From the NCBI RefSeq assembly GCF_000264905.1, contig NW_006763132.1, forward strand, positions 1,155,503 to 1,219,502: a stretch of DNA of 64,000 nucleotides. The letters run 5' to 3'. Under the pieces are notes generated by a model. It had not been told where the DNA came from. It ran no database searches and was given only the letters and a program-made list of their open reading frames with translations. Positions 1 through 64,000 of the stretch are shown here, piece after piece. Position 1 is the stretch's first letter, and every line of letters begins with the position of its first letter. The DNA is from Stereum hirsutum FP-91666 SS1 (Eukaryota > Basidiomycota > Agaricomycetes > Russulales > Stereaceae). The position numbers and the translations under genes are program-made.

Positions 1-1238
1 TATGCGCCGGATGATACGTCCTTCGACACTTACTCTCCGTGGAGGTTCCTTGTTTGATGCTCATTGTCGGAAGGTTGCTGACTGAGCCACATATATGATC
101 ATTCACCGTTTAGGACTTGGATCTGGGCCGTCGATAGAGTCTGGATAGAGTTCGACTTGGTCACTGCATACTGCAACAGCGTATAACAGACGAACTTCTT
201 TCAGTTTTCAGTCGAATGCAGGTCCACGACCCGAATAAAACCGTCATCAATTGCTCGTCTCCTCAGACCAAGTTGATATCTCTTCCTACAGTTGTTCTTA
301 GTCAACTGGAAGTTGATTCAGACGAAGGTGCTCAATCCTATCTGCTCATGCATCTCGGTAGCCATATCCATGATTTCTATGGAGGCGCTGTTGTGAGTTC
401 CCCAAGTACTTCCACATTGTGGCAACAGATCCTGGCTGAGAACATGTGGCGGACATGCTCCGCTCCGAGGCCTTCCGACAACCTTCCGGACAAATAATTC
501 GTGATTCCGTCGTGCTACAGTCTTGGATTACTCTTGTTGATTCTGGAGAGTATCACGGGGCTACTCAGTTGAAAACCCGCTCCCGCTGTGGACAACTTCA
601 GGAATCACGTACCCTACCATTGTGGTTGTTCATACCCTGTATTCTTACAGAGAGATCATGAATCTGCAATGTTTGATGCTTGAAACTGAAGGTTTGAGTA
701 CCTTCCCAGCCTTATCACCTTCCTCTTCAAGAGAAGCTTTCTTCTTATCCAGAGTGCACCACGAGTCTGAGGCACAGATTCGCAACTCTAGATAGGCTAA
801 GGTAGGCTTCCTTGTCAGACGTTGGGCAATGGGAATAGAGCCTACCCTGCCCTCCATGGCGCGATCTACGGTAAGGTAAGATAACATTTGCGTCATTTTT
901 GGTGATCGTACCCACGATGTAGACCTGCAGGTCGAATTCGAGGATGGTTCCCGCCCCCGGCCGTCTCAATTGCGAAGAAAGTTAGAGGAATCCAGTACAC
1001 CTGCGGCATGAATTCCGCGTTCTCTCAGTGCCAAGCCCTGGAGAAGTTGTGTTAGGAGGTGGGGTCAGCTATCGAAGTATATGCTATTGCAGATTCCGAT
1101 AGCGCTTCTACTACTTATTGCATAGATGCACGATCCGCTCGACCTTTACTTTCCTCCCGGCGTACCTCTCGTTTGGCAGGCTAGTCCTTGTGCATCGGTA
1201 TCGCAGCCCTTCTCTCTTTGTTCTCATCTTTTAGCACG
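1..1238. other. No recognisable gene; weak ORFs only
   Basis: The stretch before the UNC93-like gene has only short ORFs that I do not recognise. The longest on the + strand is 93 codons (216-497); a 74-codon minus-strand ORF (745-969) is also without family features. A 12-bp perfect palindrome (GACCTGCAGGTC) followed directly by GAATTC lies around 921-940. The region may hold the end of a gene that starts outside the window, but nothing here supports a product. Confidence 0.4.
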
Positions 1239-3942
1239 ATGGCGGACACGAACGAGAAGAAGGCCGTCCCTCAAGAGGATGTCGATATACAGGATATCAA
1301 CACATTGGAAGCCCAGACCTTGACGAAACCTATGGGAAAATGGGAGGCATTCTACAGAGGGACATTGTTCCAGATGTTGGTCACTGGTGCAGTCGCCTTT
1401 GCGGGACCTGCTATGAGCGATGGTCAGTACCTCTGTTTCGAGAATTTGTCCATAAGTTAGACTGAAAATATCCCACTAGCACTCAGCGGATTGGGTGGCG
1501 GAGGGTAGGCATTCACCGTGCTCCTTGCCTCGAGCGTGAATACTGACGGGGGCTTGCACAGTCTCGCCACGCCCTACACTGCTAGTGAGTCTTCGTTCGA
1601 GTTCAGTGTTTCTGAATGAAGCTGAATAGGATCTTCCTCGCTCAGATGCTGGAAGCGCTGCCAGCTACAGTGTAAGGCTGTCCATTTATCTTTTCTCGTA
1701 TGAGTTCTCATCCTTCTCGGTTTTTCGTGCAGATGATGGCTGTAACATGGTGAATTAGTATACAATGGCGCTAAAATTACCTTGCGTTGAACATCCTGAG
1801 TGCTTTCATCCAGTTTGTTCGGTGGGCCGTTGATCAACCGTCTCGGAGTGAAGTGGTCGCTGGCACTTGGAGCAATGGCTTTTCCTTTGAACGGGTGCGT
1901 CCCGGGTTGTTCATAGTCCATTTCTCAGTTTTGATTGATATGACTGTCCCCACAGCTCGTCGCTCTATGTCAATAGCAAGTATGGAATCCAGGTGAGCTA
2001 TTCCTTCTTTCGGCCTTGTAACCTCTCGTATCTGATGGGAATATTTTTAGTGGTACTTGATCGTACGTTGGCTACGTAGCATGCAACCCATCATGAGACT
2101 AATGGCTTTCCCTGTGGTTCGTTCATAATATCAGTTCGGTCATGCTGTTTCGGGGCTCGGTAAGTCTTCATCAGACCGTCCTCTCTGAGCTATTGATGCG
2201 ACTTCAGAATCAAATTGTAGGTACGGGTCTGTGGTACGTCGCCGAAGCTGCAATTATCTTGTCCTACCCAGAACCAGGTCGCCGTGGTCGGTGCGTATTC
2301 ATCTAGCTAATCTGCTTGATACGATCTTATTAATTGTCCATCGATCACTCCACATAGATATCTGGCTCTCTGGGTTCGTAGCTCTAGCCGTCTCCCGCTT
2401 TCATCCATCTGACTCTTTTGTGGATGCTGATATATAGATCCTCTCGCGTAATTTGGGTCAACTGGTTGGAGGTGCAATCAATCTATCTGTCAAGTACGGC
2501 GAATTCTTTAGTCCATTGCTATATTCTGCTCGTCTGTTCGTTAGCATGAAGCGCGATTTTCTGATTTATATGTCTGTGATAGTGTGAACACAGACACGAC
2601 AGGCGGTATCTCGCCGTCAACCTACCTCATCTTCGTCGGTAAGTCCTCCTTCCACGCACTCAACTATTTCGCGTATTTCCGAGTCTGACAGTGTTGTCGC
2701 TGCTCTATAGGTATTGAATGTATCGGTAAGTAATCGCCCCAACTCCACCACGCAATAACCGTTCAACAATCCACTTGCAGGTTTCCCCGCTGCGTTGTTC
2801 CTCTCGCCCCCAGAGAAAGTACGTAGAGCGGACGGGACGGGAGTCCATGTGGCCGCCGGGAAGTCGACTTGGAAGAATGAGTTCATAGAACTTGGGAAGG
2901 TCATCACTTTGAAGCGGGTCAGTATCTCACTGCTCGTCCGCTGCAAGTTCCACCATTGACGGTTGAGTGTATGATTGAACAGACATTGCTACTTGTTGGA
3001 TTCTTCTTTTACTCTTTCTTCTACATCTCAGTGAGTTTCTCTCGTGTCCACGTTCAAGCAAATTGGAATACTCACTGTTCACTCTATTACTGTCACGGCT
3101 ATATAATAGGTATATGGCACCTACTTGTCCACCTACTTCACCGTCCGCGCCCGCGCCCTCTCAAGCCTTGTCTCGCCCGCCTTCTGCATCGTCGGTTGTT
3201 TTGCCCTTGGATGGATCTTGGATCTCGAAAATTTCACTCAGCGAAAGCGTGCTCAGATGGGCTTTGCGCTCGTCGTCATATCTGCGATCACGATTTACAT
3301 ATACACGTGCGTCGTGCAGGCAGGATTCAATGCGCATGATCCGGGGACATTCGATTGGTGAGCCTTGCGTTCTGACTTGGTAGGTTCAATCGAGTTGTGA
3401 TGTTTAATGTGTATGGTGTAGGACCTCACCTGGCTGGGCGAGAGCTTTCATGCCGTATTTCCTCATCCAGACGTTCGGCCCAATTGGACAATCATACATG
3501 TTAGTCACCGTTCCACCAATATCACCGTCATGGAAGCCCTGACAATAGTTTCATTAACTACTCATTCACGATGCTAGGTACTGGCTCATCTCATGCTATG
3601 CAAAGGATGTACAGACGAACTCCAGGAACGCGGGTGTGTTCCGGTCGCTTGAGGCTGTGGGACAAGCGGTCAGTTATGGAATCAATTCGCATGCGGAGAA
3701 CCTGTTTGTTGGATTGTGAGTTGAATTCTAGCCTACTGTTGCACAATAACCCTAACGAGTTATGTGCTTTGGACAGCGGGATAAACTTTGGATTGTTAGT
3801 AGTTGTGGCTCCGCTCATGTATTTGGTCGTGCGGACTGTGCCGGAGAGGATGCCTATGGAGATAGAGGAACAGAAGGATCTGGAGAGGGCGAAGGCTCAG
3901 GTTCAACATGCGCAGGAGCAGGAGGAACTGGAGGAAAAGTAG
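1239..3942 (+). CDS. UNC93-like MFS-type membrane transporter
   Basis: Polytopic membrane protein of the fungal UNC93/DUF895 branch of the major facilitator superfamily, presumably in the plasma membrane; the substrate of fungal members is not known to me. Splicing many short exons gives a cytosolic N-terminus (MADTNEKK), a first helix followed by LSGLGGGGLATPY, the segment GPLINRLGVKWSLALGAM, a YVNSKYGIQWY element, GTGLWYVAEAAIILSYPE, and later helices around LLVGFFFYSFFYISVYGTY and GINFGLLVVVAPLMYLVV. It ends in a charged, Glu-rich tail. This order matches the family. The ATG at 1239 opens the conserved frame; an upstream in-frame ATG at 1188 would add only 17 hydrophobic residues. The gene is cut by a dozen or so introns, some flanking exons of only about 20-30 nt. 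The family call is firm; exon borders in the 1.7-2.6 kb part are less so. Confidence 0.85.
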
Positions 3943-4242
3943 AAGGAGTTGATTCATGATCTTATGACTAGATTTTTCTCCAGGTAATTAGGGTCGGCGT
4001 ATATCTTAGCTTGTCCATCTACTGGTCTACAAACATTCTGCAGGTGAATAAGGGTGCGGTGTCAAGAACCTCAACCCGAGCAGTCAAACGTCGACGTTCC
4101 ACGTCGGAAAATATCGGAAGACCACTGAAGCGTAGCACCAAAATTGACCGCACAAGTTGCTTTGTGTATTATTACGTTTCTGTAGTCGTTACGGAGCATA
4201 GCGTCCATTCCCTTCGTACTATTGTGGGCCACCGTCGATTCA

Positions 4243-6343
4243 TTAGTCCAGCATCGTACCTACCAGCTCCCAGTCTGCTCCCAACCCTGTCACCTGGCTG
4301 ACGTTCAACCAAGGCTGTGAGTCGTTTGACCGCGCCCGCTGGTAGACCACATTTATCGTCGCTCCTTGGGGTAACGCGCCCGTCACCGTCACATTTTCGC
4401 CCACCACTTCAACATCCACGCCTACGCTGGTCGTGTTCCCACTGGCATCACCACTCTCAATCCAAGCAAAGAGCCTGTTCGCGGGACTGGAGAGGTTGAA
4501 CGCCACACCGTCTTTGTTCTCCACATTCACAGTCCATGTTCCATTCCCGGTAGAGTTCGAGGAAACGGAAAACGGGGCGACGCCGGAGGGAAGACGAAGG
4601 TCCCCCGCGTCCGCGCCGAAGCCGACATAGAGGCTGTCGGGCTCGACGAAGAGACGTGCGTTGTAGAGGTAGCGGTCGGCCTCAACGGTGGGACGGGCGT
4701 GATGCGGATAGTAGAGCTCTTTCGTGCTATTGCTTCCTTTCACGCCGATGATGGAGCCGTGTCCGGTGGAGTAGATAGAGCGGGAGGCGTCTTGGGAGAG
4801 GATAGGGTTCGAGTTGGACTTGTAATAGGGACCCAGTGGGCTAGATGCGTAGGCGTAGCCAACGCCGTAGTAGGGTGATTCGTAACTACAAAAAACGAAC
4901 AACGTAGGCAGTCAATTAGTCGATAAGCCCAATCATCGATGTATACGAAGTGAGGAAGGGAAGTGTCACTGACTTGTTGGCGCTGTAAGTCAGGAAATAA
5001 ACCGCGTTACCGTCAGAGTCGTACTGCTTGATAGTCGTCGAGCCCTCGGACCATCGTCGGTTCTTCAGGGTGCCATTGCTCGCGATGTAGTCATGAACAT
5101 GAGCGTTCTCCCATTCCTTAAACACAACAAGACACACCGTGAGCACTTCCTTCATTACATTCAAGATGATATTGTTCCAGGAGGGTAGCTTTCACCTGAG
5201 GTTGCTGGTGATAAGCAATGATTTGCTCCCAACCATCCCTTCTCGTCGGGCCCGGGAAACTCGAGTTCACCGAAGTCACCCAGCCTTCCGGTTTCCCCTG
5301 ATTCACATCCTTATAGCTCTCATGCACAGCAGGCATTGTCTTCGCCTCCGGGTCATTCCACCACGCGTCGTCGAGTCTGACTGCATAGATATTGCTCTCC
5401 TCGATGTACTCAGCGTACTCGTCGTCCCAGATCCAGTTCCTGTAGGCGTTCCGGCTGAAGAATAACCAGATGGAGCCGTCGTCATCGAAGAAAACATTGG
5501 GGTCAATGGAGGGGATGTATGTGCCGTTGGGAGCGGTTTCGCCGATGGAGGGAGAGGATGGGGGGACGAGGTAAGGAGAGGTCATGAGGAGGTTGATGTC
5601 GTGATAGGTGGGGTCGAAGGGGTAGTAGTCGATTGGGTGGGCGGCAATGTTGACGAAGGGGCCGGAGGGAGACCTGGACACTGCGACGCCAATTTTTGAG
5701 CCTTCTTCGAAATCGGGGTACCTATAGAATGACGGTGCTAAGTCGAAAGTCATGGACAACAACGATGGTGAGAATGCTTACTTAAAATATTGGGCTACAA
5801 GTTCGGGCTCTGTGTAACGGCCTGCGTAGAATCTGGAAATCGCAACCCTGTCATCAGCATCCTCGCACATAGAGATTGGACAGTGCTTACAAAAAGTACC
5901 ATCCTGTTTCCTCCTGTAACATCGTTATTTAAAACACGTAGATTGGCAGCTCAGCGAAAGCTTTGTAGGTATACTAAGGAAACGAATTAACCCACGTTAT
6001 GATAGCATTCTGGAGCCCAATACCAATCCTGAGCCCAGTTGGCACTCTCGGTCGCGTTCTTGATGGCACCACCTTCGATCTTGCTCCAAGTGGTCATATC
6101 CGGGCTGGTATAGATCGCGAACATCCAGCCATCGTCCATGCCCTCTGTAGAATAAGCCCAGTACGCATTGGTGGAGGTGTCCCACCGGACGTAGACGTCT
6201 GCAGCGAGGTTCGTGGGGTTGGTATTCGTGTAAGTCGCGTCAGTTTGCCAAGATTTGGAACTAGACTTGGCGAGAGCAAAGCTAGAGAACACAAGTCCGA
6301 GAAGTGCGATGCTTTTGCCAGTGAATGTAGAAAGGGACATCAT
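4243..6343 (-). CDS. Secreted glycoside hydrolase family 43 protein
   Basis: Extracellular carbohydrate-active enzyme of the GH43 five-bladed beta-propeller family, whose members cleave arabinan, arabinoxylan or related plant side chains. An N-terminal signal peptide (about residues 1-25, ending FALAKSS) precedes the propeller. Family-like blocks seen are WAPECYHN near the N-terminus, YHDINLLMTSPYLVPP, the Asp-rich strand SIDPNVFFDDDGSIWLFF, the TGHGSII segment and HHARP near the end. The C-terminal part has many N-x-S/T sites and resembles a beta-sandwich extension. At least five introns interrupt it, including one very short exon around the residues ETGWYFF. The gene is convergent with the UNC93-like gene, the stops being about 300 bp apart. 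The exact GH43 subfamily and substrate cannot be read from the sequence alone. Confidence 0.85.
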
Positions 6344-6866
6344 GGCGGCCGTAGGAGTTAGGGCCCAGCGAGGTGGAAGCCATCGAGTCCGCTCGGGTAC
6401 TTATACGTGTTTACCTAGTCACGGACCGAGTAATTGAAGAATATTGCTCGATGAAATGAGCAGAAGCAGCTGACGACCGATGCAGATGGCGCGTGGACAG
6501 GGTCGGTTTCTAGCATCACAAGAACAGAGCGAGTGTTACCGACGGGATAAAGGTACGGGTCTGATCTAGCATAGGTGAATACCCGGCCAGGCTTAAAGTA
6601 AGTCGGGAGCTCCCAAGCAGGCCTGTATATGTGAAGAGGCCGTCAGTGGGCGCGAACAGCAAAGGGCCACAGAGCCAAGAAATGCTGAAGTGGCAAGATA
6701 AATTGATGCGGGGACACCGCCGGGCCCCGGGTGCACAGCCACTGAAAGATGATCTGGGATTGGCACGTGGAAGGGAAGATGCCTGACTCGTCAGTGCGCT
6801 GCCGAGCCGCAAAGCGATTTGGACGTGTTCGTCTGAGGCACAAGTCAGAGTCTGCAAGAATGCACC

Positions 6867-9196
6867 ATGTTCCGCCATTCCTTACCGCATCTACATTCTA
6901 CCCTCATCCAAACTTCATCCAGAAACATATCCCGAAGAACGATTGCTTCTCTTCCTACTCGAAACCCCCTCTTGCACACCCAATGCCGTCCTCGAATATT
7001 ACCCCTAGGCAATGGTCATGATCCACGACACTCCTTGACCCCTCTTTTTGTCGCTGGTTTTCATTCAACACACAGACGGCAAGGATTGCCTATAATCCCC
7101 TTGCTGGCCATCCTGAAAGTCAGCCTCTCCCATTCTCACATACCAAATATCGTACTGAGCCCACCAGTCCTATCGCTCTTCCTAACAGGCCTCCACTGCT
7201 CTCGAAATAGCACGCACCGCAGGTCGTATCGCCTTCACTTTCATCCCACTCCTCATCCTCAAAAACTGCAAGTCAAGAAAGATTCTGCAGAGGGTCGAAC
7301 ATGCGGAGAAGAATAACATCGAGCTTCCGTGGATGAAGGATCCGAAACGAAAGCGGGAGACACTGATGAAGAGGATGAGGACCAGGGCGCTTCTGTTCCA
7401 TGCATTGATGTTCACGCCATTCGTACTTTTCTGGGGAGCAATCATTGCAAGTTTGGAACGGACACCGTTAACTGGCAGGTAAGTTGCTCTTCAGTTTCTT
7501 CCATCTCTTCGTATCCAGTACCTCTTCCGGGATTCTGCAGAAATCGTCTTCTTTCCGTGAGGACGTCGATTCTGGTGCCTTCGTACGTGTTCAGGTGAAT
7601 ATCTCAGACGGGCATGGCTACCCGTGTCGACCTGCAAGCCATCATACCTGTGTTGAGTCTATATCGCAGCTGCGGATTTGTTCTAATGAAATCACATCAA
7701 TCCTGCATTGATCTCATTGGTGCATCAATTTACCATGTCTCCTTTGATCATGATCGTCCGTCTGCTCATTCGTATGCACATACAAGATTACGCTCGAGCT
7801 TTCTTAGGGCCCTGTGTATATTTAGACTCAGCCACCTTTCCGGGTCGTTTGTGCACTTGAGTTTCTGACAGTGTCTCACGCCATCCTTGTGTCCTTTAGG
7901 TGGCGCCTCATCCTTCTCTCGCCCGAAGAGGAAGAAGAAATATCTTCACAACTCGCCGGATCTGGCTGGTACCATGCCATTGGTGAGATCCTCGCCAAGG
8001 ACGGACCTATAAACCCCATTCCACCAGGCGACTGGCGGCATGCGTGGGTCGCCGACACCCTTCGACGTCTCGAAACGGTCATTCCTCTTCTAGGAAACGA
8101 ACGTATGCTCGAGCCACAATGGCTCGAACGAAGTGCAGATGATATCCCTCTTCCTCCACCCGCCGAATTTCCCCTCAAACCTCGTCCACGGGCCTCCGAG
8201 GTACTACATACGCTTTGCCAGATGTCGACCGCGAGGGATCCAGCACCAGGGCCTGCACCACATATTATCCCGGGACCCCCCTACTCACTTGTATTGATCG
8301 ATAACCCCGAGTCATGCAATGCATTTTCGTATGGCTTTGGGCCGGACGGGGCAGGCGGCGTCGTAGTATTCTCGGGATTCCTCGACCAAATACTCGCTAA
8401 ACAACCCCTGGAGCAAGTTATCTTAGAACAACCATCCTCATCCTCATGGTTATCCTCCCTCTTCGGTTCTCTCTTTTCATCGCCACAACCGTCCGTCATC
8501 TCATATCGCCCCACCCCCGAACAAACTTCCGACCTCGCCATCCTCCTAGCTCACGAACTCGCACACCTCGTGCTCTCCCATCATCTGGAGACTTTGAGCT
8601 CGCGGACGATCGTCATTCCTGGCGTGCTGTCGATCCTTTCGGATCTATTGAGGACCTTAACGTTCCCGTTGACGATGCTTTTTGGACCGTTTGTGAACGA
8701 TGCCGTAGCACAGATGGGGAAGGTGGGGTCGGGAGAGCTAGGGATCATACATGAAAACTGTACGACCATGCTTCAAGAGATCGAGGCGGATGTGGTCTCG
8801 GCAAGGTTAGTCACCTCAATTCATCGTATAGGGCATCCCGGTGTATCTTTTGCTGCAACCTTCCTGCTGACATATCCCATGTTACGCAACGGCAGACTTC
8901 TCGCCCATGCAGGCTTCGATCCCCGTCGCGCGGTCCAGTTCTGGGAGGACCGCTCGGACGAGGCGAACACCGAATGCGGACCTACCGCCAATCCTGTTTC
9001 TACCGCCGACAAAGCTGCGCAGAAAAAGGTGAAGAAGGAGAGCTGGTCTATGGCTATGAAGTTGACGAGTTCAGACCATCCGATGAATGAGGTGAGGGTG
9101 AAGGAGTTGAGGGCAGAGTTGCAGAGGTGGCAGGAGGAGAGGGAGAAGATAGTGGCGGCTAATGAGCGGGCGCGGAGAGAGGCAACGGAGCCCTAA
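6867..9196 (+). CDS. OMA1: OMA1-like mitochondrial M48 metalloprotease
   Basis: Zinc metallopeptidase of family M48C, the OMA1 quality-control protease of the mitochondrial inner membrane. Four exons (6867-7118, 7189-7478, 7900-8805, 8896-9196) give 582 residues. The first 40 residues are basic and hydroxylated without acids, as in a mitochondrial presequence. A hydrophobic segment (ALMFTPFVLFWGAIIASLE) is followed by TPLTGRWRLILLSPEEE, a typical OMA1 signature. The HExxH site is HELAH at residues 399-403, and the third zinc ligand is probably Glu476 in the EADVVSAR|LLAHAGFDP block, which is rebuilt exactly by removing the intron 8806-8895. The C-terminus is a charged helix. The second intron (7479-7899, 421 nt) is unusually long for this genome. 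Start chosen because it supplies the presequence. Confidence 0.88.
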
Positions 9197-10323
9197 CGTA
9201 ACGATGTGGCGATAATGTCTTTGTTTGAGTAGGTGACAGGACTTAGAGTTCTTCGAGTTTCTACGTTAGATCTGGCAGTTCTTTGTGTCCATTTCTCTAC
9301 TCCCCATCCCCCCCCCCCCTACCTTGATGACTTCATCTTCTTTCCTTTCCTTTTCCTTTTGCTTTTCGTCGTCGTCGAAGCCAGGTTTACGGCAACTATA
9401 GTCGTCCTGCTCCACACTCGTTTACTATTCATTTCCTCTCGACGTTCCGTTTCTCCTTGCTCGCTATCGGTATCAGCTTCTTCGTTTGTTCATTCAATCA
9501 TCTATCTATCTTACCATGTACCACCACCACCTCGATCTCATCCTTGTACTCTATAACCGCGCTATCCTATTATTATACGCCCTTACACAAACTATACACA
9601 GCCGTCTGCTCCTCTTCATGGCGGGCCATCGAGTCTCGGCATGCACATACGTACATACCACACACTTACTGGCAGCGTCTGCGGATCTGACAATGGACAA
9701 GCTCGTTACTACTTTCGAGGGCTTGCGCACTTGGGAGTATGCCAGTGTATATATTCGGAGCGATTCAGGTGTACCTTACTCTTCGCCATAAATGTGTTGC
9801 CAGCGCTATTGATGGTTCCGGTGGCATCTGGAACAGAATAGCATCACCTCTCTTCTCTTTTCTTCATCGCTCCTCGCCGGAACGGCGATCACCATTGCGC
9901 GCGTGAACACTGCTAATACATGGTGCGGGCGAATCCGGAAGAGAATCTGACGGGGACAGAACTATTTATAGATAGGAACATGCTTGTGATCCGTCGACGT
10001 ATTTGTCTTGAAGCGCCGCCATCTCGGCCAGTAGGAACGAGGAGCAAATTGTGGGGGCGGGGGTGGGGAGGTCAGATTCTGTTATCCCTAAGTAGCACGC
10101 ACAAGTCATGATAGCACAAAAATGGTGTGATTGGCTTCACGGGGATTTGGGTAACACAGAAACGTGTCATTCTGGGTATCTAGGATCTTGCTGACAGTAA
10201 TGTCACATACATAAAGGCCAAGTAGCTCCACAGAACCCGCATAATCAGCCACAGAACGAGGACGGCGAGGACTTGTTTTCAAACCCACGAGAAACTGACG
10301 TGGAGCTAAGGCACATCAACGTT
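9197..10323. other. Intergenic, pyrimidine-rich 3' region
   Basis: Between the OMA1-like stop and the dioxygenase stop on the other strand. The first 300 bases are C/T-rich with a run of twelve C at 9308-9319, probably 3' UTR or terminator of the protease gene. Short ORFs here show no family features. Confidence 0.5.
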
Positions 10324-11725
10324 TCAGACACTGGGAGGAGGACCTCCAGGCCCACCACCTCCACCAGAGACGGTGACACCACCAGTCTCATAATAGTCCA
10401 CGGCCGGGGTCACCGTGTACCCGGAGGAAGTATCGATAGCCATCGAAGACCACTACAGGTGTCAACCGCGACAGGTCAGTAAAAGCACAGACATAGTTCA
10501 GTTAGAGTCAGAGAAACGTACGGCGAAGATACCATCAGTGATTGAGTCGCCGAGAAGAACATACTCGACAACAGGGTCTATGGTGTCGGCCTCCTGCTCC
10601 ATGATACCATCTTCCTCGTTGGTAGTCTACAATAGTGTCATTGTGTCAGTAACGGGGAATATCTGTGGGAGATAAAGGATTGCAGTGTACCAAGTTCTGA
10701 GTGTTCGACGTGTAGGGAGACGTAGCTTCTACCTCAGAGATGAGACTCTGGTCAAAGAAGACTTGTCCGACGTGAGAGACGTAGTCTCCGACATAGGTAC
10801 CGTTGTCGAAGAGCGTGCCGTTAGACTGGTGAGCCATGACGTGGATATGGTTCGTACGACCGGTATAGTGTCCAGGGAAGACCGTCAGCCACTGGGCAAC
10901 ACCATCTTCGTCAGTCTGCTGAATGCCACGGAGGAAGGTTGCGTTGATGTTTTCACTTGAAGCGGAGTTTCCGTTTCCGCTGGCAACTAAATAGTATGAT
11001 CCAATATGTTAAACGACATTCAAATCAATAGAGGGACAGACAGGACTGACCAACGCCGGAGTACACGCCGGTGGCATTACAAGCCCAGATATCGATGTAA
11101 GTATTCGCAACGGGCTCGCAAGTGTTGACATCGAGAAGCTCGATGTCCAAGTACGTGGGAACGCCGGCTTGGTCCTCAGTGACGTCAAAACGAACAAACT
11201 CGCCGTCGACAACTAGGGTCACCATCAGCATAGAGAAAAACAAAAATGGCCTGAATGAACTAACGGTAGGGGCCTTGGGTAACTTCCGGCGCAAGAACGC
11301 AGGTACTCCCGCTGTCAAAGAGTACCGATGGATCCGTGTCGTTTGTTACGCCGGTGAGGTTTGAGTGGTGATCAGTAGCCAGAACCCCCGGGAAGTCGCG
11401 CTTGAAGGGCGCGGCTACCAGACAAAAAGCGCATCAGTCGGCTTATATCCCCCGCCTGCGAATGATCTACGGAGAACGAACCAATAGAAAGTCCACGAGC
11501 TTTACGAATACTCTCAGCACGAGCTTGACGGCGAGCAATGGCTCGTTCGACGTAGCCATCGCGCTTCCTGAGCTGAGATTGGCACGCAGTGAGAGAACGC
11601 CGGGCGTTGCGTTTGAACTCGAGCTCGGCAGCAGACGGGGGGCCAGAGTGGGCGAAGGCAGAACCCACGACCGCCATAGCGGTAAGGGCAGACAAGAGTG
11701 TAGAAATCTGAACCATCGGGGCCAA
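10324..11725 (-). CDS. Extracellular intradiol ring-cleavage dioxygenase A
   Basis: Non-haem Fe(III) dioxygenase of the intradiol family that opens catechol-type rings between the two hydroxyls; secreted forms are common in wood and litter fungi and act on lignin-derived or host aromatics. A signal peptide (about residues 1-26, ending GSAFA) is followed by an Arg-rich segment with KR pairs. The core holds the conserved CVLAPEVTQGPY block (first Tyr ligand), the VVDGEFVR strand, YLDIELLDVNTCEPV, YIDIWACNATGVY, and FPGHYTGRTNHIHV, which supplies the second Tyr and two His ligands. The C-terminus is Gly/Pro-rich (SGGGGGPGGPPPSV). Five introns are inferred. It is the tandem paralog of the gene at 12945-14368, same strand and same exon order. 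Confidence 0.9.
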
Positions 11726-12026
11726 AATTTACCAAAGGAAGAGGAAGATCACGTCGAGAGGACCTGGAGGAGGATAAGATGAGGTGATTTTCTTGTAAGC
11801 ATTGAAACTACAGCCTTTATATCTGTCTGCGTGCTGTAACCACGGATGATCCCTGGTGAGGAAGGTAACATATGTTGGGTCATGAAGAATGAGATTCGGC
11901 TTGGAAGGACTGCGCAGTCAACGTTTCATGCACGATCATGATATGAAGGGCGCCGATTCATGGTGAAGAGGCCAGGCAGAAGTGGTGTATTGCGTTCTTC
12001 GCGTTTGCATGATGTTCGAACAGGCT

Positions 12027-12087
12027 GGCACGAGGACAACCGCAGTATTGCCTCGATTGTTGTCCACAATGCGGGCGTTCTGATTGG
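12027..12087 (-). promoter_or_regulatory. Promoter block upstream of dioxygenase A, with CCAAT box
   Basis: About 300 bp upstream of the ATG of dioxygenase A lies GCACGAGGACAACCGCAGT (12027-12045, + strand) and, 37 bp further, CTGATTGG, which reads CCAATCAG in the direction of the gene (CCAAT core at 12083-12087). Nearly the same 19-mer and CCAAT box, with similar spacing, occur upstream of dioxygenase B. Conservation between paralogous promoters suggests a retained regulatory element; function is inferred. Confidence 0.45.
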
Positions 12088-12944
12088 TCTCCACCTTCAG
12101 AGATGGCTCAACGCCAAGCCTTCTTTTACGGGTGCAAGTCAATCAAACCACCATTTGACTTCAACATACGCATGAAGAATCTTCGAAGAGGGTACTCACA
12201 TGATAACACCCAACTTTCGTTACTAGCACCTCTAGAGGAACAACGGCACAGCGAAGATCCTTCTAGGCGCCTCAGGCGGCCGCTGCCCGCATCATTCCAA
12301 CCAGCATCATAACATACGGAGAATTAAGCCTATCGACGAATTTCCCCCGGTTTCGATGAGACAGTCTGGATCGCAGAGGCCAAACACAACAAAGATGGAC
12401 AGTATATTCCCAGCTTGAAACACCAGTAAACGCACAGTCTTGATATCAAGTTGAAGCAAGTGTGGTGTAACAGCAAAATGCTCACCGTGACTGTGATCAG
12501 GGAAGCCACATAACAGTTTCAGAGCTCAGCGTTCCCAGATGCGGCGGTCGTTGTTGAAACTGCGGTTAGTAACTGCAAGTTTGGCAGGATTCTAGCGTTA
12601 GATCTGCTGGATGTACTTATCAAGAACAGAAGGGAAAAAACAAAAGCAACGTCCACACAATTTCATGACCCGCACCCAGTTATCAGCCAAAACAGGAATT
12701 CAGCAAGGGTTGGTGAGGGCCGTCACGGTGGGGATGGAGGCCTGGTTCGACTGTCCCCTACATCTGTTTCGGAGTAAACCGGACGCGGCGACTTCCGGCT
12801 AGATCATACACTCGCCACATGGGCCACACGATTCACAAAGACTTGCGTAGAGCTTGAATGAACAATATGCAAGGTCCAAAAAGAGAGATGAGGGTACAAA
12901 TAACAGCCCGCAATGTCCTACATCGCACAAGTTGACATCCACAA

Positions 12945-14368
12945 TTAGGCAGAAACGGAACCAGAAGGTAACGCTCCAGACATCGAGCCTGTGGGCACTC
13001 CACTCATCGAAATGTCTCCCCCACCAGCACTACTGTCTCCACTGGAAACCGTTACACCGCCATCAGCGTAGAGCCATGCAGCAGGTGTAAAATCGTAGAT
13101 GGCCGAAGTGTTGATGGCGACGGAGGTCCACTGATTTCAACACTCAATCAGCTTCACCGAAGCGCGGCGGGGTTGCAAACATGGGACGAGACATACCGCG
13201 AAAATCCCTTCATCGAGCGTGTCGCCAAGAAGAACATACTCGACTACAGGGTCCTGTCCGCCGTCGGCCTCGGTGGCGACGACACGGTCGTCTGCATTGG
13301 TCGTCTGCGGAAAACATTGTTAAGCACAGCGTCTCTAAGAGTATATCAAGATGTAAATCACGGACCAAGTCCTCAGTGTTCAGACTGTATGGGTACGTGG
13401 CCTCTACTTGGGTAATGAGGTCCTGGTCAAAAAACATTTGGCCGATGTGCGAGGCAACGTTTCCGACGTAGGTCCCGTTGTCGAAGAGGGTACCATTTGC
13501 AGATTGATGAGCAACGAGGTGGACATGGACGGTGCGACCTGAATAGTGACCGGGGAAAAGAGTGATGAATTGTACGACACCCTCGTCATCGGTCTTCTGA
13601 ATACCGCGAAGGAATGTAGCGTTGATATTGCTGAGGTCGGAAGAGTCACCGTTGCCACTCGCGACGACTGACCATGTAATGTCAGAGAGGCTCTAGCCAT
13701 ATGAAAGGGGAATACATTTACCTCCAGCGTATACACCGGTAGCGTTGCAGCTCCAGATGTCGATATAGACATCAGAAACAGGATCGCAGGTGTTCACGTC
13801 GACAAGCTGTAGATCAAGATAGACCGGAATCCCTTCCTGAGATTCTCTAAGATCTTGACGGACATATTCCCCGTCGACCACTGAAAGACTGATCAACGGG
13901 AGAACCTCTTCAATTAAAGTAAGCTGGCTTACTGTAAGGGCCCTCTTCTCCCTCTGGAGCCAGGACACATGTATTATTGGTGAAGATGGTGGCAGGATCA
14001 GTATTATTGGTGAGACCCGTCAAATTGGACTGATGGTCGGTGGCGAGGACAGTCGCGAGATCACGTTTGAGCGGCCCTTCAAGTCGAGAAGAGAAGTACC
14101 GAATAAGATGGACAGTATGAACGATAACCATGGAGATGGTCATACCTGTCGGCAGACCACGAGCCTTTCGGATTTGATCAGCAAGAGACTGGCGCCGTAC
14201 CATGGCACGGTCGGCGAGACCATCACGTCTACTGTACTGCGAACTGCAAGACCCAAGAGAGCGCCTCGCATTGCGCTCAAACTCGTGATCTAAGGGGGAA
14301 TGAGCGAGTGCAAAGCCGCCAGCCGCCACAGCAATAGTAGTAGACAAGAGAGCAGAGAAACGGACCAT
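12945..14368 (-). CDS. Extracellular intradiol ring-cleavage dioxygenase B
   Basis: Paralog of the preceding dioxygenase. Signal peptide about residues 1-22 (ending GFALAHS), then the same Arg-rich segment (RRSLGSCSSQYSRRDG). Ligand blocks are CVLAPEGEEGPY, and FPGHYSGRTVHVHLVAH with Tyr and two His, so the Fe site looks intact. Other shared blocks are VVDGEYVRQDLRESQ, YLDLQLVDVNTCDPV and YIDIWSCNATGVYAG. The C-terminus is Gly/Ser-rich and ends GSMSGALPSGSVSA. Intron positions match dioxygenase A. The two genes lie head-to-tail with about 1.2 kb between them, which points to a tandem duplication; residue differences are spread throughout, so it is not recent. Confidence 0.9.
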
Positions 14369-16038
14369 GGCGTCAGAGGGGAAGGGGTAGCTATATGCTT
14401 AATGAGGTTATGCCCGCGAGATGGTGTTTTTATAGGAACGAGATCTGCCCCCCATTTCGAGCCACTTTACGGAAAACACTTGTACGCAGTAACAAGGATA
14501 TACGAACACGCCCGGAATTAATATGCGCAGCCTAAATCATGACCTCTTCCATGACCTCAGGGGGGGAAATGAGGTTTGTTATCGACCATGTATAGGATAG
14601 GCACAGTCGAAAGGGCCGATATAGCATCGCCACAATCTCATAACACCGATTTTGTGATTGGTCCACAGGCCCTAGTCTAGCACGATCTGTTGAACGTCTG
14701 GTATAACCGGAGTCGGGATCGAGAGTCGCATTGGCCACTGCGGTCACAATAGAGCGCACGACGTACTCGGAAAAACGGGAATGACCTGCAAGACCCTGCT
14801 CGTGTGGGTGCTCAGGTGTAGTAAGATCCTGAAAATGAAACCATGATTTAGAGGCATGTATATGAACACGAAACACGTGTGCAAGGATATGTTGAGGACT
14901 GCATGATTTTCTAGGGAAGCCCTATACCGCAGCGACTCGGACAGCGTGTATTGCTCTCCGCAGATCCAGTCTGCAGCACTGACTGTGGATTTTGCAGCGT
15001 GATGACCTCACCAGAAGCTCAACATGGTTATCGCCCTTCAGACGGGGCGGAAGTATCACGATGTCCTGCACGAGGACAAGCGCAGTGAATGGGCATGGGA
15101 GAAATACTGTCGTCCTGATTGGTCCTTCTTGGAGAGGTTCTAGGGGGGATGAAGAGACGAAGATGATCGTAGAACTCGTTGTTGTGAGTGAGCACGAACT
15201 GCGGCACTAGTATGTATATGGTGAAGCCGACGAGCGAGTCCCTCAAATCGTGTAGCCTTTGTTTCAAGAGCTAGTAACTTACTAGGACGGCGGTGACGCG
15301 AAAAGAGAGCTGTTATAGCAGTTGACCTGTCGCAAGTCCTAGCAAGTCTGTTTAAACGTGCCCGATGTGCATGGAGAGACAACAAGCACAGGAATGAAGA
15401 AAGGATTGTGGCCAGTCACGGTGGTACCGCGTGAGAGAAATCGTTCTTGGCAATGGCTTGGCCGCAGAGTGTAGGATGCGGAGAAAGCCGGCTTTGCATC
15501 TCCGCGAACTGGACGTCGTGTGGCGAGTCTAAACTGGTACTGAAAGGTGAACCCGCTTGTGAAGATCTGCGGACGTGCTACTTCTCAAATTGCAAGGTTC
15601 CGGGACTTGGCTTCAAGGTTCGAATCATATCTCAATATCTGCATGCATCCTTTTCATGGCTCAGAGATCGTCTGGTGTTTACGCTCAACTTGCGGCACTA
15701 AAGGATAGCAGCAAACGCCACATTCGCATGGGTGACTGGGAGTCGCAACCAGACCTGCGACGACAATAGCTGACTGTTGACCCCCGTACGCAGACGCACG
15801 CATGATTGAAGAAAAGTCGAAGGCATAACCTTTCCTTTGCCAGCCCTGGGTATCGAAGATGAAAAGAAGGTAATACAAAAATGCAGTCAAGCACAGCGAG
15901 GAAACATTGCACGTCCACCATCCCATTATCACTCCTCTCTATCAACACCCTCATCAAAACAATCGCAAAAACACATCCAAAATAAAGTTAGGAGAAAACT
16001 GGTCAATCAGATCCAAGAAAGGCTACTCGAGCAATCGT
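14369..16038. other. Intergenic spacer between dioxygenase B and the repeat protein
   Basis: About 1.7 kb without a recognisable gene. It contains the promoter block of dioxygenase B (15068-15122). Several ORFs of 60-115 codons occur on both strands but show no domain, signal peptide with follow-up, or convincing splice structure. Confidence 0.45.
15068..15122 (-). promoter_or_regulatory. Promoter block upstream of dioxygenase B, with CCAAT box
   Basis: GCACGAGGACAAGCGCAGT (15068-15086) differs from the block of dioxygenase A in one base, and CCTGATTGG follows 31 bp later (CCAAT core on the minus strand at 15118-15122). It lies about 700 bp upstream of the ATG, further out than in paralog A. 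Confidence 0.45.
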
Positions 16039-18748
16039 TCAGGCGGTAGCGGCAGCGTTGCACTGGGTCTGTTGGGTACCACAGGCGTCGACAGTGAGGT
16101 CACCGGTGTTTCCGGACGAGTTCGCTGCGTTTGCGCACTGGTTGTGCTGCACGTCACTAGAACGCAAGAAATATTAGCATCACAGCTCACAAACAAAGTG
16201 GAATACGCGTACCAGGAGCGCACGAGAGCGTTCTGCTCGCTGTTGAACGCAGAGTTACCCGTCACCTGGAACTGGCCGTTTCCAACAGCGGTCACAGCGG
16301 GAGCAGTTGCTCCAAGAGAGCCAGTGAACGTCTGGAGGTTCTGGCCACTGGCAGCAGCAGCAGAGCTCGTGGCAGCAGCGGCAGCCTGTGAGGAAGGACG
16401 AATATAGATAAGCGTTAGAAAATGCTTTTTACTTTGATGAAAATACGCACTGAGGTAGCGGTGGCAGCAGCCGATGTGGCGGCGGAAGCGGCAGTGGTTG
16501 AAGCAGCAGCAGCTGATGTGGCGGCGCTCGCAGCGGCGGTGGAGGCAGCAGTTCCGGGGGAGACAGTCACACCGGTGTCGCTTACAACAGCAACAGCGGC
16601 AAAGTTGGTCGTGATACCGAAGGCGGCATTGAAGGCTATCGACGGAGATGTTAGCATATAATAGATAGACAAGGACTGCTATCCGTACCATCGGCCTGGC
16701 CACCAGTCTTCGCAGTAACAGTGTCAGCTGCAGCCTTAGCAGTCGCACAGGTCGCCTTTGCAGTAGCGTCAGCACCTGAAAAGATAGTTCGTCAGTACGA
16801 ATACCGCAGATGAAAAGCAATCAACCTTACCACACGAGTTGGTCAGAGTGTCACACATGAACTGAGTGATGATGTCGATGTTCTGGGCGGAGCCATGGTT
16901 GTACGAGGCTGAATCGAAGACACATCAGACTTTATTCTAGAGGTTGCGAAAAAGCTCCACGTACTCTGGTCAACGGGCTCGAAAGAAGTCTCCTTGCGGT
17001 TATCAAAGCCGGTGGCAAACTGGATCTGAGGAACCGTGCAAGAACCGAAGTCTCCGATGCTTGAAGAAGATGCAGTTGAGCTAGAGCTGGCGACGGCAGC
17101 ATTCGCGGTAGTTGCGACGGCGGCGGAGGCGGAGGCAGTAGTGGCGGTGGCGGCGCTGCTTGCAGCAGCAGACGAAGAACCGGTGCCGGCGATGATGTTG
17201 CCTTGATCGTCGACGGAGGCGACCGCGGCGAAGTCAGTAGTAATGCCGAACGCAGCGTTGAAAGCTGAGACACGAAAGTTAGCCACAAGCAAGGTGGTCG
17301 GGCGAACCGAGGAACGAACCATCAGCCTGTCCACCAGTCTTCGCGGTAACCTGGTCAGCAGCGGCCGAAGCAGTAGCGCAAGTAGCCTTGGCAGTCGCAT
17401 CCGCACCTGCATGAAATTTTCAAATTAACGACCACAATTGAGACGAACAACAGCTGATAAATATTTACCGCATGAGTTGGTGAGGGTGTCACACATGAAC
17501 TTGGTGATGATGTCGATACCCTGTGCAGAGCCGTGGTTGTACGAGACTAATCACAGAACAACAGTATCAGCAAAGGATAGCATCACGAACTTGGCTGAGA
17601 AATACCTTGATCGACAGGTTCGAAGGAAGTCTCCTTGCGGTTGTCGAAGCCGGTGGCGAACTGGATCTGGGGGACAGTGCAAGACCCGAAGTCTCCAATG
17701 TCGGAGGAAGACGCAGTCGAGGAGGCGGCCGCAGCAGAGGCGGTGGACGACGCAGCGGCGGTAGCAGAAGCGGAGTCAGTGGCACCTGCGGTGACGGTGG
17801 CCATGACGGTCACAGTAGCCTACAGAGAGATGAGTACAACGCTGATACTCGAGGAAAAAAATAACGTACTGCACAGACGGCGCTATCGTCAGTCGACGCC
17901 GCAGCAGCAGCTGAAGCCGTCTCGGTGACAATAGCAGTAACAGTCACAGCAGTGGCAGTAACGCAAGGAGTTGAAGAACTGGCGGCAGCATCAGTGGTAC
18001 TCGCAGCAGCAGAAGCAGCAGCGCTAGTGGAGGCTGCTGCAGCGGCGGCGACAGTAACACCCTGGTTGCTGATTTCGGGAACAGCGGCGAAGTCGGTGGT
18101 GATCCCAAATGCAGCATTGAAGGCTAAGGAGGCAATGTTGAATTCTAGGAGAAACTAGTGTAATGAGGGTTGACGTACCATCGGCCTGAGCACCAGTCTG
18201 AGCAGCTGCAGCATTAGCTGCATTCGTGGCGGTCGTGCAAGTTGCTTGCGCAGCTGTAGAAGAAATAAATTGTTGGGGATATGCACTCTGAAGATCACAA
18301 CTACGAAGACATACTAGCATCGGCACCTATGAACCGGATGATCAGCGCGCAGGTTCAATGAGCACATAAAGCATTCTACTCACCACATGAGCTGGCGAGC
18401 TGCTGGCAACTATTTTGAAGGTGTGGGTTAGCAGGCTCACTCGATGAAACAAATCGCAGATATCGCACATGAAGCCCGTAATGACAGCAATGTTATCAGC
18501 CGAGCCGTGGTTAAAGGAGGCTAGTTAAACTGTCAGCTAATGGAAACATGAAACAACCAGCAGGGCTGCTCACTTTGGTCGACAGCTTGGAAAGCGGTCT
18601 CCTTACGTCCGTCCAATCCAGCAGCGAACATGATCTGAGGAACGGAACAGCTCCCGACGTCACCGATATTCGATTGACGGGTCCAGAGAGGGCGTGCATG
18701 AGCGACTGAAGACAGCGCGGTCAAAGCAATGAGAGATGTAGCCAGCAT
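16039..18748 (-). CDS. Secreted Ala/Ser-rich protein with three tandem copies of a Cys-containing domain
   Basis: Signal peptide (MLATSLIALTALSSVAHA) is followed by three copies of one unit of about 130 residues. Each unit has GSC(S/T)VPQI near its start, then GRKETAFQAVDQ or NRKETSFEPVDQ, (F/Y)NHGSA, a FMCD...CGAD...ATC Cys cluster, and GxQADAFNAAFGITT before an Ala/Ser/Thr-rich linker. Units 2 and 3 are nearly the same and unit 1 is diverged, so the last duplication is the youngest. The C-terminal cap (TFTGSLGATAPAV, SAFNSEQNALVRSCDVQHNQCANAAN, ending in a Cys pair) occurs only once; the segments named here are shown broken by commas and are separate motifs of a longer cap. About a dozen introns. 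I recognise this as a family widespread in basidiomycetes with no established function; a cell-wall or extracellular role is inferred from the secretion signal and O-glycosylation-prone linkers. Confidence 0.8.
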
Positions 18749-21040
18749 TTTGGATGGAAGTCGTGGATGAGGTTGTAGCGAACGTGAGTTGACGAAGGAA
18801 TGAATGGGTCAAGAGACCAAATGAAGCCGAGAGTACGAAAAAAGTAAAAGGAGGCTTCAAGTCTCAAGTCGATGGGTGAATGAACAGGACCTGCGCTGAC
18901 CGAGGTTAAGGAAGGAAGTGAGCGACGCCTGGTCGAGAAAGAAACAGGGCAGAAGCAAAGGAAATGAGCCGTTCAACGACAAAAAAGACGGAGAGGGTGG
19001 GCAGAAAGAGAATGAGGGGGAAAGACTCGGAAACGCAACGGTCAGGCTTATAAACGAGAGCGTCGATAGCGACGGAGACATTACCGGTTGTTGTCAAGCG
19101 AGGTCATGTCTTCCAGAAAGCGAGCTTGAAGCAGGCGATTTGTCCCAGTGGGGGCGAAACAGTGGTACGTCGTCAAGGCGTTGCCAGGACAGGTATGCCT
19201 GGTAGGCATGCATGTAATTTTGATGTGATTTCAGAGAAGCAACAACAGGACTAGCGTGCAAACATGTCGTTCCCATCGGCATCAATTCATATACTACCAC
19301 ACCCGGGCAGAGTGTCTTGTCTCGTCCGAACATAGGGCTGTCTATGTCAGTCCACGATGAGGATGGAGCAGGAAACGCGTCCAGAGATGCAAGGATGCGT
19401 TCTGTGTATTAGAGAAAGAAATTGGATAAGACAGAACGCCGTGATGAACTTACCTCCGATATATCTCCCGTACTAATCACCCGTTCATATATACCGCTCC
19501 GAGATATAATAGCAAGTCGGTTCCGTATATCCTTCACCAGGACCAGGACGCCTGGCAGGAAGAGGTCCTTCTGTCATAGCGTACCTTGACAAACCCGCCG
19601 ATACGCCAAGAAGAAAATCCTCTAGCGGAACATTTCGTTGATGACCCGTTCAATTGAAAGATGAAAGAAGGAGTACGAAAGAGAAGCGCCGAGAACACAC
19701 GTCCTGAGATCCTGTTCATGCAGATTCAGACCTGGTAACACAGGCACCGCGGAGAACGTGCTCACCACGTCGTCGTTGCCCTCCTCTGCAGATTCATTCG
19801 CCGGAGCGCACGGTGACCATCTCCGTGAACAAAACTTCCGTCTCCCTTCCGTCTCCCAACCGTCCTCCGCGACCATCGAGAACATCAACAACCCGCAGGG
19901 GTTGCATGGTACTTACCACCGAGAACGACCGAGCTCGAGATTGAGACCGAAAGCTTTGATGTGACGCGGATGCAGAGAAGGGCGGTCCGGTGCCTGGTCG
20001 TCGTGCAATGTAATTATGTAGACGATGGGACGTGGTCGTCGGTGCATTAGAGAGATTTATTTAAAGGTCGTCATGCGAAGCAGCATCGAGAGCAGAGAAC
20101 AAGGAACCCGAGACCACGAGAGTGGTCGAACACTTGGGCAGCGGCATATTAATGGTCGTGTGGCGAGGTGTGGCGCGGATCAACAACGAAGAGTGTTCAA
20201 GTTGGAGCAAAGTTGGGGCAGGACCAGGTGAAGCTCTGGGGACGGGATCGTCGGGCAAGTGAGGAAACAGAGAAAAAAAACAAGAGAACCTTTGACCTTT
20301 TTATGTACAGCTGGCCGAGCTGCGGAGAAACATATATGTGACCACCTAACAATCATCAATGCATCTCTGGCTTGGAACTCACTGCGCAGCTCGGTATCAG
20401 TTCCTCAAGCTGAGTGAAAGTTCGATGCGGCGCCTAGACAGAGCTAGGTTGGGCATTGAAACGTTGAGAGCAGATGGGCTCACAAGAACCAGACAGGATC
20501 TTGAGGCTTGGAAGGTGTACCGATGCGATACCAATGCTGTAACCGACAACCAGTGCGCGTACAATAGCGGAGGTCCATATCCTACACAAACGTGGGGACT
20601 CAGTAGCCACAGAAACCTGCCAGGGCACCCGTCGACGAGGAGTCCAGGTAGTAGTATAGTATAGCATGGTATGGTATGCGAGCGAGTGAGGGTGGAGAAA
20701 GCGAGAGGGAGGGAGGGGAGATACGGGATGATGTGGTTGGTATATACAGTACGGTATGATGGAGAAGAATCTGACGAACAAACGGCCGTGCGCGACGTGC
20801 AGGGGACAGAGTAATGTATGTTACAGTCTTTTGAGAAAGAGATCTAGATCTAGAAGAAGCAGAAGACAAGACGATTTACAAATCTAAGGGAAAGAAGGAA
20901 ACGTTGCAGAGAGCGGTCGTCTAAGAATGCAGTGTATGTGAAGCTGAAAGTGAGAGATGATGTGCTCGAATTGTGGGAAGAGTCCAATGGTGGAGTCCAT
21001 GCAAGGGTACGATGAGAGCAGATGATGAGAAATGTCCAAA
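18749..21040. other. Long intergenic region, no gene recognised
   Basis: About 2.3 kb between the repeat protein and the CAX-type exchanger. Small ORFs (60-115 codons) on both strands lack domains or conserved motifs and several overlap each other. TATAAT-like stretches near 19500 and an A-rich run near 20270 are compatible with promoter and 3' UTR sequence. Confidence 0.4.
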
Positions 21041-24000
21041 TCAGGGAGCGCTAGCACATGAAGCGAGAGTGTACGAGAACGTAGATCCTGCAGAGGAACG
21101 AGACACGTCAGCGACTACGCGATCATCATGCAAGGATTTTGGCTTGCGACTCACCGGGATAGAACCAGAAACAGACGGCGATCACCACATAGAGGCCTGA
21201 ATAAACGCATAAGCAACGAGAATAGGCATACTATGGGAGAGTTGAACTCACAAATGAGGATCGCGCCCTCAAGCCAGTTGGACTTTCCATCCGCCACGAC
21301 GTAGCCCATGGTGTGCACGGAGATATACAACACCTGCATGAGATATATGTCAGTATGAACACGACATCGGCAATGAGTAAAGCCAACGTACGACAGACTG
21401 GAAAGGGTCGAAGAGGAGAGCAAGGGGTTTGGACATCGCCCAGCCCAGGACGATCATCAACGGAGTGACGAAGAGTGCCGTTTGCTACGATGAGGCAATG
21501 ATCAGAATATTGCATCCAAGATTTCTTTATCGAGGCGGCTTACGATCGTAGAACCGATAGCTACACTAACGCTCAGCGTCAGCTGGTCCTTGACAGACAC
21601 GTTCATGGCCGTCGCGCACTCTATAGATGAATCCAAACACATGAGCGACTCTTTCTGGCGAAAATTCGGTGAGGTGCGTACCTGCAATAGAGCTGATGGC
21701 AGGCAACAAGATTAGACCAATCCATTGCTTGCTAATCATCGGATTCAGCCCGTCCATGGCCTCCACGAGCCATTCCGCATTGACCGCCACTAACTATATC
21801 CGGTCATCAGTACGGTCGTCATTTGTTTCAGCACAGATTAATAGCACGTACCACAGTCACTGTGATCAACAATCCCAACGTCAAAGGCCAAGCCAACTTC
21901 GGTTGCTTCGGAACTACACCATCAGGCCCGACATATCTCTCTGCTGCCTCCTTCTCCTCAATCGCCCTCCTCCTCTCCCTCTCCTCGTACGCCATATCCT
22001 CGTCGAACCGGATCCCAGGCCCTGATTCGAACACAGGAACCTCCACCGTTGTGCCCACAGAAGACGAGCTCGCCATCTGTCCATGGTGTGGAACCAGCTT
22101 CACAGTCGTCCCATGCTCGGGCGCAGGTGTGGCGCCCCCCTTCGAATACACGTATCTCATACTCGAGCTCCCAGCGCTCGTTGGACTGGGGCTGGTCTCT
22201 CTCCTCCCATGGTCGATAAACTGGCTGGTCGACCCGTTCGTCAGAGGAAGCGAGATATCCGATGCGGAGGCCTCGGGCGAGTTCAGGATGTAAGACCTAG
22301 AGTGACCGAACGCATATGGCGAGTTGGTTTCGCTCTTGTGCATTCTGTTTCGCGACGATTTGGGACCTTCGGGGCTTGAGTCACGACTGCTCGAGCTCCC
22401 CGGGCTGTTGGGAAATCTCTGCGCGGGGGTCTTTGATCTGTCTTTGCCGGCGTAGGCAGCGATGTTGAGCGTCGAGCGACTGGCCATGTAAAGACTCTTG
22501 AGGGGCTTGAGATCGGGTGCCTGTAGGTCGTGGTGTTTTGACTTTTCTTCCTTGTCTTTGAAGTAATTGCGATGGGTGTAGAGCTGGAAGAAAAGGTAGG
22601 CGACGTATATCACAAGGAGAATGATAGCGACCTGTTTGAACATAATCAGCCACGCAGGCAAGAACCGATGTGGAGGATGAAACATACACCGTGGCTCATC
22701 TGGAGGATGTCAAGTCGCTGCTCAAAGGAGGCCGTGTTGCTTCCACCACTGATCGAAAAATGGTACGCGGCGGGGAGAAGAACGGCGCCGACACTGATAC
22801 TAAGCAGTGAAGAATGAACCTGCGTGGCGGCTGCGAAAAAGTTGTCAATGATCGGGATAACTAGTGGGTTCGAAGAGTACATACAAGCGTCAAAAGCTTG
22901 TTCGGTGAAGCGCAGACCGCCCGCGAAGAAGCACAATCCCAATACGAGAACTGAAGACGGCATTCGATGAGTATGATATATTGCATGAAATACAGCTTGC
23001 ACTTACGAAGCTTGCTCAACATGGAGCCAATCACTGTAAGTGTCGTAAGTAAATTATATCACTTAGGGGGCCAAGATTTGACTCACGAGTGGACTGCACG
23101 ACACTGAGCTCGCACTTCCGAAGCGCTGTAGCCTAGAATGAGATCGTCAGAAGTAGACCGTCGAAATAATCGAGAAACATGCTCACAGCTATGACTATTT
23201 CCACACTGGAAGGATGTCAGCTCATCGCTTATAGTAATGAGGAGTAAAGCTCACATGTTACTCTAGATGACCATCACAAGAGGACAGGGTTCAGTGAATT
23301 ATTGTGCTGATTATAGGGAAGAAGCAATACATACCATACTGGCATTCAACAATCCGGTTCTGGAACCTCCGATCCTATGGGCCAAGTCCCGGGTCGTCAT
23401 ATCGTGCAGCTATACTCCATAACCAAGTAAGCATCGTTCTTTCATCAAGAGAATATTCGTTTTACCTTGACAAGAGGCATCATGGCCAGGATACAGACTG
23501 GGCAAAGATGAATAGATGAGGAATTGCGGTGCGCCGCACCTGCGGTGAAACAACTTACAAATAAACACGAGCGTCTTCGATTCTTCTCCAATCAACGAGT
23601 CCACGATCCACTATCAGTTACAATTGACGGGGATGTCAGCGTTGAATGATGGTCCGATAGGTGTCCTGCTTACCGAAGCGGGCAAGAAAACAAGCAACAG
23701 GTTGAACCCTGTCGAAAGAAATGAAGTCCTGCTCCACATTACACGCAAGAGACAGGGAATGAACTTACAAGAGCCAAACAAAACGAGCCGCCAGCCTTCC
23801 CAAGGCTTCATCTTCTGCTTATCACCCTCATTACTACCGATTATTCCGCCCTTGCCACCACCCCCGGCGCCTCCGCCTCCATCATCCACTGGAGACAGCT
23901 TCTCCATATCAAAGTCGCTGTCCCCCGAATACTTGTCCTTCCGTGAATGGAACGGATGCGGCCAGTGGAAGCCGGAGGTGGTCTTCGCAGTGGAGGGATG

Positions 24001-24219
24001 CCGGTGTTGCTCGATAAGGAATGCGGTAGAGGCCATGCTGTTGGCGGAGCATTGCGATGTAGTGCGAGAGAGGGGAGGGAGAGGTATTGTGTCGAATGGG
24101 CCTTGACTATCTCGAATCGGCCGTTTGGTCGGCGTGAGGTTGGATGTTTCGTAGGAGGTGGTGTTGTTGTAAGTGTAGTTGGAAAGGATGTCATCAACGT
24201 TGGACGATGACCTCTCCAT
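21041..24219 (-). CDS. CAX-type vacuolar Ca2+/H+ exchanger (VCX1-like)
   Basis: Membrane antiporter of the CaCA/CAX family, which loads Ca2+ into the vacuole in exchange for protons. A long polar N-terminus (Gly-rich run near residue 115) precedes 11 or so helices. Family blocks: MMPLVKLHDMTTRDLAHRIG, TGLLNAS, ALRKCELSVVQSTLIGSMLS, VLVLGLCFFAGGLRFTEQ, LLSISVGAVLLPAAYHFSI, a Ser-rich cytosolic loop of about 200 residues, WIGLILLPAISSIAECATAM, and GKSNWLEGAILI before FWFYPG. The usual GN-x-x-E signatures read SNIVE and SSIAE here. Very small exons of 8 nt (23255-23262) and 19 nt (23187-23205) encode the first signature. The last exon adds a 15-residue tail and stops at 21041. Start at 24219 is the first ATG of the open frame. 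Confidence 0.85.
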
Positions 24220-25123
24220 CGCTGGAGTGGTGACAACAGGAATTAGGTTGATGAAAGAAGAGAAACTTTGATGAACGCACTAAAGGAGCAGTCGTGGGGC
24301 AAGATCTCTGGGAAAGCCTAAAGTATGGGTAGGTGATGCCGGCTAGCGTGCGAGAACAATTCTTAGAATAAAGAGCGTGGGGTATTGGAACACGTTTAGC
24401 TGCCGCGTGCTCGCTGGAACAAAAGCACGGAGCAGGGTTGAGCAAATGCTGTATTCGGAGATCGGAGAAGTAAGCGTCGTTCAACCTGGTACGAGGAGTA
24501 TATAGAGAAGAAACTCACGAGAGAGAGAGAGAGCGGGAGTGGGAGGAGGAGCACTGGGGGTTGTTGGTGGAGAGACAAAAGGGTAATAGAATATGGGCTG
24601 GCTGAAGGCGAACATGCCTATGTTTAGCCCCAAACCTGTATCGCGCTTAGCGGAGTGAATTGGTTATATTTATAACACCCCCGTTCAATAAAGAGAAGCA
24701 GAAGCGGGAGATGGGGCAGATGCCGTCGTGCCGGGGTGTTAGTCTTCCCATTTTGGCTAGTTCGCAATCCCGTTGTGTCCTTTTCTGGCCGCCTCATGCT
24801 AGCAGATCGCAGGATATTTCATAGCTTATTTAAAGACATGGTAGATGTCCCGCAATTGAGAGAGACAGGTGAAGGAGTCTGAGTGCATGGAAGGAAGGGT
24901 TGACCAATGAGCAGATGGCTTCGAAGTTCGAAAGCGTTGCAACCCCGCAGGGATAGTGGAGCCAATTCGCACCCTCAGACATGTCATGGTGTACATAACG
25001 TCGCTGCGGGGGACCGCTTCATGCAAGCGAGGAAGGACCGCCGATATCGTTGTGCGGCGCACAAACGATTGACAGCGAGTACACACGTGTCGATGCCTTC
25101 GCCAGCGCCAGTCTCAACAAAAG
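24220..25123. other. Divergent intergenic region upstream of the CAX gene and the 92-codon ORF
   Basis: No domain-bearing ORF. Contains a GA repeat (gagagagagagag near 24518-24535) and a TATA-like stretch near 24665. It probably carries the promoter of the exchanger (minus) and that of the + strand genes that follow. Confidence 0.4.
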
Positions 25124-25402
25124 ATGAGTTTTGCAAGGAAGAACCAGCAGCAACTGACAAGCGAGCCTCCTAAGCTTGAATTGATCATCGACTTCCCGAG
25201 CGTTGGCCGTATCATTCAGGCGAAGACGATGGCGCAGGTAGTGAAACAGCAAGGTAACACCAACATTCCTCCAATTGCAGCCATCCTGAACGAGTCCAAA
25301 ACATATGCAAACTACAAGGACTGGTGGACGTTGACGAAGAGCTCTCGAGGCAGCTCTGGGCAGAGCGAGGCCACGCTCGGAACAACCGGGAAGAGCGTGT
25401 GA
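25124..25402 (+). CDS. Small unrecognised protein (92 aa) just upstream of COX4
   Basis: Single uninterrupted ORF whose sequence looks protein-like: a basic start (MSFARKNQQQ), then LELIIDFPSVGRIIQAK, a NTNIPPIAAI segment and YANYKDWWTL, ending in a Ser/Gly-rich tail. I do not recognise a family. It ends only 97 bases before the ATG of the cytochrome oxidase subunit on the same strand, so it could be an independent short gene, the upstream cistron of a shared transcript, or a long upstream ORF. The opposite-strand ORF over the same bases lacks family features. Confidence 0.45.
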   Translation: MSFARKNQQQLTSEPPKLELIIDFPSVGRIIQAKTMAQVVKQQGNTNIPPIAAILNESKTYANYKDWWTLTKSSRGSSGQSEATLGTTGKSV

Positions 25403-25499
25403 CGGCGTGACAGTGACAAGCGGAGGGTGCGAGACGGTCGTCGTTATCGACCTCGACGTTCGGTTCACCACCACCACCATCAACTCCTTTCTCAACGCC

Positions 25500-26197
25500 A
25501 TGCAGTCCGTTCTCCGCGTCGCCCGCCCGGCGTCGCTCGCCATTCGCGCAGCCAGGTCATCCTCTGTCCGCACCATCGCCACCAGCGCCGTTCGCCGCTC
25601 TGAGGACCATCTCGCCTTTGCCCCCACCCTCTTTGGTCCCGGTGCGAAGAAAGGCGAGGTCGCCACCGCTGAGAACCAGTCCACCGGTCTCGACCGTGTA
25701 GAGTCTCTCGGTCTCCTTCAGGGTGTTGAGGTTTGGGATCAAAACCCTCTCGACTCGAGCCGGATTGGGACCAAGAAGGACCCTATCAAGGTCATTTCCT
25801 ATGTACGTCCAGTTTATCTACTTCTCCTTCCCCACTTCTCCTACACCTCTTCTTATCAGAGACTCTTTCTCGAGTCCCCTTCGGATTCATATATATATCG
25901 GCTCACGTCTTGTGTTTCGTCTTTAGTTCCCCGAGCGTACCATTGGCTGCACCGGAAGCCCTGCCGACTCGCACGATATTCAATGGATGGTCCTCAACAA
26001 GGACAAAATCCGTCGCTGCCATGAGTGTGGCTCTGGTCCGTTGACTTCCCTTCTGCTTCTCCCCGTCCATGTCTCATATCATTCTGTATCCTTTTCGTGT
26101 TACAGTGTACGAGCTCGACTACAAGCCTGACGAGGTCGTCCTGCAAGAACTCCACCCCCAGGAGCAACTCTCCGAGCCTGCTCACGGCCACCACTAA
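25500..26197 (+). CDS. COX4: Cytochrome c oxidase subunit COX4/Vb, mitochondrial
   Basis: Zinc-binding structural subunit of respiratory complex IV (yeast Cox4, mammalian COX5B). Three exons (25500-25802, 25927-26035, 26106-26197) give 167 residues. The first 35 residues are Arg/Ser/Ala-rich and acid-free, a clear mitochondrial presequence. The mature part has LGLLQGVEVWDQNPLDSSRI, then FPERTIGCTGSPADSHDIQW and IRRCHECGSVYELDY: one Cys in GCTGS and the CxxC of CHEC fit the zinc site of the family. The acceptor before FPERT and the donor after CGS are exact GT-AG matches. The protein ends in HGHH. Confidence 0.95.
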
Positions 26198-26660
26198 ATC
26201 TCTAGCTAGTGTGATGGTGGGATGTACTCCGATCCGGCGCGCCGTACAATTTTATCGTCTTTTTCGCGCATTCTATCGGCTAGCGTTGTCTGCTTCTGTT
26301 CTGCTAGACGGCATCTAGAGGCATGAGGATCATTGTCCAGAGCGGCTTGCAGTGACCGCGCCTATCAGGTTCATCAAGACGACATACTGTTTTCTTCGTC
26401 TGTCGGAGTCAGGTTCTGAGACTGACCTTCAACTGTGTAGGCGGCGTGATTCTGTTCAAGCTCCTGCTTTACCTTCCGCCCAATAGTAATCCCTCGATTA
26501 CGGCATTGATATACAGCAGAAGTAAGATCTACACATGGCCTACAGTCTGATGTCCGTGAAATCTGTACGCAGACCTTATGGTGCCTTCAGAATACCCGAC
26601 GATTCCATGGCACCACCATTGTGCAACTACAACTAGCCTCGACGTAGCTCATTCGAGGCT
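26198..26660. other. Convergent intergenic region
   Basis: 3' ends of COX4 (+) and the serine hydrolase (-) face each other across about 460 bases. No ORF with support; presumably 3' UTRs of both genes. Confidence 0.5.
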
Positions 26661-28621
26661 TCACGAGCGGTACAGTATCGCACCTGTAGCTGGAACGCTC
26701 AAGTACCGCTGGCCATTCGGGTCATTTCCGAATAACAACTGAGTGGTCGGATGTCCGAAGTTGTACCCGATGTCGAGATCTACCACGGGAACCATACAAC
26801 GCCAGTTTGGGATGCCGTTTTGACCAGAGAACCCGAAGGAGATCCTGTCATACATGAAGCATGGCTTAGAACTAGAGCTCCCAACATGCAAAGGTAGGAG
26901 TGAAAACGGACCTGAACTCCTCCACGCCCGGCCTAAACGTAGGCCACAACGTTACCTTATCCCCAGCCGCAACCGCACCCAGCAGCAACGTTACGGCGTC
27001 CGTCCCCTCCAGAATGACCTGATGAGCCCATAACGCCCCATCGTCGAGACTGATATTGATATAGGTCTGACCGTCGGAAGAGGTCCAGTCGCCCTGGTAG
27101 AGATCGGCAGAGATGCTGTCCTTGAGATTGTCGAAGGCTGGAAAGCGTCCACTGCGAGGAGGGCGAACTCAAGCATGTCGCTATACAAACTTGTGGACAT
27201 GACCATGACTCCGTACCCGGAGAGGGGGTTGATCGCGAAGGAAGCTTGGTAGGCATCTCCGGAACCGCCTAGGAGAGAGTACCGGGGATCGTCAGTGGCA
27301 TTCCTAATTCCAACGTAACGGCGGTGAAAGAGGAAAGTGAACTTACTCTTGGTGAACAGTCTCTCGACTCTTCCGTGCGTGTTCCTGAGCTTGAAGATCT
27401 CCCAAGGAAGACCCATCTCAAACTCGTCATCCCAAAGCGCACTGACTGGTCGGAGCCATTCCCGCATCGTTGCCGGTGTCAAGATACTGTTGTTCTTCGA
27501 GGTGTCGAGCATCATCTGCATCATGAGCTCCATATCGGCAAGGGAGGTGAAAAGTCCACCAGCAGGGTCCCCTACCGGACTTAAGTTGTCCTACAATTGG
27601 ACCATCGAACCAACAGATTCAGTATCATGCTAATTGGAGCAGAGAACAAAGGAGAGGCAGAACGTTCTAACGCGCACTTACTGCGATCGAAGGATCCGTC
27701 GAACACACGGCAAACCTCTTCGCCTGATCGTCGTCCGGGTGAAGCGCCGTACTGTTCATCCCCAACGGCCCAAACAGATCCCTTTGCAACAACTCCAGAT
27801 GTGTCGCCGGCGGATCCTTCGCCACAGCCATATTGACCATCCCAGTCAACGCGTAATCTAAATTCGAGTACATCGGCCAGCTCCACATCGGCAGCGGCTG
27901 GTTCGTCGTCGCGATCGCGTTGAAGAGGTCGTCGACCGTGGTTTCCGCGAGGGTCGGCGCGGTGCTGTTCGTGGTCGTGTTCTGGGGCCAGTTGGTCAGG
28001 TTGGTGGGGATATTGGCGGGGAGGCCCGCGATGTGGCCCATTATGGAACGGAGCGTCCAGAGCGAGGGGTCGACGGAGGGGTTCGATTGTGCGATTTCGG
28101 TGAGGTTGGGGAAGTATTTGGTTATGGGATCATCACTGTCAGCACAAAATGTACTGTCAGCTCAGACAAACGGGGTTTCATGGATATGCTCACAGAGAAA
28201 CAAGGCCTTGCTGCTTGAGATACATGGTCTCGGCGGCAGTGATGAGCTTCGAGGTGGAATCGACCCGGTAAATAGTGTTTTTGTCAGGAGTTCCGCCTTG
28301 CAGAGAAGAATCGGTCTCGTTCGCTATTCTGATACCATACCCCTTCTCAAACACGGTGCCATTCGCAGTGACGACCGCAAGAACGAGACTGTCAATATTG
28401 GGAGTTCCGGTATGGTTTGCGTTGAAGGCCGCAGTGACTAGATCATCGAGAACGGAAGAGGCGTTTGCGATGCCGTCCGTAGATACGGTTGGAGGATATG
28501 ACGCCAAGACGACAGGGAGAGGGGGTATGCACGGAGAAAGGGAGGCAAGAACGGATTGAGCGCTGGTAGACGACGCGAACGTCAAGGCCGCTGTGAGAGC
28601 TAGAGCAGTCAGAGACGGCAT
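26661..28621 (-). CDS. Secreted beta-lactamase-fold serine hydrolase
   Basis: Member of the class C beta-lactamase/LACTB/esterase superfamily (serine hydrolase with S-x-x-K). Signal peptide at residues 1-22 (ending SSTSA). The catalytic motif is S122-T-S-K125 in YRVDSTSKLI, and the second motif Y-S-N appears in MYSNLDYALTGMV. Further family blocks are TLRSIMGHIAGLP, LFGPLGMNSTAL, and DPAGGLFTSLADMELMM. The C-terminal domain (QGDWTSSDGQTYINI, LFGNDPNGQRYLSV) resembles the lipocalin-like or beta-barrel domain seen in fungal homologs. Several N-x-S/T sites. In fungi such proteins are esterases or hydrolases of unknown natural substrate; antibiotic hydrolysis should not be assumed. Confidence 0.87.
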
Positions 28622-29806
28622 GGTCAGCCACCGATGGAATGGGTTTCAAACGGGCTCAATGAGTGTGGTGGTTGTAGGATGCGAATATTAGGTGAAAAGA
28701 ATGGTGAGTCACACATAACGCCCATGGGCTGTTTATTTGTACTGTAAGCCTATCACCGTCTGTGTAGCTTAGGCGTACTTTAGGTTGGCAAGAACACGGT
28801 TATGGCATATGCTAGAGTCATACGACCACTCGAAGCCGTCTGTGATGGATAAGTAGGGGTCTTTGTATGTAACCTTCGAAGCTTGGAAGACGCATATGCC
28901 TGAGGATGATCATGACCCAAGTGATGATGTGCGGCGAAGGCTTGGCAGAAAGCCAAAAAAAAGCGCATCGTGTCGTATGCTTACCAGGTGTTTCAAAGTG
29001 CATCCGAGGGAGCGATCAAACTTCCATAGCTCTGAGATCTGAGTGCTTGGTCTGAGCCAATTGCAACGCACTACAGTCGAGATCCCACCTCTCCTTGTCG
29101 TCGCGGCATGCTGCAGTGCAGTCAGCACTTGCCGACTTGAACTAAATGACCGCAGCCGCAAGAAAGGTGGCTAAATATGTCAAGGGCCCCTGCCGGCTCT
29201 GGCGCCGGTTCTCCATGGGCCTTCTGTTGTACTATAGCATGGTGAGCGGGAACACTGTCATGTACACAGACACGGCGGTGCTCAATCTCTGACTCGAGGA
29301 TCCCTAAGAATCAATGGTTCAGTCTACATGTCTATTTGCTCACGCAAAATCAGTGGAAATAATATCGAACAGATTACGCACACTTGCAGTTGCACAGACC
29401 TGAGGTCCTACTGGCGTTGAGCGCGAATAAGTATCTGATCCTTCGAATGAAGGCCAGTCGCGACTTTGTACCGGCCGGCGTCTATTTTAGGCGCTCCGTT
29501 GCGGTGACACAGACCAGCTCGGAACGAACCGAGGCTGCATTTGACGTTCGCAAGACATTCAGCGTCCTTTTCTCAGGTTTAAGCTACTGCCGATAGCTCA
29601 GTGTCTCTCGTCCTTCCTATGGCGATTAATGAATGTCAGACCACGCTGTAGAACAAAAGTCTTCACGTCTTTGGGCCCAATAAGTTATATAAAGATTACA
29701 AGCGCGCTTTACAATATCGATCCAGCCGACAATACATCCCAACTGATACGAGGGAGTCTAAGTGAATAATGTGGATAATGATGATGTGTCGTTCCTATCC
29801 AACTTC
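28622..29806. other. Intergenic region, no gene recognised
   Basis: About 1.2 kb upstream of the serine hydrolase and downstream of RlpA-like protein A. Short ORFs at 28780-29161 (-) and 29384-29596 (+) have no recognisable features. Confidence 0.4.
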
Positions 29807-30479
29807 TTAGTTGAACTTCCAGTCTGCGTAGATCACACCGACAGACTCGTCAGCAAAGTAGCTGAAGAGGCTGGGCGAGATATCGAGGCCTCCGTTGGGG
29901 CAGCCGGGGCACTGTAGTGTCAAGGATAAAAATGTCAGAGAACAAAACATATGGACGCGGGCTATTAGAGAGACATACCTTGTCCACAATGGTAGCGGAG
30001 GTCGACTTGCCCTTGTACGAGATGGTGATTGAACGGCCGCAATCTCCACCGGAGCCGTATTGCTATAGATTTTGTACGTAAGTGACGATGTTCATCGACG
30101 AAGGGATTGGGTTGAGCGCGGAGCGATGACCTACAGCAGCGTTGAGAGCGACAACCTAATGAGGAGCACATATAGATGTTGGGTTCAAGTGAGTTCACTT
30201 CGGTGAAAGGTTGTCACTCACGTGTTCACTGTCAGAGTGCGTCTGACCACAAGCTCCGGCAGCGCTGTAAGATCCCAACCACACATGAGCAACTCATCCT
30301 GAAATTGATGTTCATGACGAGTCGCAGGAAGTGACATACCCGCCGACTTCGTAGTAGGTCATGCGTTCATTGCTGTACGACTGCCTCTTGCTGAGTCCGT
30401 CGTCGATGGGTTTCGCGAATCCGGGTGAGGCAGCGAGAAGAACTGAAGAAGCACCGAGGAAGAGAGTAGAGAGACGCAT
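29807..30479 (-). CDS. Secreted RlpA-like double-psi beta-barrel protein A
   Basis: Small secreted protein with a double-psi beta-barrel as in RlpA, barwin and expansin domains; basidiomycete members include proteins annotated as riboflavin-aldehyde-forming enzyme. Signal peptide residues 1-22 (MRLSTLFLG...GFA), a propeptide-like stretch ending LSKRQS (Kex2-type KR), then MTYYEVGGAAGACG, QYGSGGDCGRSITISYKG, the conserved Asp-Cys block TIVDKCPGCPNGGLD, and SPSLFSYFADESVGVIYADW. Four or five introns, with one exon of only about 20 nt (ALNAA segment). The ATG at 30479 is chosen because it gives the signal peptide; ATGs further upstream add a non-secretory extension. A close paralog sits at 48934-49609. 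Confidence 0.87.
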
Positions 30480-32264
30480 TCTTGTAGGGAGTGTGTTAGG
30501 TGGGCCGGGAAGTTGGTTTGAAAGGGCTTGGGAGGGATTGGGAATGAGTTTCGACTGCCTGAGCACAACGGTTTATATACCATTCACTTTGGCTTGCCAG
30601 CTCATATCTGTTTACCCTGGCCATACCTCAACCGTACCGCGAGATACTTTGCGAAGTTGAATCGACAAAGGGGTTTAGACTAGCAAGCGCTCCGCTGCTG
30701 TGCTGATTGAACCTCGAAACAGTGCCGTGCCATGAGGACCCAGACGACCGTGTTTATTGGTATAAACTACGCGGGAAACCCACAGGGCCGCCACAGACAT
30801 CTACGAGGACAAGTTAGGTCAGATAGTGGCCCTATGAATGAATAAATTTCTTGAGCGTACCAGGTATCTTGCCTTTCTCACGAGTCACGTAACAAGCCAT
30901 CCAAGACATACTTCCAGCGCTTGCGGTAGCGCTATCGTCCGTAGCAATCGATCTTGATGGACGAGCATGGCAATGCTTGCACCAGCGTGCTGGCAAGTAC
31001 GTATGAGCCATATGGCACCACAAGAAAGACCGTAGAAACGGAGGAACGGTATACCTACATTCGTGTCTTTTTACGCGTTTGGTAACGCAAACTGTTTCCA
31101 GTATTGTTTCATTGCCAAAACTATACTAAAAGGAAGTTCGCCCGACAGCAGTTGCTGCGCTGTGGTGACCCTTTGAATTGCCAGCAAACTTGACGCATGT
31201 CGTGTAAAGCTTTGTCCATCTAATCAGTATACGACCATAGTTGTCAGGCGCGCCTACACCAGCGAACTCCGTAAATACTAAGGAAATATCCACACGGAGT
31301 CCCTAGACTGAAATATTACCGACGAGCACCCGAGTGAAAAATATCAGTGAATGTTGAAGATTCTAAAGATTGGCCACTGACCATGGGTATTCCATATCGT
31401 TAGACCGCCATGATTAACGGATATGTTTGCAGCCGAACCAATTGGGATCTTGCTTAAGCTGAGACTCCAAGCGCTGTGAGCCCCACGTCCGACCCCAAAT
31501 CACCGTACAGGGTATCGAGTTCAAATCAATGGATCACGTGGAAAACAGACGTACGGAACGCCATGATGGTACGACGAGCGCAAAGCAGTGCTTTTGACCC
31601 CCTTGATTTTGCGAAGGACGACGACGATGAGCGAGTACGTCGGTAGTAACAAGACTCCGCACAGAGAAGGCTAGTATTTGTAGATCATGAATCATCGAAC
31701 ATCTGAGGAGTCAGTCCTTCGGAGTTTCGAGAGTGCCTTATGAGTTGTGTTTGCCGCAGTGTACAGAGGATGGAAGCTCTGACATCCCACGGGCTTGCTC
31801 CATATCGATTGTGAAGTCCGGAAAATACCCGTTTCAGAATGGCTGAAGAGGGAAGAGAGACACGTGGCTGTTAAGATACAAACATGCGACCGAAGCACAT
31901 ATCCGATGACCTGGCAGCCAGTGGCCGAAACTAGGCAGGCTATATTGGAGAATTCTGAGTAGTACGGTCACTTGTCAAGTTCTGAAGCCTGAAGAAGTCC
32001 ATGAGCAGAACCGACGATAGCATACAGACTGTACGAGGACTCACGTTTAGACAAGAGCTCGGCGCTGTTCACAGTAATGCCATGGCGCCTCAGCTCGCAT
32101 TGTTCTCACTGCATCATACCTTGACAGTGCACTTTGAACAATAAAAGCACAGCAATGGTTGGAGATGTCAAGAGTCGAGGTGTTTACAATCATTATGCAT
32201 GCGTATCCGGAGCGGTCGATTATTGTACAGGTATTCGGACTCGGGTCCTTGCTTCTATCCTTCT
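30480..32264. other. Long intergenic region, no gene recognised
   Basis: About 1.8 kb. The first 100 bases hold the promoter of RlpA-like protein A, with TATATA on the minus strand near 30575. The sequence AGCGCTCCGCTGCTGTG near 30688-30704 is similar to one upstream of paralog B. The rest has scattered short ORFs without support. Confidence 0.4.
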
Positions 32265-33740
32265 TTAGGAGATGAACGTACACTCGTTGTAGATGTACCC
32301 TTCCGCCTCCAACCCACCCGACAAGCCAGGTAAGATTTCATCCGGACCAGTGAGCGTAATCTTCCCAGGGTTGTGCCACTAGGTGACCCGATCCAGCCAG
32401 TTAGCCAGGATTTCGAGGCCTGCAATCACAAGAAAACACACCTGATAAATGTATGGCTTCGTGCCCGCCACATAGCTCACCACGGCCTTGACAACAGTCG
32501 GAATCTCCGCCAAAAAGTCCACCTTCTCGATCAAACCTTTCTCCTTTCCAGGACCTCCCAGATCAACATTTATCGTCCCAGTCACGTTGCCTGGTGCCTC
32601 GGGCAAAAGCGAAGGGCCAGCCCAGTGGAAGAGGAGTCGCGAGGGCTCATCATAGCCGGTATCGGGATCGTGAGCGGCGTCCAGGTGAGTAGCCCTGGAC
32701 TTGACCACCGCATTCGCATCCTGCTCTTCTCCCGGCCACTTCGTCTCCGCCGTCACTGCGACGAGCTTATTCGCAATTACGAGGCCCCCTACGCTGACAT
32801 TGACGAAGCCAGACCCCGCACCCTTCCCTCCGTAGTCGTTTATCGTGGTGAAATCCATGAGGATCGCGGAGACACCTCCATGCTGTTGGCTTTGGAAGTG
32901 CCCGAAGTTCCAGCGAGCTGCAACGAGGTTGGGGCGCATGCCCTGGATGGCGTGCACGAACATGCCGGGACCCTCGACGCTCGTCGCTTTGCCGTTCTGA
33001 ATGACATGACCAGTCGCGACAGCCCTCGGCCAGAACCTGTGGATGACGTATCCGTCTGGCTTCTCAAGGTCGTGGCCGAAATAGGAGTATCCTCCCTTGG
33101 GGCCCTTTCCGATCTTAAAACCGGGAACAGAGGTAGGACGACGGACGTCTAGGGAGATCTGAAGGTCACTGGAGAAGTTGACATTGATGGTATAGGATTC
33201 AGCGTATTCGGAAGGAGAGTCGGAGGATTTAGGAAGAGTCTTGTGAGTGATGGTGAACTGGTCGGATCTGCTCGATCGTTTATCGAGACCGGGCGGGGGA
33301 GTAGTGAAATTGGAGACATTGATGGAGCGCCAAGTGGTCTCCTTGGTGTTTGGATTGTAGATCCTGCAGGTGGCCTGAACGGTGGGATACCATACACTGA
33401 GAGTCACATCAGTACGATATTTCTTGCGACCTCCGCTATGGGCGATGATGATGTCAGCCCACTCACCCTATGGACGAGTGAATAATCTGGACCATCAAAC
33501 TCGTTCCATCCTCCAGAATATGGTACCAGATTTGAGTCTCGGCGACGAACCCGCCGGAACACAACCATTCGGTGTCCTTTGGCTCAAGCTCGCCAAAAAG
33601 CTCGTTGGGACCCTTGCCGGTAGAAACGGGATGGAAGTTTGGGGCTGTTGGGTCAACAGGGGCGGAAGTCCTGGTAAGGGTGTCAGAGTACACTGGGGCA
33701 TCTGAGTGGAGAATACGCACGAAAAGAACGAGGAAAACAT
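32265..33740 (-). CDS. SVF1: Svf1 family protein (survival factor 1)
   Basis: Cytosolic/peripheral lipocalin-like protein; yeast Svf1 is needed for oxidative and cold stress survival and acts in ceramide transport. The first exon encodes MFSSFFS, and removal of a 52-nt intron joins it to TSAPVDPTAPNFHPVS, the usual fungal start. Following blocks are EWLCSGGFVAETQIWYHILE, TCRIYNPNTKETTWRS, GPKGGYSYFGHDLEKPDGYV, IHRFWPRAVATGHV, GMFVHAIQGMRPN, AARWNFGHFQSQQ and the late FLAEIPTVVKAVVSYVAGTK. The last exon, KITLTGPDEILPGLSGGLEA, ends ECTFIS. Family length and order are complete. The gene is divergent from the Acl4-like gene. Confidence 0.92.
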
Positions 33741-34261
33741 GTTGTCGATTTACGAGAAGGTGTTCGTGGTGGTTGGAGGCAGAGCTTGCTCACGAAGGCC
33801 AGTCTGCTTCACGCTTGCACATCGAGGCCTTTCCGCACGCGGCCGGCGTCTTGGCAGACAAATAGGGATGACGAGGCTGCCGATCTCCCCAGTGGCGGTG
33901 GCCCATTCCGAGTCCCATTCTCTCTTGTTGGTTGTGGATATTACCATGGAACAAAGTACCTGGAGCCATTTCTGCTACTTCTCACAGTCGGTGTTGTACA
34001 GAAAATAATACAGCACGTATAATTTCCCAACTTCGCGAACAATTCGCGAATGGTCAAAGACTCAGAGACGGGAGCCGTCGAGTCGGAGTCTGATAAGATT
34101 AGAGCAATTTATCACTGTGGCGGCGCCACTGACTGGCCAACTTTTCTTCACTTACAGTACCGTCATTTCCTGGAGCACTGTATCTAGCCTCTTCATTCTG
34201 AGCCCTTACTGTATCTGTACCAACTCATACGCGATCACCTCCAAAGTCTTTATTTCTGATC
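33741..34261. promoter_or_regulatory. Bidirectional promoter region of SVF1 and the ACL4-like gene
   Basis: 521 bases separate the two divergent start codons, so both promoters must lie here. No clear TATA box was found; I cannot define individual sites. Confidence 0.45.
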
Positions 34262-35712
34262 ATGGGCCGAACACGAACCAAGACCCGTAAAACGAAACCT
34301 CCTGTCGTCGAAGTCCAGGAAAAAGCCACATCCACTTCACAGTCACAACCCTCCGTATCCTCCCTCATCGAAAAAGCCCAGGAGCTCATTGTACAGTGTG
34401 ACTATGAACTAGCTGGAAGATTTGTTCAGCGTGTATTGGAGAGGTCCCCAGACCATGCGGAAGCACTTGAAATGATGGGGGTTGTACAGCTTGAGACGGG
34501 AGAGCTCGATGCTGCAAAGGAGGTATGTTCAGACGTCCCGCCTTACATCTCGTCGTTTCCTCTACATATTTGAAACCATATAGCTGACAATAATATCCTC
34601 ATGCTTGCCTACAATTGCAGACCTTCCTATCGTTAATTTCACCACAATCACCACAACCTCCACCTCCAGCCGCCTACCTTTACCTGGCTCAATTGAGCGT
34701 CGAAGATCCTCAGGAAGCATTGCAATATTACAGAGCGGCAGTTGACATCCTATCCATCCAACTCCAGGGAAAAGAGCGAGCCGTCGACTCGGCTGCAAAA
34801 AATGAAGACGAACAAGAGACGAGGCGGACGATTGTGAGAGCACTGATTGGGCAAGTCGAAATTTGGATGGACCCAGAATACGAACTGTGGTATGTGACAA
34901 TTTCACTTGTGTGTTCAATTCATCGCTCACCGTGTGATGGTGTGGTTCATGTCTGTGTAGTTTTGACCCAGCAGCGGAGAAGACATGCGAAGATCTGCTA
35001 GAGTTGGCATTGCAGACAGATCCGGATAACGTCGAAGCGCTGCAATCGTTAGCTTCCGTGCGCATGTCACAACAACGGCCGGATGACGCAAAATCATTAC
35101 TTGAAAAGTCCTGGAATTCCTGGAAGAATCTCGAGAATGGTATGTGACTACTCAGTTTCTATACATGTCTCACTCAAAGATGATTTCGTTTTCAGATGAC
35201 CCACGGCTGCCACCAATACCCTCCCGTCTTGCCCTCACAAAACTCTTCCTCGAGCTCGAACTCTTCACACCTGCGCTTCTCGTCCTGACGGGCATCATGG
35301 CAGCAGACGACGAAGAAGTCGAGGCATGGTACCTTGAGGGATGGTGTTTCTTCATGATGGCGGAGATGGCTCACGAACAAGGTGGAACGATGGATGAATT
35401 GAGCTGGGAGACTTTGGCACAGGATTCGAGGGATTGTTTGGAGACGTGTAAAACGGTAAGTCTCAGTGGATATCTGCCCACCTCCTTTTCCCCCCTCGGG
35501 GACTGATGATGGGATGGTCGACGTTGTTTTCCTAGCTTCACATGAATCAAGAGCATCCAGATTTACCATTATTGGAGCACGTAAGTGAGCTGATAGAGAA
35601 GTTGGAGGAGTTGGGCGTGAAGGCTTCGCCTGAGGAGGAAGGTCAGGAGGAAGGTGGAGATTGGGAGGACATGGAGGATAGTGATGACGATGAGGATATC
35701 GAAATGTCATAG
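34262..35712 (+). CDS. ACL4: Acl4-like TPR protein (assembly chaperone of ribosomal protein L4)
   Basis: TPR superhelix protein related to yeast Acl4, which binds newly made Rpl4 and escorts it to the nucleus. A basic N-terminus (MGRTRTKTRKTK) is followed by TPR-like pairs: AQELIVQCDYELAGRFVQRV, DHAEALEMMGVVQLETGEL, AAYLYLAQLSVEDPQEALQY, ELALQTDPDNVEALQSLASV, ALTKLFLELELFTPALLVLT, and AWYLEGWCFFMMAEMAHEQG. The C-terminus is strongly acidic (DWEDMEDSDDDEDIEMS), as in Acl4. Four introns are inferred (near 34522-34620, 34893-34962, 35140-35195, 35456-35537). Domain order and acidic tail make the Acl4 call likely rather than a generic TPR protein. Confidence 0.82.
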
Positions 35713-36208
35713 AGGTTTTTGGAACGGTTACCCGTCTCTCTCAGTCGACATGGTCTTTTTAGGTCTCTGCCTGGACTCATCCGTGGCCGTGGAGGATCAC
35801 CGATAAAAGATTTCCTTGGGTTTGCGACTCGTGATACCGTTAAAGCGTTACACCTCTATTGTCATCCCGCACGCACACACGCCACAGCTTTGGACAATGC
35901 AACACGAGCTTAGTTTGTCTCCTGAGCCTCACACGCCTGTCAGAGTTGGTTGATATACCGCCACTGAAATTACGGTCGGCTCGTATTAAAATGTTCTGGC
36001 CAACTAACTTTCAGCATCGATACTCCACGTCCTCCTCCGACTAGTTCATCTCGTGGTATGGTGTGTTTCCTTCAATATTATCTTTGGTCGTTTTTTCGAC
36101 TAATATGCCCACTGCGATGGTGGTACAGAACTCAATAGGGTCGGAGTCAGACTTCGAAGAACTAAGTTAGTCTCTGTTACTTCATCTATCGAACCCCTCG
36201 ACATAACC

Positions 36209-37332
36209 ATGCCTGCCTCACCCATGGATCAACGTCTCAGCTCGCTCTCGCTCTCCGCTGAAAGCAGCGACGACCGTTCTAAAAGTCCGGCTGACGAGGA
36301 ATACCCTCACCATGAGAAGTTCTACTTCGATGATGGGAGTGTAACTTTCGTCGTACGTTCTGTCCACTCTTTTGTTTCCCTATTCGGTGAGCTAACCTGC
36401 GCCACGCAGGTCGATGGGACGGCGTATTGCCTTCACCGCTTCCTGTTCAACCTGCATTCGGACACATTCTCTAAGACGTTCCTTGCCGGACGTAAGGACA
36501 CCAAGTCACCCATCTTCTTACAAGACGTAGAGAAGAGTCAGTTCGATGCGTTTTTGAACGTCTTGTATCGCACGTACGTACTGTGATGCCTAGTATCTAT
36601 CCTCACTGTCTACAGTATGTTCACGAAGCTTCAATCTTTAGTTCCTATACTTCGAACCCGATCATGGCCGCCCCAGCCTGGGCCTCCGTCCTCCACCTTG
36701 CCTCGGAGTGGAATTTCCCCTCTATCCGAGAACTTGCTATACGGAGCTTTACACCATCGGCCTCTGACGTCGACAAGGTGGTGCTCGGTCATCGTTATCG
36801 TTTTGAAGAGTGGCTTCTTCCTGGATATACCGGCCTCGTTGAAAGGAAGGAGCCACTCACGCTTGCGGAGGGTACGAGGCTTGGTATGGAGGATGTTGTT
36901 TCGATCAATAAGGCCAGAGAGAATATTCGGACGACAAATTCAAGGGCTCCTGTGCGAAAGAATGAGATAACCCAGGACATATATTGCCAGTATTGCCGCC
37001 AGAAGAATACCTACACATCCGACGGCACACAGTCGACAACGGGCTGCAAGGGCACCACTGGCTATCAGTGCACTTACAATGTCACGCTGGCCACCATCAC
37101 CTCCAAGCCAACTCCTCCGGCTGCCCTTCCTTCGACGGCCGAAATCAGTCAGAAGGTCAAAACTCTCATCCCCCGCTCGTCCCTCTCGTACGTCCCTGCC
37201 CCACTGACTCATTGTGGATTTGTTTTAACTAGGCTGTCGAAACAGGCGTTGAGGATTGTGACCTGGATTCGGACACATTATCCACTACTACCGTGCCAGC
37301 TGCGAAGAAATCTGGTCCGTGCAAAGGATTGA
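36209..37332 (+). CDS. BTB/POZ domain protein of the expanded agaricomycete type
   Basis: A Ser-rich start leads into a BTB fold: KFYFDDGSVTFVVDGTAYCL, HRFLFNLHSDTFSKTF, PIFLQDVEKSQFDAFLNVLY. It is followed by the helical part common in this family: WASVLHLASEWNFPSIRELA, DKVVLGHRYRFEEWLLPGYT, EPLTLAEGTRLGMEDVVSIN. Two introns follow FVVS-less exon 1 and the LYRT segment. Unusually, a Cys-containing C-terminal extension (YCQYCRQKN, GCKGTTGYQC) continues for about 100 residues. The 3' end is uncertain: with the intron at about 37188-37232 removed, the continuous frame stops at 37332, but another frame of the last exon is open to 37370 and reads like a basic, Lys-rich tail (GLKGKNCRGKKGRS). Function is unknown; such proteins may act as adaptors. 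Confidence 0.75.
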
Positions 37333-38175
37333 AGGGCAAGAATTGTCGCGGCAAGAAGGGAAGATCTTGAAGTGTCGAAAATAATTGTGGTGGGATGTTG
37401 TATATGATGTGCTTCCAATTTATCGTGCATGTTTTCTTGGAATCGGTTGAGGCGGATGGGGCGTATGATATTACTTCGAACGGGTCAAGCCGTTTCCCAG
37501 GGGGGTTCGTGGCCCCGATAATTTGATGCCGTTCGATGGCCATTGCGAGGATAGTGTGTCGAGATGAAGCGCCAATAAGTATATGTTAATGGCTCGAACA
37601 GAAACATCCCACGCCGAGAAGAGGCGAGAGTGCAGCCAAGTCGGGTCAAATGTACACTGGGCTAGATACAGGGAGTCAGACACAGAACACATGCATATCT
37701 GGTCGTACGTCACGATCATGCGACAAAAAATCGAGACTCTATGAGCAATCAAGACGAGAAAGAAAAAGAAATAAAGGATGAGATATGCGAAAGACGGATT
37801 AAGTATGGGAGGCGGGGTCCATGATCATCGAACGTATCGAAGAGGAAAGACGAGGTGGACAAGTCTATTTCGAATCCTGATATTCGGGACAACTGAGTAT
37901 AAGCGCCCTGACTCGAATGACAAGGAAGAAGGAAGAAGGAAGAATGGGCCCAAGGATATAAGCGAGGAGGGAAGAAGATATATCAGGTTTGAAGTTTTGA
38001 AGAGAAAGATGTCAGCGAGTGGGTGATAGAGGCTGGATAGCGGCGGCATGAGCAGTAGTATGTATTGCTATTTGGCGGCACCAAAGTAGTGCAAGACAAG
38101 CACAGAGAGAGAGGGACGGGAAGAGGAGACGAAGGTATCGAAGGTGTGGTATGAAGATTGAACTGTGCTCCCGGG

Positions 38176-38958
38176 TCATGATCGCTTGATGCGTGGTGCT
38201 GGAAGCAGTCCCATGAGACCGACGGCAAGCGCGTATAGTCCCGAAGCTAGAGGGGCCCAGCGAATAAGTGTGAGCAAGAGAGCGATGGGAGGGAGAGAGA
38301 CTGACAGCCGATAATACCCTCAATGTAGCCCAGTGGCGAATACCTCCCGAGTGTGTATGAGAGGAAAGACCAGCCGATGATCATTGAGGCAGTGAGGATC
38401 TGTTGTACATCACGGCGTGTAGACGATGTATAGATGCACGATAGTCATGAGTGCGAGTGTAAAGGAAAGACTACGATGATAACGTACGGGAATGACGGAC
38501 GAGAGTTCTCCAGATTCTCGCCACGACCGGTACTGGATGCGGTATGACGGGTATGCGCCACATAGGCCGAATGGAGCGAGAAATATAGATAAGTCAAGCG
38601 CCACGTACACAAAGGAATGATTGGATAGACAAAAAAAGACGCACATTTGGTGGTATACCTTTCAATACAGGTATCAGCAGGATGTACAGAAACAACGATA
38701 TGGTGAGCAGCCCCGACAGTAGTGATGTCAGGACAAGCGGTCTATGGCATTCAAAAATGGGACAGTAAAGACGGTTCCATTCAGCACAACGTAGCGCTAG
38801 TTAGAGACATGATATAGATAGACGCACCGCGCCCAAGACCCACTGGCTCCGTCCCAAACTCGCTGAAGTACTGCCAAAGTCTCGAGGTAGAAAGTGATTG
38901 CGCCGCCGGGGATGACGAACTGTAGCTGTCGAAGCGCGTGCCTCGTGTCCATATACAT
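38176..38958 (-). CDS. Small multi-spanning membrane protein, function unknown
   Basis: Spliced product of roughly 150-190 residues: MYMDTRHALRQLQFVIPG, a hydrophobic segment up to RVWDGASGSWARP, the helix LTSLLSGLLTISLFLYILLI, then YRSWRESGELSSVIP joined to QILTASMIIGWSFLSYTLG, RYSPLGYIEGIIG, and a last exon SGLYALAVGLMGLLPAPRIK. Borders at 38958, the GSWA|RP junction, SSVIP|QILT and IIG|SSG are good GT-AG sites. The middle part (around 38560-38650) can be read in two ways: with an intron ending before YRSWRE, or as coding ALDLSIFLAPFGLCG. I do not recognise the family. Confidence 0.55.
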
Positions 38959-39460
38959 CCCGACTCGTTTCTAAGGATGTTGGCCCTGAAGATCGTATAG
39001 GAACTCGTTTGTCCAAGGATAAGGGAGTAAGAGACGTTCAGAGTTCAGTGAGCAGAGCGGAGATTCTGGAGGTCGAATCCCAATTACCAGAGCTGGCGAA
39101 TGGGTTGACTTCAGCTGTATCAGATTATGAAAGAGGTAGTGGTGGCGTCTGGCTAGGAGAGTGAGATGAAAGTGAGTGGTACTATAGGAAGCGTTGCGAA
39201 CAGACGGACGAGTTGACAGCAATCGTGGTAAATCTTGACTTTCACATGCAACTCTTCCGACACGTGGCGCCGATCGAAGCAAGATCACTGTCCAATTCGG
39301 GCCACCGCCACCCATGCTACCGCCAAGCTCAGGTCTGAGCTTTGCGCATCGTATACTGTGTAGGTCGATCTAGCAGTACTTACACCCAGACACAGAATTA
39401 TTGGAGAGAACGACTAAGAAATTGCTGCAACCATATGTTGGGTCGCACTGATCCATGCCT

Positions 39461-39871
39461 CTAGCCCGACTCCGTTCGCAACGCGGGCATCCAGCTTCTG
39501 TTCGACAACTCCGAGAACCCAATCCCACATTCTATGGGAAGATGACCATCCACGAGCCTACCGACAATCAAGCACTGTGACAACAGTGTTGCTCGCCCGC
39601 AATCACCATATGCATTGCACCATACGCCGTCTGACACCTCATCAAAATACCAAGGTGCATCACAGTAGAACCTCAGAGTGAGAGTGGTTGCTGCACCTTC
39701 TTCGCAGTCGACAACAGAGGTCACACATGGGAGGCGATGAGGAAAAACACGGTATTGCGGACAAGTCAAAAGTGTAGTAAAAAAATCGTTCAACCAGGGC
39801 GGGATGTCACAGGAAGGAAAAAGACTAAAAGACAGACAAAGGTATTTAAGGAGGGGCCGACACACTGCCAA
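39461..39871 (-). CDS. Orphan ORF, 136 aa, doubtful
   Basis: An uninterrupted frame with a hydrophobic start and eight or nine Cys residues, but without a domain I know. It could be a real Cys-rich small protein or chance. It lies upstream (in its own direction) of nothing obvious and next to the GPI-type Kre9-like gene. Confidence 0.2.
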   Translation of the reverse strand: MAVCRPLLKYLCLSFSLFPSCDIPPWLNDFFTTLLTCPQYRVFPHRLPCVTSVVDCEEGAATTLTLRFYCDAPWYFDEVSDGVWCNAYGDCGRATLLSQCLIVGRLVDGHLPIECGIGFSELSNRSWMPALRTESG

Positions 39872-39991
39872 GACGAGAGGTGATAAACTAGGAGATGATT
39901 GTCCGCTGTAAGGTACGCGTTCTGACGGAGCACAGACAGCTGTCCATCGACACTCTAATGACCGTCACGGATCGAATCAGTGGCTAGATGC

Positions 39992-41029
39992 TTAGAACAA
40001 AGCGGCGCCAACAAGACCCATAACACCAGCGAGGCCGAAGGCGGGGATGGAGAAACCACCGGAAGCGGCGCTCGAGGACGACGCCGTGGACGCGCTGGAG
40101 CTCGCGGTCGAGGAGGCAGAGCCACTGGCGCTGGCGGCCGAGCCGGAAGCTGAAGAGCCGGACGACGCGCTTGAAGATCTGGTGGATGAAGTAGGTGAAG
40201 TGCTGTCAGACGCTGAAGTCGAAGTGGTCGAGGAGCTCGTAGAAACTGACGAGCCACTGCTGCCGCTACTGGAGCTGCTACCGGTTTCTTCGACAGTCGA
40301 GTTGACACAGCTGGAAGGAGATGCGTCAGTTAGATGCGGCGGAGATGGTGGAATTAGAACGGGCATACCTAGAGTCGCTGGAGGTCTGGATGGTCACCTG
40401 GGACGAGTAGACGGTCGCACCAGTGCTATCCTTGAGAGCGATGTCGCTGTCGGGAACGATATTGTTTAAAAAAGTTATAAAATGAGGTAAAGGAACTATA
40501 CACACAAGTTGGTGTTCGCGGCGAGATCAGCTTTCCAGGTGTAGCTGGTGCCGGTCTGGGTGCCGAAGTCCTTGAGCTGGAAAATTTGGCCCCGAACAGC
40601 GGGTGTGAATCAGCATGATTGGAATGATGCGGTGACAACGCGGTCGATGCTTACAGGGGAGGCAGAAGGCTGACCCGCTGTGAACCACCCAGTCAGAAAA
40701 AAATACGAATAATCTGGTGATGTACGATAGGACGTACCAGGGATCAAGGTCAGGAAGTACGGAGGGGTACCATCCTGCCAAGTGAATTGGGCGGGCTCTG
40801 TAAGGCAAGTAAGCACAAAAAAAGAGGGATCAGTCGACCACCACGCGCTAGGTCTTACCGCACTGAACAACGCTCGTCCTAAGTGATAAAATGAGTAGGC
40901 ATGTCAGCGTGAAAGCTTCGAGAGATTGGCGGGACGTGGCGGGACTTACGGGGTGTTGACCAACAGATCAGCACTGACGAGTGCGGGGACAACGGCGACA
41001 AGGGCAGCGATGGCGGTGAAGGACTTCAT
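39992..41029 (-). CDS. GPI-anchored Kre9/Knh1-like Ser/Thr-rich cell-wall protein
   Basis: Secreted protein of the Ser/Thr-rich GPI-anchored family with the Kre9/Knh1 N-terminal domain (Ig-like fold), often linked to beta-1,6-glucan and wall structure. Signal peptide MKSFTAIAALVAVVPALVSA; domain blocks TSVVQCEPAQFTWQDGTPPY, FLTLIPGTGQPSASP, LKDFGTQTGTSYTWKADLAA, and VYSSQVTIQTSSDSSCVN. A Ser/Thr/Ala tract of about 85 residues follows, and the end is a hydrophobic helix (PAFGLAGVMGLVGAALF) suited for GPI attachment after SSAASGG. Introns are short and split the domain at the same points as in its two neighbours. The first gene of a three-gene tandem cluster. Confidence 0.87.
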
Positions 41030-41562
41030 GATGAACTGGTATACTGAAAAGTTAAGAGAACAGTGGTGGAGGATTGAAACAAAAGATGGATAGAGAGTGC
41101 GTGTAACGACGGACGAAGAGAGAACGAGTCGACGAACGAAGGGAACTGAAGAGGACCCCCGCGTTCGCAACCGCCTCCAACCCGGCGGAGTTGCAATTTT
41201 CCACGCGAGGCAGCTTTTCCATTTCAGTCCGATCGTTCTTGGCGGCGGCCACCCTCTACGTCATTCATAACGGTTGCCTCGGGACTTCTTGGCACCAGGC
41301 AGGCTAATTTGCAACAGTCGCCGACATGTTTTCGTGACATGGTTCAGCGAGGTTGCACGAGAGGCAACATAAACCATGCACAATTCGTTCCATATGTACA
41401 TTGGTCTCTTCTTTGAATATTCTAACAAATAACACGTCATTGAAGGTCTCGATCAGTCGGAGGCATCTCAGGCCAGACAGCTATAGTACGCGACAGAACA
41501 CACATGTACCTCGGAGTCAGACATTTGAAAATATAATCACAGTGCAGAATTGGACTAACCTG

Positions 41563-42218
41563 CTAAGACCTGCTATCGTTGCTAGGCCCGATGGTGACAT
41601 CAGCGGTCTGAGCGAGCGCACCCGTCGAATCCCGGATGTCGATACCGCTGAAAAATCGAGCAATATAGTCAAGATATAGTACGCAAGTACGGCCAATAAC
41701 GCTGAGCAACTTGATGTTGAAGCTTACATGGAAGTTCCAGCCGCGACGTCCACGTCCCAGGTGATGGTCTGAGCAGACGTTTCGCCAAGATCTTCCAGCT
41801 ACGTAGCATATGAACAGAGGGGGTCAAGCACATATGCTACCGCACTTGAGGGAGAAGAGAGACGTACGACGCTGCTGGGATCGTTTCCTGTGAAGGACAG
41901 CTCAGTGGGCAGGAGTTGCGTGGACGATGGCGACTGCTTACCAGCGGTGATCTCAACATTGAATGGCGCAACGCCACCATTCCAGACAATCTCAGCGGGT
42001 TCTATAGAACGGCAGAGTCGTCAACGAGTAGGCGAGAGGAAAGCTAAGAACATAGCTCACCACAATGAACAAGGTCGGTCCTGGTCCCGAAAAGTCAGCT
42101 ACTACCATGGATATATATTAGAATGTAGGAGGAGCACGAACGGCGTGTCGACGGTCAACATCCCGAGGACGTCAGGAAGGGCAATGCGCAGAGAAGCAAG
42201 CGCAGTGAAGGTCTTCAT
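41563..42218 (-). CDS. Kre9/Knh1-like secreted protein, short paralog without GPI tail
   Basis: Second paralog of the cluster. Spliced exons give MKTFTALASLRIALPDVLG, LTVDTPTDLVHCEPAEIVWN, GGVAPFNVEITAG, LEDLGETSAQTITWDVDVAA, and ALAQTADVTIGPSNDSRS, then stop. It lacks the Ser/Thr tract and the C-terminal hydrophobic helix, so it should be a soluble or loosely bound wall protein. Its signal sequence carries Arg and Asp inside the hydrophobic core (SLRIALPDVLG), which may weaken secretion. Exon 2 is only 20 nt long, as in the GPI-anchored paralog. Confidence 0.75.
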
Positions 42219-42911
42219 GATTACTTGGAGGAATGTTAGGAAGGTTGCAATGGGAGATGGATTCGTAAACCAGTATACACTAGATATTTTTGTAGCGACC
42301 TGTTGATCATCGTCCTCGATGGCCGTGTAAATGTTGGGACATGCCGCGATGGCCAATGATAGCACCGAAGTACCAAGGTAACAAGAATGAAAAGCTCCAG
42401 GGAGTAAAGACAACAATACGGTCCATCTTCACAGCAAGCCATGCATGACTAGTATCGTGAGACAAAGGATCAGATGCAGGAACCAAGTTACTTCGTCGTA
42501 TAGGCGCTGAGATCCTGTTCACCACCAGCATCGTATCAGGATTAACTCTTCAATGGAAAGCCTGGCGTTCGACCCGAGGTACCCGAACATCAAATCTTGG
42601 TCGTGGTGGGCAAACAAGGACCGTTGGGATTAAATAGTATAGCAGTGACAGATGAAAGCTGCTGTGCACAGACCAACAGCAAACTTGAACGCAGGCCAGA
42701 CAAGCATCAGCTTGGGAAGGAGATGGCAGATTCTGCCCGTCGTGTACCGTCGAATCACAGATTAAAACACTCAGCGCCGTAGGAGCATCGGTGCCAGGAG
42801 GACAATATGTGGTGCGAATGGAGGTCGATGGTCTCGCATTTCCGCATCTTCAAAGTCAAACAAAACGTGCGTGGGGTAGAAATAGTATCACCTCTGGCAT
42901 CACAACCGCCG

Positions 42912-43737
42912 TCACCGAGGTAAACGTACAACGTTGCTGTTAACCCCCAAATATACGTGTCTGAGGAATCGCCGGTTGGAGCCATTGCGGCTGCCAAACA
43001 TATGATACGTTCTAATTGATGCAGCTACATGATCAGACGAGTCAGCGATGCCAAATCCTAATATGAGGATCAGGTGTACCACGACGAACCTAATGTCATC
43101 GCTGGTACCGACTGTGACCGCAGACGAGAAAGCAGTCGTACCGGCCGCATCCTCAACTTTGAGCGAACTACAGCACGAAAACATGAGATGTAAAACCAGT
43201 TGAGCCCGGATACTCGAGAAACACAACGTGGATTCGACGTACATGAACGTTCCGGCAGAAACATTCACGTCCCAAGTGAGCGAGTGATCGGTGGTCGCTG
43301 GAAACTCGATGATCTAACGAAGGGTCAGCCGGCTTTAAGCAAGACCTCGTTTTCGCTGGGAACGAACCGGACTATCGGTGGGCTGACCGCCTGGTCCAAC
43401 ATACCATGGTCAGCATTGAGACTATGTAGGAAAAGAGCGCCGAGAAAATATTGTACCCACCAGGGATGACTTCAACAGAGAACGGGGAGGTACCTTCCTG
43501 CCAGGTGATCTGAACAGGCTCTGCAGACGGACATGGAGTTAATTCGAAGGATACACAAAACAGACGGTAGTTCGACTGACCGCATTGAACGATGCTCGTA
43601 CTGAAGAAGTGTCAGCGATAAATTGGAGTACGGTGAATAAGAGCAATAAATTGTACTAACGGAGTATTGATGGTCAATTGGCCGAGAGCGTTAGGCAGCA
43701 GAGCGAGCAAAGTGGCGAATGCAGTCACGGATTTCAT
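42912..43737 (-). CDS. Kre9/Knh1-like secreted protein, third paralog
   Basis: Signal peptide MKSVTAFATLLALLPNALG, then QLTINTPSTSIVQCEPVQIT, WQEGTSPFSVEVIPGGQ, IIEFPATTDHSLTWDVNVSA, GTF and LKVEDAAGTTAFSSAVTVGT. After TSDDI the model is unclear: reading straight on gives an unrelated 60-residue tail to a stop at 42912, whereas splicing at GTTCGT could end it sooner. Like its neighbour it has no Ser/Thr tract or GPI signal. An LTR element lies 379 bases upstream of its ATG. Confidence 0.65.
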
Positions 43738-44110
43738 AGTGAGAGCGTTGACTGGAGTTAGAGATCACTGGGAAGAAGAACTGCGATGTGAAGCGTAGGG
43801 CACTGAAGAAGAATTTCTCAGCACACACCTACTCCCTTTTATTCATGTCCTCGGGAAGGGGCGATGCTGGTTAGTAATCGATCAGTATACACGTTTATTA
43901 CCGGTGTTTGTGGTTTGATCGCAACTGAGATCACGGCGGCCAAATATCCTGCGCTTCTTGGGAGCAGCAGAGGCATGGAGCCAATATTAATTCACACAGT
44001 CGCCGAGCTCGAAGTCAACGTACTGGCAACGGGCAATCCTCCCCGACGGTTCATGCGTCAAGCAACCTTGAATCCCGCAATCCGACGCCGTAGTGAGGTT
44101 TTGGGCAATT

Positions 44111-44115
44111 GTTCT
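44111..44115. repeat. Target site duplication, left copy (GTTCT)
   Basis: GTTCT directly before the 5' LTR; the same five bases follow the 3' LTR at 45643-45647. Confidence 0.92.
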
Positions 44116-44383
44116 TGTTGGATTTAGCTAGTTGCAGCTCGACGTCGCGAGAGCTTTCGCGAGCTTTCGACGGACACGGATGACTCAGCAGCGCAGCTGC
44201 TTTGCCAATCTCTCGAGTACTGTAGAATTTTCTAGATACATTGTACAGTAGTATAAATACATGTTGTGTTTACCTGTGTAGGGCATCGGTTTGCCCTAAC
44301 ACAAGCCAGCCTCACAGCTCAGTGTGATTGCAAGCCCTCTCAGATTTCTCGTGCTTTTCTCTCTCGCTCACGAAAATCCAACA
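44116..44383 (+). repeat. 5' LTR (268 bp)
   Basis: TG...CA ends with 8-bp inverted termini. TATAAA at 44252-44257 is a likely promoter; transcription would start some 25-30 bases further on. A hairpin TAGGGCA-TCGGTT-TGCCCTA (about 44279-44298) follows and may mark the R region. Two copies of GAGCTTTCG occur in U3. Confidence 0.93.
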
Positions 44384-44429
44384 CAAACCGATCTCGGTAC
44401 CGTCGCCGATAACCCGACGCTCGTCCATC

Positions 44430-44957
44430 ATGTCCAGCTTAACCGCTGCGACTGATCTACCGACGGATCTCCCGACGGCAGCTCCTCTCGTCGCCCCTGC
44501 GCTTTGCCTCACGCGTCGCCACTCCCTTGCACCCATTACTCCTGTGCGCCACACCCGCTCTACCACCCTTCCTCTTCGTCGCACATCCTCCCTCGACGCC
44601 AGCGCACGCGCCCCGCCTCTGCCATCACCCTCGCGTTCTCGCGACAGTCATCCCGACTGGAGCAGAGCTATCTGCCGCCACTGCCGAGAAGTGGGCCACA
44701 TAGCCCGTGTATGTCCCTCCGCCACTCTCGTCATTTCGTCCCCGCGTAAGCCGCGAAGTTCAGACGCGCCGCCGTTACCCTCTCCGTCACCTTTTTCATC
44801 CGCCGCACCTCCTCCGGCCTCTCCACCCTCCAACCCCGCGTGGCGAAAAGCCATCTGTTGTCTTTGTGGTATTCCCGGCCACATCGCACGCACCTGTCCT
44901 CGTTCGAGCTCAGCTCCGAGACACCCATCGTCCGCCATTTCCGTGCTTTGTGCATAG
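44430..44957 (+). CDS. Gag-like protein with two CCHC zinc knuckles (175 aa)
   Basis: The only recognisable product of the LTR element. Residues 1-80 are Thr/Pro/Arg-rich and basic. Two CX2CX4HX4C knuckles, C82-C95 (CRHCREVGHIARVC) and C143-C156 (CLCGIPGHIARTC core), each follow the same lead W-x-x-AIC and end HIARxCP, so the knuckle unit was duplicated. A Ser/Pro linker separates them. Such knuckles bind RNA in retroelement nucleocapsids. An upstream in-frame ATG (44328) lies inside the LTR; 44430 is the first ATG after the LTR. A second open frame (+1) overlaps and runs on to 45333 as a basic peptide. Confidence 0.8.
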   Translation: MSSLTAATDLPTDLPTAAPLVAPALCLTRRHSLAPITPVRHTRSTTLPLRRTSSLDASARAPPLPSPSRSRDSHPDWSRAICRHCREVGHIARVCPSATLVISSPRKPRSSDAPPLPSPSPFSSAAPPPASPPSNPAWRKAICCLCGIPGHIARTCPRSSSAPRHPSSAISVLCA

Positions 44958-45365
44958 ACGGGTTCGATCCCCGGTCCGGAATTTGACGTTGACTCTCCGC
45001 CGTCCCTTGTCGCCACATCCTCAGCCCCTATTCCGCCACTTCGCCGCCACCCACCGTTCCTATCCCTTGCCACCCACACTCCTCGCCACCTTCGCCCCGA
45101 CTCTCTCTTTTCGGTGTCTCATCCAGGCTGTATTGGGCACGGTTACGGATGCCGTAGCGCCAGGTGAGCCGGTGCTCACGACGCCTCGACGCGCATCAAC
45201 CGCTAGGATACGCCGTTCGTCATCGCGAGCAGAACGGAATTGCCATATGAAGGAACGCGCGCATGTCCAGGGGGAGTTCCTGACCACTGCCGTAGGTTCT
45301 GACCATAGACGGGTAATTCACTGCATGTCGTAGTTGATCTAGAGGTCTTTCCCGCACGTCTCGCT

Positions 45366-45374
45366 GAGGGGGAG
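45366..45374 (+). other. Polypurine tract of the LTR element
   Basis: GAGGGGGAG directly abuts the TGTTGG start of the 3' LTR; it would prime plus-strand DNA synthesis. Confidence 0.85.
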
Positions 45375-45642
45375 TGTTGGATTTAGCTAGTTGCAGCTCG
45401 ACGTCGCGAGAGCTTTCGCGAGCTTTCGACGGACACGGATGACTCAGCAGCGCAGCTGCTTTGCCAATCTCTCGAGTACTGTAGAATTTTCTAGATACAT
45501 TGTACAGTAGTATAAATACATGTTGTGTTTACCTGTGTAGGGCATCGGTTTGCCCTAACACAAGCCAGCCTCACAGCTCAGTGTGATTGCAAGCCCTCTC
45601 AGATTTCTCGTGCTTTTCTCTCTCGCTCACGAAAATCCAACA
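45375..45642 (+). repeat. 3' LTR (268 bp), identical to the 5' LTR
   Basis: Same length, ends and internal sequence as the 5' LTR, including TATAAA at 45511-45516. No difference was found in a line-by-line comparison. The target duplication GTTCT follows at 45643-45647. Confidence 0.93.
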
Positions 45643-45868
45643 GTTCTTTCATGACCGACAGAAACCTTATTGCTCGTGGCAGTGTGGGCTGGATCGTTGA
45701 CGAGACTGAAGAGGCGAAGACGACATATGAAAGCACGTAGTATAACATGAGCGATGTAAATATACACTACAACATCACAGCTGTAATTCAGATCCAAACG
45801 TTCGCAAAGTCCAAAGGTAAAAGCAAAACACACCGACAAATAAAAACGGACCTTTCCACTACACGCTA

Positions 45869-48581
45869 TTAAATATCCAACACCTCCACCACGACGTTCA
45901 CAGTCATGATGACCACGTAAAACCCGATGAGGAAAACGCCCCATGATCGCGGGATGAAATATCCGTTCCAGGGTACGAAGATCATGGTGGCAACGAGGAG
46001 CGCAAGGAGGCCGACGGCGCTCACGACGAGAGTGGTAGAAAAGTTGAGTTCGTAGGGTTTTGCGGTGGTGTGGATTATGTACGAGCCAGAAATGCCGACA
46101 CCGAGAAGCATGTTCAGCATAGGACCACCGAAACACGCGGAGAATCCCATGATAGGTGCAAAGACCTGCAGAAGAGGCTTTAGCTGGCCGACGACTAGAT
46201 GGCAGCACAAACAAGAAAAACGTACCGCCACACTCATGTTGGCCACAAGATCCGCCAAAGAGTTACCGACCGCAAAGATGGTCAGACCGATGATGGCATC
46301 TGAAAGCCCGAAAATGAAGCCGAAGGTCTACGAATATATGATCAGACCAACGGGAGATGCTATCATAGCAATTCTCGAAGACGAACCTGAAGCACTTTCA
46401 CTACTTCATCAGCGATGGCCATGATCCAAACCATTGCCACTAAGAACCCCATGGAACAGCGGGCTAATCGAGACGCTGGACGATCTCCATTATCCGAAAA
46501 GACGATAACCAGCGCCCCTACCGCGAGCCCTGTAATTCCGACCGAAAGCAGCATCCACTTTGCCTCGGTCATGCCTTCTGGTAAATATTAATGGGTGAGT
46601 AAGTAAGTTAATCAAGAAGAAGAAAAAGACAGCATACTGAAGAGGACAGATACAGAGAACAACGGCCCAAGAGCGCATTGCGCTGCCATAAGCCATTTGT
46701 TATAATGGAGTTCATGAATTTCCTCCTCAACCTCTTCCTCTGCGATCAGAGCCCGCTCAATACCTTCTTCCTCAAAGGAATTGAGGCCCGAGTCCGGCAC
46801 CACGGTCTTCTCGTGGACATAAGGGCTGTCGTACGGCGTCACGACGACGGGCAAGGTGATCGTCAAGGCCAACACCGCTGGAGCCGCAAACACACCAGCA
46901 ATCTTTCCGAGCCATGGTTTTGCCCGGAAATGCGTAAGTGTTGGGAATAAGATGTGGTAGGCATGATTCAAGATCTGCAGCACCCGTTTGCGGCGTGACA
47001 GTGGCCGAGGCTGATGTTGAACTTCGCTGTCGGCTTCTGAGGATGGTGATGCTGGAGTGTGCGATATTGTCGGAACGTCGGAATGAGGCTCGGCGTCGTG
47101 GATCTCGATGAGGGGTGCAATGGGCGGGGACTCGGGAGGCGCGGTGTGACGAATGACGGGTGACCGGTCATTGAGAGGCAGGCCGAGAGTGAGGTCGAAT
47201 GGGTTTGTGGACTCATCGTGTGATAACGGAGAGCGTGAACGCGAACGTGGGTGGCGGTGGTGATGGTGGTAGTGTCCTCCGGGAAACGGAGTGATTGGTG
47301 AATCGAACACGCTTAAGGAGGAGCTTGCAGCTTGTGTCTGCAGTGAAGCAACGACCTCGCGAAACTCCAGAGCGCCCACGAGAGAGAATGACGGCATGGG
47401 ACTGATCTCCTGTGATGCACGTCGCGTCATGGAGGCCCTTCGAGGTCGGCCCGTTTCTATCTCGAGTCGAGGGGGACTTGGTTGAGATATGGCACGGGAC
47501 CGAGAATAGGGGTCCGGAGGGTGGAGCGTAGAAGATGCACGGCTCATGACAGGGCTGGCTGAAGAAGTATAAGTATGAACGGGGCGTCGCAGGGTAGAGA
47601 ACGATTTTGAACACTCACGGTCATCTCTGTACGGCTCATCATCATGATAGACCATTGGGGGAAATTCCTCTTCCGCATATTCGTTTCGTATCATTGCATC
47701 CCGTAATCGTGCACGCTCTCTCCGCCTGGATAGCCAACTCGTGATGACGACGGCGAAGACGTAGAGGACATAGACAATGACCAGACCTCCGGCCTCCCAT
47801 GCCTGAATCGTTCCATCCCACAGCATCACGAGGAAAAGTGTGACGGCAACAGTGAAGAAGCCAATGTCTCGCAAAAACGGGCCTCGGTTGACCTTGAAGG
47901 GCTTGATGATACACATGGCGCCGACGACACAGGATACGATGAAGGACGCAGCACCTAATAGCTCCCCTATGGCCAGGCTACCCGAGTTTGCACGCATGGC
48001 TGAGAAAGTGGAGAATACGTCGGGGCTGCCGTTACCGAAGGCAAGGAAAGTAACGCCCGCTACATTCTCGTCCAGTCCTAGTATGGAGGCGAGTGTGGCG
48101 AGGTTTGGGCAGAAGAAGTCGGATGCGCTTATTCCAAGCGTTGAGAAGAGGAATATGAGCCACAGGATATAACCTGCAAATAAGAATGGGCGAGCAGTCG
48201 ATGAAGAGCAGAAGTAAGACTGCAGGTAGGGGATGGAGAGGAAGGTGGGAGCGGTGGGGCAGGCGTCCCAGACATGAGAGCATTGCTCCGCCACGGGAAA
48301 TCCTAGTGGTTTGCACTGTAAAAAAAATTGCAGCCAGTTCGTGAGCACTGGACGTCCTCGCTTGAGTATATAAAACGCACCGTCGCGACTTCAATGTCGA
48401 GAGCGGTTGAGTCGTTCGACCCGGAATACAGTGCGACAAGGCTGCGCTTGAGCGACCTGCCGGGATGGGAGATGGAAGGACTGGCGGTGCTCGGGACGAG
48501 AGCATACTGGCTCTGTGACCAGAGAATACAGTTGATCAGGAGAACTACGACGAAGACGGCCCTCGAAGATGACAGTGACAT
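45869..48581 (-). CDS. CCX-type cation/Ca2+ exchanger
   Basis: Membrane exchanger of the CaCA superfamily (NCKX/CCX branch), exchanging Ca2+ against Na+, K+ or H+ across an internal or plasma membrane. Signal-anchor (SRAVFVVVLLINCILW), a luminal Cys region (CKPLGFPVAEQCSHVW, ending FC), then helices. The alpha-1 repeat is intact (VTFLAFGNGSPDVFSTF) and so is alpha-2 (GLTIFAVGNSLADLVANM). A cytosolic loop of about 300 residues between them is rich in Ser, Pro, Arg and His, with an HYHHHHRHPRSRSRS run. Late helices GFSACFGGPMLNMLLGVGIS and GYFIPRSWGVFLIGF end in EVLDI. ATG at 48581 starts the hydrophobic segment; an in-frame ATG at 48632 would add 17 residues. The LTR element ends 226 bases from its stop. 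Confidence 0.9.
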
Positions 48582-48933
48582 GGAGGGCACGGTTTGGGGG
48601 AGAACATGGTGAAGCCTGCGGCTCGCGCTCACGGCAAGTGGAGGTCTACCTCCACGTGACTTTCATATCCGTCTCCAACTTCCGGCGACTCACACGCATA
48701 ACTTGAATGAACCTACGCCACCTTGGTTGTGGCCCGATGTTGCTCCCAGACAATCTGAGCCTCTTAAACAGACGCACACAGATATATTGGGCCCAATTTA
48801 GATATAAATTATCGCGAGAACTTGGACACTGCAAAGCACCAGGTTGAACTGGAAACTGATGCAGGACCGATACATTATATATAATACATCCTAAGCATGA
48901 GCAGAAGCTCAGATGGTTATGAATCTGCATCTC

Positions 48934-49609
48934 CTAGTTGAAGCTCCAGTCAGCGTAGATCACACCGACAGACTCGTCAGCGAAGTAGCTGAAAAGGCTG
49001 GGCGAGAGGTCGAGACCTCCATAGGGGCAACCAGGGCACTGGACAGAATGGCAGCGTGTCAAAAAATGGGTCGTTGCAATGCCAGTCACAACAAAATAAG
49101 CACGAACCTCATCCACAATGGTAGCCGAGGTAGATTTTCCCTGGTACGAGATGGTGATAGAGTCGCCGCAGTATCCACCAGAGCCGTATTGCTGTTCGAG
49201 GAGTAAATTAGTGATAGGCCCAAATTCGTCACAACAAGATTTTGGAAGAATGCTCAGAGCAGTGACCCACATCGGCGTTCAGAGCGACAACCTAACGACA
49301 GTAATGGAGAGCAATGAGATTAGACGGATCAAATTCAGTGAGAAACCCACAACTCACGTATTCATCGTCAGAGTGCGTCTGGCCACAAGCTCCGGCAGCG
49401 CTATCAAAATAAACCCACCCGTAAGCTCTTCACCCGGGTTTCAAGGATCTGAAAACGAGCCACACTCACCCGCCGACTTCGTAGAAGGTCATGCGCTCAT
49501 TTGTGAACGACTGCCTCTTGCTCAGACCGTTGTCGATGGCCTTGGCGAAGCTAGGAGCAGCGGCAAGGAGAGCAGAAGAAACACCGAGGAAGAGAGTGGA
49601 GAAACGCAT
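48934..49609 (-). CDS. Secreted RlpA-like double-psi beta-barrel protein B
   Basis: Paralog of the protein at 29807-30479, with the same exon layout. Signal peptide MRFSTLFLGVSSALLAAAPS, Kex2-like LSKRQS, MTFYEVGG, AGACGQTHSDDEYVVALNA, QYGSGGYCGDSITISYQG, TIVDECPGCPYGGLDLSPS and FSYFADESVGVIYADW. The Asp-Lys-Cys of paralog A is Asp-Glu-Cys here and CGRS is CGDS. Both keep the Cys residues of the barrel. The two copies lie 19 kb apart, same strand, with unrelated genes between, so it is a dispersed segmental duplication rather than a tandem pair. ATG at 49609 is chosen for the signal peptide. Confidence 0.87.
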
Positions 49610-50099
49610 TGTTGTGAGGGTTGGAGGTTGATTGGTGAAGGCGTGAGGAATGAGCTGAGAGGACTTGGGATGAGGCCCTTGCTGCAGAACGACGACATCT
49701 TTTATACCATTGAAAGACCTGCCTGGCGGTGTCTGTCTTTCCAAATAATTGGCTATACTGCAAGGATATGTGTGAATAGGTGAGCTGGCCAGCGCCCCGC
49801 TGCTATGCGTATGAAACTCGGGCTGAAGGCCCTTTAGTGATTGAATCTGAACACATAGTTGACCCTCGCGTCTAGTGCCAAGCTCTGGGAACATCAACGG
49901 GACAGCAAGAGCAAGATACAGGGAAAGTCGCATAAGGACGACGCTGTACAACGTCCATTTTTGCAGACCCACATGGGCTGTTTAGGCTCTCCTTGCTGAT
50001 GTTGGCCAGAATAATGAATTTTGTAGTACAATGTCCTGGTAGTTACAGAACTCTGATTAGTGTGCAATCAGCACCCGCAGATATTGCACTTCAGATAAT

Positions 50100-51790
50100 T
50101 TGAACGGTGTGCTTACGCGATAACTTCAACCAGCGCCGACGCGCGGGCTCAGAATAGATACGGTGAATGTGAGAATTTGTTTCATCGCTTGCGCGGATGA
50201 CGGGTACCAGAAAGATGTTACGGATGTCAAGGGCGTCAAGTGCAAAGTCTAGCGGTTTGAAACCGGTCGATGTAAGACCATAGAGAAGAAACTACGCCAT
50301 CAATGTGGTCGGGGATATGTCTCCATGTCGAGTAGAACCCGTAGACATCATCTGAGATGGTAACATGGTGCTTTTGTCACTTCTTCAACGCCACTCGACC
50401 GCTGGCAGAAATGTCCATGGAGCTGTGAACCGTCGCATACAGAGAAGGCGGGGTACGCAGCCAGTTTGTGCGATGCAGTCCAACACTGTGTGCAATGCGC
50501 ATCCAGGGGTCCTGTGAGCAGGTGAGGTGGAAGGGTAATACCCATGTGCAGAGGATCAACATATAACTCAACCAACAAGTCGAAACAACACAGATATTGC
50601 CGATGGCCGGCCTCACCGGCGTACCATACTAGCCCTGGTAGCTCGGTAATAACGTCTCCTCGTTGGGATTCCTGAACGATATCACTTCTCATTCAGTCAA
50701 GTTTCTAAATTCCCGATAGGAATACATTCTGTGGATGTAGTGCGAAAGCCAGTATCAGTATTGGAGTCGACGAAAGGAAATGTCCCATAATTGAATAAGT
50801 ATGAGCTTACCACAAGTTTGACATAGCTCAACGCAGACAGGTATGAAACAGGGTTGGCCGGGTTGAGAGCCTCATCCAGAAACAGGGTGGTAACAGACGT
50901 TGTTGAATCAGATAAGACTTAACCTTGAGTTGAGCATCGTATGGTGCCAGCTCAATAAAATTGGCGACGAGAAGGGCCTTGTGGAAGCGAAGTTTCCCGG
51001 TCAGGTGCGTGTAGCCCATTTGTGAACCTGCCCGAGCTGATACTCATGGAGGAACACGTTTCAACTATTCTGTCATATTATCGCGACCAAAACCTGTACC
51101 AGCCACAAGCACCCGTGCAATGCGCAGACGCCGATCAACGCTAATCAAACAATGAAACGATGTCAAGTTTATCTTACCACGTGAAGCAAATCCCGAACGC
51201 CCTGGGGGACATTAGCGTGTCCATCTTCCGTCCCAGCAGAGTATTCCGCTGTAATATTCAGCGAGGATTCGGAAACTTTGACAATCTCGAAGGGGCTCAA
51301 ACTTCAGAGGGCATACCGCACTAACGGCCTCCAGAAAGCGATGAATAGCCGTGATGTCGCATGGTGAAAGGTGAATATCATATGTAGGTGCTACGGGAAT
51401 TTTGCATCAACGGGTTCCGCGTATGGTGAACCTATGATTTACCTCGGCGACAATCTTGACCGATGTACAATGCGTAAGCATAGATGTCTGAAAATAAGCG
51501 GAATTCACTTACAAAATTTGGAGGGCTATTGGCCCGACCACAAGCGCCGCCGTAGAAGTTCCGAACTCATCAACGGAATGAAATCCAGATCCAGCGTTGC
51601 CCGACAGGTCAGATATCAACGGGACCAGGTAAGTGAAAATATAACCGAAAGATCCATGAGCGTGGATCAAACCATAGCAGATCCGCGGGATTGCAAGTTG
51701 GATCGGCTGGCCATTGCTCCTTCGTAGCAGCGCTTCGGAGACAGAGATAGTTATTATCCAATAAGCATATCAGAAACTTACACACGAGCT
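50100..51790 (-). pseudogene. Unresolved minus-strand gene or gene relic, ankyrin-like fragments
   Basis: Several short open stretches with plausible splice sites follow each other on the minus strand, but I could not join them into one frame. Examples: TSMLTHCTSVKIVAE joined to APTYDIHLSPCDITAIHRFL, SPFEIVKVSESSLNITAEYS, MGYTHLTGKLRFHKALLVAN, LFLDEALNPANPVSYLSALS, LVWYAGEAGHRQYL, and TGFKPLDFALDALDIRNIFL. The spacing and patterns such as GYTHLT and GFKPLDFALD recall ankyrin repeats, but weakly. It may be an intact gene with many introns that I cannot resolve, or a decaying copy. Confidence 0.3.
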
Positions 51791-51826
51791 CTATGGACGG
51801 TATCACGGGAAATATGAGCAGTGCAA

Positions 51827-53015
51827 CTAGCTTATCTGTTTCAACTCTGCACACCACCAGATAGGTCTGGACGTTTTCACCCATACGGTCGATTCTTCTG
51901 GTACGAGGTGATTTGAAGTGGAGACCATGCCGTCGAAAGATGAAACGTTATCGGCTGGGAGTATCGGTGAAAGTGTCAGAAGGGAGGGAAAAGACTCTAA
52001 AGAGTTGATGAACTTACACAGATTCCACCTCAGACCGGTAGTTGAGAGCACAGTGGAATCGATACCGACGGGAAGTAAGCCGCATGTGGGGCCCAGTACC
52101 GAGTGCTCAATTGAAATGAAGTGTTCTCCCTGCTGAAGGTTGAGTGAAGATCGGACAGACGGGGCCCATCACAAGCGTTGACATACCTCGTCAAGAACCC
52201 AGCCGACGTTCTCATCGGTGACAGCAAAGACACGACGACCAGTCTTCCGAAGCTTGTGTAGGTATGACAAGGTATGAATGGTCTGGTCCAAACGACCTGA
52301 AAGTCCGCCTAGAAGAACGACTTCATACATATCCTGAAAAGTTGATTTGAGGTGAGAAGGTAGGAAGGCAAAGGTAGAATGGACCCACGTCGTCTGGTGC
52401 TGTGGAGCGTTTCTCTATCTCCTCGAGACTGGATATACATTTCATCAAATCTGTGGAATACTGATCCTCATCGGTGATTATTGGGACACCCTATGAAAGT
52501 TCATGCCCTTCTCGTTAGATGCTATGGTGTATATGTGGATACGGGAGACTACAGACTTTCGAAGTGTAGTAGTCCTTGACATCGTCGCGAAGAGAGTCGA
52601 GGTCGCCTTTGATGAGATCTGGGAGATACTTGCTTAGACCGCAAATCTCATCAGTTTCGAAACATAAGTCGAAAGGCTGGATAACTCACAGACGTTCATC
52701 TACGGCCTCGCCACAATCCTGCACATTGTCCGCAGACGAGCAAGCTTCCCGGAGAAGATCATGGACCCTGTTTGCACCGCCATCCGCGCAGAAGTGGTGT
52801 TGGGTAGAGCTCCATAACCTATCGAATAGCGAGAAAGAAAAAGGCTGGTTCAGGACTATCAAGGCCCGCTTGTGTTGCGTGTGGCTAGACTCGGAAGAGC
52901 GCTCGGATGTTGGGAGAAGGAAGGATGTGGACCAATGCTTTGTTTCATAGGTTCCTATTGCGGACGTGGGGGATATTCCTGCCTTCGTGGAGAACTGTGT
53001 CTGGTGATCTGCCAT
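51827..53015 (-). CDS. THI80: Thiamin pyrophosphokinase
   Basis: Transfers pyrophosphate from ATP to thiamin to give thiamin diphosphate, the cofactor of pyruvate decarboxylase, PDH and transketolase; cytosolic. Spliced order: WSTSFLLPTSER, then RALIVLNQPFSFSLFDRLWS, FCADGGANRVHDLL (nucleotide site), LPDLIKGDLDSLRDDV (acidic substrate-binding block), ITDEDQYSTDLMKCI, VVLLGGLSGRLDQTIHTLSY, RRVFAVTDENVGWVLDE, GEHFISIEHSVLGPTCGLLP, VGIDSTVLSTTGLRWNL and SFDGMVSTSNHLVPEES, ending AELKQIS. All catalytic blocks of the family are present. About six introns. ATG at 53015 gives the expected N-terminal length; an in-frame ATG at 53150 would add 45 residues. A MITE lies 157 bases upstream of 53015. Confidence 0.9.
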
Positions 53016-53171
53016 GTCGGCCTGCAGGACGATGAGGTACAACGATTGGTTCGAAGCAGGCCTGTGAAGCCTCGCCACACACTCAGAGTTGAGCATGTCA
53101 GATAAGATAATCTCGACAGATGTGGCCACTGTCCCGGATTTAGTCGCCAACTTGTCGCCAACGCTGTACTA

Positions 53172-53553
53172 TCACTGGCCCTTTGTTCGGACAATCCGGA
53201 CTGCAAAAAATCTAGCTCAGGCAGTATAAGGTCTCTTGCCATGAAAATTTGCACACACAATGCCCTCTACTGTAGCTACATGCCCATGCAATTTTGTTGT
53301 GGATTGCTTGAGAGAAAGGTTGTCGATCGGGGGGTGGGACCGTCGATCGGACAGCCGATCCCGCCAAAGCGTCCGAAACACCCCCCTCCCCATTCGACCT
53401 CCCACTGCCATTATTGTACTCAAATCACTTCACATATGGTCTAGTGGTGATTTATCATGATTTATGAGAACTTGAACGGGGAGAAACGATAGGGAATTGG
53501 ACGTGTTTTTTGCACTGTCCGAACAACGGTTTGTCCGAACAAGGGGCCACTGA
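53172..53553. mobile_element. MITE with Tc1/mariner-type TA flanks (382 bp)
   Basis: Left end TCACTGGCCCTTTGTTCGG and right end (reverse complement) TCAGTGGCCCCTTGTTCGG match at 17 of 19 positions, and the inverted similarity goes on, with a gap, through GGACAA and CGGAC to a shared TGCAAAAAA about 45-50 bases in. TA lies on both outer sides (53170-53171 and 53554-53555), the target of Tc1/mariner/pogo elements. The interior has no transposase ORF. It holds a direct repeat GTCGATCGG (near 53327 and 53342). Divergence between the ends suggests it is not recent. Confidence 0.78.
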
Positions 53554-53998
53554 TACTTAGTAGTGCTCCATTTTGTGGTCCGCCCTTCTTTGCGCCCACA
53601 ATTTGGCCGTACACCACTGCGCATTGCAGCAGACATGAACATTACAGATTGCCCGGAAAAAAGAGTGGGGCCACTGTGGCCCACCGGTAGCATAATTGTT
53701 CGGCAGTTACGGTATTCAAGAATTGTCCGAGAATGAAGAGTAGTGTCCGTTAATAATATAGACAACGCAGGCTCCCATCAACCCCCCATAAGTTCCCGCT
53801 CATTGCATAAATCAAATCAGGGCGAGTAGTGCCGATGGGAAAAGATCTTGACTTTTGGTTTTTTTTGACGAGGAGTATAACGAGATGGTTAAAGGCTATG
53901 GTTCCTGAAATAGAGATCAGTCTCAGCGCATGAAGGACATATCTGGATAATGAGTTCATTGCCTACCTTCAGATTTAGCGATTACTTTCTAATTTGAT

Positions 53999-56406
53999 CT
54001 ACCCATCACTATCACCACCACTCCTACTGTCCTTCTTCTCACCCCTCCCCTGCGCACCCAACATCTCAAACCCATCCAAACCCATCCCTTCATCCAAACC
54101 CACGAACTCCCCCTCTCCGTCCTCGCTATCACCCCGTTCTCCTTCGATGCCGATGTTCGTCCCGCTCAGACCAGAGCCAGAGCCAGACATGGACGTAGGA
54201 GGGAGACTAGACGAGGACGAAGCGCCCATATCGAGGTCTGGCACCGCAGTAGCCAACAAATCCAACCAATTCGGTCCCTCTACCATCCCTCCATTCCCTC
54301 CTCCGTCCCCTCCGTTCCTAGTCCCTCTCCCTGCGCCTGAGGATGAGTGGTCCGACGAACCATGTTGCTGCGATTGTGAACTTGGGTTGTACTGTGGCCA
54401 GTCGAACGAGTACATCAGTTCATTGTTATTATTCGCGGGAGGTTCGGGATCACTGAAGAGGGACTCCAGGTCGAATGCGGAGAGTGGGTTGGAGTGATAG
54501 TTGAACGGTAGGCCGCTTACCCCACCACCACCTCCTGATGCTCCCCCGTTCCCTCGTGTACCATCTCCCGATCCGGAGTCCGTTCCCGCACCAAACACAC
54601 CGGCGAAGAGATCTTGCCCTCCTGGGCTCATCGGTCCTCCCACCCCATGCCCACCCCCACCCCCACCCCCACCTCCTTCACCTAGGCCACCACCAGGACC
54701 CGACAGGGGATGCGTACGTCCCGGGTAGCCAGGCTGTGGCGTCGATGAATTAGAAGAGGAAGAAGAAGGTAAACCCCCGGGTCGGCGCGACGCTGACTTA
54801 ATTTGTCCGTATCCTCCTGCACCACCTGAGGAAGAAGGTGGCGGCGCTGGAGTACGACCATGCAAGTGTGAGTGTTCGTCGTGAAATGGGGAGTTTCCAT
54901 TCCCGCCGCTGCCGCCTCCGCCTCCGTGTAGAGGCGATGAGTCGTCGTACAGGTAGGAGGACGCGCTTCCTCGTCCGACGAGGCTGGTTGCAGACGTGGG
55001 CGAATGGTGTGGATAGGAATGGTGCATGTCGAGACTTGGGAGAGAGGTGCTTGAGAGACGAGGTCGTTTGTTCGGATTGCTTTCGTTTCCGTACCGTCCC
55101 AGCTGGTGTGTGAGAGAGAGATGCGAACCGAGAGATGGGTACGGTTGGTGCGATTGTTGTTGGTGCAATAGATGACTGTGAGACTGGTAGGCCGCTAGGC
55201 GGCTGCGTGTGTGTCGGTCGGAAGAGATGGGCATCGTTGGGGAAGTCGAAATGGAGGGCACGCCGCCGAGGGAAGAGACGTCGTCAAAGCTGAAAGGCAC
55301 TAGAGAGGGGATGGAGAGAGTAGACGCCGAAGAGGATAAGTTGGAGGAGAGTGGGTGGTTGTGGTGTGGGTGGTTTGAGAAGGAGGTATAGTCCATCTGT
55401 ATCGCACATAAGTAGAAGATCGTCAATAACAAAACAGACGGGAGAGTCTGATATAATGAACGAAGAGCAACTGGTGAAAGTGCACGCACGTCAATACCCA
55501 TGTCCCCTTCCGCCTTCACTGAAAGTGGTCTCCCTCTCTTTCCTCTTTCCTCTCCACCGGATGGTTTCCCTCCGTCTGCGTCACCCTCACCGCGAGCGGA
55601 AGGCTCATCCGCCATATCCTGATCGTCGTCGTCGTCTCCGGCGTCATCTTCTGCGCCCGCAGCACCAGAGGGAGCCGGGTTCCCGCTGAAGTCGCTCGGA
55701 GTTCGAGTGTCGCGCTCTCCGCTAAACTATAATAGTCCCACGGAGATGTGAGAAGGAACGAAAGTGAGAGTGAGATATGGAAGCGCGGACGTACCCGCCG
55801 TTGACGGTCTACGATGCCTCGAATGTCCGACGAGCAATACTGATAAAGCTTTTCCGCGTGCCCTTGTCGCTTCTCTGCTCAGCATTCGATGAATATTGAA
55901 TAACGAGACCGTCAGGATTGTTGTTGAGGACAGGGAGGTGAACGTGAGCCAAAAATAGAACAGACAACAGGCTAAGCGTGGACGGACCAAAAATGATGAC
56001 TGCGACGTCGACCGAGCAAAGGACGCCGAGCTCGTACGCTTTCTTGAATAGACCGGTCCTGCGCTGCTCGTCATAAATGCCAATGTATAATGGGAGGAGG
56101 CGATGAAGGCGCGTGGCGGTCAGCTATGCTATTTTTACAACTAGAAAGTCTTGGCAGGCTACCTTTAGGAAAGTGACGGAGCGGTTGCGCTCGTTCTGCA
56201 AAACCACGACATTCAATCGGCGACGAAAATATCGACGGCGACAGGATTGGCGGTGAAGTAGACGCAGATGCGAAGGTAAGCACGACGGACGCGAAAATAG
56301 CACGGCGCAGAGACGAAGTGGGAATGGGGCAAGACATATACGACGTAAGAGGAGGTGAGATGATACAGACCGTTATTGGCTGAATCTCAATCTTCTTGCG
56401 TCCCAT
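53999..56406 (-). CDS. MADS-box transcription factor, Rlm1/MEF2 type
   Basis: Nuclear DNA-binding regulator; the fungal Rlm1 branch acts under the cell-integrity MAP kinase. Exons join to MGRKKIEIQPIT, NERNRSVTFLK, RRTGLFKKAYELGVLCSVDV, AVIIF, EKRQGHAEKLYQYCSSDIRG and IVDRQRR, a complete MADS plus MEF2-like extension; the usual His before ERNRS is Asn. Then FSGERDTRTPSDF and an acidic run (DDAGDDDDDQDMADEPS). The remaining 470 residues are low-complexity: Ser/His-rich, a Gly run of eight to nine, NNNN, and an acidic end. The Gly run is encoded by a strongly G-rich strand. Introns are near 56374, 56160, 56000, 55790 and 55490-55400. The stop is at 53999, about 450 bases from the MITE. Confidence 0.88.
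54639..54675 (-). repeat. G-rich tract in the MADS-box coding sequence (possible G-quadruplex)
   Basis: On the coding strand the stretch reads four or more runs of three to five G separated by single T (GGGGGTGGGGGTGGG and more), followed by further GGGG runs. It encodes the poly-Gly run. It would form a stable quadruplex in DNA or mRNA if it folds. Confidence 0.6.
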
Positions 56407-59400
56407 GTTTCGCTAGCCGGGCCTTCTTGCTGTGTTGTGCCAGGAGTAGAGGGGGGAAGGGTGGCAAGGACAGGGTACGGGTCGAACTCTGGTCCGAGGG
56501 AAATGTGGCCCAATGCGGGCTGGGCACCTATTTATGCTCCTACAAGCAACGCCAAACCATTGGACGGTCACCTTCCCCCGCACTACCACCGACCGTGCAT
56601 CCCGCTTTCCTCTTTCGCTGGAATTTCTCAGCGCTCGAGTCCTCGTTTACGCCTTGCCGCTTTCGTATTGCGGATTTCTGATTTGTGCAGTCTGCGACAG
56701 CCTTCTACGTCGAAGAATTCGTTACATACCACTTGCTTCGTCTCGTCGTCGAGCAACCTCGCATACCATCATGGAATCAAAGTAGTCACCCTCCTCGGGA
56801 TCAGACCCAAAGTTTCTCACTCGCCTTGTTCACTCGGACGGAGTGCTCCTGGAACCAACTTCTTCAAGCCGCTCACGCAGCCGAAACTGCAGCCGACCGA
56901 CGGCAATGTGACCAAGGTATGACAATGACAGATCACAATCCTGGTCCAGGAGAGGATTCACTGGATACAACGAGTGTAACACTCTGCCGAAGCCTCGAGC
57001 TGAGGGGTTACACAACCCAAGTAGTCTTCAATTCGAAGCGCGCTACATGTTACACATCTTCTTACAATTTTAATTTCGTAGTAACAATTCCATACAAGGA
57101 GACGGAATATGGGTGGAAACGATGCACACGAATCTAATCATTAGTCCCAAACACCTCCACTAACCCTCTAAGATTCTAACGCGGGCCATCGTCCTGTAAC
57201 TCTCAGTCCTCCCGCAACGTCCGCGACCGTCACGTCAATAGTGGGCACCTTTCAGCTCCTCGCGTTCTTCACTTTCGCCTTTCCAATAAGTACTCCCTCG
57301 TCGAACAAAAGTCATATGATCCCGCATACATACCCAGTCCTACCCCGCTCATCGCCCCTGATTCACCCCGCCAGCCTTCGGAGCTATCCAACGGTTCGAA
57401 GAAGCCTGGATGTCCCGGTAGAAGCAAGCTACATAGGAAGAAGGCGCAGTCCATCACGATACTTATCTGGGCCTCGACGGTCCCTCAATTGACAATTGAC
57501 CCCTGTACATGTTCTCCGCAAGTGGAGGGAAGTCTTGACGGAATGTGGCCCGGGTTGAAATGCGCGCGAGGACAAGAGGGTTGCGAAAGGGAAGGGGTTG
57601 ATATAGTAGTATGTGGTAGTGGAATGTACGATATATATATGGAGGTAAGGTTGTGATACGAGATTCAAGTTGCCAGTAAAGTCGCCACCGATGATCATGT
57701 TTGAATACTTGAGGGCGAAGTTCCTTTTAGAAATGGAGGTATTAGCGGAGCTGGTGAGTACTGAAGCCTGATAATCAGGAACGGCGGTTCGTCGCACCTT
57801 ATGTATAACATACCAAAAACGCCCAGGAGACGAGTCATTGGCAGAGTCGGCAACTTAAATATTAGGGCCATACTATAAACCTTGGTTGGATTGAACTCCT
57901 CCAACCATGAGGCCACGAGATTTTTTACCACTAGGTAAGTAGCCAGGATGACGATGATGGGCCCTTAAGCTTTTCGACGATAGCTCCAAGTTCAACGGAA
58001 AGAGTCGGAGAGTATTTGCATTTGAGAGCTTCGAGTGTATACGCCTTTTGCAAACTTAGCCGGCGTCCCCATCAAGGGGTGTGAAGAGACAACTCCAAGT
58101 CAAAGCACAGAGAGGGAGGTGAGATGTGTCAAGTATGCGACAAGACACAACGTCGATCGTTCCGATCGATATTAGTAGCCCGGCGGAAGCGAAACCGTCA
58201 AAGGCGAAGGCCTCCGAATTCAACAAGGCCAAATAGCGTTTTTGTGCCTAGTGGCGCACTGTGGCACCGTTCTCGGACATGTCACATGAGAGCCACGGCA
58301 CGACCGTCCGCGAACTGGAAGCTTGAAGAGTGTAGACGTGTAAGGACGGGCGAGAGAACGATAGGTGCTGAATAAAACCACGAAGAAAAATATCAGCAAT
58401 AGATCCAAGAACGTATCATATAGGAGAGAAAAACGAGCATTAATTGCGTCCAGGAAAGCAGTGAGAATGGATGCGCGAAAAGTATGACGAGTGTATGCAT
58501 ACCGAGCCAGGGCATTGTTGCGGGCGAGCGAGGAGAGAGCGCAGTTGTATACAGTAGAGACAGCGTCATCCATCCTCGGGTTGAAATATCGTCTGCACTG
58601 CCTTTGGGAGACTACGTCATCCGTGCATCTTTACCGCTACTACCACCACCGCTGCCCTCTTCCTCAGGCTGTGTTCTATCACACAACTTCATGTCGTCCC
58701 CGGCGTATCTCTCAATTCGAGCTCACGTATGCTCAAACCCAAACGGCGTCGGCTTCTGTATCTCCGCCCCTTTGTGATTCTGGCTCCGAGCCCTGCCAAC
58801 GTGTCCTCCCAGCTGCCCATAAAACTCCCACCGATGTGACCTGGAAGACAGAAGTTGGATTGGGAACTCAGTCGAGGTTGAGGGTAGGAAGGAAAGGAGA
58901 TTGTGATGACGAGGGAAGAAAGGTGAGCGCAATGCGCATAGCCGGAGAGAACCCCCGTTCACATAAAGAGAAGACGCAACCCTATAATCCCGAGTGAACC
59001 GCAAACAACGCGACATAGGGTCTGCCTCGTCATGAACACGATGCCTTCCATTACGCCCTTGCCAGCAGTCAAAAGTCTCCTGGCGAAAGGCGACGAGTCT
59101 TTTGGGACGGTAAGCACCGATCCAGCGTTTCTCACCAGTTAGTAAATCTGCACTGATCTGAGTTCAGGATGTAAACTTGTACGGGTTCAAGGGTTGCGCG
59201 CATTGCGTCCTCAGCCGAGTTGTGAAACCTAGATAGTTTCCCAAGTTCGTCCGCCTTTGGGGTCGCGCGTGCAGGGAGGCACGGGTGGCGAGAGGGCTCA
59301 GGGGGTGGCGCCGGGGCAGTGAGGGCCCGCCTTCCGCTACATTCCATTCGCCCTGAGTCCGTCCTTCCACTACCTTCCACTCCAGGCCTGCACAGTTCAC

Positions 59401-59457
59401 CCATCGCCTTTATAACAAGCCTGATTGCGACGGTGAAAAACGAGCAACGCGACCGAA
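56407..59457. other. Long region without a recognised gene
   Basis: About 3 kb. The first 200 bases hold the MADS-box promoter. Overlapping ORFs of up to 168 codons (56437-57137 and 58491-58997, +) have no domain. A minus-strand fragment around 57660-57715 reads KYSNMIIGGDFTGN, which recalls the GGDFN motif of LINE-type endonucleases, but nothing else supports an element. A two-exon reading at 59034-59227 (+), MNTMPSITPLPAVKSLLAKG onward, is also possible but unsupported. Confidence 0.35.
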
Positions 59458-60333
59458 ATGCAAGCCCCACCGAACACCGTGCTGCTCGTCATCGACGCCC
59501 AAGCGTCCAACTTCCTCCCTCCGCCCCTCGGCGTCCCCGACGGCGCCATCCTCCTCCTCGCCCTCCAGCGCGTCCTCTCCATAGCCCGCGCCGCCCGCGA
59601 CAAACCGCTCATCATCCACACCACAAATCCCCCCGACTTCTTCTCCTCGCCGCTCGCACACGCACACACGTCCACCGCCACCGCCGCAGCCTGCTCCGTC
59701 CCGTTTCACCATCGAGACCGGCTCTCGCTCGATCCTCGCAAACTTAACCACGCAGGATATCCCTCCGACCCTCTCGATCCCGGTCCGGAACGCTCTGCTC
59801 GTTGCCTCAGTAGCGTCTCCTCGACCTCCTCGCCTCCATCGAGCCCACTCTCATCCCCTCCCGCATCCCTCCATATTCCGTATCCCCTCCCTCTCCGCCC
59901 GCTACCCTCCGAACCCGTCGTCTCAACCCCTAAAAACAACGCGTTTTCACATACGCGGCTTTTCTCGCTCATCCCACCCGGTCCTAACGTCCTCGTTGTC
60001 GTCGTAGGCTGCCAGACCGATTTTTGTATACGCGCGACGTGCAGTGCAGCGCTGGATAGGCGTAACCAGGTCGTGTTGGTGAGGGGCGCACATGGGACTT
60101 ATGATAGGATGGATGTGCCCACGCCGGGCGGGAGGAGGAGGGCCGCTGTCCGTTCGCGGGCGCCGTTCGGTCTCGGCTTGGGAGGTGCGGGCGTCGGGAT
60201 GGGCATGTTGGAGAGCTCGGGGACGTTGGAGAGGACGGGGGCGAGGGTGGTGCAGGGGGAGATAGAGGCGGAGTTGGAGGAGGCGGGGGTGGTGCTTGTG
60301 GATGTGGAGGATGTGGAGGAGTTGTTTGGTTGA
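59458..60333 (+). CDS. Isochorismatase-like cysteine hydrolase
   Basis: Single-exon gene of 291 residues in the isochorismatase/nicotinamidase-like superfamily (alpha/beta hydrolases with an Asp-Lys-Cys triad). D13 lies in NTVLLVIDAQ, K159 in VVSTPKNNAFSHTRL, and C190 in VVVGCQTDFCIRATCSAAL; the following VVLVRGAHGTYDRMD fits the family. Between the first strand region and Lys159 there is a Ser/Pro-rich insert (about residues 106-150: SSTSSPPSSPLSSPP) that the core fold does not need. GC content is very high. The substrate cannot be inferred. No intron, unlike most neighbours. Confidence 0.85.
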   Translation: MQAPPNTVLLVIDAQASNFLPPPLGVPDGAILLLALQRVLSIARAARDKPLIIHTTNPPDFFSSPLAHAHTSTATAAACSVPFHHRDRLSLDPRKLNHAGYPSDPLDPGPERSARCLSSVSSTSSPPSSPLSSPPASLHIPYPLPLRPLPSEPVVSTPKNNAFSHTRLFSLIPPGPNVLVVVVGCQTDFCIRATCSAALDRRNQVVLVRGAHGTYDRMDVPTPGGRRRAAVRSRAPFGLGLGGAGVGMGMLESSGTLERTGARVVQGEIEAELEEAGVVLVDVEDVEELFG

Positions 60334-60510
60334 TGGGGATTGTGGGTGAGGTGTGGCCCGGGTGCGGTGAGTTCGTGTTTGTTTCTGTGGGTTTTTTGGT
60401 ATCTGTTGGGGTTAGCTTCCTTTTATATCTTCATCTATCTTTCGAGCGGTATTATCCTCCTGTGTCCATCTTGTATTCATACATCCCATCCCCCCTCTTT
60501 CGGTCCCTAA

Positions 60511-60536
60511 CTCTCTCTCTCTCTCTCTCTCTCTCT
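60511..60536. repeat. (CT)n microsatellite
   Basis: Thirteen consecutive CT units on the + strand. Confidence 0.9.
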
Positions 60537-61388
60537 ACCTCCTTCTACATCTCTTTTCTCCTCCAGGGTATCAACCGGTCTGTCTCCTTCAGCAACTCAG
60601 TGATTCGTTTCACTCCTCGGTCCAGTGCTCGCTCAAATGTACTGTACATCTATCGCAGTATTTAACGTATCTTATTTTATAGCACTTATCACCCGACCGC
60701 CTTCGTCTTCGTACTTACAACCCAACGCTTTTGAAATATAAGTACTCGCAGTCATCACCATCCCTCCCTAGGTCTCGACGGACTTATCTTCTTGAGTCCC
60801 CCCCCCTCTCTCTCTCTCTACAACGTTAAACGGAACCCACACCGATTCGAACGATGACGCAGCCCCCTCTCCATCTCCATCTCCATCTCCCCCTCCATCT
60901 GCATTTCAATTTCAATATCCAGTCGTCCAGCCCCTCCGAGCGATCAAGATCACAAATTATCGGAATCGGAGATAATGCATTAACCCCGATCCGACGTCGA
61001 TCCAACTCGATGAGTCTTGAGATCCAGATCGGATAGCGATGAAGCGGGGGCTTCGGGATTCAATAAGGACAAATAAACGAACGAACGAACGGGTCTGACC
61101 TTTTACTACTGTAGTATTAGGAATCGAGCGAACGAGGGCATGCACTTAGACTTATAATGCTATCTAGCGAGACAAAGTAATCGGATTTTTATAGCACCAT
61201 ATACGAAAACAATACCGCCGTGGGCATGAAAATAAGGTGAACTGAGCCCGATTCATTGCGAATTGCGAAAGTCATGGTGTGTGGTGTGTGGAGTAGATAC
61301 AGAATTGAGCATATATGTACATATAACAATAAACAGCGACACTAGCTGCAGACCGCAGATGCACCCCGACTACGAGTATTGGCCAGGC

Positions 61389-61420
61389 GGAAGGACGGAA
61401 GGACGGAAGGACGGAAGGAC
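61389..61420. repeat. Tandem repeat, 8-bp unit GGAAGGAC x4
   Basis: Four perfect head-to-tail copies of GGAAGGAC, followed by a degenerate fifth. Confidence 0.9.
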
Positions 61421-61637
61421 GGTGAGGTGAAGCTCCTTGAACACCGATGATGATCAAAGCGGCACGCGACCGCGAACGAAAACCGAAAACGAAAACGAAG
61501 ACGACAAACGAAAACAAAACATGAGAGCATTCCAAAGCATCCGACCTCCCCTCTCTCCCCTCTCCCCTCTCCCCTCCCATTCCTTCCTCCCTTCCTTCCC
61601 TCCCACCTCACCCCCCCTCCCTCCCACCTCACCCACC

Positions 61638-63354
61638 TCACACACCCCCCTCCCCCTCCCCCTCCCTCTTAACCAACAAAAACCCTCCCTCCAACCCCTG
61701 CACCGCCTCCCCGCCCTGCGTATCCCTCCACCGTCCCACGAAGTTCCCGCCGGCGTGTATGTAGCCTTGGAAGAGCCAGCGGGGGCCGGGGTGGTGGGTG
61801 GGGTCGGACTTTGTTTGGGTGAGTTGAAGAGGGGAGGTGGAGAGGGGGGAGGTGGGAGGTGGTGGAGTGGAAAGGGGAGGGGAGGATTCAAGTTTGCATG
61901 CATGGGCGGGGCGGAACGGGGGTAATGATGATGATCGAGGTCAGTTGAAAAGTCCGAGATGTGCAAGAGAGAAAGAAAGAAAGAGAAACAACACGTACCG
62001 GATACCTCAACATCAACACCATCCCATCCCACGATCTCACGCGCGCTATAAACCCAAAATGGCCAAATGCGTCCCCGAGCGGGCCTGTCTGCAAGGCCAC
62101 AAGGAACACGACAAGATGTGAGCAAGCGAGGGGAGCGGAGGGAGTGGAGGGATGTATAAACAGAGTGCGAGCGATGTATGAAGACTGAGAGGGAGCGATG
62201 TATAAACGGAGCAAAGACAGAGACAGAGAGAGACGACCGACCTCGCCAGCAAGAATAATATCCTGCACGCCCGACGTCGCATAATCCACATGATCCTCCA
62301 TCACCACCTCTCCCTGTGCTTCCCCCTCCGCATCCGCATCTGAATATGTTTCCATCCCTTCATCCTCTTCCTCCTCCCCTTCCTCGTCATCTTCGCGAGG
62401 ATTCGAGGTCCCAGATCCAGCCTTCGGACCATGGGAATGGAAGTCAGGCTGTCCTGTCAATGGCTGAGGATCCACCTCGCTCTCTTCACCATCATGTTCC
62501 CCATCCCCACCCCCCGCCCCCGCCCACACCCCCCCTGCAAAAGGCGACTCCTTCCTCCACCTAAACACACACGCGTGCCCTCCTCCCTCTCCCTTCCCGT
62601 CCTCCCCATCCTCCCCATCATCGTTTGTGTTCGTGTTCGTGTTCGTGTTCGTGTTAGCATCATCACCGTTAGTGTTGTAATCACGCTCCGGGAAGCCTTT
62701 CCGCGGCAGCGCCGAACGCACGGTAGATGAATTATACCCCCCGATGGAAGGGATGTATTCTTCGTAGCGGTGTGTGGAGGAGGTTGTGGGGTCTTCGAAT
62801 ATTAGGGCGTTCTGTTGCGAGTTGTCAGAACGGATGAATGAATGGGTCAGGATACGCGCATGGACTGACAGGGAGGGGGGAGAGGAGGAGGAAAGTGAAA
62901 AGTGAAAGTGAAAAGTGAAAAGTGAAAAGCAAAAATGGAAAGGGAAGTGGATAGGGAAAGAAAGGAAGGGGAGAACGAACCTCGACACTCCGCATCTTAA
63001 CGCCCTCCGGAAACCAAGCATTCATCATCCCCTCCCCATGCATCTCCATCTCCATCTCCCCATCCTCACGCTCCCCCTCCCCCTCATGCCAAGACTCCCC
63101 CGTCCTCAACGGCACGCTACCCTCAAACGAATGATACTCCCGCAGCTCACAATAAAACGGATGTTGAGTGAGGGTGCAGTCGAGGTCGCCGGTCGGGGGG
63201 TTGACGTGGCCGTGGATGGGGATAGAAGGGGAGAGCAGGATGGGGAAGAAGCGGGCGATGTCGGGGTGCTGGGTGATACGACGTGCGAGTTTGATGAAAT
63301 GAAAGAGCGTTCGATGAAATGAGATGGTGTGAGATGAGATGGTGTGTGTGAGAT

Positions 63355-63386
<32 letters not shown>

Positions 63387-64000
63387 TGACGAGGAAAAGG
63401 AAAAGGAATGAGACGTACAGAGATGACGCCGTGCCATGAACCACTCAAGCTCCCAGGTGAGATGACCCGTCCACGAAGGATAGGTTCATCTTCGAGCGCG
63501 AAAGGATCGGTACAACTGACGAGTCGATGCCAATCCTCGTCGTTCCGCTCGCTACGGGTCGGCCTGTCTTCTTCTTCGTCCTCATTCTCTTCTTCGCGTG
63601 CGTCGGAGGTGGAGGCAGAGGCAGAAGTACAAGGGAACGAGATTTTATTCGTGTTATGGATCCAATGATGATGCGCCGCCGCGCGAAAAACAGAGACGGG
63701 GTCATTCGGGTTAATAGCCTGCGCGTATTGATTATATGGCATCTGTTTAAGCCCGACGAAAGCGCGCGCAGAGGCGAGCATCATAGCGGGCGGGACGAGA
63801 GGGGGGTAAGAGATACGGATGGGGAGAGAGAAGTGGTTGATTGTGGTTGTGGGAGGGACGAGGTCGAAGGGGAGTTGGAGGGCTTCGGGGGGGAGGTCTG
63901 GGAAGTGGCAGAGGGGGAGGGATTTGAAGGAGGAGGGGAAGTAGCTGGATGGGTACTGTGGAGGTGATCAGCGAGGGAGTGAGGGAGTAGGGAGAGGGGA
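61638..64000 (-). CDS. F-box-family protein of agaricomycete type, 5' end outside the window
   Basis: The frame enters the window from the right, so the N-terminal part, where an F-box would lie, is missing. Seen here in order: YFPSSFKSLPLCHFPDLPPE, PIRISYPPLVPPA, AMMLASARAFVGLKQM, HHHWIHNTNKISF, an acidic stretch, DPFALEDEPILRGRVISPGS (SWHGVIS follows), RRITQHPDIARFFPILLSPS, LREYHSFEGSVPLRTGESW, NALIFEDPTTSSTHRYEEYI, a long low-complexity acidic part with (Asn-Thr) repeats, then GPLGDAFGHFGFIARVRSWD, GMVLMLRYP and a last exon WLFQGYIHAGGNFVGRWRDT ending in a Glu/Gly tail at 61638. The GxxGxIARVRSWDG and WLFxGYIHxGxNFVGRWRD blocks are typical C-terminal marks of this family. Such proteins are thought to recruit substrates to SCF ubiquitin ligases. 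Confidence 0.72.
62624..62656 (-). repeat. Hexanucleotide repeat inside the F-box-like gene
   Basis: GTGTTC on the + strand repeated about five times; it encodes an (Asn-Thr)5 run in the protein. Confidence 0.85.
63355..63386. repeat. (GAGGAC)n repeat in an intron of the F-box-like gene
   Basis: Five units of GAGGAC and a diverged one within the intron between the GVIS and RRITQ exons. Confidence 0.85.

Follow-up and report, generated by a model that had tools for sequence, protein, structure and literature searches.

Among non-autonomous LTR retrotransposons, TR-GAGs are defined by an LTR pair enclosing a non-autonomous interior with gag-type sequence and no enzymes, and TRIMs by a length under 2,000 bases and an interior with no recognisable domain, in the available part of the source (PMC6022998). 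TRIMs have been reported in basidiomycetes (PMC5689174, available portion). Priming of reverse transcription by the element's own RNA has been reported for Tf1/sushi elements and proposed for Tcn1 Gypsy elements, according to the accessible text of PMC7175516, and it has been predicted for the plant TAR Copia elements (PMC6317226, in part). The fungal GalEa Copia elements are described as having no tRNA primer site, LTRs of the form TGT...CA, a 5-bp duplication and a zinc knuckle of the form C2C4C4H (PMC5445492, in the part available).

The locus described here lies in the wood-rotting mushroom Stereum hirsutum (strain FP-91666 SS1), within a stretch of 64,000 nucleotides that we refer to as the window (contig NW_006763132.1, positions 1,155,503 to 1,219,502). 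It holds a complete LTR element of 1,527 bp (44116-45642), flanked on each side by GTTCT, with an interior of 991 bp between two LTRs of 268 bp. Its features, in window coordinates, are:

44111..44115, no strand: left copy of the target-site duplication GTTCT, read from the sequence.
44116..44383, plus strand: 5' LTR of 268 bp, identical to the 3' LTR; both are among 22 LTR matches in the own genome.
44252..44259, plus strand: presumed TATA box TATAAATA of the 5' LTR, a motif also present in 13 of 14 LTRs compared.
44281..44296, plus strand: R hairpin GGGCATCGGTTTGCCC, from a pattern search, with a second copy at 45540-45555 in the 3' LTR.
44285-44293, plus strand: predicted RNA 5' end and self-primer, placed by its complementarity to the primer site; the transcription start is a prediction.
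44384..44392, plus strand: predicted primer-binding site CAAACCGAT, adjoining the 5' LTR, the exact complement of 44285-44293 and the same in all three full copies.
44430..44957, plus strand: Ser/Pro-rich ORF of 175 aa with two zinc knuckles (ORF and Pfam searches); no capsid or enzyme domain found.
44673..44714, plus strand: zinc knuckle 1, CX2CX4HX4C (PF00098).
44856..44897, plus strand: zinc knuckle 2, CX2CX4HX4C (PF00098), aligning with the module of knuckle 1.
45269..45277, plus strand: upstream AGGGGGAGT, a second site resembling a purine tract, also present in a related family with 293-bp LTRs.
45366..45374, plus strand: polypurine tract GAGGGGGAG, abutting the 3' LTR; the 293-bp-LTR family has the same tract ahead of its own 3' LTR.
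45375..45642, plus strand: 3' LTR of 268 bp, identical to the 5' LTR.
45643..45647, no strand: right copy of the target-site duplication GTTCT, read from the sequence.

The frame of this element had been described in an earlier note made from the sequence, and here the description held throughout: the two LTRs show 0 differences (44116-44383 against 45375-45642), the GTTCT duplication stands at 44111-44115 and 45643-45647, the inverted LTR ends read TGTTGGAT/ATCCAACA, and the polypurine tract GAGGGGGAG occupies 45366-45374 at the 3' LTR. A perfect repeat of 268 bp cannot be chance, and the direct LTRs with TG...CA ends, the target duplication and the polypurine tract are those of an LTR retrotransposon. 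At 1,527 bp the element falls under the TRIM limit of 2,000 bases, and its interior encodes two zf-CCHC domains where a TRIM has no recognisable domain. The TATAAATA motif is absent as such from the remaining LTR of the 14 compared, on C19. It should be noted that two AGGGGGAG tracts precede the 3' LTR at a distance of 97 bp (45269-45277 and 45366-45374), as they also do in the 293-bp-LTR family; the upstream tract (45269-45277) may be a second plus-strand start. The nearest identified gene downstream encodes a Na/Ca exchanger family protein (PF01699; 46612-48390, minus strand), and farther off in the window lie genes for Svf1 (32379-33467, minus), a peptidase M48 (7826-9196, plus), COX5B (25335-26024, plus) and an isochorismatase-type protein (59437-60333, plus).

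A search of the own genome (a 46-Mb assembly in 38 contigs) with the LTR and the interior found a multi-copy family and not unrelated single copies; the earlier note had proposed such a search. The LTR gave at least 22 matches, which we read as six LTRs of three full copies, six solo LTRs at 95% or above, one mosaic solo LTR, and nine matches that belong to two related families. There are thus at least three full copies (the window copy, C2, and copies on C14 and C17) and at least seven solo LTRs, the mosaic included; the interior matched over its whole length in at least three places. The 5-bp duplication is kept in 9 of 10 insertions; the C17 copy (C17:498509-500040) is without a matching duplication, its flanks reading CCATG/CCAGT.

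The LTR pairs differ at 0 positions in C2, 0 in C14 and 1 in C17, which amounts to 1 difference in 805 sites when pooled. With a basidiomycete substitution rate of 1.05e-9 per site per year (PMC5689174, available portion), the 0 differences in 268 bp place the age of the window copy below 5.3 My (95% upper bound); at the same rate the pooled pairs give a mean of ~0.6 My and a 95% upper bound of ~2.8 My. The insertion had been called very young; relatively recent is a fair description, and the stronger wording is loose, given a bound of 5.3 My from LTRs so short that they date the event only roughly. The same shortness leaves room for an older insertion whose LTRs have been kept identical by gene conversion, as LTRs of this length are poor for dating and the absence of differences permits up to 5.3 My; the intact duplication and the single difference in 805 sites over three LTR pairs speak against it, therefore youth is the simpler reading, and we regard the older insertion as very improbable. 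Taken together, this is a genuine and relatively recent family, and the element itself is almost certainly a non-autonomous LTR retrotransposon.

The interior had been said to encode a CCHC zinc-knuckle protein and no enzymes, and the domain searches bear this out. The ORF of 175 aa contains two CCHC knuckles (Pfam PF00098, E 5.5e-7, above the cut-off) and no further Pfam match above the cut-off, neither capsid nor enzyme; the Pfam scan of the interior covered this main ORF and two further frames (44707-45333, plus strand, and 44648-45079, minus strand), in which nothing was found. Likewise, a six-frame search of the genome for the Copia polymerase (RVT_2) placed none of its 13 matches in the element. 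Measured against TR-GAGs, which have a gag domain and lack reverse transcriptase, integrase and RNase H, the element shows zinc knuckles only, with no capsid and no enzyme in the frames scanned. The label "gag-only" used previously is therefore too strong, since no capsid domain was found: the knuckles are there, but the ORF is more variable than the rest of the interior, with dN/dS of 0.48-1.02, and "zinc-knuckle-only" fits better. Both knuckle modules come after APPLPSPS and align along their length, and therefore the pair probably reflects an internal duplication.

The ORF is open in all three full copies and retains every zinc ligand. Its length is by itself unremarkable: when the interior was shuffled 500 times, 32 of the results held an ATG ORF of at least 175 codons. 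With 30 random substitutions it would stay free of stops with a probability of 0.47. Among the three copies, 30 of 525 columns vary in the ORF versus 6 of 466 outside it (Fisher p 1.4e-4), the latter made up of the leader (0 of 46) and the 3' part (6 of 420). The ORF (44430-44954) is thus ~4.6 times (odds ratio) more variable than the rest of the interior, the opposite of the pattern of a conserved gene. The dN/dS values are 1.02 (C2-C17), 0.48 (C2-C14) and 0.69 (C17-C14), each resting on 18 to 22 changes per pair. The sole indel in the ORF is 3 bp long, and three indels outside it measure 1, 4 and 2 bp. Neither the variation nor the dN/dS of 0.48-1.02 argues that the protein is required. A protein search with the ORF product gave a sole match at E 0.001 or better among 1,022 candidates, STEHIDRAFT_125050 (an uncharacterized protein of Stereum hirsutum FP-91666 SS1, 93% identical), which is the ORF of the C17 copy. 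As a host gene the ORF was rejected: outside the three copies, the own genome offers no match better than E 0.0014. That match falls in a long frame whose sequence looks protease-like by eye, and the part of it examined contains only one such knuckle.

An autonomous Copia helper had also been suggested, together with a search for a full Copia element with matching LTR ends. That search came back empty: 13 RVT_2 loci were found in the genome, each of them lacking a matching LTR within 1.5 kb and showing only chance-level LTR matches (E 0.038 or worse) over that distance. In its ends the element does look Copia-like, as the purine tract and the TGTTG end resemble those of three intact Copia elements; the one readable Gypsy end, among three Gypsy 3' pieces, has a clear purine tract GAGGGGGGGAGGG followed by TGTAAG. 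The element itself contains no RVT_2 match. The Copia control consisted of 10-kb stretches around six RVT_2 loci, three of which have LTR pairs (C5, C6 and C23); in these three intact elements GGTTATGGGCCCTG follows directly after the LTR, and none has a self-complement of 7 nt or more. This primer site, which we take to be complementary to half of the initiator tRNA-Met, is missing from the window element. A plain Copia reading is disfavoured because GGTTATGGGCCCTG is common to the three intact Copia elements and absent here. A hairpin site of the GalEa type was considered as well and dropped, as no Conserved Hairpin Site follows the 5' LTR.

What follows the 5' LTR instead of GGTTATGGGCCCTG is a 9-nt sequence, CAAACCGAT, that begins at offset 0 and is fully complementary to LTR positions 170-178; counted from the first base of TATAAATA, these positions start 33 nt downstream. 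A 9-nt complement at offsets 0-3 was reached by 50 of 20,000 shuffles; it should be noted that the length of 9 nt was chosen after the match had been seen. In two controls, 62,450 other 9-mers of the window had a complement in the LTR in 0.15% of cases and in the stretch past the TATA box in 0.008%, and random 9-mers of interior composition did so in 0.07% and 0.015%, respectively. When the RNA is folded from 44285, its 9 leading nucleotides are bound to the primer site in the predicted structure of lowest energy; when it is folded from 9 nt earlier, the R hairpin is predicted instead and the primer pairing is lost. From this arrangement the RNA is predicted to prime its own reverse transcription.

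The alternative is that this non-autonomous LTR element is primed by a tRNA or half-tRNA outside the set compared, and that the complement is due to chance or has another role, for example as an RNA packaging contact. No usable tRNA match was found, as none of 35 tRNA genes matches over 9 nt close to the site in the correct orientation; these 35 were drawn from 63 listed and 1,406 first-look candidates, with many isoacceptors absent, Met included, and this narrow set favours the alternative, as do the loss of pairing with an earlier RNA start and the use by this genome's Copia elements of a common site that is presumably half of the initiator tRNA-Met. It is opposed by the rarity of a complement past the TATA box among the control 9-mers (0.008%) and by the genome-wide occurrences of GAGATCGGTTTG, complementary to the initial 12 nt of the site, which number six: three are the family's own sites and three are not tRNA genes. 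We consider a primer tRNA of this kind doubtful. Several individual candidates failed: among the four listed matches to a standard tRNA primer site, three are on the wrong strand and one lies 51 nt in; C8:773904, C15:482615 and C29:54786 share 12 nt with the site, and ARAGORN finds no tRNA gene at them; and a T-arm-like stretch near 44960, tried as a tRNA relic in the interior, is recognised by neither ARAGORN nor Rfam.

One related family has LTRs of 293 bp. Its LTR is 76% identical to that of the window element over 225 columns and has the same ends, and the last 88-130 bp of the interior are 78-84% identical, with the final purine tract and one upstream in common; upstream of this common 3' part, its interior reads N at C24 and C3, which hides its coding part and any helper protein in it. 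The R hairpin pattern GGGCATCGNNTTGCCC occurs at 22 sites in the genome versus 0 for a reversed control. The loop reads TCGGTT at 13 of these sites, all in the family of the window element, TCGAGT at the 6 that belong to the 293-bp family and TCGGAT at 2 from a third family; the last one lies in no visible LTR. The loops thus differ between the three families, and they offer a prediction: the R loop of the 293-bp-LTR family is ATCGAGTTG, and if self-priming is true, CAACTCGAT would be expected after its 5' LTR as a compensatory change. The single site outside an LTR (C8:1303527) contains the R motif, is not surrounded by LTR sequence and seems to be a coincidence. Two further arrangements were seen in these families. 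At C24:221633-226687 (L029 5634-6366 and L030 1-688), two LTRs of the 293-bp family stand in opposite orientation around a stretch of N, each with the interior 3' end on its inner side; 312 bp of the left flank are repeated at 99.7% directly after the right LTR, which is without its last bases. On C23 (L036 4602-4870), an LTR of the third family contains a MITE-like insert of 269 bp with 14-bp inverted ends GACCTTATATGTTA/TAACATATAAGGTC and TA on both sides.

One solo LTR connects the two families. The LTR at C24:451661 is a mosaic of the 293-bp family on the left and the window element's family on the right, with the break at 118-122: left of it, 33 of 34 diagnostic columns (4 of the 33 being gap columns) agree with the 293-bp family and 1 with neither, and right of it all 63 (24 being gap columns) agree with the window element's family. 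GAGGC flanks it on both sides, an intact 5-bp duplication. Judged from this pattern, the simplest cause would be that two RNAs were packaged together and reverse transcription switched from one template to the other. A mosaic would also result if one inserted LTR had undergone gene conversion with another, and it would then be uninformative about a helper; the position of the break in U3, upstream of the predicted R, is unexpected for a simple first-strand transfer and suits this alternative, whereas the left part starting at the first base of the LTR, the right part ending at its last base, and the intact duplication do not. We think conversion rather unlikely. On the reading as a template switch, the 293-bp-LTR family is the likely helper of the window element. 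Of the helper proposed earlier, there remains this related family, which resembles the window element in its LTR ends and purine tract and is linked to it by the mosaic LTR; it may be Copia or Gypsy.

We favour, on balance, the joint claim that this is a non-autonomous element copied and inserted by proteins of the 293-bp-LTR family, with an RNA that primes its own reverse transcription. A dependence on proteins of the related element is likely because no enzyme domain was found. Transcription would start near 44285; the 5' end of the RNA would fold back, pair with 44384-44392 and be cut to make the primer, by analogy with Tf1; the 293-bp-LTR family would supply the proteins for copying and inserting; RNAs of both families would share a particle, in which a change of template could have produced the mosaic LTR; and the knuckle protein, if made, may bind and chaperone the element RNA. 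A competing reading, with somewhat less than an even chance, is that the element simply derives by deletion from the 293-bp-LTR family, its signals having been carried along passively and its knuckle ORF being a remnant without a role. The match of the interior 3' end to that family fits such an origin, as do the dN/dS of 0.48-1.02, the excess of variable columns in the ORF (30/525 vs 6/466), the ORF length recovered in 32 of 500 shuffles and the probability of 0.47 that 30 substitutions leave it stop-free; an ORF that is uninterrupted in each of the three copies, preserves every zinc ligand and is disturbed by one indel of 3 bp where the three outside measure 1, 4 and 2 bp is harder to reconcile with it. 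The most elaborate version of the favoured reading, a parasite that unites Copia-type ends and Tf1-type self-priming, makes a two-knuckle RNA chaperone of its own, borrows capsid and enzymes from the sister family and swaps LTR halves with it in shared particles, is distinctly unlikely to hold in every part.

If the favoured reading is true, a retrotransposon that has shed capsid and enzymes, but not its terminal signals or an RNA-binding protein, can go on spreading; a mushroom element combines self-priming of the Tf1 type with Copia-type ends; and the mosaic LTR documents a natural encounter of two families, probably within a single particle. A search of the open-access literature, with subscription papers mostly outside its scope, returned no title or start of an abstract describing this Stereum hirsutum element family. 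The kind of element is already known; this one is a new, modest variant by virtue of its predicted self-priming, its knuckle-only ORF and the exchange of LTR sequence with a sister family.

Compared with the systems named at the outset, the element resembles the TR-GAGs of plants in its LTR pair and in a non-autonomous interior in which no enzyme was found, and differs in being fungal, about 1.5 kb long and equipped with zinc knuckles only, no capsid having been found. Like a TRIM it is short and non-autonomous; unlike one, it has an ORF with a recognisable domain. Fungal GalEa elements, as the available part of PMC5445492 describes them, have in common with it TGT...CA LTRs, the 5-bp duplication and the lack of a tRNA primer site, as far as the 35 tRNA genes compared here show; the window element differs from them in having no palindrome or downstream inverse complement after the LTR and a knuckle of the form CX2CX4HX4C. 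With Tf1/sushi and the Tcn1 Gypsy elements (PMC7175516, accessible text) it may be compared for a predicted primer site after the LTR that is complementary to the presumed RNA 5' end, with no match found among the 35 tRNA genes; the complement measures 11 nt in Tf1 and 9 nt here, where the RNA start is predicted, and the window element lacks Gypsy proteins and has TGTTG after GAGGGGGAG, which is more Copia-like. The plant TAR Copia lineage, for which self-priming is likewise a prediction (PMC6317226, in part), would be alike in joining it to Copia-type ends, but TAR has its own polyprotein, whereas the window element, with no enzymes detected, is a compact variant of a known genomic parasite.
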